A stretch of 43,127 nucleotides of DNA from a virus. Shown here piece by piece: positions 1 to 43,127 of this stretch (its first letter is position 1; each line of letters starts with the position of its first letter). The notes beneath the pieces were generated by a model that was given only the letters and a program-made list of their open reading frames with translations, was not told the origin of the DNA and searched no databases. A program made the translations under genes and the position numbers. The DNA lies in the IMG/VR virus record IMGVR_UViG_3300009551_000073, positions 1 to 43,127 of that record. One strand, given 5' to 3'.

Positions 1-49
1 AGATGGATTGAAGACGCACGAACTGATAGGGGACTTCGACCACGGCCAT
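1..49 (-). CDS. Partial 5' end of an unknown gene in the flanking IS
   Basis: An ATG at 47-49 opens a minus-strand frame running off the window edge after 16 codons (MAVVEVPYQFVRLQSI). It starts about 75 bp inside the presumed IS terminus, where a transposase gene would be expected. No clear Shine-Dalgarno sequence is visible and the fragment is too short to assign to a family. A transposase is an inference from position only. Confidence 0.3.
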   Translation of the reverse strand, partial: MAVVEVPYQFVRLQSI

Positions 50-123
50 CACCGATAAAATGACGCAGTAAGCGCGCATGACAGGGTTAACGAGCCAATG
101 ACACGGTTAAGCGAACACCGACA
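1..123 (-). mobile_element. Terminus of a probable insertion sequence (left flank)
   Basis: Read on the minus strand, TGTCG or TGTCA words begin at positions 123, 103 and 83, with a weaker CGTCA at 65, giving spacings of 20, 20 and 18 bp. The first two units carry a following TTAACC and the third a degenerate TTAC. Such tandem terminal repeats are typical of IS and transposon ends bound by multi-domain transposases. A matching outward-facing array occurs at 43057-43127, so the sequence probably ends inside two IS copies. The IS family cannot be named from this fragment. Confidence 0.5.
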
Positions 124-159
124 GTTGGCCGTCTCGGCGACTACCTTTCTTAGCGTGAA

Positions 160-176
160 TGTATATTATGTAAAAT
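160..176 (+). repeat. dif-like direct repeat, candidate attL core
   Basis: TGTATATTATGTAAAAT occurs here and, in the same orientation, at 43005-43021. It equals the central region plus XerD arm of E. coli dif (TGTATATTATGTTAAAT) except for one base. The 11 bases to the left (149-159), where a XerC arm would be, differ from those at the right copy, as expected if one is host and the other phage DNA. The integrase gene starts 76 bp away. It is therefore the likely left junction of the prophage. Confidence 0.65.
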
Positions 177-252
177 AATACCGGATTTCGGCAAAATATC
201 AATATAATCAAATACTTGCGCGGTTTGATGGAAAAGAAAAAACCGCGAAACC
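177..252 (+). promoter_or_regulatory. Integrase leader with inverted repeat
   Basis: This AT-rich stretch lies between the att core and the integrase. It contains CGCGGTTT (219-226) and AAACCGCG (240-247), an 8-bp perfect inverted repeat with a 13-nt loop just before the start codon. It could be an operator, an RNA hairpin limiting integrase translation, or a recombinase accessory site. ATTTCGG near 185-191 mirrors CCGAAAT beside the right att copy, so a joined attP would have this pair flanking the core. No confident -35/-10 pair is called. Confidence 0.35.
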
Positions 253-1278
253 GTGATACCACGAACTTATTGTCAAATTAAACCAATCCCGCATATCCGA
301 CGAGATCCGGACATCGAGGCACAACTGGCGCGGTTCGACATGTACATGTCGAGTTGCGGAAAATCGGTAAATACGAGACGCCTCTACCTTGGCGCGCTGC
401 GCCGCTGGTTCGCCGCCGGTGGCGCCCCGCTCCATGTCGACAATGATCGATTGCGCGCTTGGCTGTACGAGCGCCGCAGTCGTGTCGGGCAGTCGACGAT
501 CAATGTCGAGCTGCGTGCGTTGCGCGCTTGGCTTCGCTACCAGCACGTGCTTGGCGCGATCGAGGCGTCCCAAGAGATCGCCAAGCTCCCGCGACAGCGC
601 CGTACCACGGCTAGGTTGCCGCGATACCTGACTGACGATCAAATCGGCCGCGCCATGGCGGTCCCGGACCCGACGACATTGATCGGGCTGCGCGACCTTC
701 TGATGATCCGTGTGCTTTATGAAAGCGGCCTGCGCGCTGGCGAATTGGCCGCGCTCGAGCTCGGGGATGTGCTTCCGGACGGTTGGCTGTACATTCAGAA
801 TGGCAAATTCGGCAAGAGCCGCTACGTGCCGGCGACAGCAGAAACACTGGCCATGATCGACGTCTACAGGCAGCGCCGCAGCGCCGCTGGCATGAGCCGC
901 TGTAGGCGTGTGTTTGTCGGCCGTAGCGGCAAACCACTTAAAGCGCAAAGCGTATGGGAGATCATCTCGCGCTGCCTTCGGGCGGCGGCCGGCATTGGCG
1001 CTGGGTTCGGTGTGCTGCGCAGTGGGCACAAGGCGCGGCCATGGACCGGACTTTATCCTCATATGCTGCGTGCCAGCTTCGCGACCGCGCTGTTGAATGG
1101 CGGCTGCCCGATTACCGCTATCCGCGAAATGCTCGGCCATTCTGACCTGTCGACGACAGCTATCTATTGCGGCGTCGATCTTGAACAACTGAGGAAAGCG
1201 GCTGGATGTCATCCTCGAGCGCATCATGCCAGCTCCAATGCCTTGCACGAAATTGAATCAACCATGGAAATTCGCTGA
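253..1278 (+). CDS. Xer-like tyrosine recombinase (phage integrase)
   Basis: This 341-aa protein catalyses site-specific strand exchange, presumably at the adjacent dif-like att site. An N-terminal SAM-like core-binding domain (about 20-110) precedes the catalytic domain with Arg161 (SGLRAGEL), Lys188 region (GKFGKSRYVP), His270-x-x-Arg273 (HMLRASF), His296 (LGHSDLSTT) and nucleophile Tyr305. The ending QLRKAAGCHPRA resembles the C-terminal tail of XerC/XerD, unlike most phage integrases. The frame opens only shortly upstream and its first usable start is GTG 253. It is transcribed away from att and converges on the methyltransferase, overlapping its 3' end by 55 bp. Confidence 0.88.
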   Translation: MIPRTYCQIKPIPHIRRDPDIEAQLARFDMYMSSCGKSVNTRRLYLGALRRWFAAGGAPLHVDNDRLRAWLYERRSRVGQSTINVELRALRAWLRYQHVLGAIEASQEIAKLPRQRRTTARLPRYLTDDQIGRAMAVPDPTTLIGLRDLLMIRVLYESGLRAGELAALELGDVLPDGWLYIQNGKFGKSRYVPATAETLAMIDVYRQRRSAAGMSRCRRVFVGRSGKPLKAQSVWEIISRCLRAAAGIGAGFGVLRSGHKARPWTGLYPHMLRASFATALLNGGCPITAIREMLGHSDLSTTAIYCGVDLEQLRKAAGCHPRAHHASSNALHEIESTMEIR

Positions 1279-2594
1279 CCGATCCAGCGCATGACATTGA
1301 CGGCCATCGAATTGCCGAGCGCTCGATAGCGCACTCCATCGGCGGCAAATTTCCCAGGTTTTCCGATTGGGATTAGCGTGTAGTCGTCAGCATAGCCCTG
1401 CAGCCGTTCGCATTCGCGCGGCGTGAGACGACGAACTTGCATGCCGCTGCGAACGCCGACATAGCCTTGGCCGGGCTTACCACCGCTCGTTTGCAATGCG
1501 CGCGAAATCTCACTCTCTACAAATTCACCGCGGATATTTTCTGAGAACGCTACCGCGATCTGGCCGCCCCCGGTTTGCCTTGTATTTACATGGCCCATAG
1601 TGCGTAAGGTCGGTGCGACCTCACCAACTCCGAAGCCATATTGGCCGGATGCCTTACAATCGAAGGCCACCGCCTGTACTTCGGCGCGCGCTTCCAGCGT
1701 ATATGCAATACCCTCTTGCACGCCAACACCATTTGGGCCGCTGAGAGTATTCTCGCGGAGAGCGCCGGCCTGTATCGCGTGCACTGGAATAATCGGCGTC
1801 CCGCGGCCGGTTCCATCCTCGCTGGCGTCAAATGCTTCTGCAGGCAACGCATGTGCGACGAGGAGTGTTTCCAGTTCAGCATCGAGGCGCTGGTTCGAAG
1901 TTGTTAGCGCTCGACTGACTGATGGAATTAGGCCGCCATCTTTTCCGTCTCCCCCGCCCGCGCTACCTGTAAAAGTGCTGCATGTAAGGGTGCCGGCAAT
2001 GTCTTGCCTCGCTTCGCGGCTCGGCGCAGGATTCCCTGACAGGCTTTCGCGCTCAAAAAGTACCGCTGCGGCACGTCGCCAGTCTCCAAAATGTCCGACA
2101 ACGAACACACGCCGGCGTCGCTGGGGAACTGCTCTGGCATGGCTGTCCACTCGCACGTACTGAGCGTCAAGAACGCGGTAGGCGAACCCATACCCGAGTT
2201 CGGCCATGCCCCCGAGTAGGGTTCCAAAATCGCGCCCTCCGTTTGACGACAGAACGCCGGGGACGTTCTCCCATACCAGCCAGCGGGGGCGATATCGCTG
2301 AGCAATTGCAAGGTAGGTGAGCATGAGGTTGCCACGCGGATCGTCCAAGCCCTTTCGCATTCCAGCAATAGAAAACGATTGGCATGGGGTTCCGCCGACG
2401 AGAAGATCGAGAGTTGCATTAGGCCATTCCTTGAAGCGATTCATATCGCCGAAGTTGGACACGTCCGGATAGCGATGGGCGAGCACTGCGCAAGGGAATG
2501 GCTCGATTTCGCTAAAAGCAAAAGGATTCCAGCCGAGCGAATGCCAGGCCGCACTTGCGGCTTCAATGCCAGAACAGACAGAGAGATATTTCAC
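1224..2594 (-). CDS. C5-cytosine DNA methyltransferase
   Basis: This 456-aa Dcm-family enzyme transfers a methyl group from SAM to cytosine C5 in DNA. Motif I is SVCSGIEAA near residue 5, the catalytic motif IV is GGTPCQSFS with Cys71, motif VI is WENVPG (Glu109), motif VIII is QRRRRVFVVG near 158, and motifs IX/X are RRLTPRECERLQGY and YRALGNSMA near the C-terminus. The 200-residue segment between VIII and IX holds the target recognition domain. No partner endonuclease lies beside it, so it is probably an orphan enzyme protecting phage DNA or altering host methylation. It is last in the leftward early operon. Confidence 0.93.
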   Translation of the reverse strand: MKYLSVCSGIEAASAAWHSLGWNPFAFSEIEPFPCAVLAHRYPDVSNFGDMNRFKEWPNATLDLLVGGTPCQSFSIAGMRKGLDDPRGNLMLTYLAIAQRYRPRWLVWENVPGVLSSNGGRDFGTLLGGMAELGYGFAYRVLDAQYVRVDSHARAVPQRRRRVFVVGHFGDWRRAAAVLFERESLSGNPAPSREARQDIAGTLTCSTFTGSAGGGDGKDGGLIPSVSRALTTSNQRLDAELETLLVAHALPAEAFDASEDGTGRGTPIIPVHAIQAGALRENTLSGPNGVGVQEGIAYTLEARAEVQAVAFDCKASGQYGFGVGEVAPTLRTMGHVNTRQTGGGQIAVAFSENIRGEFVESEISRALQTSGGKPGQGYVGVRSGMQVRRLTPRECERLQGYADDYTLIPIGKPGKFAADGVRYRALGNSMAVNVMRWIGQRISMVDSISCKALELA

Positions 2595-2597
2595 CCC

Positions 2598-2915
2598 TCA
2601 CACCCCTTGCCGGCGACGAAGCGAGTCAATGACTCGCTGATCGGGGTGCCGATAGAAAGCGCGCGAAGTCCAGTCTGGCAGCGGCACGTATCGGCCATTG
2701 CGCTTTGCTTGAACGAAATAATCCAAGTCGTCAGCCGGGTCGAATTCCTCGTAGAATTCGGTAAGCAGCCTCGCCATGTCGGCCTGCCATTTGTCCGGCA
2801 TCGCATGCATCAGCGCGCGCGGTAATGTGAGCCAAGAAGCATAGGAGAGGCCGAACCAAAGCCAGAGCGCGTCATAGCCCGGATTGCTGGCTACCATCTT
2901 AGATTTACGCGGCAT
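2598..2915 (-). CDS. Conserved phage protein of unknown function
   Basis: This 105-aa protein starts with a basic MPRKSK tail and continues with GYDALWLWFGLSYASWLTLPR, an aromatic-rich segment recalling a small protein common in proteobacterial temperate phages. The C-terminal half is acidic, then ends YRHPDQRVIDSLRRRQ. It overlaps the upstream cupin-like gene by 11 bp and ends 3 bp before the methyltransferase start, suggesting co-expression. I do not know a function. Confidence 0.7.
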   Translation of the reverse strand: MPRKSKMVASNPGYDALWLWFGLSYASWLTLPRALMHAMPDKWQADMARLLTEFYEEFDPADDLDYFVQAKRNGRYVPLPDWTSRAFYRHPDQRVIDSLRRRQGV

Positions 2916-3414
2916 CGCAGCCTCTCCCAATCGTAGCGCCGCCATCGGCAGGGTTCGTGAATTCCCGCCAGTGCACCCAGCCGCGATCAGGACAATGGAA
3001 GCCCCACTCGCGAATAACAGCACCGGTGAGAAATAGAGTCACGGGGGCCAGTTCACCGGCGATAATTTCGATCCGATGCGCCTCGTGCGCCCCGCGGTAG
3101 ATCACATCGCCGGCGATGCGCATTACGCGGCGGTGAATGCCGCCGGCAGCGATCGAATGCTCGATATAGCGGCCGGCCAAGACGATCGAGCAACTCTCCC
3201 ATGGATGATCGTGATGCGCGCGATCGTCGTCAGATCGAAAAAACCGATGCGCATATGCGTTGCCGTCGCGATTCCATTCAATCAGGTGCCAGCGATACAT
3301 GTAAGGATCGCCGGCGCTTCCGATAATTCGATCTGGCGCTCGATGGTTGATCGTGTCGAGCACTTCCCGGCGAAGTGGCTCGAGCAGAAACTCAGGAAGG
3401 ACAATGGCGCTCAC
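2905..3414 (-). CDS. Cupin-like phage protein
   Basis: This 169-aa protein carries HRFFRSDDDRAHHDHPWES followed by GRYIEH and later YRGAHEAHRIE, a histidine-rich pattern typical of a double-stranded beta-helix (cupin) metal site. Substrate and reaction are unknown. It overlaps the gp16-like gene upstream by an ATGA junction. Similar single-domain cupins are scattered among phage accessory genes. The fold assignment is by motif only. Confidence 0.6.
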   Translation of the reverse strand: MSAIVLPEFLLEPLRREVLDTINHRAPDRIIGSAGDPYMYRWHLIEWNRDGNAYAHRFFRSDDDRAHHDHPWESCSIVLAGRYIEHSIAAGGIHRRVMRIAGDVIYRGAHEAHRIEIIAGELAPVTLFLTGAVIREWGFHCPDRGWVHWREFTNPADGGATIGRGCDAA

Positions 3415-3704
3415 GCCGCCTCCCTCGCGGGAATCGGCGCGCGACGCGGTGCATCAGGCAGCATGGCCAGAGCGCGCATGAAAGCGTGATACTGCTCGCG
3501 AGTGAAATCTTTGCTGGACTCGACGCCGACGGCGCCGAGTCGCAAGCGATAGATCTCTTCGTCAAGACCCTTCTTCGCGACGATGGCATGCACACGACGG
3601 ATCAGGAGCTTAGTCATGCGCCAGCGCACGCGTTGAGAAAGAATGATGCCGCAGCATTCGCTCGCGCTTGTGGGGAAGCTACAGCGGGGGCAAGTACGAA
3701 TCAT
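3411..3704 (-). CDS. Mu gp16-like (DUF1018-type) regulatory protein
   Basis: In this 97-aa protein the segment from residue 30, with IRRVHAIVAKKGLDEEIYR and KDFTREQYHAFMRAL, resembles the gp16 family of Mu-like prophages. The N-terminal 29 residues add CPRC and ECC, a possible zinc-binding knuckle. Start 3704 is preceded by AAGGCTGAGCGCA; an internal Met at residue 30 would give the bare gp16-like domain. In Mu, gp16 lies in the early/middle region beside Mor. Here the Mor-like gene is 32 kb away. Confidence 0.6.
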   Translation of the reverse strand: MIRTCPRCSFPTSASECCGIILSQRVRWRMTKLLIRRVHAIVAKKGLDEEIYRLRLGAVGVESSKDFTREQYHAFMRALAMLPDAPRRAPIPAREAA

Positions 3705-3709
3705 TGCGC

Positions 3710-3991
3710 TCAGCCTTCCTGGAGTTCGTGAATTACTGTTTCAAGCTCCCTGATTTTTGCTTTCGCGTCGGCCAAGATTTCTCTCTTGGTAAGAAGCCAT
3801 TCGGATTGCACCTCTTCAACAGCGTCCTGCAGCCTATCTATCTCGAAATTAGCATCTAAGAGTTCAATTTGATGCTGCGCCCTTGTTTGATCTATGCTGG
3901 CCACCAGCGCCATCGGATTGAATGGCTTGCCGCGCTCGGCATAGAACGCCGCCATTTCAATTTCATGCGGAGTGAAATAGACCTGAGTCAT
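3710..3991 (-). CDS. Small coiled-coil protein, unknown function
   Basis: This 93-aa protein has an N-terminal MTQVYFTPHEIEMAAFYAERG segment and then, from about residue 35, a long charged helix (LDANFEIDRLQDAVEEVQSEW and REILADAKAKIRELETVI) with heptad character. It probably dimerises through the coiled coil. It overlaps the winged-helix gene upstream by ATGA, so the two are translationally coupled. No family recognised. Confidence 0.6.
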   Translation of the reverse strand: MTQVYFTPHEIEMAAFYAERGKPFNPMALVASIDQTRAQHQIELLDANFEIDRLQDAVEEVQSEWLLTKREILADAKAKIRELETVIHELQEG

Positions 3992-4269
3992 TGCGCAACC
4001 CTCCTTGGCTTCGCGGAGCGTATATTCCGTCGCGGCTTTTGCAATGTATACAATGCGACATGCGCATCCCGCTTGTGTCGGGTTGGCTTCTTGACGATCT
4101 CGGTAAGGATGCGATAGCCAGCGATGCGCAGCACATGAACGAGCGTCGCGGGACGGAGCGATCCGGTAGATCGCATTAGCTGCAGTGTGGTGCGCGGCCC
4201 CTTCTTGAGTTCGGTAAGCGCGTCTGCGCATTGCGGGGTCAGCGAGGTCACGCCTGTGGAAATTGTCAT
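3988..4269 (-). CDS. Putative winged-helix DNA-binding protein
   Basis: In this 93-aa protein the centre, TTLQLMRSTGSLRPATLVHVLR, reads as a helix-turn-helix, followed by a basic wing-like segment (KKPTRHKRDAHVALYTL) and a very basic C-terminus (KPRRNIRSAKPRRVAQ). This resembles small phage winged-helix regulators. It overlaps the sliding-clamp gene by ATGA. It could regulate the early operon or bind DNA non-specifically. The family assignment is tentative. Confidence 0.55.
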   Translation of the reverse strand: MTISTGVTSLTPQCADALTELKKGPRTTLQLMRSTGSLRPATLVHVLRIAGYRILTEIVKKPTRHKRDAHVALYTLQKPRRNIRSAKPRRVAQ

Positions 4270-5372
4270 AGCGTCATCCCAACGATGATGTGAGCGTGCG
4301 GCAAAACTTCGGCGCCCGGAATATCCGGTTCAATGGTTAGCCGATCGAATTGGTCGGCAATCTTTACATGGCCGATCCACACCCTTTCCGTGTCGATGAC
4401 GGAAAGCACATCAGCGAGGTAATGCATCGAGAGAGAGAACCGAATATCGCCGTCGTGCTTGCTCAGCGCCCACGAGCAATTTTCTTCATTCTCGAAAATT
4501 TCGAGTTTCGCCCCGCCCGCTTGGACGTCCAAATAGGCGCCCTTGAATGATGCCTTTGGTATGCCTTCCACGGCAGTGAAGGGCATGAATTGCTTCACCG
4601 CTTGCAGTAGTTTGACTCGATCAAACAACGCACGTCGATCACGTTGATCGATGCCGGTGAACACATTTTCGTATTGCGGCAGTTCTGCGGCGATCAGCCG
4701 CACAATCAATGTCCGCTCGCCATTCTCGACCCGCAGCATTGTGGCCTGCCCTGCCGCATTCGACGTGTACGAAAGCTTTGCATCCGGCCCGAGTTGGGCG
4801 AGCACGGAATCTATCTGGCCCTCCGGTATAGCAATCTGTGGGCCGTTGTAGGCGATCGTGTACTTCGCTGCTCGATGGGTGTCCGTCGCCGCCACGGCGC
4901 CGGGAACAAGAGCGACCAAGTTCGCAAAGGCGTAGGCGTTGTTGTGTCCTGCGGCGTAGCCGACCAACCGCAGCGCGGTGGCGAGTTCAGCGCCATCGAC
5001 GTCGAGCGGCTTCCAATTACCGTGATCCGGCTCGGGGAAATCATCGGCATCGAGTACGGGTAGCCGCAACTTCGATCCGCCCTTCGGCGCCGCCTGCATG
5101 ATGCCGCTGTCATCGTTGTGCAGTAGTGCCAATCTGCCCTCGCGTGCCGCGGCGCGAAGCAGTTCGATGTTGACGCAGATGCGTCCGTTTGCCGGCACCT
5201 TCGCAGGCAAATCGGCGATGAAGTACGCTTCTGTGTCAGTTGTTGTGATGCGCACACGTTCGCCAGCCGCATCAAGCAGCGCGAAGCTGAGGATGGGGAG
5301 CGTAGAGCGAGGCTTATAAATCGCGGCACGCAGCGTGTCATGCAGCGCGCCGCCATCGAGTTCAATCTTCAT
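4266..5372 (-). CDS. dnaN: DNA polymerase III beta subunit-like sliding clamp
   Basis: This 368-aa protein, close to the 366 aa of E. coli DnaN, should dimerise into a ring tethering polymerase to DNA. Three repeats of the clamp fold fit the length. Recognisable parts are LPILSFALLDAAGERVRIT near residue 25, the VPANGRICVNIELLR strand-helix, the TDTHRAAKY motif near 165 (matching DnaN ATDGHRLA), and a C-terminal TIEPDIPG segment. The start is ATG 5372, overlapping the upstream gene. No polymerase or clamp loader is present, so it would need host Pol III or clamp-loader parts, or act as a competitor of the host clamp. Confidence 0.87.
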   Translation of the reverse strand: MKIELDGGALHDTLRAAIYKPRSTLPILSFALLDAAGERVRITTTDTEAYFIADLPAKVPANGRICVNIELLRAAAREGRLALLHNDDSGIMQAAPKGGSKLRLPVLDADDFPEPDHGNWKPLDVDGAELATALRLVGYAAGHNNAYAFANLVALVPGAVAATDTHRAAKYTIAYNGPQIAIPEGQIDSVLAQLGPDAKLSYTSNAAGQATMLRVENGERTLIVRLIAAELPQYENVFTGIDQRDRRALFDRVKLLQAVKQFMPFTAVEGIPKASFKGAYLDVQAGGAKLEIFENEENCSWALSKHDGDIRFSLSMHYLADVLSVIDTERVWIGHVKIADQFDRLTIEPDIPGAEVLPHAHIIVGMTL

Positions 5373-5916
5373 TGAAGCCTCCCTTCTTAGATGCCTCCTT
5401 GCGCGCCGCGCATTCGCCAGCCAGCGCGAAATAAGCGGAGCCCTTCTGATAGTCGCCTGGAGAATGGGCGCCGGCCGTTGCGCGCGCAGCATTGAGCACG
5501 GCCATGAACAGCCAGCCATCGCGCTCGCTGATGAGATTGCCCGTCAGCACGTTGAACGCTTCGACAGTTCGCGCCATGCTGCGCTCACCGCCGGGCTGGT
5601 CACGCACGCGGCCTTGAGCGACGATGCCGTAGGCGGCTTGCTCGAGAAAATCCTGCGCACATGGCTGGGCGGGCAGATCCTTCTTGAAGCCAGTGATGAT
5701 TTCGTGAGCCTTCTGCGCCATCCGATCGAGTTCAGCACCGATCGCTTCCGGCGCAATATCCGGTCCCTCAATTGAGCGCTGCAATGAATCGTGGATTGTC
5801 TTCTTGATGCGTCGCGCGGTGCCTTTGCTGATCGAAAGATAAGCGCGTTTTGCGCGGGCTTTCTTGAGGGCTCTGGCTTGACGTTCGGCACGTTGTTTCT
5901 TGGTCATCTGTTTCAT
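5362..5916 (-). CDS. Hypothetical basic protein
   Basis: This 184-aa protein has a strongly basic N-terminal 40 residues (TKKQRAERQARALKKARAKR) that could bind nucleic acid. The remainder is mixed helical with no motif I recognise (ITGFKKDLPAQP; AFNVLTGNLISERDGWLFM). It sits between the second tyrosine recombinase (ATGA overlap) and the sliding clamp (11-bp overlap), so the three are probably translated together. A role with the recombinase or clamp is only inferred from position. Confidence 0.6.
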   Translation of the reverse strand: MKQMTKKQRAERQARALKKARAKRAYLSISKGTARRIKKTIHDSLQRSIEGPDIAPEAIGAELDRMAQKAHEIITGFKKDLPAQPCAQDFLEQAAYGIVAQGRVRDQPGGERSMARTVEAFNVLTGNLISERDGWLFMAVLNAARATAGAHSPGDYQKGSAYFALAGECAARKEASKKGGFNED

Positions 5917-6875
5917 GTCATGGCTCCGATTTGGTCGAGGTCGGCGCGTTCGCGGACTGCGCGATGCACCACGTTGAGGGCGTGCGCGCCGTACACGGCG
6001 GCAGTGGTAGCTGGGCTGGCATGGCGCGCGATGCCTTGCGCGACCTTGAGCCCGAGCCGTTCGGTGATGTCGCCTATACGCCGGTGGCGTAGTAGGTGCA
6101 GATGCATGCGCGGTAATCCCACCCGGGCACCGCGTTGCCGGATAACGCAATGCACGGCTTGTCGCGTCATGCGCTGACCGCGATTGCTCACGAACAATGC
6201 GGTGCAGCCCGGCTCCGCATGCCGGACTTGCAGCCATCGCTCGAGGGCGCGGCCGGTGGCATCGTTGAATGGCACAGTACCTTCCTGCTCACCTTTGCCG
6301 AGCACTCGCACCTCAAGCCGTTTGAGGTCTACGGTATAGCGAGACGCACCCGGAATATCGAGCCCAAGCACTTCATGCACCCGAATGCCCGTATCGAGTA
6401 CCAGCCGCAACAGTGTGTAGTCGCGTGTATCGATCCGCGTCGAACCACTTCCGCGCGGAATCGCATCGAGCATGCGCATCAACGCATCCATTTCTGGGGC
6501 GATCACTTGCCGCGGACGGAAGCGCACTTGAATATCGCGCGCCGGGTCATGCTCCATCCAGTGCTCACGCACTGCGTGCTTGAGGAAGCCTTTCAATGCG
6601 CAGAGCTTGCGCGCTTGAGAACGTGGGGAAAGCCCTTCCCTCGATAGCCTGGCGAGCCAACGCTCGACTGCACTTTCACCGATGAGGGCAACGACACTGA
6701 TGCGCTCTTCGGTGAAATAGTCAATCGCGCTCTGCAGATCGACGGCATACGCCCTAACCGTATTGCGCGATGCGCCGCGCAAACGAATGTGCCCGAGCCA
6801 ATCCGCCACAGCGGCGTCAAGAGGCACAAGGCGTATTTTCCGGCCGCCGAGATCGAACACCTGAGCGGTGTTCAT
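5913..6875 (-). CDS. Tyrosine recombinase in early operon
   Basis: This 320-aa protein has a SAM-like N-terminal domain (RGASRNTVRAYAVDLQ, residues 34-48) and a catalytic domain with Arg165 (DTGIRVHEVL), Lys194 (LGKGEQEGTVP), His260-x-x-Arg263 (HLLRHRR), His285 (IARHASPATT) and Tyr295. The full catalytic set appears intact. The position, inside a lytic-direction operon and 6 kb from att, argues against a simple integrase. It could resolve multimers, invert DNA or serve as a second integrase. It overlaps both neighbours by ATGA junctions. Confidence 0.85.
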   Translation of the reverse strand: MNTAQVFDLGGRKIRLVPLDAAVADWLGHIRLRGASRNTVRAYAVDLQSAIDYFTEERISVVALIGESAVERWLARLSREGLSPRSQARKLCALKGFLKHAVREHWMEHDPARDIQVRFRPRQVIAPEMDALMRMLDAIPRGSGSTRIDTRDYTLLRLVLDTGIRVHEVLGLDIPGASRYTVDLKRLEVRVLGKGEQEGTVPFNDATGRALERWLQVRHAEPGCTALFVSNRGQRMTRQAVHCVIRQRGARVGLPRMHLHLLRHRRIGDITERLGLKVAQGIARHASPATTAAVYGAHALNVVHRAVRERADLDQIGAMT

Positions 6876-7180
6876 GGCGCCACCGGCGGCAATGTCGAGG
6901 CGAGCGAAGGCGATGGGGTTACTATGAATCGTTTGGATGCATCGTTCGGTGCGAAAGAATAGTTACCCAGCGCAAACGTGCTCGGCGTGACGCCATACGC
7001 GGTCAGCATTGCGTAGAGTTGTTGGCACAGATTATCGAAATCTGCGGTTGACAATTCGAACGCCGCACGCGCGCTCATCATCGCGTTGAACGCGATGGCA
7101 TTCGCCTCGCATGAGACACAAATCTGGCTCGCGAGCGCCTGCAGTTCGTCGGACTGCTGCTGCGTGATCGTATCGGTCAT
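6872..7180 (-). CDS. Hypothetical phage protein
   Basis: This 102-aa protein is rich in Ala, Ser and Asp, mostly helical, with QICVSCEANAIAFNAMMSA in the middle and a proline-rich end (PSPSLASTLPPVAP). No family recognised. A good Shine-Dalgarno (AAGGGGGCG) precedes the ATG, and an 8-bp stem hairpin sits just before it, so translation may be structure-sensitive. It overlaps the recombinase gene downstream by ATGA. Confidence 0.55.
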   Translation of the reverse strand: MTDTITQQQSDELQALASQICVSCEANAIAFNAMMSARAAFELSTADFDNLCQQLYAMLTAYGVTPSTFALGNYSFAPNDASKRFIVTPSPSLASTLPPVAP

Positions 7181-7189
7181 CGCGCCCCC

Positions 7190-7214
7190 TTGGGGCCACT
7201 TGCCGCGGCCCCAA
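7190..7214 (-). promoter_or_regulatory. Strong hairpin before the 6872-7180 gene
   Basis: TTGGGGCC (7190-7197) and GGCCCCAA (7207-7214) form a perfect 8-bp stem with a 9-nt loop. On the minus strand it is followed by the Shine-Dalgarno of the next gene, not by a T-run. It is therefore more likely a translational control or pausing hairpin than a simple terminator. The rest of the 81-bp gap shows no clear promoter. Confidence 0.4.
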
Positions 7215-7261
7215 CGTCCTGTATACTTATGAACATAGTCGTTTTCCTCACGGGTTTTCGG

Positions 7262-7828
7262 CTATTTGACGCCTGCGGTTGTCGCCGCAGGCGTTGTCGT
7301 TTGTGGGAGTACCATCAACGCACGCACGGATGCAGTACCCACTTGCTCGACTTCGCTCAAATTGGTGAGTGTCACGATCGTGTAGATGGATTCAGGCGTG
7401 GTGATCCAAATATCCGACCACGTCACCGTGCCCGTCACATACGGATTTCCTGTCTCGACGGTCGTCATAGGGTTGCCGAGCGTCGTCAACGGAACGGGGA
7501 CTAGCGGCGAATCAGAATCGAAACTCGCGATGATGATCACGATAGAGCGCGCAGCCAATGTGTACGACGTGGCGCATCGACCCTGCGCAAACACAGCATC
7601 TCGCTGAAGATGACAGTTGACCGATAGCTGTGGCGGCAATGTCACTGCCTGCGCGATTTGATGCTGTTGCGCCGCCTGCAACTCCGCGAACTGCTTCGCT
7701 TCGGCGTGGGCAATGCGGCTCAATCCCAGAGCGGCGCCGAACAGCGTCAGCACGCCACCGAATACGGCGATGAGAAAGAATTTCGTGAAGGAGAGATTTT
7801 TCATATGTTGCCCAAGTTCGACTTTCAT
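7262..7828 (-). CDS. Membrane-anchored protein of unknown function
   Basis: This protein of about 188 aa has an N-terminal hydrophobic helix (FFLIAVFGGVLTLFGAALGL), a short polar linker rich in Gln and Ala, then a beta-rich domain (TTVETGNPYVTGTVTWSDIW) and a Thr-rich tail. It would sit in the inner membrane with the C-terminal part in the periplasm. ATG 7828 lies 1 bp after the upstream stop behind GGCAGG; ATG 7804 is an alternative. Such proteins in phage early operons sometimes act in superinfection exclusion, but nothing here proves that. Confidence 0.55.
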   Translation of the reverse strand: MKVELGQHMKNLSFTKFFLIAVFGGVLTLFGAALGLSRIAHAEAKQFAELQAAQQHQIAQAVTLPPQLSVNCHLQRDAVFAQGRCATSYTLAARSIVIIIASFDSDSPLVPVPLTTLGNPMTTVETGNPYVTGTVTWSDIWITTPESIYTIVTLTNLSEVEQVGTASVRALMVLPQTTTPAATTAGVK

Positions 7829-7829
7829 A

Positions 7830-8408
7830 TCAGCCTGCCTTTGGAGTGAGTGAGACAACGGGAGAACCGTCGCCGAGTGCCTCGGTCAGACGGGTTTTGA
7901 TCGCGACGGTCGTGCTCAGCACGTCGTCGAGTTCGCCGAGTGCGCGCTTCGCTGAGGCACGCTGATGCGGCAGAATCGAATTTCCATCGAAAGCGGGTGC
8001 AAGCAAAGCCAGGGCCTCGCCGGTCTCGCGCATCAGCGCCGCGGCGTCGGCGACGGCCGCACCATGCCCTTCGCGCGGCATTGGCGCGGCGAGTTCGCCC
8101 ATTCGCGCGGCCAGCTCCCGCCGGCATTCGCTTTGAAATGGCTCTGGCAATGCGAGCACGAGCGCTTCCTCGATCTCGCAAGGCAGCTTCGCCGGATCAT
8201 CCAGCAAACGCTGCAATGTCTGCGCGTTCAACTTCTCGTCGCTGTACGGATCGCGCGTCGTGCGGAAGTGAATGCCACGCGTCGCCACCGGCGTCCGCGC
8301 ATCGTATTCATCACGCACATGTGTCGCATAACTGCGAAATGTCAGCGCGGAGTTCTTCACCGCCATGATGATGTGATGGAGCAAAACGTTCGGACGCGAT
8401 TCACGCAC
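7830..8408 (-). CDS. Possible CII-like phage regulatory protein
   Basis: This 192-aa protein starts at GTG 8408, 7 nt after GGAG and overlapping the upstream stop. The N-terminal part (VLLHHIIMAVKNS, then YSDEKLNAQTLQRLLDD) recalls the P2-type regulatory CII (CP76) family, in which a DNA-binding N-terminus is followed by a helical bundle. The central stretch EIEEALVLALPEPFQSECRRE also fits that layout. Position downstream of Cro agrees. Treat the assignment as tentative. Confidence 0.45.
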   Translation of the reverse strand: MRESRPNVLLHHIIMAVKNSALTFRSYATHVRDEYDARTPVATRGIHFRTTRDPYSDEKLNAQTLQRLLDDPAKLPCEIEEALVLALPEPFQSECRRELAARMGELAAPMPREGHGAAVADAAALMRETGEALALLAPAFDGNSILPHQRASAKRALGELDDVLSTTVAIKTRLTEALGDGSPVVSLTPKAG

Positions 8409-8691
8409 GATCTGGCTCCTTAACTGTGGCGGCCGGAGTAGTCGGCGGCGGGGACGTGGCCTTTTCATAAATCTGCAAGCGTCGACTCATTTCTTCGAGA
8501 CCGTGCGTGAGATAGCCCAATCGAAACGTGTAATCAGAAAGGCGCTGCTCTATCGTCATATCCGCGAAGTTCTTCCAAGCGCTCGCGATCGGAAGAAGCG
8601 TAAGCAGCGCGAGCTTGGTTTCCAGCAATGCCACGGCTTCGCGCGTTGCGGAATTCTTTGCCGGTGTGGGGATTGAGCGAACGTTGCTCAT
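8401..8691 (-). CDS. Hypothetical phage protein
   Basis: This 96-aa protein has a helical middle (ETKLALLTLLPIASAWKNFA; LTHGLEEMSRRLQIYEKA) and a proline/threonine-rich end (SPPPTTPAATVKEP). No signal peptide and no family recognised. ATG 8691 lies 2 bp after the stop of the preceding gene. It belongs to the early leftward operon. Confidence 0.5.
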   Translation of the reverse strand: MSNVRSIPTPAKNSATREAVALLETKLALLTLLPIASAWKNFADMTIEQRLSDYTFRLGYLTHGLEEMSRRLQIYEKATSPPPTTPAATVKEPDRA

Positions 8692-8693
8692 GA

Positions 8694-8942
8694 TCAATAT
8701 CCCTTGAGCCAAAGGGCATAGATGACACCGATGGCGGTACCAATTAGCCCATACACAACCACGGCCACCAATTCGCGCAGAACTGGAGCGAGCCGCCGCA
8801 GCATCAGTTCTGCGCGATCTGTTTTTTGCTCGAACTGATCGAGCCGTGAATGCTTCGTTGCACGGAATTCGGCCTGCGCGCAACGCAATTCGGCGCGCGG
8901 CGATTTCGCGATCTGCATTTGCTTGTCGGTGTACTGACTCAT
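8694..8942 (-). CDS. Small C-terminally anchored membrane protein
   Basis: This 82-aa protein has an N-terminal charged helix (RATKHSRLDQFEQKTDRAE) followed by one hydrophobic segment near the C-terminus (LVAVVVYGLIGTAIGVIYAL), so it is likely a tail-anchored inner-membrane protein. ATG 8942 overlaps the preceding stop by ATGA. The function is unknown; the layout, cytosolic coiled coil plus a single C-terminal membrane helix, is seen in several small phage proteins of early operons. Confidence 0.55.
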   Translation of the reverse strand: MSQYTDKQMQIAKSPRAELRCAQAEFRATKHSRLDQFEQKTDRAELMLRRLAPVLRELVAVVVYGLIGTAIGVIYALWLKGY

Positions 8943-9148
8943 GCCGCTTTCCCCTTCGCATCGAGAAACTTCTCGTACATCGTCAGGCAGTTCGCCACGC
9001 GGTCTTTCCACGAACCCAAGCCCGTCCACGCGCTAAAGCCGAACTTGCCATTCACAAAGTTTTGTTCGTCAAGATGCAGCCCGTTCTGTGCCAACACGTA
9101 GGCCGCTTCACTGCGAGTCAACTCGTCTTGCTCTTCAATGTTTCGCAT
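8939..9148 (-). CDS. Small conserved phage protein
   Basis: This 69-aa protein reads MRNIEEQDELTRSEAAYVLA, then FVNGKFGFSAWTGLGSWKDR, ending in a basic helix. No motif I can name. ATG 9148 lies inside the 3' end of the serine recombinase gene (14-bp overlap). Codon use and coupling suggest it is real. Confidence 0.5.
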   Translation of the reverse strand: MRNIEEQDELTRSEAAYVLAQNGLHLDEQNFVNGKFGFSAWTGLGSWKDRVANCLTMYEKFLDAKGKAA

Positions 9149-9950
9149 TGGCTGAAACCTGAATTTCTGGAAAAGTGGAAATTGCAGCACTACCCTTCTC
9201 TGCCATCGGCAAATGGGCAAGGCTGTCATGGGTTTCGCAGATGTTTTTCAGCGTGGATTTCGACCAGTACCGTTCGCCCGTCGGGCTCGGCGTGCCGTTC
9301 AGACGCAAGTTCTCGCGGATGCGCGAATAGGAGATGCCACTTTCGCGCTGCCGCACGATCCACTCGCGCATTCCCCAACTGTTCGGGTCACGGAACAGGT
9401 AGGCACCGCGCATGCGGTCACGACCGTCAACACGATCGATATATGCCTCACCGCCCTCGGCGATGCAGCCGAATGGCACCACGCCGAATACCCTGCCCTG
9501 CTCACGCAATGCGCGATTGGTTTCGCGGCCGCGCTGTACATCAAGCCGGCGTGCATAGTCGGCAGTGGCCAATTGCATGATGAGCCCCAACCAGCCGGAC
9601 GGCGTGGAGGTATCCAGCACCTCGGTCACGCTGTGCACGCAGGCGTCACAGGCAACGAGTTCTTCTTCGAAAAAGCGCAGGCCGTCGAGCGCGTTGCGGA
9701 ACAGCCGGTCAAGCCGTACCACAACGACGCCCGACGCCCTGCCAAGACGCAGCGCTTGCTGAAGCGCTGCGCCACCCTGCCGCTTCGCCAGGGGAAGCGA
9801 AGCGGAGACGCCCTCGTCGACAATCACGTCGACGAGTTCATGCCCGTACAACGCGCAGTAGTCACGCACACGGGTCTGCTGATGTTCGATCGAATGCCCC
9901 TGCCCTGCCTGCTCTTCGGTCGAGACGCGGATATAGGCGATCAGGCGCAT
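9135..9950 (-). CDS. Serine recombinase (resolvase/invertase family)
   Basis: This 271-aa protein starts with the resolvase catalytic domain: Arg8 and Ser10 nucleophile (IAYIRVSTEEQ), then VVVVRLDRLFRN with Asp81, Arg82 and Arg85, matching gamma-delta resolvase D67/R68/R71. A long helix (LATADYARRLDVQRGRETNR) leads into a short C-terminal DNA-binding part (SYSRIRENLRLNGTPSPTGER) resembling the Recombinase domain of larger serine integrases, but the protein is shorter than those. It follows cro with no gap, so it is probably expressed early in lytic growth. Its target site is unknown. Confidence 0.88.
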   Translation of the reverse strand: MRLIAYIRVSTEEQAGQGHSIEHQQTRVRDYCALYGHELVDVIVDEGVSASLPLAKRQGGAALQQALRLGRASGVVVVRLDRLFRNALDGLRFFEEELVACDACVHSVTEVLDTSTPSGWLGLIMQLATADYARRLDVQRGRETNRALREQGRVFGVVPFGCIAEGGEAYIDRVDGRDRMRGAYLFRDPNSWGMREWIVRQRESGISYSRIRENLRLNGTPSPTGERYWSKSTLKNICETHDSLAHLPMAEKGSAAISTFPEIQVSANAKH

Positions 9951-10160
9951 TTAGGCGGCCCTCGCATAGATCTGATCGAAGGTGAGCCCCGGCAATTGCT
10001 CAATCAGACGCTTAGCGTTCGCGGGGTCTGGGAGGTCCGTATTGGTTTCCCAGCGCGAAATTGTTGCTTTTGTGACGCCGATCGCATTACCCAAGTCTTG
10101 CTGGGTCCGATTGGTTCGCTGCCGCGCGAGCCGTATGGGGTTGGGCTTGTGCTTTGACAT
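9951..10160 (-). CDS. Cro-like HTH repressor
   Basis: This 69-aa protein has an HTH_3 domain: RLARQRTNRTQQDLGNAIG, then VTKATISRWETNTDLPDP, with helix 3 at TKATISRWE. It is divergent from the CI-like gene and shares its operators. ATG 10166 gives a two-residue longer form. Neither start has a clear Shine-Dalgarno; a TTGACT -35 at 10195-10190 with a weak -10 near 10176-10170 would place the mRNA start near the ATG, so a leaderless message is possible. Confidence 0.78.
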   Translation of the reverse strand: MSKHKPNPIRLARQRTNRTQQDLGNAIGVTKATISRWETNTDLPDPANAKRLIEQLPGLTFDQIYARAA

Positions 10161-10167
10161 GAGCATA

Positions 10168-10219
10168 GTTTCGGAAAACGAAACTCAAAAGTCAAGTACT
10201 ACGAAACTTTGGGGTTTCG
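10168..10219. promoter_or_regulatory. Divergent operator region between cro- and CI-like genes
   Basis: Two inverted repeats use the same half-site: GTTTCG (10168-10173) with CGAAAC (10179-10184), and CGAAAC (10202-10207) with GTTTCG (10214-10219). A TTGACT -35 for leftward transcription lies between them at 10195-10190. The first palindrome covers the likely -10 of cro and the second abuts the CI start, the usual arrangement for a bistable lysogeny switch. Confidence 0.7.
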
Positions 10220-10221
10220 TA

Positions 10222-10572
10222 ATGCGTTACTCTGCGCGCATGGACACCTTCGGCTCGCGACTCCGCGTTGCCCGGCAGGCGATAGGCATGACGCAGCAAC
10301 GTCTCGGGGACGCGTTAGGGGTGAGTAAGGGAGCGGTTTCGCGCTGGGAAAGCGGAATAGATCAACCTAAGTTTGACCTGCTTCCGGAACTCCGGAGCCG
10401 TTTGCGTGTCAGCCTGGACTATCTAATCTGCGGCGCCAATGGCAAATCGATCGCCGACACCGGAGCACCCCACCATCTCATCGATGACGATGAGAGGCGC
10501 GTGCTTGCTGCCCTTCGAAAGATGTCGGATGCGAAGCGCGCCGGAGCAATTTCATTCCTGACGGGCGAGTAG
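10222..10572 (+). CDS. CI-like HTH repressor, short form
   Basis: This 116-aa protein has an N-terminal HTH_3 domain (LRVARQAIGMTQQRLGDALG, then VSKGAVSRWESGIDQP) and a short C-terminal region ending DERRVLAALRKMSDAKRAGA. It lacks the S24 peptidase domain of lambda CI, so it cannot self-cleave; induction must use another route. ATG 10222 is preceded by GGGG at a fair distance; ATG 10240 is an alternative start. It is first in the rightward lysogeny transcript. Confidence 0.78.
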   Translation: MRYSARMDTFGSRLRVARQAIGMTQQRLGDALGVSKGAVSRWESGIDQPKFDLLPELRSRLRVSLDYLICGANGKSIADTGAPHHLIDDDERRVLAALRKMSDAKRAGAISFLTGE

Positions 10573-10576
10573 CGCA

Positions 10577-11119
10577 ATGTGGAAAAGTATATTTATCTTC
10601 GTTCTTTTTCTTACGCTCCCGCAAAGAATTCTCGCCGCGGAAGACTTGAATATCAAAGGGATTAAAATCGGCACCACATATGGCGAGTTGAAGAGCGCTT
10701 TTCCGGCTGACCTGGATTGCTTCGCCGCTAACAATATGGGCAAGGATGCGAGGATCTGCTATCGAAAGGCAGGCAGTGATTCGTACGCCGGCGACACGGC
10801 CAGAATTTCTTATACCCTTCGCGCGGACACAGTCGTAGCGATCGACGTGGCAAAACTTTCGCCTGAAAAATATGATGCGGTCATGGTTGGGCTCAGCGAA
10901 AAATTCGGCAAGCCCACTGATATCGGCCACGGACAAGTCGAGTCGCGTATGGGCGTCAAGTATGAAAACTTTAATGCGCAATGGCATCGCGGCGATTTGC
11001 TGCTGAGCATTGAGAAATTCGACGGCTCGATCAACGAAATGGGGATACATCTCGTATCCATCACGGCTGCGAAACGACAAGCCGTAGAGATGAGCCAAAA
11101 AGCGAAGAGCGATCTATGA
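10577..11119 (+). CDS. Secreted protein of unknown function in lysogenic operon
   Basis: This 180-aa protein begins with a classical signal peptide (MWKSIFIFVLFLTLPQRILA, cleavage probably near AAEDL). The mature domain contains IKGIKIGTTYGELKSAFPA, a pattern of small periplasmic proteins, and two cysteines that could form a disulfide. It starts 4 bp after the CI-like stop, so it is expressed in the prophage state. This is typical of a lysogenic conversion or exclusion gene (moron). The precise role is unknown. Confidence 0.6.
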   Translation: MWKSIFIFVLFLTLPQRILAAEDLNIKGIKIGTTYGELKSAFPADLDCFAANNMGKDARICYRKAGSDSYAGDTARISYTLRADTVVAIDVAKLSPEKYDAVMVGLSEKFGKPTDIGHGQVESRMGVKYENFNAQWHRGDLLLSIEKFDGSINEMGIHLVSITAAKRQAVEMSQKAKSDL

Positions 11120-11253
11120 ATCGCCTAGGCCGAATACTCGGCCACGCCAAGCGCCTAGCCGAGCAAATCGAACAGATCAAGCGGCCACCCGGTCGGCCGC
11201 CGTCAAAGACTCCGCCGCCGCGGAATCCCCCTACCCCGTCAAAAAAGAAGTAG
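11116..11253 (+). CDS. Small basic proline-rich protein
   Basis: This 45-aa reading frame overlaps the upstream stop by ATGA. It begins with an amphipathic helix (MNRLGRILGHAKRLAEQIEQ) and ends with a proline/lysine-rich tail (KTPPPRNPPTPSKKK). It is the last gene of the rightward lysogenic unit and lies just before a hairpin. Coupling supports it; function unknown. Confidence 0.4.
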   Translation: MNRLGRILGHAKRLAEQIEQIKRPPGRPPSKTPPPRNPPTPSKKK

Positions 11254-11259
11254 CGGAGT

Positions 11260-11275
11260 ATCGCCGCGAGGCGAT
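11260..11275. terminator. Hairpin between convergent operons
   Basis: ATCGCC and GGCGAT with a GCGA loop lie in the 23-bp gap between the rightward lysogenic genes and the leftward late operon. A weak CCTATTT follows on the plus strand. It is the expected position for a bidirectional terminator, but no good T-run supports it. Confidence 0.4.
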
Positions 11276-11276
11276 C

Positions 11277-11597
11277 CTATTTGCGGCACACCGATTGCTG
11301 CCCAGGCACCGGTTCAAGTACACCTTTGCGTTCAAGCTCACACAAGCAAGCGGCGAGCGCGCGTTGAGCAATCTGGCATGCAATCGTTCGGCCATTGTTT
11401 TCCGCGTCAGCGGTCAGGGCATCCGCGGCGCTGTCGCCGGCATCGGCGACAAGTGGATCGCAAGGCCGCATGACCTCCACATCACATTGGACGATCTTGG
11501 GCGGAGATGGAGGTGGACTCTTCCACCTGTCTGCGGCGCAGCTCGCGCACAGAATCAGGCACGATGCAAGCAACAAGTTTTGAATCGGCATGCGCAT
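11277..11597 (-). CDS. Rz1: Outer-membrane spanin, Rz1-like lipoprotein
   Basis: This 106-aa protein has a lipoprotein signal (PIQNLLLASCLILCASCAAD) followed by the proline-rich WKSPPPSPPK stretch typical of o-spanins. ATG 11597 has AGG about 8 nt upstream. The gene overlaps the 3' end of the Rz-like gene in another frame by 116 bp, the classic overlapping Rz/Rz1 arrangement. It should join the inner and outer membranes with Rz at lysis. It is the last gene of the late operon. Confidence 0.75.
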   Translation of the reverse strand: MRMPIQNLLLASCLILCASCAADRWKSPPPSPPKIVQCDVEVMRPCDPLVADAGDSAADALTADAENNGRTIACQIAQRALAACLCELERKGVLEPVPGQQSVCRK

Positions 11598-11925
11598 CGG
11601 ATGATACCTTTTCCACAATTACCTTTTGCTGCATCGTGGATATTTTGAGTTGAGAAACGAATTCCTGCGACTTGGTGATGATGGCCAGGCTCGTCGACGC
11701 GGCTTGCTTGATTTGATTGGCGAAGATTTGGGCGGCCGCGCCCTCCGCCTCGGCCTTGCGTGCCTCCCATTTCGATTCTGTGCGCACGCTGCCCTCATGC
11801 CAGCCCCACGCGCTGGCTACGCCGAGCGACGCCCCCCAAAGGGCGAGCGCCCACGGGAGTGCCGCGAGCCATGTTGCGCCGCTGGCTCCGGCAAGCTTGT
11901 CGAACGCTGCAGAGAATAGATTCAT
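11482..11925 (-). CDS. Rz: Inner-membrane spanin, Rz-like
   Basis: This 147-aa protein has an N-terminal membrane helix (WLAALPWALALWGASLGVAS) followed by a long periplasmic helical region (ESKWEARKAEAEGAAAQIF; LKISTMQQKVIVEKV). This is the topology of an i-spanin. An Rz1-like lipoprotein gene is nested at its 3' end. The start overlaps the upstream gene by ATGA. Confidence 0.72.
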   Translation of the reverse strand: MNLFSAAFDKLAGASGATWLAALPWALALWGASLGVASAWGWHEGSVRTESKWEARKAEAEGAAAQIFANQIKQAASTSLAIITKSQEFVSQLKISTMQQKVIVEKVSSDAHADSKLVACIVPDSVRELRRRQVEESTSISAQDRPM

Positions 11926-12236
11926 CGGTGCCTCGCCGCTGGCCGCTCAAGACAGAGTGCGCATGTACGCCGACGGGCTTCACATTGCTGGTATTGGTCG
12001 CCCCAACCGATGAGAGTTTGCTTGAGCGTATCGGGGTCGCCGTCCCATGCTGTCATGGGCGGGCATCCCTCAAAACAGATCGCTCCGCAATGAGGCACCC
12101 CCGCGCACGATGCCAGACAAGCGAGCGCCATCAGCAACATACTTGCGGCGCAGAGAAATTTCCCGCCGGCCGTACGGCAGCGCGCAGCTCTTATACGGCT
12201 TATCCCAGGCGAACCTCGGCGGGAAAACTGAATCAT
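11922..12236 (-). CDS. Cysteine-rich putative lipoprotein of lysis region
   Basis: This 104-aa protein contains a hydrophobic segment ending in a lipobox-like sequence (LLMALACLASCAG) about 45 residues in; internal ATG starts near residue 33 would give a normal signal. After it come six further cysteines (PHCGAICFEGC; QQCEARRRTCALC). It lies between membrane proteins and the spanins, so a role at the envelope is likely. Not a clear member of a known family. Confidence 0.5.
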   Translation of the reverse strand: MIQFSRRGSPGISRIRAARCRTAGGKFLCAASMLLMALACLASCAGVPHCGAICFEGCPPMTAWDGDPDTLKQTLIGWGDQYQQCEARRRTCALCLERPAARHR

Positions 12237-12646
12237 GGCTTGCGTTCCTGCGTCGCCGCGCGCATCGCACCGGCCACGGTGGATTTCAATGCCTTTGCGT
12301 CGGCCGTCGCGGCCTTCGCATGTACGGCGGCCGCCTGCGCGGTCTGTGCTGCCTGGGCAGACTTTGCTGCGGCGGTTTTCGCTTCATCGACCGCCTGCGT
12401 CGCCTGATCGGTCGCCTGCGCTGCGGCTGCGCTCGCCGCTGCAGTTGCGCCGCCGAGCTTGCCGATCAAATCATCCTTTGCCTTGATTGTCTCGCCGTGC
12501 GCATGCTCGAGAGCTGCAATATGTAGGCTGTCGCGCACACTCGCCGCAATATCGCCGAATAGGGCCCCGAGCACGAATATGCATCCGCAGAGAAGCAGCG
12601 TCGCGATCCATCCTTCATGGATGCGATACCACTCTCGCGCCGTCAT
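12233..12646 (-). CDS. Membrane protein with Ala-rich coiled coil, holin candidate
   Basis: This 137-aa protein has one N-terminal membrane helix (WIATLLLCGCIFVLGALFGD) and then a long alanine-rich helical region with repeats such as QATDQATQAV and AAKSAQAAQTAQAA. ATGA overlaps occur with both neighbours. It sits directly between the transglycosylase block and the spanins. A holin or a holin-associated protein is possible; there is only one clear membrane span, so the label is provisional. Confidence 0.5.
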   Translation of the reverse strand: MTAREWYRIHEGWIATLLLCGCIFVLGALFGDIAASVRDSLHIAALEHAHGETIKAKDDLIGKLGGATAAASAAAAQATDQATQAVDEAKTAAAKSAQAAQTAQAAAVHAKAATADAKALKSTVAGAMRAATQERKP

Positions 12647-12996
12647 GTGTGCGGGCCGCCGATCTGATCGACTTGCAACTGCAACTTGCTAACTTGTTCT
12701 TGCAAAGCATAAATCTGCTTGCGCAGGCCGCTCATTTGCTCCAGCGCACTCGCAAGCGCCGCCTCGGCTTTGTCTGCTCGAGCGCTTTCCTTTTCGATCT
12801 GCGCGCGCTGCATTTCGATGATCTGGGTCTGCGCCTCGTTCGCGGCACGATCGACCGCGTCACCCGATAGGAATTTCCGCAGCCACAAAATAGCGCCGCC
12901 TGCGGCGGCCACCGCCCCGAACGCCACGCCGAGCCAAGTTGTCGGGGCGGTGGGGCCGCCGGGGATTTCTTCAAGCATTGCGGTGGCGCTCGTCAT
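12643..12996 (-). CDS. Membrane protein with coiled coil, holin candidate
   Basis: This 117-aa protein carries one membrane helix (WLGVAFGAVAAAGGAILWL) near residue 20-40 followed by a strong coiled coil (QTQIIEMQRAQIEKESARAD; LRKQIYALQEQVSKLQLQVD). This layout is common for small phage lysis-region membrane proteins. It starts 7 bp after the transglycosylase stop. Either this or the next gene is the likely holin. Confidence 0.5.
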   Translation of the reverse strand: MTSATAMLEEIPGGPTAPTTWLGVAFGAVAAAGGAILWLRKFLSGDAVDRAANEAQTQIIEMQRAQIEKESARADKAEAALASALEQMSGLRKQIYALQEQVSKLQLQVDQIGGPHT

Positions 12997-13002
12997 AAGG
13001 GC

Positions 13003-13518
13003 TCATGTATTGTCTTCGGCTGCACGCAACTGCCTGTAGTAACTCTCGATGCGCGAGACATACGTGCGAGTCTCAAGCGAACCTGCAGGCCCGGTCACCG
13101 CCGGCAGATAGGCCATGATCGTTTCGAAGTCATTCGCGCCGTCGGCCGCTTTCTGCGCCTTGAGCATGTTGCCCATGCCAGTGTTGTAGGTGGCCAACGT
13201 CAGGCGCCAGCGCTCGAGATCGGGTCGTGGTGCGGTCCACTGCTTGCGCAGCGTATCCATGTACCAAGCAGCGCCGGGAATGGCGAACGCCGGATCAAAT
13301 GGCGATGCTGATTGCGGGAATCCCATGCGATTGCAAACATCGACCCACGTCGCCGGCATGAACTGGGCAATGCCCTTCGCGCCGACCGGGCTGACTGCTT
13401 TCGGGTCGAGCTGACTCTCTTGGAATAGCTGCGCCTTGAGGCGCAGCCAGTCCCAATCCGGCAGGTACGAATTGCCCGCAAGCCGTATCTGCTGATCGTA
13501 GGTCAGCGGAATCCGCAT
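13003..13518 (-). CDS. Lytic transglycosylase (SLT family), probable endolysin
   Basis: This 171-aa protein is essentially one soluble-lytic-transglycosylase domain: catalytic Glu34 in QLFQESQLDPKAVSPVGAKG, then IAQFMPATW, and a later LATYNTGMGNMLKAQ matching the family AYNAG motif. It would cleave the glycan strands of peptidoglycan to form anhydromuramic ends. No signal peptide, so release by a holin is expected. Start ATG 13518 is preferred over GTG 13521. It lies in the lysis cassette. Confidence 0.85.
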   Translation of the reverse strand: MRIPLTYDQQIRLAGNSYLPDWDWLRLKAQLFQESQLDPKAVSPVGAKGIAQFMPATWVDVCNRMGFPQSASPFDPAFAIPGAAWYMDTLRKQWTAPRPDLERWRLTLATYNTGMGNMLKAQKAADGANDFETIMAYLPAVTGPAGSLETRTYVSRIESYYRQLRAAEDNT

Positions 13519-13522
13519 CACG

Positions 13523-13795
13523 CTAGGCCGCAGTGACGGTCAGCGTGATCGCGGTCGCGGCGTCGCCGGCGTCGGCGGAGGCCGAACCACTGATCGAATT
13601 GCCGTCGGCGGTGGCCGACGCCGTGATCTTCGTCGTACCGGCGGCGAGCGTGACGCGCGCACTCGTGGCATCGACGGGTTCGACGGTGGTGCCATTGTCG
13701 GCGGCGATGGTGATGGCGCCGTCCGTGAAGCCGGGCGCGCCGCTGGCGGCGATGGCGAGGGCAGTGACGAGAACGATCTGGCCGGTCTTGTACAT
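13523..13795 (-). CDS. Small protein with N-terminal hydrophobic segment
   Basis: This 90-aa protein opens with MYKTGQIVLVTALAIAASGA, then shows a Thr/Ala/Asp-rich beta-like sequence (VTLAAGTTKITASATADG) resembling an Ig-like or decoration-type strand pattern. It follows GTGGAG at good spacing, 4 bp after the preceding small gene. Location is before the transglycosylase. Function unknown; a secreted or virion-surface protein is possible. Confidence 0.5.
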   Translation of the reverse strand: MYKTGQIVLVTALAIAASGAPGFTDGAITIAADNGTTVEPVDATSARVTLAAGTTKITASATADGNSISGSASADAGDAATAITLTVTAA

Positions 13796-13799
13796 GGTC

Positions 13800-13958
13800 T
13801 TACTCCACAGGGTTGATGAAGAGTTGAATGCGCGTCGCCGCATGGCTGCGGTGACGATGGCGATGCCGCTGCCGCGCGCCGCGCGAGCCCAGCCATCCGG
13901 TCACGACGGCCGCCGCCCAAAGTACGATGCCGACCGTCAGGAAATAATCCGCAGTCAT
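13800..13958 (-). CDS. Small membrane protein with basic tail
   Basis: This 52-aa frame begins MTADYFLTVGIVLWAAAVVT, a single membrane helix, followed by an Arg/His-rich tail (RQRHRHRHRSH). It overlaps the preceding gene by ATGA and is followed 4 bp later by the next start, so it fits the operon tightly. It might be a pinholin/antiholin-type protein, but nothing specific proves it. Confidence 0.5.
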   Translation of the reverse strand: MTADYFLTVGIVLWAAAVVTGWLGSRGARQRHRHRHRSHAATRIQLFINPVE

Positions 13959-14164
13959 GGCACGACGCCTTCCGCTGCGTTGCCGGCTTCGCCCTCGCCT
14001 TCAGGCGATGACTTGGCACCGAATGCGTCCGACTCATCTGATGGCGAGTCGGCAGTGCCTAGGGGGTAGGTTTTCAGAATTTCATCGGCGGCAAAGATGA
14101 GCGCATAGATCGCGGCACCAGCAATGATGCAAACAACCGACGCCAGTACGACGGTACCGAACAT
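13955..14164 (-). CDS. Small membrane protein with acidic tail
   Basis: This 69-aa protein has an N-terminal membrane helix (VVLASVVCIIAGAAIYALIF) and an acidic Ser/Glu-rich C-terminus (ADSPSDESDAFGAKSSPEGE). ATG 14164 follows GGGAGGTC. It is paired by ATGA overlap with the basic-tailed small membrane protein downstream, and the two opposite charges could reflect an interaction. Unknown function in the lysis region. Confidence 0.55.
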   Translation of the reverse strand: MFGTVVLASVVCIIAGAAIYALIFAADEILKTYPLGTADSPSDESDAFGAKSSPEGEGEAGNAAEGVVP

Positions 14165-14174
14165 GCTGACCTCC

Positions 14175-14936
14175 CTATGGCGACGGGCCAAAGTGAACGA
14201 GGTCAGTTGATGGCGGCGTGGTCGGCCCGGTCGGCGGCGTGGGTGGTAGCGTCGTCGTCGTAGTGTGATCGTCGTACGGGCCGGCGGACTGGTATCGATC
14301 AATCGTGCCGGTGTTGAATACGCCCGTATTCACGATCTTGTCGTGGCCCACCCAATCGCCGCCGACATGCAGCCCGTTGTCCTGTGTTCCGGAAATAAGG
14401 TCGCGACCGACATGCGTGCCGTCGTCGATGCTCACGCTGCCTGAAATATAGTCTCTGCCGACGTTGATCGACGGCGTCATACTGCCCGCCACGGTGCCGA
14501 GTGCCGTGGCGCCGGCGGTGAGATCGTGTACTGCGCCGCCCAGAAAGTCGAATTGCTTCATGGATATGTCGCGGCTCGTGCTCGTCGCGTGCCAACTGAC
14601 GGCCGCGGATGCGATAGGGGCGATCTGCGAAACCAAGGCGAGCCCGAACTTGGCCGCCGTGCTTTCACGTGGGACGTATTGCTGAATCGGCGCTTGCCCT
14701 CGCCCGCTGGCGCCGGCCAGCGCGGCAATCGCGGCCACTTGGGAAACACATGCATCCGAAGTGCAGCGCTGCGCCATCGTCGCAAACGCTTGACGCTGCA
14801 ACTCTGATTCGGCCTGCTGCTTTTCGACCAGTTGCAGGTACGCGGTATAGTTGGCATCGGGCCGCTCGGCCTGCGAGGCACAGCCGCCGAGCAGCAGAAC
14901 ACAGGCCAAGAGTATAAGAAGTTGCATCAACCGCAT
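14175..14936 (-). CDS. Phage-encoded lipoprotein
   Basis: This 253-aa protein has a lipoprotein signal peptide with lipobox LLGGC near residue 20, a helical region, and then a repeated SINVGRDYISGSVSI / THVGRDLISG / LHVGGDWVGH pattern suggesting a right-handed beta-helix or solenoid. The C-terminus is Thr/Pro-rich. It follows GGAGTGCCGCC. Located between tail and lysis genes; it could block superinfection at the cell surface or act in adsorption. No named family. Confidence 0.6.
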   Translation of the reverse strand: MRLMQLLILLACVLLLGGCASQAERPDANYTAYLQLVEKQQAESELQRQAFATMAQRCTSDACVSQVAAIAALAGASGRGQAPIQQYVPRESTAAKFGLALVSQIAPIASAAVSWHATSTSRDISMKQFDFLGGAVHDLTAGATALGTVAGSMTPSINVGRDYISGSVSIDDGTHVGRDLISGTQDNGLHVGGDWVGHDKIVNTGVFNTGTIDRYQSAGPYDDHTTTTTLPPTPPTGPTTPPSTDLVHFGPSP

Positions 14937-14958
14937 GGCGGCACTCCCCGGTTCGCGG

Positions 14959-15019
14959 CTAGTGCCGCCGAGGGCACTAGATACGCCAACCGGTTACTAC
15001 CGTCGTCCTGCGCGGTTTA
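14959..15019 (-). repeat. Structured intergenic element, copy B
   Basis: The 80-bp gap after the 15017-15781 gene has CTAGTGCC (14959-14966) and GGCACTAG (14973-14980), a perfect 8-bp stem with a 6-nt loop. Next to it is a stretch shared with 30320-30362: both contain ACCGTCGTCC and end in GCGGTTTA at the stop codon. Copy A has a different stem sequence at the same place. The order is conserved: stop codon, shared stretch, hairpin, next gene. Confidence 0.5.
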
Positions 15020-15781
15020 CACCTCTTCTTTGAAGACCATCGTTTCCGTTTCTCTGTTGTAGGCCTGAAGTTTTCGCGTCAACTTCGGCTCATGATAACG
15101 GACTGGCCATTGTCGCCCTGGGTTCTTCGCATCGTTGAGGTCCAGCCAAGAAAGACCGGAACGCGCAATCGATGGATAGACCTCAATTGGGATATCGGAA
15201 CCGGCTGAAAAATCCAACGAGATCAGGGAAAAGGGAGGGCCGGTGTCGTCGCGTACGACGACGCCATTATCGAGATCGATGCGCGATTGCGGAAATACAG
15301 AATCGATTCCTGAATTTCCATAGAGAGGATCTTTGGCCAAGTTCCACACAGTTGCGAACAGAAGAACAGAGCCTATTTCCCAATACGGTAGCCCGTTAAG
15401 CGTACTTCCCGCGGCAATAGCAATACGCAAATAGCGAAATGCGGTTCCCGCTGGAAATATCAAACTCGCCTTGAATCTTCCGACATTATCACCTCCACCA
15501 GTGGGCGCAGGTATCGAGAAGGTCGGCGGAGTTGAAGGCCCTGCCAGCACACTTATATTTGCGAGCGGGATGTTGTGCGCGTTGAGGCAGCACATATAAC
15601 CGGCCGCCTGAATGTTTGATCCGAAATCCAGTTCGATATAGTCATTCGCAGTTCCCGTGCTACGCCACGACTTTTTCGTTTGGGTCGTAAGTGCATTGGT
15701 TGCCGGATATCCGGCGGCGGCCGAACCCGCATAAGCCGTGACTGCATTAACCAGGTTGAATGATATCGTAGCGAATGTCAT
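15017..15781 (-). CDS. Probable tail protein with discoidin-like (F5/8 type C) domain
   Basis: In this 254-aa protein the N-terminal region GYPATNALTTQTKKSWRSTG, then NDYIELDFGSNIQAAGYMCC and later YLRIAIAAGSTLNGLPYWEIG, follows the pattern of galactose-binding/discoidin beta-sandwiches, which often bind surface sugars. It lies after the tip genes, so a role in host recognition is likely. GAGGTAATC precedes ATG 15781. The fold assignment is by pattern only. Confidence 0.6.
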   Translation of the reverse strand: MTFATISFNLVNAVTAYAGSAAAGYPATNALTTQTKKSWRSTGTANDYIELDFGSNIQAAGYMCCLNAHNIPLANISVLAGPSTPPTFSIPAPTGGGDNVGRFKASLIFPAGTAFRYLRIAIAAGSTLNGLPYWEIGSVLLFATVWNLAKDPLYGNSGIDSVFPQSRIDLDNGVVVRDDTGPPFSLISLDFSAGSDIPIEVYPSIARSGLSWLDLNDAKNPGRQWPVRYHEPKLTRKLQAYNRETETMVFKEEV

Positions 15782-15783
15782 GA

Positions 15784-16170
15784 TTACCTCAGCAATTTGA
15801 TCTTACGTGCCGCGACTTGGGGGATCTTCACCCATTGTTTTTTTGTCAGAAGACGATTGCTTGGGTGTGGCCCGCTCGCATCATCATGCTCTCGCTCTGG
15901 ATAGTGGTATAGCGCCCGCACGTCAATCTCGCCATTTGAATTGCGTATAACTTCGGCGTGCAGTCGATGGAGGCTATGGATGATGTCATTGCCATGAACA
16001 TCGCCATGCATTGGTTCAAAGTGCAGCGCAACCGGATCAACGATATGGCCCCGCGCTTTGGAGTTTTGCGCCGCCTCCTGCGTCCAGCGTTCGGCAATCT
16101 CGATGTCGTCCGTCCGGAGCCCATCCTTGTGAACACCTGCGGCATCAATAATGAGTCGATGAACAGCCAT
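15784..16170 (-). CDS. Hypothetical tail-region protein
   Basis: This 128-aa protein is histidine-rich (LHFEPMHGDVHGNDIIHSLH; HRLHAEVIRNSNGEIDVRA), which could reflect metal binding. It overlaps the tip gene stop (TAATG junction) and precedes the discoidin-like gene by 2 bp. No family recognised; position suggests a tail or fibre assembly role. Confidence 0.55.
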   Translation of the reverse strand: MAVHRLIIDAAGVHKDGLRTDDIEIAERWTQEAAQNSKARGHIVDPVALHFEPMHGDVHGNDIIHSLHRLHAEVIRNSNGEIDVRALYHYPEREHDDASGPHPSNRLLTKKQWVKIPQVAARKIKLLR

Positions 16171-19100
16171 TACCAATAATCCACGCTTGCCGTACCACTG
16201 GCGGAAGTAAATTTTATTTGGTGCTGATGAGTGCCTGGCGACGCAGGAACGTTCGCATTCTCCGTGTTGAAAATGCCGCTAATCATAGGTTCGTTCACAA
16301 GACTGGTCAGGCCTAAGCCAATGGTTGATGTGCTGGCAGATGTCGCCCAAACGATCGCGTTGCCGGAGCCTGAAGTTACCGCGCCGAGAATCGGCTTGCG
16401 CCCAAGGCTGTGCGTAACTGACGTTGATGTATAAGGGAACCCAGAAGACAAATCCGGCACGGAATAGGTCGTTGAGGCTGTTGAAGTATTCGTGCGATTT
16501 GCAGTTGCGACAGTGGTCGCGGCAATGTCATTGTTCGTCGCGCCCCCAAATATCGTGCTCGTGAGTGTGAGCGCAGGCGATGTCGTCGCATAGGCTGCAC
16601 TGAAGTTGCCATAGGTATCCTGCGCACGCACGCGATAGACGTACGTGTTCGAACTATAAATGACGTTGGTGTCGACATAGGCCGTCGCGCGCCCGCTGTA
16701 TACCTGTGCGAAAGCGCCGCCGTTCACCTGACGCTCGACCACGTATTGCGCGACATTCGCACCCGCAACAGCAGACCATGCCACGTTGACGATCTTGCCC
16801 GATCCCTGAGTCGCTGCAATAGAGGCAACGGTCGCCGGTACATTGGTTTGTCCTGCCGTCGTAAATGTTGTTGATCCCGCAGCGCCCCCGATGGCCGTCG
16901 AATCAAAGGTTGACTGAACGATGCCCTGCAAATTGTTGTTGTTCACGGCATAGCACTGCAGCTTGTAAACTTCTCCCGGTCGGAGTTGTGCAATCGTGCA
17001 GCCGTAGAGTCCGCCGCCGATGGCGGTTCCAGTCCCCAATGTGATCTCTCCGGTCACGTTGTGAACCGCAGCAAACCATATCTGTTGCCAGTTCACCGAA
17101 GGCGGCAACGCCTGCACGGTGACGTAGCTGCTCGTCGTACCATCATTGTCGACACGGGCCACCGTAGCGGTGATGGAAACAGACGTCGGTGCGGCCGGCG
17201 GCGTGAAGCTGTAGTCTGGCTGATAGCCAGTAGGAGCCGTTGGCGGCAGAGTGGCCGCAGTATACGTGTATACTGCGGGATCATATTCTTTTAGCGATAA
17301 CGCGTTCCCCGACTTCACGCGGCTGACATCCCACACGGTAAACAACTTGGTGCCCGGCCAATTGCGCGGACTTATCACCGTGATGATATCTCCGCAATTC
17401 ACCTGCGTTTGGTAAATCGTGGCAGTCGCCGTTCGGCTCCGCCATCTGCGCAGGGCGCGATAGCAAATCAGTTGGTCCGCCGTCACGGCATCGCGCAGAT
17501 AGCGAAGCTCGCGCGGCGTATCCGCACCCAGTATGCCGCCGGTGACGCCACGCGATAGGGGGTTTACCTGCATCTGCGATGCGTCGGCGCTACTCGGTGC
17601 GTAGGAAATAGCAACACTGATTGGCTGGGCCGGAATTTCGAACTTGGAGACGTTGATGGTATCGGCTACCGACTCGTCAAGAGTGAGCGCTGAGGATCCG
17701 GCTTTGTCCTGCCAAATCGTATAGGCACCGCTGCCGTTCCGCGACAAGCCACCGCGGGCGATATAAAGCAGGTCATCAATGATCGCATCGACTCGTCGTT
17801 GACCACTTCGGCCATAATCGCAATCGATAGTTTGGGCGAACGAAGCGGACGCCGCCGCGTTAAAGCTGGTCGTATCGGCGGTGGCACCCACATTGGTGAG
17901 CAGCCGATAGATTTCCGATGATGCGTTCTGAACCTCCACACCAGCGCAATCTGCTTCGATCACATAGTTCGTGCCATTGAAATCGATTTGCGGCTTTGAA
18001 AAAGACAACAGTGCGCCTGTCAGATTGACAATGCGAATGCTCTTGATGACGCACGTGCCGGAAAAATTCCATGTGGTGAGGCTGAAGAACGGATCGGCAT
18101 AGCTATTTTCGGGAAGGATGAGGGTCTTGATCGTATTGGCCGGCACGCGAATCTGCGTGCCGTTGTCAATAAATAGGCGCACATCCGCTCCCGCTCCGGT
18201 TTCAATGCGCAGCGCGTAATAGGCACCCAAGACACCGCGCACGCCGAAATCGAAAGCATGCACTTCGAGGAAGGAAAAATTGCTGCCGTTTACTGCGACG
18301 ATGGTGCAATTATTCGTCGTCGCAGTAACCGAACCGCCGGTACCGGCATTTCCGACGCGATACGTAGCCGTTCCCGAAGCGAAATTTGGGTTCGTGAACG
18401 TCGCCCAATTGTAGACGTGCAACACCGAATATTCGCTTGGGGAGACAATGCGCTTATTTCGATAGACGGTGACGGGGTGCGGGTTGATCCGCGCCGTGCC
18501 GCCCGTCGATGCGGGCAAAGTCTCGGCGACGGTAATGACCGTGGCAAAGTTCCAGGCGACGATGGTGTAGACGCCATCGGCCGCTGTGCTTCCGCGGATG
18601 AAAATCTTCTGTCCAACGTACAGATAAGCCGGCGTCGCATTGATGGTTATCTGCTTTGCGCCAGAGTTGATAGAGGTAACGGAATAATCTTTGGGCGCCG
18701 AACTAGTGGCGGCGTAAACGTAGCGCGGGGTCGACGAATCGCTTTGCAGCAACACGCAGGGCAATTTGAGCGCCATGCCCACGGCCTCGCAAATCGGCTT
18801 TCCCGCATCGTCACTGGACAACTCCGGCCAATCGGCTGCCTGCCATGTGTTCGGCGGATACAGCGTTTGCAATTTCTGCTCTTCGATGTCCTGCAGATGC
18901 AGAATGACTTTTGACGGCTGTAGCGTCACATCGCAAACGGTCAATTGCTGCGTGTATACATTTTCCGTCGTGGTTCCATCGCTCCACTTCTTTCGCATTA
19001 CGAGCGAAATGGAAACTTGCGTCCCGGCGAGGATGTTATTTGTGGCCAATGCGCGATAGATGCCGCTTGCGCCGTCGCCTATTTCCAGGTCGACATTCGT

Positions 19101-19280
19101 GGCCCGAGTCAGAGAGAGATCATCGCCAAAGGTCATTGCCAGCTGCGGCGCGGATACGACAACGCCGTCGTACCAATTGCCGCTTCGATATTCGGTTCCT
19201 GTTCCGACATAGTAGGTTGTAGCGGAATACGTGAAGCTCGCGAAGGCGAGGTACTCGCTGCTGAGGAGGATGCCAGCCAC
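16170..19280 (-). CDS. Tail tip / hub protein with FN3-like repeats
   Basis: This 1036-aa protein has an N-terminal half rich in beta structure (residues 1-600) that looks like a baseplate-hub/central tip protein. The C-terminal third contains fibronectin type III-like units (e.g. VASIAATQGSGKIVNVAWSA, then VAQYVVERQVNG and YVYRVRAQDTYGNFS) as in host-specificity proteins. It starts at GTG 19280, overlapping the tape measure stop. A strong inverted repeat lies within it at 17255-17278, near the hub/FN3 junction. It probably contacts the host receptor. Confidence 0.72.
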   Translation of the reverse strand: MAGILLSSEYLAFASFTYSATTYYVGTGTEYRSGNWYDGVVVSAPQLAMTFGDDLSLTRATNVDLEIGDGASGIYRALATNNILAGTQVSISLVMRKKWSDGTTTENVYTQQLTVCDVTLQPSKVILHLQDIEEQKLQTLYPPNTWQAADWPELSSDDAGKPICEAVGMALKLPCVLLQSDSSTPRYVYAATSSAPKDYSVTSINSGAKQITINATPAYLYVGQKIFIRGSTAADGVYTIVAWNFATVITVAETLPASTGGTARINPHPVTVYRNKRIVSPSEYSVLHVYNWATFTNPNFASGTATYRVGNAGTGGSVTATTNNCTIVAVNGSNFSFLEVHAFDFGVRGVLGAYYALRIETGAGADVRLFIDNGTQIRVPANTIKTLILPENSYADPFFSLTTWNFSGTCVIKSIRIVNLTGALLSFSKPQIDFNGTNYVIEADCAGVEVQNASSEIYRLLTNVGATADTTSFNAAASASFAQTIDCDYGRSGQRRVDAIIDDLLYIARGGLSRNGSGAYTIWQDKAGSSALTLDESVADTINVSKFEIPAQPISVAISYAPSSADASQMQVNPLSRGVTGGILGADTPRELRYLRDAVTADQLICYRALRRWRSRTATATIYQTQVNCGDIITVISPRNWPGTKLFTVWDVSRVKSGNALSLKEYDPAVYTYTAATLPPTAPTGYQPDYSFTPPAAPTSVSITATVARVDNDGTTSSYVTVQALPPSVNWQQIWFAAVHNVTGEITLGTGTAIGGGLYGCTIAQLRPGEVYKLQCYAVNNNNLQGIVQSTFDSTAIGGAAGSTTFTTAGQTNVPATVASIAATQGSGKIVNVAWSAVAGANVAQYVVERQVNGGAFAQVYSGRATAYVDTNVIYSSNTYVYRVRAQDTYGNFSAAYATTSPALTLTSTIFGGATNNDIAATTVATANRTNTSTASTTYSVPDLSSGFPYTSTSVTHSLGRKPILGAVTSGSGNAIVWATSASTSTIGLGLTSLVNEPMISGIFNTENANVPASPGTHQHQIKFTSASGTASVDYW
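17255..17278. repeat. Perfect 11-bp inverted repeat with 2-bp centre inside the tip gene
   Basis: CCGCAGTATAC (17255-17265) and its reverse complement (17268-17278) flank the asymmetric dinucleotide GT. It encodes part of PAVYTYTAATLPP in the tip protein. Serine recombinase crossover sites have the same geometry: two roughly 12-bp arms around a 2-bp core. A second copy was not found, so the role is open. Confidence 0.6.
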
Positions 19281-22200
19281 TATGCCACCTTCAATTCACG
19301 CTTGAGATACGGAATGGCGCGCGGCAGCGCATCCTGCAAACCGTTGGTCACGGCCTCAGCGATTTCCTGCGATCCCATGCCGGTGCCATTGACCGTGGTC
19401 GTCACATGGATATTGACCGGCGTATTCATCATTGCTGCGTCGGCGTTGGCGTTGGGATTTTTGCTGCCGCCACCACCCCCGCCACCTCCGCCGCCGCCCT
19501 TCCCCGTATTGCCGGTACCGGTTTGCGAAGAAATGGAATCGAGGAATGCCTTCAAATTTTTGTCGATCGAATTGAGCAGATCCACTTCGCGGGCGGTTTC
19601 CTGCGCGATAAACGATTGCGGGTCGAGACCGCCCGTGATCGCCTTCAATTGCGCAATCAACTCATCATGCCGCTTCTGCTCGGCCTTCTGTGCTTCGCCT
19701 CGTACCCATGTGTAGTATTCGAGCGCCTCTTTGTTGAGCTTGTCGATCTGTTCTTTCGCTTGCTTTTTAAGATCGTCCTCCGTCTTGTTGATGTCGCTGA
19801 GCTTCTTTGCCGCCTCGTCTTTCAGCTCCTGTTCCCGCGCGTTGAGGGTATTCAAAAGTCCATTCGTCTGCGCGCCACCGCCGGAGATCGCAGTGCTGAT
19901 GCGCTGCAGGGCATCGAGCTGCATCTGCAGCAAGTCGGCCTGTGATGCCTTCGTGCCAGAAAGTCTCTGCACCTCGGCAAGTTGTGCCAGAGTGCGGTTG
20001 TACTGTTCGAGGTATTCCGGGCTCGACCGCTGGTATAGATTTCCGCTTTGGATCAACTGCAGGCGCTGCTGCAGGTCTGTGATCAATTGAGCGGCATCCT
20101 TTGCCTGCTGATCTCCCGACTCGCTCCGCACTGCGGAGACACGATTGGCGATGATCGATTCGAGATTGTCGAGTTGCGAATACGGACCGAGCGGATTGCT
20201 GCTGCTGGTCGTGAGCGACTGGATTGTTTTTTCCGCATTGTCCAGCACACTTGCCCACTGGTTCGCGAGCTGAAGTTGCTTTTGCAGATCCGAAATCTGC
20301 GCTTGGCGTGCGCTCTGTTCGGCGGCCGCCAACGCCTGCGAATTCTGCGCAGAAGCTTGCGCCCGTTGCTGCTCCGCAGTCTTTTGGTTCTCGATGTCTT
20401 GAATCTGCGAATTCAGATCATCATTGATGCTCTGCTTCTGCGCATCGAGTGCATCGAGTTGCGATTGCAGGGCCGAATTCACCGCTTGGATGGACGACGA
20501 CAACCAGTTGTCAAGTGCCCCCGTGAATTCATTCAGCAGACCTATCTGCTCGGCGGGGTCAACGGAACCTTCGTATTGCGTGCGCAACTGACTCATGCGA
20601 TCCGCAGACTCGTTGATCATGCCGCTGAAATCCCCATTGATCGATGCGATCTTCGAAGCGATCGAGTAGTTCAATGAATAGGAACTCGCCTCAAGTTGTG
20701 AGATCGCTTGCTGCACCTGGGCAAGCATCTGCATTTCTTGCTGATAGCGCGAGATAATTGCTTGCTTTAGTGTTTGCTCAGCAGAGAGGATCGCTGTCGG
20801 ATCCTGTGTCTTCAATGCAGTATCGAGCTTCCCTTGCGCATCATTGACGGCGCGATCGAGCTGCTCCATCTGATTTGCGATTTTATCGATCGGCGAGCCG
20901 GCCAGTTGCACGATAACATCGTTGAAATTCTTGATTTCCTCCTGAAGTTTGAGCAACCCTTCTAGCGCTGCGGTCATCTGCTGCGCACCCGACAACTTGT
21001 CGATAAAGGCCTTCCACTGCGGCGCGATCACGGAGATAGCGGCATCGAGTCGGTCCCGCATCGCTTTATCGATGTCCGCATCGGTATAGCTTTTGTTGAT
21101 CTTGTGAATGGATGCGGTAACCCGATCGACTTGATCCGCCGGGAGCAGGGCCGCCAACGCATTGTCGAACTGCTCGAGCTGGGCGAGCCATTGCGAAATC
21201 GACGATTGGCTCATATCCCGGGTATCGAGGCCGAACGTACCCAAGTTGTCGGTAAACGTGCCGCTATGGTTCGTCGTACCGTACAGACTCATTTGCGGCT
21301 TTTTATCGCTGCTGCCGAGCCAGCCGGCAATGCCGCCGATAACGGCACCGACAATTCCACCGATACCAGGATATATCTGATTGCCCACCATAAACCCGCT
21401 GGCCGCGCCGGAAATGGCACCGCCCGCTTGGCCGCCGACGGCACCGCCGACCACCATGCCACCGACGGCAATGCCTGTACCCAGATTGCTCATGCCTCCT
21501 GCATCACCGCCGCCCGTTGTTTTTAGCTGCTGCTCGAACGGGATGATGATTTTTTCCTTCAACCAAAACTCGGTGAGCTGTTTGGCCAGACTCTTTTGCA
21601 GGTCGAGAATGCGCTTGCCCCCGTCCTGAAAACCGTTGACCATAAAGTCAGCGAATTGGGTCGATAGATCGCCAGCGATCTGATCGCGGAGCTGATGCTC
21701 AGCCTCGCGGTACTTGTCCATGCCGGTGATCGCATCGTCGCGCTGCTGCAGCAGTCGCTTTTCCGCCTCGGTGATTTGATCCAGCATTTCGGGGTGCAGC
21801 TTCAGCATATCCTGCAGAGCCTGCACACCCTTTTCATACTTCGCTTGCGCTTCGTCGACGAGGTTGAGCGCACTCACCGTATCATGGTAAGCCTTGACGA
21901 TGCGCTCGTTGTCTGCGATCTGTTTGTCGATCGATCGAGAATCCGACTCGTTCGTCTTCGTCAGCAGGTCGGCTTCCGCCTTCGCGCGCGCTTCGTCATA
22001 ACGCGCGGCAGCCAGTTCGCGAATTTGCGCGACCTGGGATTGCGCGGCACGCGTCTCAGCCTCGCGCAATTCGGTCAAATATTTCGTGTATTCCTGTGTG
22101 TGGCCGATCGCATCGATCTCATCTTGCAGACGCTGGATGATTTCGTTGCCCGCCTTGTAACGCTGTTCTTCTTCATGCGCTGACTTGACCGATGCGGTCT

Positions 22201-23473
22201 TCGCATCATAGGCGCGCGCTGCTTCGAGCACCTTATCTTTTTCTTCGTCGCTGGCATGTGCGAGATCGCCCACCGTCGTGCGATATCGCGCTTGGGCTTC
22301 CATATTCTGCCCGAGCGCGATCGTATGCTTATCGAGTTGCTTGGCCCAATCGTCGGCGCTCTTACTCTCCTTCGCGATCTCAGCTTCCACCTGAGCCGGG
22401 ATATTTTTCAATCCTTGCCATAGCGAAGCGAGACCGGACAATGCTTGTTGTGTGGTTCCGCTGTAGCCACTCAAGCGAGCGAACAGATCCACCCATTCGC
22501 TTTTCAGTTGATCAACGAGGCCCGTCTGCTTGGCCAATTCTTCATTCGCGCGCTTCGCACTTTCGGCAAGTACCTCGAACTCACCGAGACGTCCATTGGT
22601 GTACGCCTGAAGCGCGCCCACGCCGGTTAGAACGCCATATCGCTGAATGATCGCATTGAGCTTATCGATGAAGCTCGTTGCTCCCTGCTCGGCCGACGTG
22701 AACCAGCCCACCTTGCCACTACCGCCACCGCCCAACGTTTCGAACAAATCGCCGGCGGCTTTCTTGAGCTGATCCCAGGCGCCGGCACTGGTATTGAGCT
22801 TGGCATTCATCGCATCGATCGCGGCCGGCGTCTGGCCGATCGAAAGAATATATTCCTCAATGCCCTGCTTGGTCTTTTCGATGACCTGCTGTTGGCCTTG
22901 GAACGATACCAATACCTTGTCGCCGACGTCCTTCGCCTCGATACCAAGTTGCGCGAGCCCGCGAGCGTGGCCCTCCGCCGCCATTGCAAAGGCATTCGTG
23001 ACGGTAGTGATGTCGCGATCGGTAACGAGCGCAGCGCCCGACAGCGCTTTCAGCAATTCAACCGTGGGTTGAATTCCGATATTGTGCAGGCGGATCCACG
23101 ATTGCGTGACATCGTCGGTCGTCTGACCGGAAGACCGGACTACCTCGTGAATGTCTTCGTACGCCGCCTTGGCCGCCTGCAGACTTCCCGTAACGGCGAT
23201 CAGCGTTGTAACGAGGCGATTCGCCTCGGCGTTCGCTTCACCAAAGGCTGCGCCGATCTCTTTGAGAATTTCAGCAAGGCCCCACGCCTCGCCGATCTTC
23301 TTCAGGGTTTCCATTGACGAGGCCATGCTCTCCGTAGCGGCCTGCGTTTGCTGAGCGGCCTCGCGCAGCTTCTGCAACTCTTGGGTCGGTACAGCGACGC
23401 CCTGCGCCGCCTGCTCGGCACCGGTTGTGGTGAGCTTGATTTCGAGATTCGTCGTGCCGCTGACGCTACCCAT
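19280..23473 (-). CDS. Tail tape measure protein
   Basis: This 1397-aa protein is the longest in the window and sets tail length. N-terminal 500 residues are helical coiled coil (QELQKLREAAQQTQAATES); a glycine-rich hydrophobic segment (GIAVGGMVVGGAVGGQAGGA and following) lies near residue 670-730; then more coiled coil (DALDAQKQSINDDLNSQIQD). A polyglycine run precedes the C-terminal HVTTTVNGTGMGSQEIAEAV segment. It directly follows the frameshifted chaperone pair, the standard position, with GGAGGGATC before ATG 23473. Confidence 0.93.
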   Translation of the reverse strand: MGSVSGTTNLEIKLTTTGAEQAAQGVAVPTQELQKLREAAQQTQAATESMASSMETLKKIGEAWGLAEILKEIGAAFGEANAEANRLVTTLIAVTGSLQAAKAAYEDIHEVVRSSGQTTDDVTQSWIRLHNIGIQPTVELLKALSGAALVTDRDITTVTNAFAMAAEGHARGLAQLGIEAKDVGDKVLVSFQGQQQVIEKTKQGIEEYILSIGQTPAAIDAMNAKLNTSAGAWDQLKKAAGDLFETLGGGGSGKVGWFTSAEQGATSFIDKLNAIIQRYGVLTGVGALQAYTNGRLGEFEVLAESAKRANEELAKQTGLVDQLKSEWVDLFARLSGYSGTTQQALSGLASLWQGLKNIPAQVEAEIAKESKSADDWAKQLDKHTIALGQNMEAQARYRTTVGDLAHASDEEKDKVLEAARAYDAKTASVKSAHEEEQRYKAGNEIIQRLQDEIDAIGHTQEYTKYLTELREAETRAAQSQVAQIRELAAARYDEARAKAEADLLTKTNESDSRSIDKQIADNERIVKAYHDTVSALNLVDEAQAKYEKGVQALQDMLKLHPEMLDQITEAEKRLLQQRDDAITGMDKYREAEHQLRDQIAGDLSTQFADFMVNGFQDGGKRILDLQKSLAKQLTEFWLKEKIIIPFEQQLKTTGGGDAGGMSNLGTGIAVGGMVVGGAVGGQAGGAISGAASGFMVGNQIYPGIGGIVGAVIGGIAGWLGSSDKKPQMSLYGTTNHSGTFTDNLGTFGLDTRDMSQSSISQWLAQLEQFDNALAALLPADQVDRVTASIHKINKSYTDADIDKAMRDRLDAAISVIAPQWKAFIDKLSGAQQMTAALEGLLKLQEEIKNFNDVIVQLAGSPIDKIANQMEQLDRAVNDAQGKLDTALKTQDPTAILSAEQTLKQAIISRYQQEMQMLAQVQQAISQLEASSYSLNYSIASKIASINGDFSGMINESADRMSQLRTQYEGSVDPAEQIGLLNEFTGALDNWLSSSIQAVNSALQSQLDALDAQKQSINDDLNSQIQDIENQKTAEQQRAQASAQNSQALAAAEQSARQAQISDLQKQLQLANQWASVLDNAEKTIQSLTTSSSNPLGPYSQLDNLESIIANRVSAVRSESGDQQAKDAAQLITDLQQRLQLIQSGNLYQRSSPEYLEQYNRTLAQLAEVQRLSGTKASQADLLQMQLDALQRISTAISGGGAQTNGLLNTLNAREQELKDEAAKKLSDINKTEDDLKKQAKEQIDKLNKEALEYYTWVRGEAQKAEQKRHDELIAQLKAITGGLDPQSFIAQETAREVDLLNSIDKNLKAFLDSISSQTGTGNTGKGGGGGGGGGGGSKNPNANADAAMMNTPVNIHVTTTVNGTGMGSQEIAEAVTNGLQDALPRAIPYLKRELKVA

Positions 23474-24307
23474 GATCCCTCCGATCAGCCTCGGCCTCGT
23501 CCCGCTCGCGCTTCTCGTTGTCGGCGCCGAGCATGGCGTTTTCGATTACCTGCAAGTCATCAAACAATTCGTCGGCGGTGAGGTCGGCGAATTCCGGCCA
23601 TTGCTCGCGCCAAAGACGGAGGCCGCGGCGGAGTACACCCATGCAAGCGGTATAGTCGAGTCCGACCCGGCCGCTGAACCCGACGCGCCATTGCGTTGCG
23701 CATTTCATGTACGCCGCGACCGCCGGCTGTGCGTCGGGCAGCAGCGGCGGCGCGGGACATGCGTCGCACTGCCCACGGCACGCCTTTCGGCAATACTCGA
23801 TAGTGATGTCGGGATAAGCGGCGTCGATATCCCATAGCCGTTCCCCGTTGTGCTCGGCCCGGGCGCCCGCTATCCAGCGACCCCAGGCTAGGAGTTTTTT
23901 GCGCGAGCACCCCGGCTTGCCTCATTGAGCCCGGCGGCAATGCGATCGAAGTGGGCCTCGTCCTCGAGCAGCTCGGCGAGTGCCTCCGCAGAGAATGGCA
24001 GTGGCTGACCGGCGGCATCGGTGAGATCGCGCCATCCGCAAATACGATTGCACACGTCGGCATCTGCCTCTTCCTTGAGCTTTTCCACTGCCACATTCGC
24101 CGCGGCAAATTCCTCGCCCGGCTTCGCACTTGTCAATGCGGACAGTGCGGCGCGCGTCTTACGCTCGCGCTCTTTGCGCTCACTGCGGCCGAAAATACGG
24201 TACTGGATGTACACAACCTTCTCGGACTGTTCGCCGCCGTCGGGATTGCGCTCGATGAGCTTGACCGGCCAGAAAACAATGTTGTTCTTCGCGTGCTTGA
24301 ATGCCAT
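23466..24307 (-). CDS. Tail assembly chaperone, long form by -1 frameshift
   Basis: Reading from ATG 24307, a -1 slip at A AAA AAC (23900-23894) bypasses the stop at 23890-23888 and continues open to 23466, giving about 280 aa. I followed the second frame codon by codon with no stop. It contains a Cys cluster (YCRKACRGQCDAC) and an acidic tail (ADLTADELFDDLQVIENAM), like the T half of lambda G-GT. The long form should chaperone the tape measure. Its end overlaps the tape measure start. Confidence 0.8.
23888..24307 (-). CDS. Tail assembly chaperone, short form
   Basis: This 139-aa protein (MAFKHAKNNIVFWPVKLIER at the start) is the G-like short product made when no frameshift occurs. Charged helices follow (RKERERKTRAALSA; AEALAELLEDEAHFDRI). 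It lies between the major tail protein and tape measure, the conserved place of this gene in long-tailed siphophages. The last codons GCA AAA AAC contain the slippery site. Confidence 0.8.
   Translation of the reverse strand: MAFKHAKNNIVFWPVKLIERNPDGGEQSEKVVYIQYRIFGRSERKERERKTRAALSALTSAKPGEEFAAANVAVEKLKEEADADVCNRICGWRDLTDAAGQPLPFSAEALAELLEDEAHFDRIAAGLNEASRGARAKNS
23894..23900 (-). promoter_or_regulatory. Programmed -1 frameshift site
   Basis: The heptamer A AAA AAC lies in the zero frame of the short chaperone, two codons before its stop. It is a canonical X XXY YYZ site. A GC-rich self-complementary GGGCGCCC sequence about 30 nt downstream could add a stimulatory hairpin. The -1 frame is open from here to the start of the tape measure gene. 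Confidence 0.82.
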
Positions 24308-24316
24308 GAATATTCC

Positions 24317-25522
24317 TTATGCGACCGCGCGAACTGCTTTGAGCGTCGCGGAAAATCCGGTTTCTCCGGACACCGGCCGATTGGTTTCGTAGTTGATCTT
24401 CGCCACGATCCCCTTCGGTCCCGTGATCGGCGGCGCGGCCAATTTGTAGAGCAGATTCGGGAGGTTGAAATTCAAATACTCATTGCCTGCGGATCCGTCA
24501 CCTGATCCGTTCTGCAGCGTCAGCGAGAGCGAGGATTGCGTGTTCGCCAGCGCCTTGTTCATCACCGACATGTCTTTGAAGAGCAACGTGAGCATGCCAT
24601 TGGCGACGAAAAATCCTTCCGGCAAGTCGCCGCGCTTGCCGCCGCCGCCGATCGTGTACAGCCCCGTATCAAGCTGGTTATCGATGTTGAGATCGAACTG
24701 CTGTACGACCGACGAAGCGCTTCCGCCCTCGAGCAGGGTCGCGGTGAACATCGAAAAGCCGGCATGCCCATAGTCGGCAGGCAGCGCGTTCACAGTGGCC
24801 GATTGCGTCCAGTCGAAATCCGAACCGACGACATCGGCTGTCGCATCGATCAAGCCATCCGGCTTCATCGTGAATTTGCCCTTGTTAAACCGCGACCCGT
24901 AATAGCGCAGGAAGCGGCCCGGGATCGACAGTGCGTTCGAATAATCGACCTGGAAGCCCATACCGATTGGCAATGCCGCAGCGCCGGATCCGGCCACACC
25001 GAATACGAATTGATTGCGTCCGCCTCCGAGGCTCGTGATCGTCGGATTGCCGATCAAATTGGCCAGATATTTCACGCACGATTGCGGCGCGAGGGTAAAG
25101 TTGACCTGACCCGTCACGTCCTTATTGCCCTGGATTGCCGCCGGCAAGCCGCGCAAGCCGCCGGCCATCGTTTGGTCGATGATCTGCGCGATCTGAGCGC
25201 TCGGCGTGAACTGCTTGAAATACATGTTCTCCGTCGGGTACTGCGCCGTGATCGTCGTGCTTGCCACCGTCTGCGAGGCGCTCACGGTATACGTGCCCGC
25301 GCCGCCCGTACCGGTGCCAAACGCAGTGATCGTGGTGCCGGCGGTGACGCCGGTACCGCTGATGACCTGGCCGGGGCCGAGCGTGCCGCTGGTGACGCCG
25401 GTAACGGTCAACGTCGTCGCGGCGATGGATCCGGTGACGACGCCGGCCGCGGCAATCGCTTGACCGAAAACCTGTTCCTGCCACGCCTGGATAGCAGTGT
25501 TGATGCCTTTTGCAAGTGACAT
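24317..25522 (-). CDS. Major tail tube protein with inserted Ig-like module
   Basis: This 401-aa protein is a tail-tube type beta-sandwich ([35 protein letters not shown]). Near residue 30-90 it carries a repeat-like module ([20 protein letters not shown], then [19 protein letters not shown]) that recurs in many unrelated phage structural proteins and looks like an inserted surface domain. It precedes the chaperone genes, the usual order. No alternative assignment fits as well. Confidence 0.75.
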
Positions 25523-25537
25523 GATCGTGGCCTCCGG

Positions 25538-25852
25538 TCAGTTGGAATCGTTCGGCACAGGCTTCGCCGCGGCGGTATTCGCCTTCGCCGAATCGCCCGG
25601 TGCCTTCGGTGCGTCTTCCGCCTTTGGCTTCGGCAGATTGCGCAAGTGTTCGAACACCTCTTGATGTTCGGCGGCAGTCGGCGTGATCGACTCGATCGGT
25701 TCGCCATTCTTCAGCGCGATCGAAGTCGGAGCCAGGCGCGGATCGAGCAGAGGCGCAACATCGTCCGGCACTTCATAGATGCGGCCTGCGAGAAAGGGGC
25801 CAAGCTTCACAAGGCCGTCCTTGTTGTCGATGGGGAGTCGAACGAGTTTCAT
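25538..25852 (-). CDS. Small tail-region protein
   Basis: This 104-aa protein has an N-terminal folded part (LPIDNKDGLVKLGPFLAGRI) and an Ala/Lys/Pro-rich disordered end (PKAPGDSAKANTAAAKPVPN). Start ATG 25852 follows AGGAG at good spacing. It lies between the tail terminator-like gene and the major tail protein. Function unknown; possibly a head-tail joining or tail assembly protein. Confidence 0.55.
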   Translation of the reverse strand: MKLVRLPIDNKDGLVKLGPFLAGRIYEVPDDVAPLLDPRLAPTSIALKNGEPIESITPTAAEHQEVFEHLRNLPKPKAEDAPKAPGDSAKANTAAAKPVPNDSN

Positions 25853-25903
25853 GGGCGTGCTCCTACTGATAATCAAATGTATAAAAATAGATTCACGTGG
25901 AAC

Positions 25904-26386
25904 CTAGCCATCCTTCGGTATCCAATGCGCACTGGAAATGCGCGCACGCCAAATCTGGCTTGGATGGTTCGCGCCGCGATCGGGTTGGCATTCCTCCACC
26001 ATGGCCTGCTCGCAGCCGCCGGGCTGCGGATAGCGAAGCAGCAATTGCGTCAGGTGCCACGGCAGATCAATGCGGGCATTCGCCGCGTTGTCGCGGTCCT
26101 GATCCATCCAGACGAGTGCGATTTCCATCGTCTTCACAATGGATTGTTGCGACAGGCCGATTGTTTGGAATTGCTGCGCATCGTTCGTGATCGTCACCGT
26201 GCGATCGTCTCCGGTTTCGAGCACCCAGCACGGATACATGCCCGAGGGAATCTGATCGATGGGACGATTGCTCTTGAGCGACTGCACGACGGGCTGACCA
26301 ACCAGTGCGGCGACAGCCGCGACGAATACGGATTCCGTCGTCAGCAGCGTGGCCAGTGCGTCGCGGTAGTCGCGCAGAGCCGTCAT
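25904..26386 (-). CDS. Putative tail terminator / tail completion protein
   Basis: This 160-aa protein matches the size and place of tail terminator proteins: after the HK97 gp10-like gene and before the tube protein. The N-terminal helix ALRDYRDALATLLTTES and the MEIALVWMDQDRDN segment fit the alpha/beta fold, but no diagnostic motif is visible. It overlaps the upstream gene by ATGA. Assigned by synteny. Confidence 0.5.
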   Translation of the reverse strand: MTALRDYRDALATLLTTESVFVAAVAALVGQPVVQSLKSNRPIDQIPSGMYPCWVLETGDDRTVTITNDAQQFQTIGLSQQSIVKTMEIALVWMDQDRDNAANARIDLPWHLTQLLLRYPQPGGCEQAMVEECQPDRGANHPSQIWRARISSAHWIPKDG

Positions 26387-26808
26387 ACCGCACCGCCCTG
26401 CACCACCGATACGACGGCATTGATGACGAACTGTTCCGGCTTTGCCTCTTCGACGGCGCGTTGCGCAAACGGCCGCTCGGGCTTCTGCACGAGCTTCGTC
26501 TTACCGCGGCCGGCCCATTGCGTAATGTTTTGGCCGGTCTCGATCGCCGTCGCGTAGGGCGCGAGAAAGGTGATGATGCCGATACCGGGCTCCGGCTGCT
26601 GCACCGTCCGCGCGCGGCGCAAATTGCCCATGCGCACCGGCACCGGATACGTCCACGGATCCCCACCGCCAGAAAGATTGCGCACTGCAAGTTGCTCGAC
26701 CTTGAGCAGCGCAGAGCGCATGCCCTGCGCGACCGCATCGGAAAGAGCCGCGCGGCGTGCTTCCAGCGTGGCCGCGACCTCGGCGGCATTGGTCGATACG
26801 CCGATCAT
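26383..26808 (-). CDS. HK97 gp10-like head-tail joining protein
   Basis: This 141-aa protein begins MIGVSTNAAEVAATLEARRA with a helix, followed by SGGGDPWTYPVPVRMGNLRR and FLAPYATAIETGQNITQWAG, the pattern of the gp10/morphogenesis family (strand segments ending in a YA..E.G turn and a pro-rich PERPFAQRAVEEA helix). It lies between the connector and the terminator. ATGA couples it to both neighbours. Confidence 0.65.
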   Translation of the reverse strand: MIGVSTNAAEVAATLEARRAALSDAVAQGMRSALLKVEQLAVRNLSGGGDPWTYPVPVRMGNLRRARTVQQPEPGIGIITFLAPYATAIETGQNITQWAGRGKTKLVQKPERPFAQRAVEEAKPEQFVINAVVSVVQGGAV

Positions 26809-27302
26809 TGCGAACCACCAAAATTAACGGCGGATCGCGCCGTCTGCGGCAGCATGCCGGTTTCCACAATTCCGGTGGAGATGCCGGTGCCGGCGATATC
26901 GTCTTGCACATCGAGACCGAGCACGCGCCCGGCTTCGCCAATCCAGAAAGTACGGTCGTCCGCCGCCGCATCGGAAAGCGCATAGGCCTCCTTGAGCATG
27001 GCCGAGCGGTCGCGACCATCCAATGAAATCGATGCGGCCCCGTCGATGAATGCCGCGCGGCGCCGCCAGAGTCGTTCCGAACAGTACGCGATCTCGGCGT
27101 TGACCAAGCAGTCGAAAAGATAGGTGCCTGAGTTGGTGCTTGAATAGTTGGCAGTACCGATTTTTTGCGCCGCCCAATTGCTCGCTCGTTTGAGCAGCGT
27201 ATCGATCACGCCGCCAGAGGCTGCGAAATCGGGAGGCGCGCCGAACATGGCATTCTGAAAGCCCTCGTTCTGCACATCCGCAATTGTTGCCTTCGCAGCC
27301 AT
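26805..27302 (-). CDS. Head-tail connector-like protein
   Basis: This 165-aa protein is largely helical (IDTLLKRASNWAAQKIG; GTYLFDCLVNAEIAYCSERL; LRRRAAFIDG-like region). Size and position directly after the major capsid gene match head-completion adaptor proteins of the HK97 gp6 type. It is the first gene after the capsid terminator, so it may be transcribed less than the capsid. Assignment by position and secondary structure. Confidence 0.55.
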   Translation of the reverse strand: MAAKATIADVQNEGFQNAMFGAPPDFAASGGVIDTLLKRASNWAAQKIGTANYSSTNSGTYLFDCLVNAEIAYCSERLWRRRAAFIDGAASISLDGRDRSAMLKEAYALSDAAADDRTFWIGEAGRVLGLDVQDDIAGTGISTGIVETGMLPQTARSAVNFGGSQ

Positions 27303-27324
27303 TTAAACGTTTAACCATCCATTT

Positions 27325-27360
27325 GAAAAAATGCCGGGCGATGAGTGAGCACCGCCCGGC
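27325..27360 (-). terminator. Rho-independent terminator after the major capsid gene
   Basis: On the minus strand GCCGGGCG (27360-27353) pairs with CGCCCGGC (27340-27333) around a 12-nt loop, followed by ATTTTTTC (27332-27325). This is a strong stem with a T-run, 24 bp after the capsid stop. It would limit read-through into the tail genes, helping raise the capsid/tail expression ratio. Confidence 0.85.
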
Positions 27361-27384
27361 TAGTCCCGACCCACTACTCCCGAA

Positions 27385-28560
27385 TCAGCTGTACTTGACG
27401 CGGCGCACCTGATTGGCATCGCCCAGAATCGCGTTGTACTGCGAGCTGGCATACCAGTCGGTGGAGCGCTGCGCGGCGTTGCGCTGCTGCTCTACCGAAA
27501 GGTCTTGCCACAGGCCGCGCTTGAGTTTCTTGCCCGGCAGAATCAGGTAGTAGCCCGTATCGTTCGCCGGAATCTGCGTCGAGGCGATCACCGCATCGAC
27601 CGTGTACGCCATCGGCTCTTTCATCGTGCCGAATGCGACGAGTTGCGAGCCCTGCTGCGCCATGAGCAGACGCTGGATGCGGCCGACCTTTTCCGGCGCG
27701 CACACGATCTTGAAATTCGTGTTCTGCCCGACGCCATAGCCCATCTGGCGCAGATTGCGCAAGATGGTCGACGCAGCCGCGTTGAGCGTGGTCGCATCGT
27801 CCGTGGTGAACGCGGTTTCGATGCCGGCGCCCTGCGCGGTGAACAGCGAATAGTGCACGGCCGCCTGTTGGTCGAAATGCTTGGCGCGGAACTCGGCGAT
27901 AGCCTCGTCGATGCGCCAGAACATTTGCTTTGTGATCCAGTCGTCGAGCAGGCCGAGGCCGGCGCCGTACGTCACGTAGTAGCATTGCGAGCGAGATTCG
28001 GTAATGCCGGTGACCTTCTTGATCGTCGCGCCGGGCTTGATTTGCGTGAATGTGATGCCCGCGTTGGTGTCGTCGATGTCGAAATGATCGTGCGGAGAAT
28101 TGCGCAGGTCGACGAGGTCGAACAGACCCATCCACCCCATATCCACGTCCGGCATGTTCGAGTGGTAGAACGCGGCGAACTGCGCGGCCAGATCGGTAAG
28201 GATCGGGTTATCGCTCGCCGTGCTGTACTTTTCGCCGAAGAGCGCCTTGCCGGCGGCGAAGGAAATCTCTTCGCCCGCGAGCATCGCGCGGTTGCCGAGC
28301 ACCTTCTGATCTTCCGCGCTCATCAGCAACTGCAGGTTGTTCTGCAGGAAGCGTTTCATCCGCTCTTCCGTCGCCGACAGGCTCGGCAACATGCTCATAT
28401 CGTTCGCGGATTTCGCGCGCTGCAGAAACTTGTATTCCTGCTCGAACAGGTTGCCGACGACCTGCTTTTTCAGCTCGAGGTCGATCGCCTGCTTCAGCGC
28501 GAGCTGTGCGCGGTCCTGATCCATCCGGGCCAGCGCGGCGTACTTGATATTGGATTTCAT
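27385..28560 (-). CDS. Major capsid protein
   Basis: This 391-aa protein follows the protease/scaffold and cement genes and precedes a terminator. It begins with a helical stretch (YAALARMDQDRAQLALKQA; FEQEYKFLQRAKSANDMS) and continues with mixed strands (GWMGLFDLVDLRNSPHDHFD) ending GDANQVRRVKYS. Size, place and lack of other candidates support the call. ATG 28560 has GGGGACAACGC upstream; an upstream in-frame start would overlap the cement gene and is not favoured. Confidence 0.8.
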   Translation of the reverse strand: MKSNIKYAALARMDQDRAQLALKQAIDLELKKQVVGNLFEQEYKFLQRAKSANDMSMLPSLSATEERMKRFLQNNLQLLMSAEDQKVLGNRAMLAGEEISFAAGKALFGEKYSTASDNPILTDLAAQFAAFYHSNMPDVDMGWMGLFDLVDLRNSPHDHFDIDDTNAGITFTQIKPGATIKKVTGITESRSQCYYVTYGAGLGLLDDWITKQMFWRIDEAIAEFRAKHFDQQAAVHYSLFTAQGAGIETAFTTDDATTLNAAASTILRNLRQMGYGVGQNTNFKIVCAPEKVGRIQRLLMAQQGSQLVAFGTMKEPMAYTVDAVIASTQIPANDTGYYLILPGKKLKRGLWQDLSVEQQRNAAQRSTDWYASSQYNAILGDANQVRRVKYS

Positions 28561-28573
28561 GCGTTGTCCCCGA

Positions 28574-28915
28574 TTAGGCTGCGAAGGTGCTGAATTCGAC
28601 GATGCCCACGCCGCTGGCGGAGGCCGACGGTTCGGTCGCATAGCCGCAAAGCGTGTTGCCGCTGGCGACGTTGGTGAACACGGAATTCGTGTTATCCCAG
28701 TAGATCTTGTCGCCCGGAGCGAAGGTGACCGCTGCCTGTGCGTAGCCGCTGATTTCGGCCCAGCGCAAATACGAATTCGGCGCATTGGCGGCGACCGTGT
28801 TCAGCGGAATCCACACTTTCGTGTTGATGACGATCGGCGTGAGCGCCGTGGTCGCCGCGGTATGCGCAAACTGCGAAACGCATTCCTGGCCGGTGGGGGT
28901 ACGATTCTGGATCAT
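28574..28915 (-). CDS. DUF2190-like capsid cement protein
   Basis: This 113-aa protein has a beta-rich sequence (VSQFAHTAATTALTPIVINT; GDKIYWDNTNSVFTNVASGN; GYATEPSASASGVGIVEFS) typical of DUF2190 capsid decoration proteins. It lies between the protease and the major capsid gene, as in many phages of this type. ATG 28915 follows GAGGGAGTC. It would sit on the capsid surface and stabilise the shell. Confidence 0.7.
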   Translation of the reverse strand: MIQNRTPTGQECVSQFAHTAATTALTPIVINTKVWIPLNTVAANAPNSYLRWAEISGYAQAAVTFAPGDKIYWDNTNSVFTNVASGNTLCGYATEPSASASGVGIVEFSTFAA

Positions 28916-28928
28916 GGTATTGACTCCC

Positions 28929-30029
28929 TCAGCCAATCAGCGGGTTGGAAAACAGGCTGCCGGTTGGCAGGGCCGCAGACTTCTCGCCGCCATTCGCGTT
29001 CGGGTCGCCACCGCGAATCGCGCCCTTGGTCGGCGTATCGGTCGCATCCCTTTTGCAGGCGATCGTATGCAGCGTTTTGAGCTGCGCGAACGGCAGCGCG
29101 GCATATGCGGACTTCGCCGCGGCGACTTCTTCCGGCCCGTCGCCGAGCGCACCGGCCTGACGATCGCGCGCGATCAATTCGTCGACCATTGCCGAGTTGG
29201 CAGACTTGCCTGCCAGCACATGCGCGGCGAGCGCCTTCGCATCATCGGCAAGCGATTCGTGATCCTTGCCGAGCGCGGCTTTCAGCGCAGTGCGGAAATC
29301 CGCATCGGGCTGCATTGCTTTCAGTTTGGCATCGGCCTCGTCGAGCTTTGCCTTGAAGTCTTTCTCGTCCATTTCCGAAACCTCACTTTGTGGAATTGTG
29401 GATTTTTTCGCGTTCTTCACCGCGCGCGCCCCGGGCTGCGCACCAAGCCAAACGAGGGAGCCTTCGAGGCCTTCTCCCGGGCCCATGATTCGGCATGCCT
29501 GCAGTTCGCGGCCCTGCGCATCCTTGATCGGCACGCGCGACGTCGCGCTGAAGCCGATGGATACGTCGCCTGCGATGCCGGCATCCATCTTCGTCAGCAG
29601 GTCGGCGTTGTCTTCGGTCTTCGCGAAGTAGCCATCCGCGCACAGCAGCGTCACCATGCTGCGGTCGGGCGGAAGCGTCAGGCTCGGTTCGCGCAGCAGT
29701 TGCTTGGCTTCATCGAGCGATATGGTTTGCAGCGAAGCGCCGTACCATTTGCCCTCCGCCGGCCCGCTATCGCCGTCCCAACTCATCGGATGCTTGACGA
29801 AGATGCCCTTGCCGGGCAACGTCTTCGCAAAGTCGGCGAGCAGCCCTTCGTCGAACACTTCCTGATCGCGGTCGATGCAGTTGTGTGCGAGCACGAAGCT
29901 ACGCGTATATAGTTGATCTGCCGTCATGTCGTTGAGGCAGAACGGGCGAATCTGTGCCAACTGATCCGCCGACGGCGTGCCGGCGCCCTTGCTGCGCGCA
30001 GGCATCATTTTGGCGGATTCGAAACGCAT
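28929..30029 (-). CDS. Prohead protease with scaffold-like C-terminus
   Basis: In this 366-aa protein the N-terminal 200 residues resemble a herpes-assemblin-type prohead protease: IFVKHPMSWDG with candidate His and AGIAGDVSIGFSATSRV with candidate Ser. The C-terminal part (MDEKDFKAKLDEADAKLKAM onward) is helical and charged like an internal scaffold. It overlaps the upstream gene at TAATG. Protease-scaffold fusions of this type are common. Confidence 0.72.
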   Translation of the reverse strand: MRFESAKMMPARSKGAGTPSADQLAQIRPFCLNDMTADQLYTRSFVLAHNCIDRDQEVFDEGLLADFAKTLPGKGIFVKHPMSWDGDSGPAEGKWYGASLQTISLDEAKQLLREPSLTLPPDRSMVTLLCADGYFAKTEDNADLLTKMDAGIAGDVSIGFSATSRVPIKDAQGRELQACRIMGPGEGLEGSLVWLGAQPGARAVKNAKKSTIPQSEVSEMDEKDFKAKLDEADAKLKAMQPDADFRTALKAALGKDHESLADDAKALAAHVLAGKSANSAMVDELIARDRQAGALGDGPEEVAAAKSAYAALPFAQLKTLHTIACKRDATDTPTKGAIRGGDPNANGGEKSAALPTGSLFSNPLIG

Positions 30030-30265
30030 TACTTCGCCGCCTTGGTTTGCGGCGCGGCGGCGGGCTTGTTCTCCGCAGTAGCGAGCGACGCCGGGCCGAA
30101 CTTTTCCAGCCGCGCCAGCGCGGCATCGGCAGTCAATTTTCCGGAGTAGTTCGGATCGTGCAGTTCGGGATGCTTCGCCCGTTCGGCGGCGGCATCCGCC
30201 TCGGCCTTAGCCTCAGCTTTCGCTTTTGCTTCCGCCTCGAGTTTCTCTTTGTCTTCGTCAGCCAT
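30029..30265 (-). CDS. Small Ala/Lys/Glu-rich protein
   Basis: This 78-aa protein is a charged helix (EDKEKLEAEAKAKAEAKAEA) followed by HDPNYSGKLTADAALARLEK and a Pro/Ala tail. It lies between portal and protease genes and overlaps the protease start. It could be a minor head or assembly factor. The low-complexity sequence prevents a family assignment. Confidence 0.5.
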   Translation of the reverse strand: MADEDKEKLEAEAKAKAEAKAEADAAAERAKHPELHDPNYSGKLTADAALARLEKFGPASLATAENKPAAAPQTKAAK

Positions 30266-30267
30266 GG

Positions 30268-30362
30268 CGCCCTCGTTTCCGATGGGCGCCTATTGCGCCC
30301 GAATCAAACGTTCGGGCGCTGTATACGGGTTGACGGTAACAACCGTCGTCCGCTGCGGTTTA
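30268..30362 (-). repeat. Structured intergenic element, copy A
   Basis: Between the portal stop and the next start lie GCGCCCGAA (30295-30303) and TTCGGGCGC (30311-30319), a 9-bp stem; GACGGT (30332-30337) and ACCGTC (30342-30347), a 6-bp stem with a 4-nt loop; and GGCGCC/GGCGCC further on. The stretch 30320-30362 resembles 14978-15019, with ACCGTCGTCC and GCGGTTTA shared. No T-run follows, so it is not a classical terminator. Confidence 0.5.
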
Positions 30363-32603
30363 TGCGGGCGGCGTGGGATCGACGGCGATTATCGTGCACC
30401 GGCAGTTCGGATGTGTATCGTCGACCGGCACGGGGGCTTCCGCAATATCGTAAGGCCCCTCTTCAGCGAGCTGCGTGCAGATGGGACATACTCCTTTCGA
30501 AGCTGTCAGGAGATTGACTTGCTTCACGCCAAGTTCTTCGTACTCGCGTAGCTTGCCGACGCTCTGCGCGCGCGCGATTTCGCTGCGCGCCAAGCGAACC
30601 CAGTCGTAATTCCCCAGGTCAAATGCTTTCGCCAGTTTTTTTGCGACGGACATGGGGTTTTCGCCATCGTATGCGCCCCGCCCCAACTGCTCGACGATGC
30701 CCGTGCGGTAGGCGCGAACAGCAGCATCGCGCACCAGTTCCATGCCACGCGTCGCCACTTCGACGCGAATCGATTCGCGGTAGGCATCAATCGCCGCCTC
30801 CGCGTCGAATTCGCTCGCCGCGTTTTCGAGTCCGCGCACGAATGCCTTGAATGCCTCCGCGATCAGCGGGCCATCAACAGCACCGGCAGCCGCAATGAAT
30901 GCTTCCTCGTTGGCGATCAACTTCGACAGCATCGTGCTCGCGTCGAAACGCCATATGAGCGCGCCGCTGGCATCGGTCGTGAGCACGCCGAGATCGCGCA
31001 CGGTCTGCTGTTGCAGATCGGCCCACAATTTGAGCAGTCCGTCGATCGCGCTCGCCTCGATGATCGGAAGCTCTGGATCAGGTTCCGCCCACGGCTCAGC
31101 ATCATCGGTCGCCCCCTTGGCATGCCCGCATCGCGCATGCTTGGGCTCGCGGAAAATCAGTTCGGTGACAACGTTACCGTTTTTTTTTACGCGCGTTTGT
31201 ATACTTCTGATCGTCTTGCCCTGATTCGGATCGCCGCCGAGCGAAGGCGGGATGCCGGTCAGCGATTGCTGCATCTGCTGATTGTCGTCGGCGGAATTGA
31301 CGCTGCCGCTCGACATCATGTCCGCCTGCGCATTCAGGAATCGCGCCTGCGCCATCTTCTGCACGTCGCGCAGATTCGGCAGCTCCTGCACCACGTCCCA
31401 GGAACCCGGTTTCCACGTGACGCCTTCGCCGCGCAAATGCGTAGCAACAATGTTTTTCAGGCCGGGTTTGCGGCGCTCGAAACGCACTTTTGCATCCATC
31501 AGCACCATTTCCGATTGCTGATCAGCCATGCGGCCGGCCTGCGCCTCGGACAGGCCGATCATCCATCCGGGGATTGGCAATTTCGCGAGGATTTGTTCAA
31601 CCATGTGATTCGCCGGCATCTTGAGGTCGATGACCTTGCCATTGCCGCCGATTACCTCAATGCTGATGTCGTCGTCGGCGCCGATCGCGTGTGCGAGATC
31701 AGCGCTATTGCCGTTACGCTTCGCCGATAGCACGTTCGCAAGATCGGTCGCGATCTTCGCTACACGTTTATCGAGATCGGGTTGCTTGAGGGTGCGATTC
31801 TTGGTCTTGTATTTGACCTGAAACGATGGATCGCCGAAGCGATCCCATACGTGCCCCGTCGCGTTCTGCATGCGCAACAGAATTTGCGACACGAATTCGA
31901 CCGAACGCAAGATGCTCACGCCATAGGGATTGTTCGATTCCGGGTGGAAGGCGTTGTACACCATCGTCGACGGATCAAGTTGGACGTAATTCAACTGGTT
32001 GAGATAACCCGGAGTGACGTTGACGATGTTGTTGCGCAAGACGACTTCGGTGTAATCCGTACCGTTGCGCCGTGTCGCCAATTCGTATGCGGGCGGCCGG
32101 TAGTACCATTCGATCACGCCATCCTCATTACGGCGCGCGAGCAGTCCTTTCGAGTCCGCCGTGCGGATGCCGACGAGGCGGCGGCGATTCATCAGGCGCT
32201 CGGCCATCGCAAAGCCCTGCTCGTAGATCTCGTTGCCGATGATCTCGTAATAACTCTGCAGCCCAATTTCGCCATCATCGACCGGCAACTCACTCATCGC
32301 GGCCGTCAACTCGTCTGCAAGTCCCTTGTCTATGCCTGGACTGTCGCGGTCGAAGCGAACAATGCCATCCAGCCGCACCAAGCAATTGATACCACCCTCG
32401 AGCAGTGGGATCGCGCGACGTAGGGCTTCGTAAAAATACGGGTTGACGAGTTGCGGCACGAAGGTGTGCAGCATTGCATCCCAGGGTCCGAGCGTCATGC
32501 CGGCGCGGACGATCTGTGAGCCGCCATAATCGGCGGCCTTGCGACCACGCATCGCAGTGCGACCGCCGGTGAAAAATGATTTGATGCTGGTCGCGATGCT
32601 CAT
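30360..32603 (-). CDS. Portal protein fused to a MuF-type head domain
   Basis: The N-terminal portion of this 747-aa protein (residues 30-500) has portal features (WDAMLHTFVPQLVNPYFYEA; GVSILRSVEFVSQILLRMQN). The last 150 residues form a Phage_Mu_F-like domain: WVRLARSEIARAQSVGKLRE, then CPICTQLAEEGP and THPNCRC. The DNA gate and the minor head protein are thus one chain. ATG 32603 overlaps the cysteine-rich gene by ATGA. Confidence 0.82.
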   Translation of the reverse strand: MSIATSIKSFFTGGRTAMRGRKAADYGGSQIVRAGMTLGPWDAMLHTFVPQLVNPYFYEALRRAIPLLEGGINCLVRLDGIVRFDRDSPGIDKGLADELTAAMSELPVDDGEIGLQSYYEIIGNEIYEQGFAMAERLMNRRRLVGIRTADSKGLLARRNEDGVIEWYYRPPAYELATRRNGTDYTEVVLRNNIVNVTPGYLNQLNYVQLDPSTMVYNAFHPESNNPYGVSILRSVEFVSQILLRMQNATGHVWDRFGDPSFQVKYKTKNRTLKQPDLDKRVAKIATDLANVLSAKRNGNSADLAHAIGADDDISIEVIGGNGKVIDLKMPANHMVEQILAKLPIPGWMIGLSEAQAGRMADQQSEMVLMDAKVRFERRKPGLKNIVATHLRGEGVTWKPGSWDVVQELPNLRDVQKMAQARFLNAQADMMSSGSVNSADDNQQMQQSLTGIPPSLGGDPNQGKTIRSIQTRVKKNGNVVTELIFREPKHARCGHAKGATDDAEPWAEPDPELPIIEASAIDGLLKLWADLQQQTVRDLGVLTTDASGALIWRFDASTMLSKLIANEEAFIAAAGAVDGPLIAEAFKAFVRGLENAASEFDAEAAIDAYRESIRVEVATRGMELVRDAAVRAYRTGIVEQLGRGAYDGENPMSVAKKLAKAFDLGNYDWVRLARSEIARAQSVGKLREYEELGVKQVNLLTASKGVCPICTQLAEEGPYDIAEAPVPVDDTHPNCRCTIIAVDPTPPA

Positions 32604-32833
32604 GCGTGTACTTCCTTCAGTGTGTTGGCGGCGAAAAGAATGCACCCGAAATCAGGGCCAGTTCCCACGCACATGTATGTGTTCGCCGAATTGGAGGCCT
32701 CGTGTCCTAAATCATCGTGGCAACCACCCCCGAAACTCGGATGCATGCACCGATGCGCACCTAGCGGCTTGCTGGGGATATCAGCATCCGGGTAGGCGGC
32801 GCCCCAAAAACTACAGTTCTTGCACGTATTCAT
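32600..32833 (-). CDS. Small cysteine-rich protein after terminase
   Basis: This 77-aa protein has seven cysteines (MNTCKNCSFWG; HRCMHPSFGGGCHDD; TYMCVG; FGCILF), suggesting a small zinc-binding fold. It is ATGA-coupled to both the large terminase and the portal. Similar short Cys-rich proteins lie at this place in other phages. Function unknown. Confidence 0.6.
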   Translation of the reverse strand: MNTCKNCSFWGAAYPDADIPSKPLGAHRCMHPSFGGGCHDDLGHEASNSANTYMCVGTGPDFGCILFAANTLKEVHA

Positions 32834-34707
32834 GCTGCACTCCGATAGCGCACACCGCTCGAAAAAACGTCTATTTGGGAATTTCCATCATCGTATAGTT
32901 TGCGCAGCATCTGCATGCGCCTGGCGTCGATATTGTGATCGTTCGTTTTCGCATAGATCGGCCACTTCGCACCTTCTCGTGCCGTGTGGTTCGTCATCCA
33001 ATTCAGCGCCTCCGTGTCGTACGCCATCGCATAGCCGACTGCCTGCAACCGCTGTGAAATGCATTGCGTCGCCCAGTGCTTTGCCGGTGCGCGCACGATG
33101 TCCTCTCCCTCTTCATCACGCGCGTCACGCAGTGCTTCGCCCTGCTCGTCAATGCATTCGACGGCGTTAGAGAATTGAAACCCGGTCATCACCTCGTCGA
33201 AATGCGCTTCAGCGAAGCGATCGCTATTCTGCAGGTCTTTCACTACGGCCGTGCCAGCGGCGCCCAAGTCAACACCCCAATGTGGCAGCCAGCCGAAATG
33301 CTCCTGCAGGCAGAAAATCAACTCGCGCTGCGCGTGGTAAGGCATGCCGGTCACAATCAGCCGCAACGCGTCGCGCCACTGCGGCCCGACCTGCTCGCTA
33401 ACGATGATCTCCGTCGGATCATTGCTTTCGCCTAAGTCCGCTCCGGCCCAGAAGATACCCGCGCTCGCACCCGAAACGGTCTCACGCAGTAGCGCGCGCA
33501 CCGCAGCTCGGCGTGCATCATCATCCTTGCCAATAAACGGCTCCAAGTCGACCGCACTATCAGTCAACCAGTGCTCGACGCCGAATTTCTTGCCCGCGAT
33601 GAACTGCAACTCGATGCGCTTTACGACGATCGACAATTGCCCGCGTTGACGGTCCGCTGCCAACTTCACGATTCGGAAATCCGGCAGGTCGACGACATTC
33701 GGCAGCACCAAATCCCAGCTCCACACCGGCGATTCCGCATCGCCATGATCGCCTAGCACGTTGCGCACATAGCCAGGCGTCTGCCGACCGCCGTACAAGC
33801 GCACGAAATCTCGGTCGCGCTGCTCGCTCCAGAACGGCGCTGGCATGATCGTCTTCGGCCAATGGAACAGGCGGTTGCCTTCTTGGTCCGGCGCCAGATC
33901 CGGCACGGCCGCCTGCGTGAGCTTGTAAAAACCGCTGTTGCGATCACCGTCCGGCACCGAGTACGCCCGGAAGTGACAACCTGGCATCATCGCGCGATAG
34001 AACTCCGTCCATTGCACCGCGCGTTTGAGCTTCGCCGCCTCGTCCATCATGCCGAAGCCGTTTACATGCACGCCGCGGAACGCTTCGCCATCGTGCCCCG
34101 CCGGCCGGTAGTACACGCGGGCGATGCCGGCGCGCTCGTTCTCGCCGAGTGGCACCGTCAGAAATCGCTGCATCATATGCGGCGTGCGTTTCGGCTTGAG
34201 CCAGAAGTGCGACAGTAGCGAACCTTTAGCGCTGCCGTCGTCCTGCGCGCCTACCTGCTCCTCAACCGCGAGAATAATTTCATCCAGATGCGTCTGCTGC
34301 GGCGCGCCGATCAGCGACCACGGCCGCCGCACGGTAAACCCGACCGCCGTGCACGAGCCCCACATCACCAGGCACATGATCTCGCGCGTCTTGCCAACTT
34401 CCGCGCCGTCTTGGTGCACCACGTTCTGCGAAAACGCGCGAATGCTTGGCTTCTGATATTCGAAAAATCGCCAAGGATCGCCGGTGCGCGGCTCGATCAG
34501 GAACGTCTCGCACCAACGCACCGGATCCTCAAACGTGAATAGCAACAACGCCTGCTCAAGATTGATGCCGTAATCGCCGCGGTCCATACCCTGCCATGCC
34601 CACCCGCGCGATGCGAGCCACGCCTCGAACTCGTCAGGCGCGAATACGCCGCGCTCTGCCATCGCGCGCAGCGCGGCATTGGATGTATCAGGCAGGCGTT
34701 TGCGCAT
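32830..34707 (-). CDS. terL: Terminase large subunit
   Basis: This 625-aa protein is the packaging motor: ATPase with a variant Walker A (GAEVGKT, residues 101-107), Walker B region GFGMMDEAA (220-223 acid pair) and a C-terminal nuclease with WAGADLGESND (near 425) and HNIDARRMQML. The Walker A lacks the more usual GxRGxGKT/S form but keeps GKT. It precedes the portal, as usual. The start is preceded by a weak Shine-Dalgarno. Confidence 0.9.
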   Translation of the reverse strand: MRKRLPDTSNAALRAMAERGVFAPDEFEAWLASRGWAWQGMDRGDYGINLEQALLLFTFEDPVRWCETFLIEPRTGDPWRFFEYQKPSIRAFSQNVVHQDGAEVGKTREIMCLVMWGSCTAVGFTVRRPWSLIGAPQQTHLDEIILAVEEQVGAQDDGSAKGSLLSHFWLKPKRTPHMMQRFLTVPLGENERAGIARVYYRPAGHDGEAFRGVHVNGFGMMDEAAKLKRAVQWTEFYRAMMPGCHFRAYSVPDGDRNSGFYKLTQAAVPDLAPDQEGNRLFHWPKTIMPAPFWSEQRDRDFVRLYGGRQTPGYVRNVLGDHGDAESPVWSWDLVLPNVVDLPDFRIVKLAADRQRGQLSIVVKRIELQFIAGKKFGVEHWLTDSAVDLEPFIGKDDDARRAAVRALLRETVSGASAGIFWAGADLGESNDPTEIIVSEQVGPQWRDALRLIVTGMPYHAQRELIFCLQEHFGWLPHWGVDLGAAGTAVVKDLQNSDRFAEAHFDEVMTGFQFSNAVECIDEQGEALRDARDEEGEDIVRAPAKHWATQCISQRLQAVGYAMAYDTEALNWMTNHTAREGAKWPIYAKTNDHNIDARRMQMLRKLYDDGNSQIDVFSSGVRYRSAA

Positions 34708-34768
34708 TTCAGGTAACCATTTCCATTTGTATACTCCGCATCATTCCGAGGTTCGAGATTACGAGCGT

Positions 34769-34999
34769 CTATTGGCTCAGTAGCGGAACGATTGCGCGGA
34801 ACAATGCATCAGCCTCGAGTCTCAACTCGACAAATTTGAATGTGATCGTCGCCGTGACAATGCCGCAGCCATCCAATTCGGCTGCATCAAGCGGTTCAAT
34901 GACAATGCGCGAAACGGCATCGAGCTGCTTCCCAGTCTCGGCATCCACGACGCGTGTTCCGCGAAGCGTTCCATCCCCTTCGATTCGAATTTTCCGCAT
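34769..34999 (-). CDS. Small hypothetical protein between terminase subunits
   Basis: This 76-aa protein is beta-rich (IRIEGDGTLRGTRVVDAETG; AELDGCGIVTATITFKFVEL). ATG 34999 has GAGG 8 nt upstream; ATG 35005 would add two residues. It lies after the small terminase. Short proteins of this sequence style are common near phage terminases, function unknown. Confidence 0.55.
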   Translation of the reverse strand: MRKIRIEGDGTLRGTRVVDAETGKQLDAVSRIVIEPLDAAELDGCGIVTATITFKFVELRLEADALFRAIVPLLSQ

Positions 35000-35001
35000 A
35001 G

Positions 35002-35793
35002 TCATTCCTCGTGCTCGATAGCCGGCCGCTTTGCTGGCGGCAACTTGTTGCCCGCCCGCGCAAAGATTGCGCCGATTGCGCGCTGCAATCCGTCCGTCGC
35101 GGCGTCGTCATCCGCCAAGCGCTGCCGTGCCCGCGGCGTTGCCATCAGTTCAGCCATGTTGATGCCGAGAGAATCATTCAACTTGGCCAGCGCAAATACC
35201 GCTGGGTTGAGCTTCAGATCGAAAACCATCGGCTCGCCAGTGCGGGGGTCGCAGATGACTTCGCCTTCCTTCGTGTGGTCGTATTGCGGGACATAGATGC
35301 CGTCCTTTGCAATCGCCTGGCGAATCTGATCGATCACCTGCAGATTGCTCGCGACCTCTTTGGCTAGCACTCCATGCATACCATCCATCTCGCCTTCCGA
35401 CATCGCCTGCATCAACGCATCAAGCGCATGCACGTAGACAGTCTTGTCGAGGCAACTCGCGCCGGCATGCGTGAGTCCGTCGATCACAAGACCGCAAGGC
35501 TTCTCTTCACGCTGCGGATTGTCGGGATGAAATGGGCAGGTCGTCAGGCACGGCTTGCCGAACAACTTCGCCATGCTCGTCGCGCCGATGCCGAATACCG
35601 CTCGGTTCACAGCGCTATAGCGTCCATGCTTCCATGCGTTGCGCGAAATCGCTGCTTTGCCGTCTTCAGTAGTCGGCCCCGTCGACAGATCTCGACTCGC
35701 TTCGTTCGCAACCGGTGCATTCGCCCGACGCTGCTCAATCGCAGCATCGCTCATCGTGTACTTCCGCTTCGTGGGCTTTTCTGATTCATTCAT
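35002..35793 (-). CDS. Terminase small subunit-like protein
   Basis: In this 263-aa protein the N-terminal half contains STGPTTEDGKAAISRNAWKH, a basic motif seen in small terminases and related phage DNA-binding proteins, then a Cys-rich segment (LTTCPFHPDN; EKPCG). The C-terminal half includes LNPAVFALAKLNDSLGINMA and ATPRARQRLAD, the P27-type pattern. It sits directly before the large subunit, ATGA-coupled to the Mor-like gene. It should select the packaging site. Confidence 0.68.
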   Translation of the reverse strand: MNESEKPTKRKYTMSDAAIEQRRANAPVANEASRDLSTGPTTEDGKAAISRNAWKHGRYSAVNRAVFGIGATSMAKLFGKPCLTTCPFHPDNPQREEKPCGLVIDGLTHAGASCLDKTVYVHALDALMQAMSEGEMDGMHGVLAKEVASNLQVIDQIRQAIAKDGIYVPQYDHTKEGEVICDPRTGEPMVFDLKLNPAVFALAKLNDSLGINMAELMATPRARQRLADDDAATDGLQRAIGAIFARAGNKLPPAKRPAIEHEE

Positions 35794-36164
35794 GGGCGCG
35801 CTCTTACCATATTTGCCCGTTGCCCGTCGTCCGCGGATGCCTTGCGCACAATCTTGTTCACCGCCTGCTGCGATAACCCAAAGCGCTCGCCGACCTCGCG
35901 TAGTGACGCGTGCATGGCTAGCTCGCAAACCTGTCGATCGCGCACCGGTCGATACAGCGCAGCAAAGAACTGCTCGCGACTGGGAACGTGGATCTTCTCC
36001 CGGCCAATCTCATCTAGCACTACAACAAGCGCCTCCACACCGATGCGCCTAGCAATTACAACCCAGAGATCAGACATCGACTCCGGAAACTCCATCGCGC
36101 ACCGCGCAACGAGATCGCGCTCGAAGTCCGTCACCGGTTCACCACGGGAGGAAAATTCATGCAT
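35790..36164 (-). CDS. Mor-like transcription activator
   Basis: This 124-aa protein ends with a C-terminal helix-turn-helix (LREVGERFGLSQQAVNKIVR) after an alpha/beta N-terminal part (WVVIARRIGVEALVVVLDEI; REKIHVPSREQFFAAL). This matches the Mor/C family, which in Mu activates middle and late promoters. ATG 36164 has GGAGGAA upstream. It lies just before the terminase genes, so it probably turns on the morphogenesis operon. Confidence 0.65.
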   Translation of the reverse strand: MHEFSSRGEPVTDFERDLVARCAMEFPESMSDLWVVIARRIGVEALVVVLDEIGREKIHVPSREQFFAALYRPVRDRQVCELAMHASLREVGERFGLSQQAVNKIVRKASADDGQRANMVRARP

Positions 36165-36969
36165 TGGACATTCCTCCATCCGCGCAAGTCTTCCCCTTTG
36201 GTGAAAATCCGGAATCATCCAGTGCCCTGATACTTCTTTCGAGAGAAGTTCGAAGATTCACTAAATTACTTCGCCAATCTCCGTTCACCGCTCGATAAGC
36301 GTTTATCGCGTCGATTACCTCATCCCCCGTTTTGTAATGCGTCAGATCAATGCCCGTTTCCGCTTTTATTGCCTCGTACTGTTGCGCGGCATGCTCTACA
36401 TCCCTCGCAATTCGCGATTTCTCGCCGTTGATTTCTGCCACCAATCGACGCTTGTCCTCTTCGCGAAGCTCTTTGACGCGCTTCTCAATGACAAGTTCTG
36501 TCATCTCTTCATCGCAACCAGCCCGGCGGCGACAGAGAGATGCGAAAAAATTAAGGGTTACTGGAACGGCGGAAAGAATTGGGGCCTTCACCTTTGGTCG
36601 AAGCGTCCCATCGGCGTGCAGTTCAAGCATGCCCCATGTTGGCGGCAATTCTTTTGGCTCTATCATTCCCTTCGGGCACGCAAGCCACCAACGACCGCAA
36701 TAGCGCATCACTGGTTCAGACTTTTCTGGATGTTTCATTTCGTTGAGAAAATCCGCGCGGCTCACCTTGATCTCGATACCCTGCACAAGGTGCCCATGGC
36801 TTGCCCATAACCCAACCGCAACAGCATCAGCGTAGCGCGTACCGCCGCCTGTAGATGGTGCGACCTCAAACATCAGCGCATGTGAATTCGGCGGGAAGCG
36901 CAAGCGCAGTGCCACGCAAATATCTGCAGACGTGACAGGCTTGGTAGTTGTCGACGCGCCCACGGTCAT
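36157..36969 (-). CDS. MmcB-like PD-(D/E)XK nuclease-fold protein
   Basis: In this 270-aa protein the core reads RYADAVAVGLWASHGHLVQG, then IEIKVSRADFLNEMKHPEKS, like the MmcB DNA-repair family, with Asp48, Glu66 and Lys68 as the nuclease triad. A helical C-terminal region (VIEKRVKELREEDKRRLVAE) follows. ATG 36969 follows GGGAGGG. Whether it cuts DNA is unknown. A role in repair or in degrading competing DNA is an inference. Confidence 0.6.
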   Translation of the reverse strand: MTVGASTTTKPVTSADICVALRLRFPPNSHALMFEVAPSTGGGTRYADAVAVGLWASHGHLVQGIEIKVSRADFLNEMKHPEKSEPVMRYCGRWWLACPKGMIEPKELPPTWGMLELHADGTLRPKVKAPILSAVPVTLNFFASLCRRRAGCDEEMTELVIEKRVKELREEDKRRLVAEINGEKSRIARDVEHAAQQYEAIKAETGIDLTHYKTGDEVIDAINAYRAVNGDWRSNLVNLRTSLERSIRALDDSGFSPKGKTCADGGMSNA

Positions 36970-37438
36970 CCCTCCCAACGTTGCGGCGAGAGATTCGCCG
37001 GCAGGTATAGCGGATGCCCAGGCGCTCCGGCGCGCGTCAGCCGCAGATAATGAAGGTTTGGAATCATCGCCCGCACCTCCGCTTCTCTTCCGTGGAGTTT
37101 TCCGTGCGCGCCCAGGCCGCAATGATGATGCCCGCATTCTTCGTATAAGTTCGCAGGAACGCATCGTTGTCTTGACCGACGGGATCGTGTGCCGTTTTCA
37201 ACGCGCGCGGATCAGTCGACCGGAAAGCGAATAGGTTCAGCATGACGAGCCAACCAAAGCCCCACGATCGCGCAAACCCCATGCAGCGCCGAATCGTCGG
37301 ATCATCGACCGTTTCATCCGCGGTGCTCGGGTTGAGCCCGATGAAGACGCAATGTGAGATGTTGTTTGATTCAGGGTCGCAGAGTCTGCGCGATAGCAGG
37401 TAGCGGTAGTTTCGGCAGGGAGAGAATGTGGCGCTCAT
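36966..37438 (-). pseudogene. DUF1643 gene split by a frameshift
   Basis: The first frame (MSATFSPCRNYRYLLSRRLC, GLNPSTADETVDDPTIRRC, DPVGQDNDAFLR) is a DUF1643 protein but stops at 37064 after IIIAAWARTENS. A +1 correction near 37111-37114 restores IIAAWGAHGKLHGREAEVR, then LTRAGAPGHPLYLPANLSPQ to 36966, the family C-terminus. The 473-nt span is one base short of whole codons. A lost G in a G run explains it, as a mutation or sequencing error. Confidence 0.78.
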
Positions 37439-37440
37439 GG

Positions 37441-38091
37441 CTATACCTGAACATGCATGACAGCGGTATCGCTCTTAGCTGCGGCGGCGATGGCAGCATC
37501 AATTCGTGGTCCTGGCCGATAGCCAATATCCGCGCGCCCTGTAACGATCGCGTCGATTTCGTCGTGGCTGATGCGGGTTTCCACGAATCGCCACCTCGCC
37601 GCATCGCGCGCATCATCCCCGCCGGGAAGCTGGCTCGCTTCCTCGTAACCGTGCGCCGGACGCGCGCCTATGTGAGGGCCATTGCACTTCCAAGGGCTAA
37701 TGCAGTTTGGGCACATGTCGTCGTCGAGCAGCGCGAGCCGATCACATTCGGCACGCTCAGCGTCATCCAGTTTGTTGTACAGATCGCTTTGCATAACGAC
37801 GCGCGCAAGGTTTCGACCAAGGATGGGCTGGCTCACTGGCATCGGATCGGTGCCCGGTGGAGTCCACCCGAGCGTGATCAATTTGTCGCGGATAGCGCCT
37901 TCGATCTGCGCTGGAGAGAGGTCGTATTGCACGGTGATGGTCGCCTCCTGAGCAGCAGCGTCATGCTCGGCGAGGATGTCCAACGCCTCGCGACCTGCCT
38001 CGCAGTCATTCCAGTCTTCTGCGCATATCGCGCAAACTCTCATGTGACGAAGCGCATCAACCGTTCGCGCGTGAAGGTCAGAACAAGTCAT
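37441..38091 (-). CDS. Hypothetical protein with cysteine pairs
   Basis: This 216-aa protein contains VCAICAEDWND and DDMCPNCISPWKC, two likely zinc-binding knuckles, and an amphipathic region (LSPAQIEGAIRDKLITLGWT). ATG 38091 follows GGAGAAGGC and overlaps the upstream stop. No family recognised. Confidence 0.55.
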   Translation of the reverse strand: MTCSDLHARTVDALRHMRVCAICAEDWNDCEAGREALDILAEHDAAAQEATITVQYDLSPAQIEGAIRDKLITLGWTPPGTDPMPVSQPILGRNLARVVMQSDLYNKLDDAERAECDRLALLDDDMCPNCISPWKCNGPHIGARPAHGYEEASQLPGGDDARDAARWRFVETRISHDEIDAIVTGRADIGYRPGPRIDAAIAAAAKSDTAVMHVQV

Positions 38092-38294
38092 GCCGCCTTC
38101 TCCCCGCAGAACGGGCAATAAGTGGCTATGACATTCGGAACGGGTTTGCGTTTACCTTTGTCCAATTTTTCTGTCTGAACAAGCACACGGGCGCGAAATT
38201 TATTGCTGCCAGACACCGGCATGAGAATAGCTAACGCGATTCGCCCGTTGTGTTCTTTCAGCTTTGCATCCAAATTTTCATTGCAACCGCACAT
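38088..38294 (-). CDS. Small zinc-ribbon-like protein
   Basis: This 68-aa protein has Cys pairs near both ends (MCGCNEN and TYCPFCGEKAA), matching a small zinc ribbon. The middle is basic (KLDKGKRKPVPNV). It is ATGA-coupled to the next gene. Function unknown. Confidence 0.6.
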   Translation of the reverse strand: MCGCNENLDAKLKEHNGRIALAILMPVSGSNKFRARVLVQTEKLDKGKRKPVPNVIATYCPFCGEKAA

Positions 38295-38632
38295 CAGAAG
38301 CCCTCCTTCCGTTCTGCCGCTGCGCTCGCCGGCGTTTCGACGCCACGATTACGACGGATATCCGTCACGAGACTGATCGCTGCCTCGCGTGCACGCCTGT
38401 TGTGCCCTTCTTCGTCGTTCTCGTCTTCGTCATCGTCCCAGGAAAACGCATTGCGCTCGAACCACCATTCGATGGCATCATCGGGCCGACACATTGGACA
38501 AGGAATGTCTTCCTCTTGCAGGTAGACTTGTCCATCGCCGGCGGCATCGTCTGCGTCGTGCAGGCGGCCGTCGATGCAAATCGAATCGGGATACGAGCCA
38601 GCGCCGAATTCATAGCCTTGGTAGTCGCACAT
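38294..38632 (-). CDS. Hypothetical acidic protein
   Basis: This 112-aa protein has a CPMC knuckle (DIPCPMCRPDDAIEWWFERN) and a strongly acidic stretch (WDDDEDENDEEGHN) followed by a basic helix. ATG 38632 has GGAGGAG upstream. DNA mimicry by acidic proteins is known in phages, but nothing further supports it here. Confidence 0.5.
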   Translation of the reverse strand: MCDYQGYEFGAGSYPDSICIDGRLHDADDAAGDGQVYLQEEDIPCPMCRPDDAIEWWFERNAFSWDDDEDENDEEGHNRRAREAAISLVTDIRRNRGVETPASAAAERKEGF

Positions 38633-39714
38633 CACTTCTCCTCCTTCGCTGCGTTCTCGGCGACAGGGGCAGCAAGCTCACCGCCGCAGTAACAGCAAAA
38701 TCGCATTTCGTTCTCGCTCGGCGTGCCATCGTTCAACACAAATGCATGGCCGCAAGTCGTTTCCCACATTTCCCCAACTTCGCTCCATTCGCATTCGCGC
38801 GATGGCGCGGAAGTGACATCATCGACGTGACCGCTGCCACCACACGACGGACAGTTCAACCGCTCCGCATCCGCGATGAAGTTCGCCTCGCTATCGCCCT
38901 TGTTCTCGAAAACCGCTGGCGCGGAAGGGGCGGCGGTGATCAACTTCAATCCGAACCAGCACGTATTTTCGCCGCGCACAAACCATCCTGTACCGTCGCA
39001 TTGAACTTGGTAGACCTCAAACTGCTTATCTGGATTCAGGCAGGTCTGTGGATGGTCCGCAGAGACAAGCGCACCGATATCAGGCACAACTATCCAACCT
39101 TGGGGCACACCCTGCGCGCCAGCGGCTTCCGCAGCGTTCGCACGATCACGCCATTCGTTGAGTTCGTTCGTTAGCGAAATGGTGTCAGCGGAGTGAAGCT
39201 TGATTTGCGCTTCCAGTTCCGTCGTTATGCGATTGAAGTCTCTCACCATCACGTACCGCACCTTCCCGTCGTCGCCGAAGTCAACCTCGTAGATTGGAAT
39301 GCGGTATTTGACTATGCGATCGACGGCCGTGTTTCCGGCTTCAAGTTCGGCGATGCGCGCAATAGCCTGCTCGCCAAGCGAAGCACTTTCATCGAACTGC
39401 GCCTGCAAGATATCGATAGCGGTACGCAACTCGGCCACTCTTGCTTCAAGCTGTTTGATTGTTTCGTCGCGGCAAGCGATGCCATCGTATTTCGCATCAT
39501 CCTCACACTCGACTCGCTGCAATTGGCCCGGAACTTCCGTTCCAACCCATATATGATCAACTTCGAGCCGTGCGCGATATTTCGCGATACGCGCATGCAG
39601 CTTGACTTCGTTGGCGATTGCGGCATCGATCGTCCGTATCGCGGCTTTACCATGCGCCTCGGACTTCCCATAGAAGAGAAACTCGCGCACTTCCTGCAAT
39701 GTGTACTCGCTCAT
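38632..39714 (-). CDS. Hypothetical coiled-coil protein with zinc-ribbon end
   Basis: In this 360-aa protein the N-terminal 200 residues are coiled coil (ETIKQLEARVAELRTAIDIL; FNRITTELEAQIKLHSADTI). The C-terminal part has several Cys pairs (LNCPSCGGSGHVDD; RECEWSEVGEMWETTCGH; RFCCYCGGEL), typical of Ead/Ea22-like accessory proteins in phage early regions. Gene order and coupling agree with an accessory role. Confidence 0.55.
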   Translation of the reverse strand: MSEYTLQEVREFLFYGKSEAHGKAAIRTIDAAIANEVKLHARIAKYRARLEVDHIWVGTEVPGQLQRVECEDDAKYDGIACRDETIKQLEARVAELRTAIDILQAQFDESASLGEQAIARIAELEAGNTAVDRIVKYRIPIYEVDFGDDGKVRYVMVRDFNRITTELEAQIKLHSADTISLTNELNEWRDRANAAEAAGAQGVPQGWIVVPDIGALVSADHPQTCLNPDKQFEVYQVQCDGTGWFVRGENTCWFGLKLITAAPSAPAVFENKGDSEANFIADAERLNCPSCGGSGHVDDVTSAPSRECEWSEVGEMWETTCGHAFVLNDGTPSENEMRFCCYCGGELAAPVAENAAKEEK

Positions 39715-40277
39715 GCCTGCTCCTCCGAGGCTTCGATCAAAAATTGAAGATTGCTTGCAGACAAATTCGACCCACGCGCGCGCATTGCTTTTACCAACTC
39801 CCTCAGCTTCGATACCGGCACGGATGGCTCGGGCTGCGCAGTGTAAGAAGGTGAGCCAGCATCAAACCACGCCTGAATGTCTGCTTTGAATTCAGCACAA
39901 GAGTTCGGATCGTCCAATGCGGCAGATAACCATGACCCAAGTTTTATGGACGATTCACCCGGCGCAACAAGCATCGGCGCGACGGCTTCGAGCAACGCGC
40001 GCATATTCCGTCGCCCGATGACCTTTTCGCTATCCGGATATGCCGACCACGGTTTGCGCGCGACGATTTCCGCAAAAATTTCCAACGCGCGTTCAACAAC
40101 CTTATCCGTCACACCCTTTCCCGCCGCTTGCATGAGCGCAGCGAGTTCGCGGATCACAACGAGCGCCATTCGTACATCACCCATGCTGGGGGTGAAATCA
40201 GACGATTTCTGATCTGCACCTGCCTTTTGAAGTCGATCAGCCAGCGCAAGCAATTCCGTAAAAGTATACTTAGCCAT
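39711..40277 (-). CDS. Hypothetical phage protein
   Basis: This 188-aa protein is largely helical (YTFTELLALADRLQKAGADQ; MALVVIRELAALMQAAGKGV) with a C-terminal stretch VSKLRELVKAMRARGSNLSA. ATG 40277 follows a GAGAAAGAGAAA leader and overlaps the tyrosine recombinase stop by 8 bp. No family recognised. Confidence 0.5.
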   Translation of the reverse strand: MAKYTFTELLALADRLQKAGADQKSSDFTPSMGDVRMALVVIRELAALMQAAGKGVTDKVVERALEIFAEIVARKPWSAYPDSEKVIGRRNMRALLEAVAPMLVAPGESSIKLGSWLSAALDDPNSCAEFKADIQAWFDAGSPSYTAQPEPSVPVSKLRELVKAMRARGSNLSASNLQFLIEASEEQA

Positions 40278-41337
40278 TTTCTCTTTCTCCCATTTTCTTC
40301 GCCCATCTCGGCATTCCTTCCGGCGCCGTTCCGAGCACCTCATGTTGACGAAAGGCTTTCAAACGAAAGCGACGCTGACGATCCGACACCGCGATGTATT
40401 TGCGCGTCGTCTCGATATTTTCGTGGCCGAGCAAAATGCGAATTCGCTCGATGTCGTATCCATCGTCGTACAGTTGCGTCGCGAATGTGACGCGAAAGCG
40501 ATGCACACCCCAATCACCAAGCCCGGCGCGTTTGGCGATGGATCGCACTACAGATTCAATAGTTTTTTCTCGCATCTGCATCCCCCACCAGTTGCGACGC
40601 ACGGTGACGAAGACACAATCGGTTCTGATGTTGTCCAACTTGCCGCGCGTGGCGAGCCAGTCGCGCAATAAGCGAACAGCTGGACCCTCGATTGCGACTT
40701 CGCGCTCTTTTGCACCCTTCCCATCAATGCGAAGAATCGCGATGCGTTCATCCAGCTCGATCTGATCGATTCGTAGTGTCGCTATTTCCAACCGACGCAT
40801 GCCTGTTACCCAGAGCAACGCAAGCAATGCTTCATCGCGTTGCGATACCAGTTGTGTAACGCCCTTCCTTGCCGCGACAAACAATTGCTGCAATTGTTGC
40901 TTTGTATATTTTCGTGGTGTTCGTTTCGGAATCTTTGGTGAACGAACGCCGTCGACGCAGTTGCGCCCAAGACCGCGTGTGCAGCGCCAGTCGTAGAAGC
41001 TACGCATGGCGACGAGTGCGCACGCGCGACTGCCTGCACCATTGCGACGACGGAAATACAGATCGCGCTGCCATTCGTCGATCGAATCAAGCGGCAGATC
41101 GGTATAGTCGAGATCCCGCTCCATCACCCAATCGGCGAAGCCGCCGACTGATGCCGCATATGAGGCCATCGTGCCTATCGCCAGTCCGCGCGACGCCGAC
41201 AGCCAAAACACCCAACGCCATATTTCCGCTAGCCATTCAGGCGCGGCCACAAGCGACGCGCGGCGTTCATTCGCGCGCATCACTGCGCCGAGACGGGGAA
41301 GCGCCAGAATCGCGTCACGCTGCGTTTGGCTGCTCAT
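40270..41337 (-). CDS. Tyrosine recombinase near the right end
   Basis: In this 355-aa protein a SAM-like N-terminal domain (ASYAASVGGFADWVMERDLD) precedes the catalytic domain with Arg181 (VTGMRRLEIATLR), Lys207/210 (DGKGAKEREV), His279-x-x-Arg282 (VHRFRVTFA), His305 (LLGHENIETT) and Tyr314. All catalytic positions are present. It differs clearly in sequence from the recombinases at 253 and 5913. It lies in the rightmost operon, ATGA-coupled to the small protein before it. Integration, resolution or multimer control are possible. Confidence 0.85.
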   Translation of the reverse strand: MSSQTQRDAILALPRLGAVMRANERRASLVAAPEWLAEIWRWVFWLSASRGLAIGTMASYAASVGGFADWVMERDLDYTDLPLDSIDEWQRDLYFRRRNGAGSRACALVAMRSFYDWRCTRGLGRNCVDGVRSPKIPKRTPRKYTKQQLQQLFVAARKGVTQLVSQRDEALLALLWVTGMRRLEIATLRIDQIELDERIAILRIDGKGAKEREVAIEGPAVRLLRDWLATRGKLDNIRTDCVFVTVRRNWWGMQMREKTIESVVRSIAKRAGLGDWGVHRFRVTFATQLYDDGYDIERIRILLGHENIETTRKYIAVSDRQRRFRLKAFRQHEVLGTAPEGMPRWAKKMGERENG

Positions 41338-41594
41338 ACCAAACCACCGCGCTTTGCCGCGAACTCAACATGCACTGCTTGCGCTCGAGCGGTGTTCACC
41401 ATCGGGCCGCGGCCCCACGGTGATTTTTTCCGCGCGATCTTTCCGGCCTTGCTGCAATGCTCCGTCGTCGCGCGCCACGGATGATCCGGATGTCCGAATG
41501 GCAAGCCACCCGCAGGGCGCAAGGGGCGCGGAGGGGGCGGCGGAGATGGCGGCCGTTTCCCGACCGGCGGCGGCGTCGGCAATTTGCGCGTCAT
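41334..41594 (-). CDS. Small proline-rich protein
   Basis: This 86-aa protein has a proline-rich N-terminus (TPPPVGKRPPSPPPPPRPLR) and a conserved-looking C-terminus (HPDHPWRATTEHCSKAGKIA; ARAQAVHVEFAAKRGGL). ATGA overlaps join it to the previous gene and to the recombinase. Function unknown. Confidence 0.5.
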   Translation of the reverse strand: MTRKLPTPPPVGKRPPSPPPPPRPLRPAGGLPFGHPDHPWRATTEHCSKAGKIARKKSPWGRGPMVNTARAQAVHVEFAAKRGGLV

Positions 41595-41923
41595 GTCAGC
41601 ACCCTCCCCCGCACCCCCTCCCATTTTTCGAGGCGCAACCAGCTTTGGGAGGGAGCGCCTGATCGGGTTGGTTTCGATAGGGGGGTACCTGCCCTCCGTT
41701 CCGTCCCGACCCCAACCGAACGGGAAAGCCTTTGCGGTTCAACGCGTTGCCTCTTTCGGCGCAAAGCAATTTCGGCGTTCGTTGTCCTTTCACTAGGCAC
41801 ACCGTCCCAAGCCGTGAGCCCAGCGGGTAAACCGCGTCCTGACGCCATCTTTCTTGGGTAGTGCCCGAAGGGCAGAACTGCGAAATGGCACGCAGCCGTG
41901 TGGAAAGAGCGGGCGAAAGGCAT
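41591..41923 (-). CDS. Putative small protein after the replication gene
   Basis: This 110-aa frame (FARSFHTAACHFAVLPFGHY start region) has GGAGG about 8 nt before ATG 41923, overlaps the upstream stop, and is ATGA-coupled to the next gene, which favours it. The amino acid content is unusual (Arg- and Ser-rich). A competing GTG-started frame (41596-41802) overlaps it, so which is translated is not certain. No function can be given. Confidence 0.4.
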   Translation of the reverse strand: MPFARSFHTAACHFAVLPFGHYPRKMASGRGLPAGLTAWDGVPSERTTNAEIALRRKRQRVEPQRLSRSVGVGTERRAGTPLSKPTRSGAPSQSWLRLEKWEGVRGRVLT

Positions 41924-42945
41924 CACTTCGATCCTCCACCGATGCCCAATGAAGCGAAGATCGCGCCTAATCCCTTGGCCAGGGATTCGTTTTTCTGTTC
42001 CTCTGTCTGCCGCGGGTTCCGCTTGAAGAAGTTGCGTACTGGTGCAGGTTGTTGTGGAGATGCAGAACCGCTGCCGTTATTGCGACGACTTCTCGCGGTT
42101 TGGATCGACCAAGCGAACGGATTCTCGATGCCCTGCTTTTTAACCGCCTCGATCGCTGTGGCTTCCAGCGTCTCCGGCGTAATCCCCTCCTTGATTGCAT
42201 CGATCAGATTCTGATGGCTCGCATTGACTGTTCTGCATCCTGCTTTCTGCATCAACGCGCACGCGCGCTCTGCATCAGCGACCACACTGGGATCGAGGCT
42301 TGTATGTGCGTGTGCATTGTTAGAACTATGCTTTTTATTCTCCCGTACCGTACCGTCTCGTACCGTACCGTTAGAGGGGACAGAACCGTCACCACCCTCG
42401 CTTGTCCCATCATTGTCCACGTGGACATCGTCGGGACAAATGTCATTGGGTGGTGCTTGCTCTTTGCGTTTAAGTTCCCGCCACCTCGCCTTTTTCACTC
42501 GTTCCTTGATGCGCCTGTCGAGGGCGACGAGCGCCTGCTCGCACAGATATGGGTGATATAGCCTCCCGTCCGAGCACAAAACAAATCCGTGAAGTGCCCG
42601 CGTTTTGAGTTTCCGAAAACGCTTCACATCGCGCCCGAAGTCAGCGAGGCGCGTTAAAGAGGCATCATCAGCCGGCAATGATCCCGCCGGAACCTGCGTC
42701 CAGGCAGCCCACCATAGAGTCATGCCGGCCCGCCATTCGCTATCCGTGGCCAGCGCATTGAACGTCGAGCCGAATAGATGCGCCCCGAACAAGGGCATAT
42801 ACTGCAGCGCGCGCAGGTCGAGGTCGGCCGGCACGAAAGGATCTGGAGCCGGCGGCGATCCGCCTGAAATCAGAATCTCGTGCGTTGAGCCAGCCTGTGG
42901 CGTATGTTGTGGTTGCCGAATTGCGTCGGCTGCGTCGAACCCCAT
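41923..42945 (-). CDS. DUF1376-type replication-like protein
   Basis: In this 340-aa protein the N-terminal 160 residues match DUF1376 (YMPLFGAHLFGSTFNALATD; WWAAWTQVPAGSLPADDASL; LCSDGRLYHPYLCEQALVAL; KARWRELKRKEQ), a domain found in phage replication initiation-like (YdaU) proteins. A linker rich in Asn/Asp/Thr and a C-terminal region (GITPETLEATAIEAVKKQG; NPFAWSIQTARS) follow. AAAGGGTAGGGC precedes ATG 42945. It is the first gene from the right att site; no helicase or primase is nearby. Confidence 0.75.
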   Translation of the reverse strand: MGFDAADAIRQPQHTPQAGSTHEILISGGSPPAPDPFVPADLDLRALQYMPLFGAHLFGSTFNALATDSEWRAGMTLWWAAWTQVPAGSLPADDASLTRLADFGRDVKRFRKLKTRALHGFVLCSDGRLYHPYLCEQALVALDRRIKERVKKARWRELKRKEQAPPNDICPDDVHVDNDGTSEGGDGSVPSNGTVRDGTVRENKKHSSNNAHAHTSLDPSVVADAERACALMQKAGCRTVNASHQNLIDAIKEGITPETLEATAIEAVKKQGIENPFAWSIQTARSRRNNGSGSASPQQPAPVRNFFKRNPRQTEEQKNESLAKGLGAIFASLGIGGGSK

Positions 42946-42970
42946 GCCCTACCCTTTCAGATAGCGCAAG

Positions 42971-42996
42971 TTATTGAAATTATTGAAATTTCAATC
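42971..42996 (-). promoter_or_regulatory. Repeated TTTCAATAA motif upstream of the replication gene
   Basis: On the minus strand TTTCAATAA occurs twice in a row, preceded by ATTGAAA, making the palindrome ATTGAAATTTCAAT. It lies between the att copy and the DUF1376 gene. Likely an operator or recombinase arm site. The AT-rich att core itself reads TATACA/CATAAT on this strand and might serve as a -10. A transcription start cannot be fixed from sequence alone. Confidence 0.4.
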
Positions 42997-43004
42997 CGAA
43001 ATTC

Positions 43005-43021
43005 TGTATATTATGTAAAAT
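43005..43021 (+). repeat. dif-like direct repeat, candidate attR core
   Basis: This is identical to 160-176 and in the same orientation. The adjacent left 11 bases (ATCCGAAATTC) differ from those beside the left copy. The distance to the IS-like array on the right (36 bp) is nearly the same as on the left (36 bp). A crossover between the copies would excise about 42.8 kb carrying all phage genes. Confidence 0.65.
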
Positions 43022-43056
43022 GCAAATCAATATCGGCGTTCATGCACCACCTTCGC

Positions 43057-43127
43057 TGTCGTTGCCCTTTAACCATGCCGTTTGTCCGTTAACTGTGTCG
43101 TAGCTGGTTACCCTGTCGTATTTTCAA
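43057..43127 (+). mobile_element. Terminus of a probable insertion sequence (right flank)
   Basis: Outward-facing words TGTCG, TGCCG, TGTCG and TGTCG begin at 43057, 43076, 43096 and 43114 (spacings 19, 20, 18), with TTAACC, TTAACT and TTACCC between them. The left flank shows the same unit and spacing in the opposite orientation. The two ends probably belong to the same IS family, with copies on both sides of the phage. No coding start is visible before the window ends. Confidence 0.5.

Follow-up and report, generated by a model that had tools for sequence, protein, structure and literature searches.

A prophage repressor unit with an exported cargo protein of an unnamed, widely spread family

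Among the closest described systems are superinfection exclusion proteins, with which the locus analysed here shares the placement of the gene in the lysogeny module, with the repressor. P22 SieA is described as an envelope protein that the prophage expresses and that stops DNA from being injected (PMC10883804); unlike the protein considered here, it is an integral inner-membrane protein. Ltp of Streptococcus phage TP-J34 is described as an envelope protein of the lysogeny module that is transcribed in the prophage state (PMC3952083), and differs in that it is a lipoprotein and its host is Gram-positive. Glo, from Vibrio phage K139, is described as a soluble periplasmic prophage protein with a role in exclusion or immunity (PMC3952083, PMC4870250); our protein is likewise predicted to be a soluble periplasmic prophage protein. 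PHROG 16676, a group of Pseudomonas phage proteins of unknown function, resembles our protein in signal peptide, two cysteines, a match in the C-terminal part and a location on the repressor side. The identity to the Pseudomonas relative is, however, only about 24-26%, the N-terminal part is poorly alignable, and the PHROG 16676 genes do not directly adjoin the repressor. The BLIP-like superfamily (BLIP, SmpA_OmlA, PepSY and DUF2874) comprises periplasmic proteins for which an inhibitory function has been proposed (PMC2954215). Predicted export and a modelled tandem repeat of a helix and four strands are common to this superfamily and our protein, whereas the latter lacks a Pfam match, has an extra C-terminal helix and carries a cysteine pair and a tryptophan of its own.

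Layout of the repressor unit and its control region

The stretch of DNA analysed (the window) is a virus record of 43,127 bases; a near-identical copy, L001, differs from it at one base in 12,540. At 10240-11253 lies a genuine lysogeny unit whose exported cargo comes from a family that is widespread and has no name, and its sequence suggests a repressor operon bearing two cargo genes (Table 1). A sequence-only reading of this DNA had placed a signal-peptide gene 4 bp past a CI-like gene, followed by an ATGA-coupled 45-aa gene. Both arrangements are confirmed: the CI frame runs from 10222 to 10572 on the plus strand with the next ATG at 10577, and the 180-aa and 45-aa frames overlap at 11116-11119. 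The CI-like frame is real as well, but the start at 10222 probably is not. The distinct metagenomic virus contig L005, found through a search with the serine recombinase, has no ATG matching 10222 and its conserved reading begins at the ATG matching 10240, so CI probably starts there and is 110 aa long. NCBIfam matches of CI to the RstR, DicA and VC1465 families fall below the cut-offs and were set aside as generic HTH similarity.

Table 1. Coordinates of the repressor unit, its control region and other features of the window
Feature	Position	Strand	Basis or remark
CI-like repressor, N-terminal HTH	10240-10572	+	ORF open from 10222; Pfam HTH_3, E 7e-13; conserved start 10240
180-aa exported protein	10577-11119	+	signal peptide about residues 1-20; Cys48, Cys61, Trp136
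45-aa basic proline-rich protein	11116-11253	+	ATGA-coupled; GRPP stretch
cro-like HTH regulator	9951-10166	-	divergent from CI unit; Pfam HTH_3, E 5e-11
Serine recombinase (resolvase domain)	9135-9950	-	Pfam PF00239, E 1e-22; PHROG 95, E 8e-38
CII-like activator	7830-8468		near CI unit
Transglycosylase-type endolysin	13003-13521		among lysis genes convergent to CI unit
Tyrosine recombinase (integrase)	253-1278	+	PHROG match
Further tyrosine recombinases	5913-6875 and 40270-41337	-	
Operator-like dyad 1, AGTTTCG-N5-CGAAACT	10167-10185		inverted-repeat scan
Operator-like dyad 2, TACGAAAC-N6-GTTTCGTA	10200-10221		inverted-repeat scan
Leftward (early) promoter-like site, TTGACT-N17-GAAACT	10167-10195	-	by eye; suggestive only
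Weak terminator-like inverted repeat after the 45-aa gene	11257-11278	+	not listed by consensus scan

The same three genes stand in the same order in L005, with a spacing of 3 bp and then of 4 bp, the latter with a GTG start. Identity between the window and L005 is 78% for CI, 48% for the exported protein and 44% for the 45-aa protein, and dN/dS by the Nei-Gojobori method is 0.11, 0.29 and 0.31, respectively, rough values as dS is saturated. Synonymous change thus proportionally exceeds replacement change in all three, and with the order conserved all three look like real genes. For the 180-aa gene a chance frame is ruled out by this frame-conserving divergence together with the cysteines and tryptophan of its family.

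The first gene after the cro-like gene is that of the serine recombinase, which shares 82% identity with its L005 counterpart; the one phage thus encodes this enzyme and three tyrosine recombinases. The claim that the CI unit holds the only rightward genes besides integrase stands as far as it was tested. All PHROG-matched genes outside the unit point leftward except integrase, and none of the 10 scanned among the 14 other rightward frames of a non-overlapping ORF list has a PHROG match; in the two such regions that were opened, leftward ORFs span the same stretch. Two leftward genes elsewhere in the window deserve mention: 2905-3414 matches PHROG 4786 at E 3.6e-49, a group whose label, cysteine dioxygenase, is unexpected in a phage, and 4266-5519 encodes a protein like a DNA polymerase processivity factor (PHROG 947, E 2e-33). 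An exact 17-bp direct repeat, TGTATATTATGTAAAAT, at 160-176 and 43005-43021 flanks the element beside integrase. We take this repeat to resemble the XerCD site dif, so the prophage may sit at dif.

In the control region, which separates the divergent cro-like and CI genes, a stretch of 52 bp holds four CGAAAC/GTTTCG half-sites that make up the two dyads, whereas the window as a whole has 0.79 per kb; L005 keeps two such half-sites. The leftward promoter-like site, absent from the list of the consensus promoter scan, has a counterpart at the same place in L005, TTGACA-N17-GAAACT, again by eye. The consensus scan finds no rightward promoter-like site between the CI start (10222) and the 180-aa gene, and one inside the latter at 10847. 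L005 can form a perfect stem of 11 bp (L005 4602-4627) at the position equivalent to the inverted repeat that follows the 45-aa gene. The expression in the prophage state that had been claimed for the cargo is thus well supported by anatomy as predicted co-expression with CI: the tight spacing, the ATGA coupling, conservation in L005, the upstream dyads and the lack of an intervening promoter-like site all point to it, and so does the inverted repeat.

The 45-aa protein, known here from two distinct sequences (the window and L005), is basic and proline-rich. Its GRPP stretch, RGRPPK in L005, is AT-hook-like by eye, and a search of Pfam at E 10 gave no match. It would stay in the cytoplasm and probably bind DNA there in an accessory role.

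Relatives of the exported protein

Read by eye, the N-terminus of the 180-aa protein is a Sec-type signal peptide, MWK-SIFIFVLFLTL-PQRILA/AED, and similar N-termini occur among members of its family. Direct searches yield little. There is no Pfam or NCBIfam family match, and the PADLOC models give no family at E 1 for either the 180-aa or the 45-aa protein. The sequence-only reading had called the family unknown, which holds in that no curated named family covers the protein; PHROG 16676 does so weakly, matching residues 97-179 (the C-terminal half) only, at E 1.2e-5, while the L005 protein matches it at E 7e-5 per record. Against phages at E 0.01 there is no match, and a tblastn comparison at E 10 with 50,697 phage records returns two weak records. 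Neither is Ltp or Glo and neither is annotated as an exclusion gene; the known exclusion proteins considered were Glo, Sim, Cor, Llp, SieA, Ltp and gp15. A single-protein search of viral contigs found only L001, and a search of genome contigs with a two-sequence alignment found no match. The one weak tblastn match among plasmids (E 0.04) is to a Pseudomonas aeruginosa plasmid record. Relatives were reached via the serine recombinase, this Pseudomonas protein and profile searches of genomes.

The protein of the P. aeruginosa plasmid record is a full PHROG 16676 member (436 bits), and its gene is found in a phage-like region, on the side of the repressor. Relatives of this protein are encoded on sixteen phage contigs, three of which (L107-L109) form a second group with 64% identity to the Pseudomonas protein. 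In 14 of these loci the gene has an S24-type repressor upstream of it, on the same strand; L105 and L108 have no S24-type repressor match. In the Pseudomonas loci the repressor is 100, 99, 88, 39 or 32% identical to the reference, and the exported protein at least 94%. Retention of the exported protein while the repressor varies suggests that the cargo persists whatever the immunity type, which is what one would expect of heteroimmune exclusion; the same flank could also be left if repressors were simply exchanged as modules. Three Pseudomonas alleles (L101, L102 and L105) read ILASC in the signal peptide where the others read ILASG, a possible lipobox.

Profile searches of five genome draws, whose groups partly overlap and whose E-values are per genome, found relatives in 2 of 369, 3 of 200 (E 0.01), 2 of 398, 13 of 233 and 12 of 349 genomes, the last two being draws from one bacterial family and one order, respectively. 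We aligned 34 sequences, leaving out L117, L118, L124, L125 and near-identical Pseudomonas copies, and dropping L126 (the same place as L112); 25 rows were taken stop to stop with no choice of start, and the two frames of L113, which is broken near its start, were read separately and left unmended. Trp136 is present in all 34 rows, Gly111 in 33 and Gly126 in 32, while Cys48 is found in 30 of 32 and Cys61 in 33 of 33 non-gap rows. The family signature is a signal peptide, a cysteine pair, K[YF]G-x-P and an invariant tryptophan, and on this evidence from sequence the exported protein is a low-identity member of a widespread family without a name. The proposed periplasmic location is well supported by the signal peptide and the two cysteines, conserved family-wide; such a pair fits an oxidising, exported location.

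The settings of the relatives are mixed. Besides those on the repressor side in Pseudomonas and environmental phages, one (L114, opened as L121) lies, by eye, tail to tail with an S24-type repressor. Two sit in integron cassette arrays: that of L115 at 5469-6095, flanked by attC-like repeats at 5383-5437 and 6107-6161, and that of L116, with its frame broken near the start, at 5402-5974, where the array counts 17 copies of the repeat. On the Aeromonas veronii plasmid pHD6454-KPC (L124) the relative at 6863-7558 has a toxin-antitoxin pair on one side and an IS3-like element on the other. Most cellular relatives sit in chromosomes, away from repressors, and in none of 20 cellular regions, each judged by eye with the ORFs read over their first 85 residues, does a repressor adjoin. 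L117 and L118 share a chromosomal setting, again by eye, with an AsnC-type regulator and a chloride-channel-like gene alongside. The family therefore need not act on phages.

Predicted fold

Structure prediction, proposed in the sequence-only reading, was carried out: the AlphaFold2 model of the exported protein (pLDDT 79, pTM 0.74) has, in strand order only, a helix and four strands, twice, and then a C-terminal helix. The model of the Pseudomonas relative is weak (pLDDT 60) and too poor for a structure search. The VIA-align matches listed include the YdcD double-wing domain (Z 9.4, rmsd 3.1, 112 aligned), on which the fold assignment rests, SAV1118 (Z 8.4, rmsd 4.0, 131 aligned), YjgB (DUF4309; Z 8.3, rmsd 4.4, 123 aligned) and the putative beta-lactamase inhibitor protein 3d4e (Z 5.0, rmsd 4.8, 87 aligned). 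BLIP and BamE are absent among the VIA-align matches listed, which excludes nothing. The modelled architecture, a double alpha-beta repeat, agrees with that of the BLIP-like periplasmic superfamily.

Other searches are less informative. Foldseek against the PDB gives nothing at E 0.001, the best match being a weak one at E 4.8e-3; in a library of viral structures the three best matches are at E 1.1e-4 to 1.4e-3, and two of them are named lipoprotein. A sequence profile search of the PDB returned one irrelevant match (E 0.57), and a literature search found no paper on the YdcD double wing. Eight family members scanned against Pfam at E 1 gave two weak matches, to unrelated families and in one member each; at such distance absence decides little.

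Proposed role of the exported protein

While the phage lies dormant, CI would bind the CGAAAC operators and silence the leftward cro-recombinase promoter, while being made itself from a weak rightward promoter. The same message would also yield the 180-aa protein, which, given its conserved signal peptide, is expected to be exported by Sec and to lose that peptide. In the periplasm it would form a Cys48-Cys61 disulfide and, as modelled, fold as a BLIP-like double repeat. There it would most likely bind and block an envelope step of an incoming phage, with the tip of its tail, the conduit of its tape measure or a peptidoglycan enzyme of its virion as candidate targets; such superinfection exclusion would act beyond the reach of the repressor.

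Another phage, L007, whose recombinase is 44% identical, carries an unrelated lipoprotein gene (4780-5193, minus strand) ATGA-coupled to a repressor-like gene. The lipoprotein resembles NCBIfam BPTD_2524 at E 0.01, below the cut-off; L006 does not differ from L007 anywhere along its length, and no lipoprotein gene of this type was seen in the Stenotrophomonas locus L014. This hints that the slot beside the repressor carries envelope proteins. The earlier suggestion that exclusion or conversion factors are typically expressed from the prophage and located in the periplasm holds as a pattern, in the repressor-side relatives and the L007 lipoprotein; the chromosomal majority of the cellular relatives speaks against a phage-specific role.

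Exclusion of other phages by the envelope cargo of a lysogeny operon is, on the sequence evidence, plausible and our best single guess, if somewhat short of an even chance. In its favour are the conserved unit, the operator-like dyads, the 14 of 16 phage loci with the gene on the repressor side, the tail-to-tail relative, the L007 slot, the integron cassettes, the fold and the described precedents; the chromosomal relatives, the lack of a PADLOC match, the near-absence of similarity among phage records and the weak Foldseek match count against it. Close behind ranks lysogenic conversion with no part in phage competition, in which the protein would inhibit or regulate a host envelope enzyme (a peptidoglycan hydrolase, protease or similar) to the benefit of the host. 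The inhibitory function proposed for BLIP-like proteins (PMC2954215) agrees with this, as do the relatives in the family and order draws, mostly not beside repressors, and that on the Aeromonas plasmid, yet a host target alone leaves the repeated placement beside phage repressors unexplained.

The remaining explanations have less in their favour. The patchy distribution and mixed contexts would suit a mobile accessory gene acquired by the phage and functionless in the lysogen, but purifying selection and the order and tight spacing retained in two diverged phages make such a passenger quite unlikely. Very unlikely, in our estimate, is that the protein serves the cycle of the phage that encodes it, say by binding this phage's endolysin in the lysogen so that leaky lysis is avoided: the lysis genes are convergent neighbours and the protein would share the periplasm with their targets, but relatives without an adjoining lysis cassette occur, in chromosomes, integrons and a plasmid among others. 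That the frames downstream of CI are chance ORFs is extremely improbable; we found no point in support, and both the divergence from L005, which conserves frame, and the cysteines and tryptophan shared by family members speak against it.

Carried further, the exclusion reading would make this a family so far overlooked, whose members are soluble periplasmic proteins with a disulfide and a BLIP-like fold, act against phages at the envelope and are carried by prophage repressor operons, integron cassettes and plasmids, the chromosomal copies providing an innate envelope defence; we regard this broader proposal as unlikely. If true, it would add a soluble periplasmic family acting at the envelope, with no match in the PADLOC library, to a poorly covered part of phage defence. 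The compact signature and its recurrence beside phage repressors and in integron cassettes yield a short candidate list, and should exclusion fail, the same list would lead to candidate periplasmic inhibitors.
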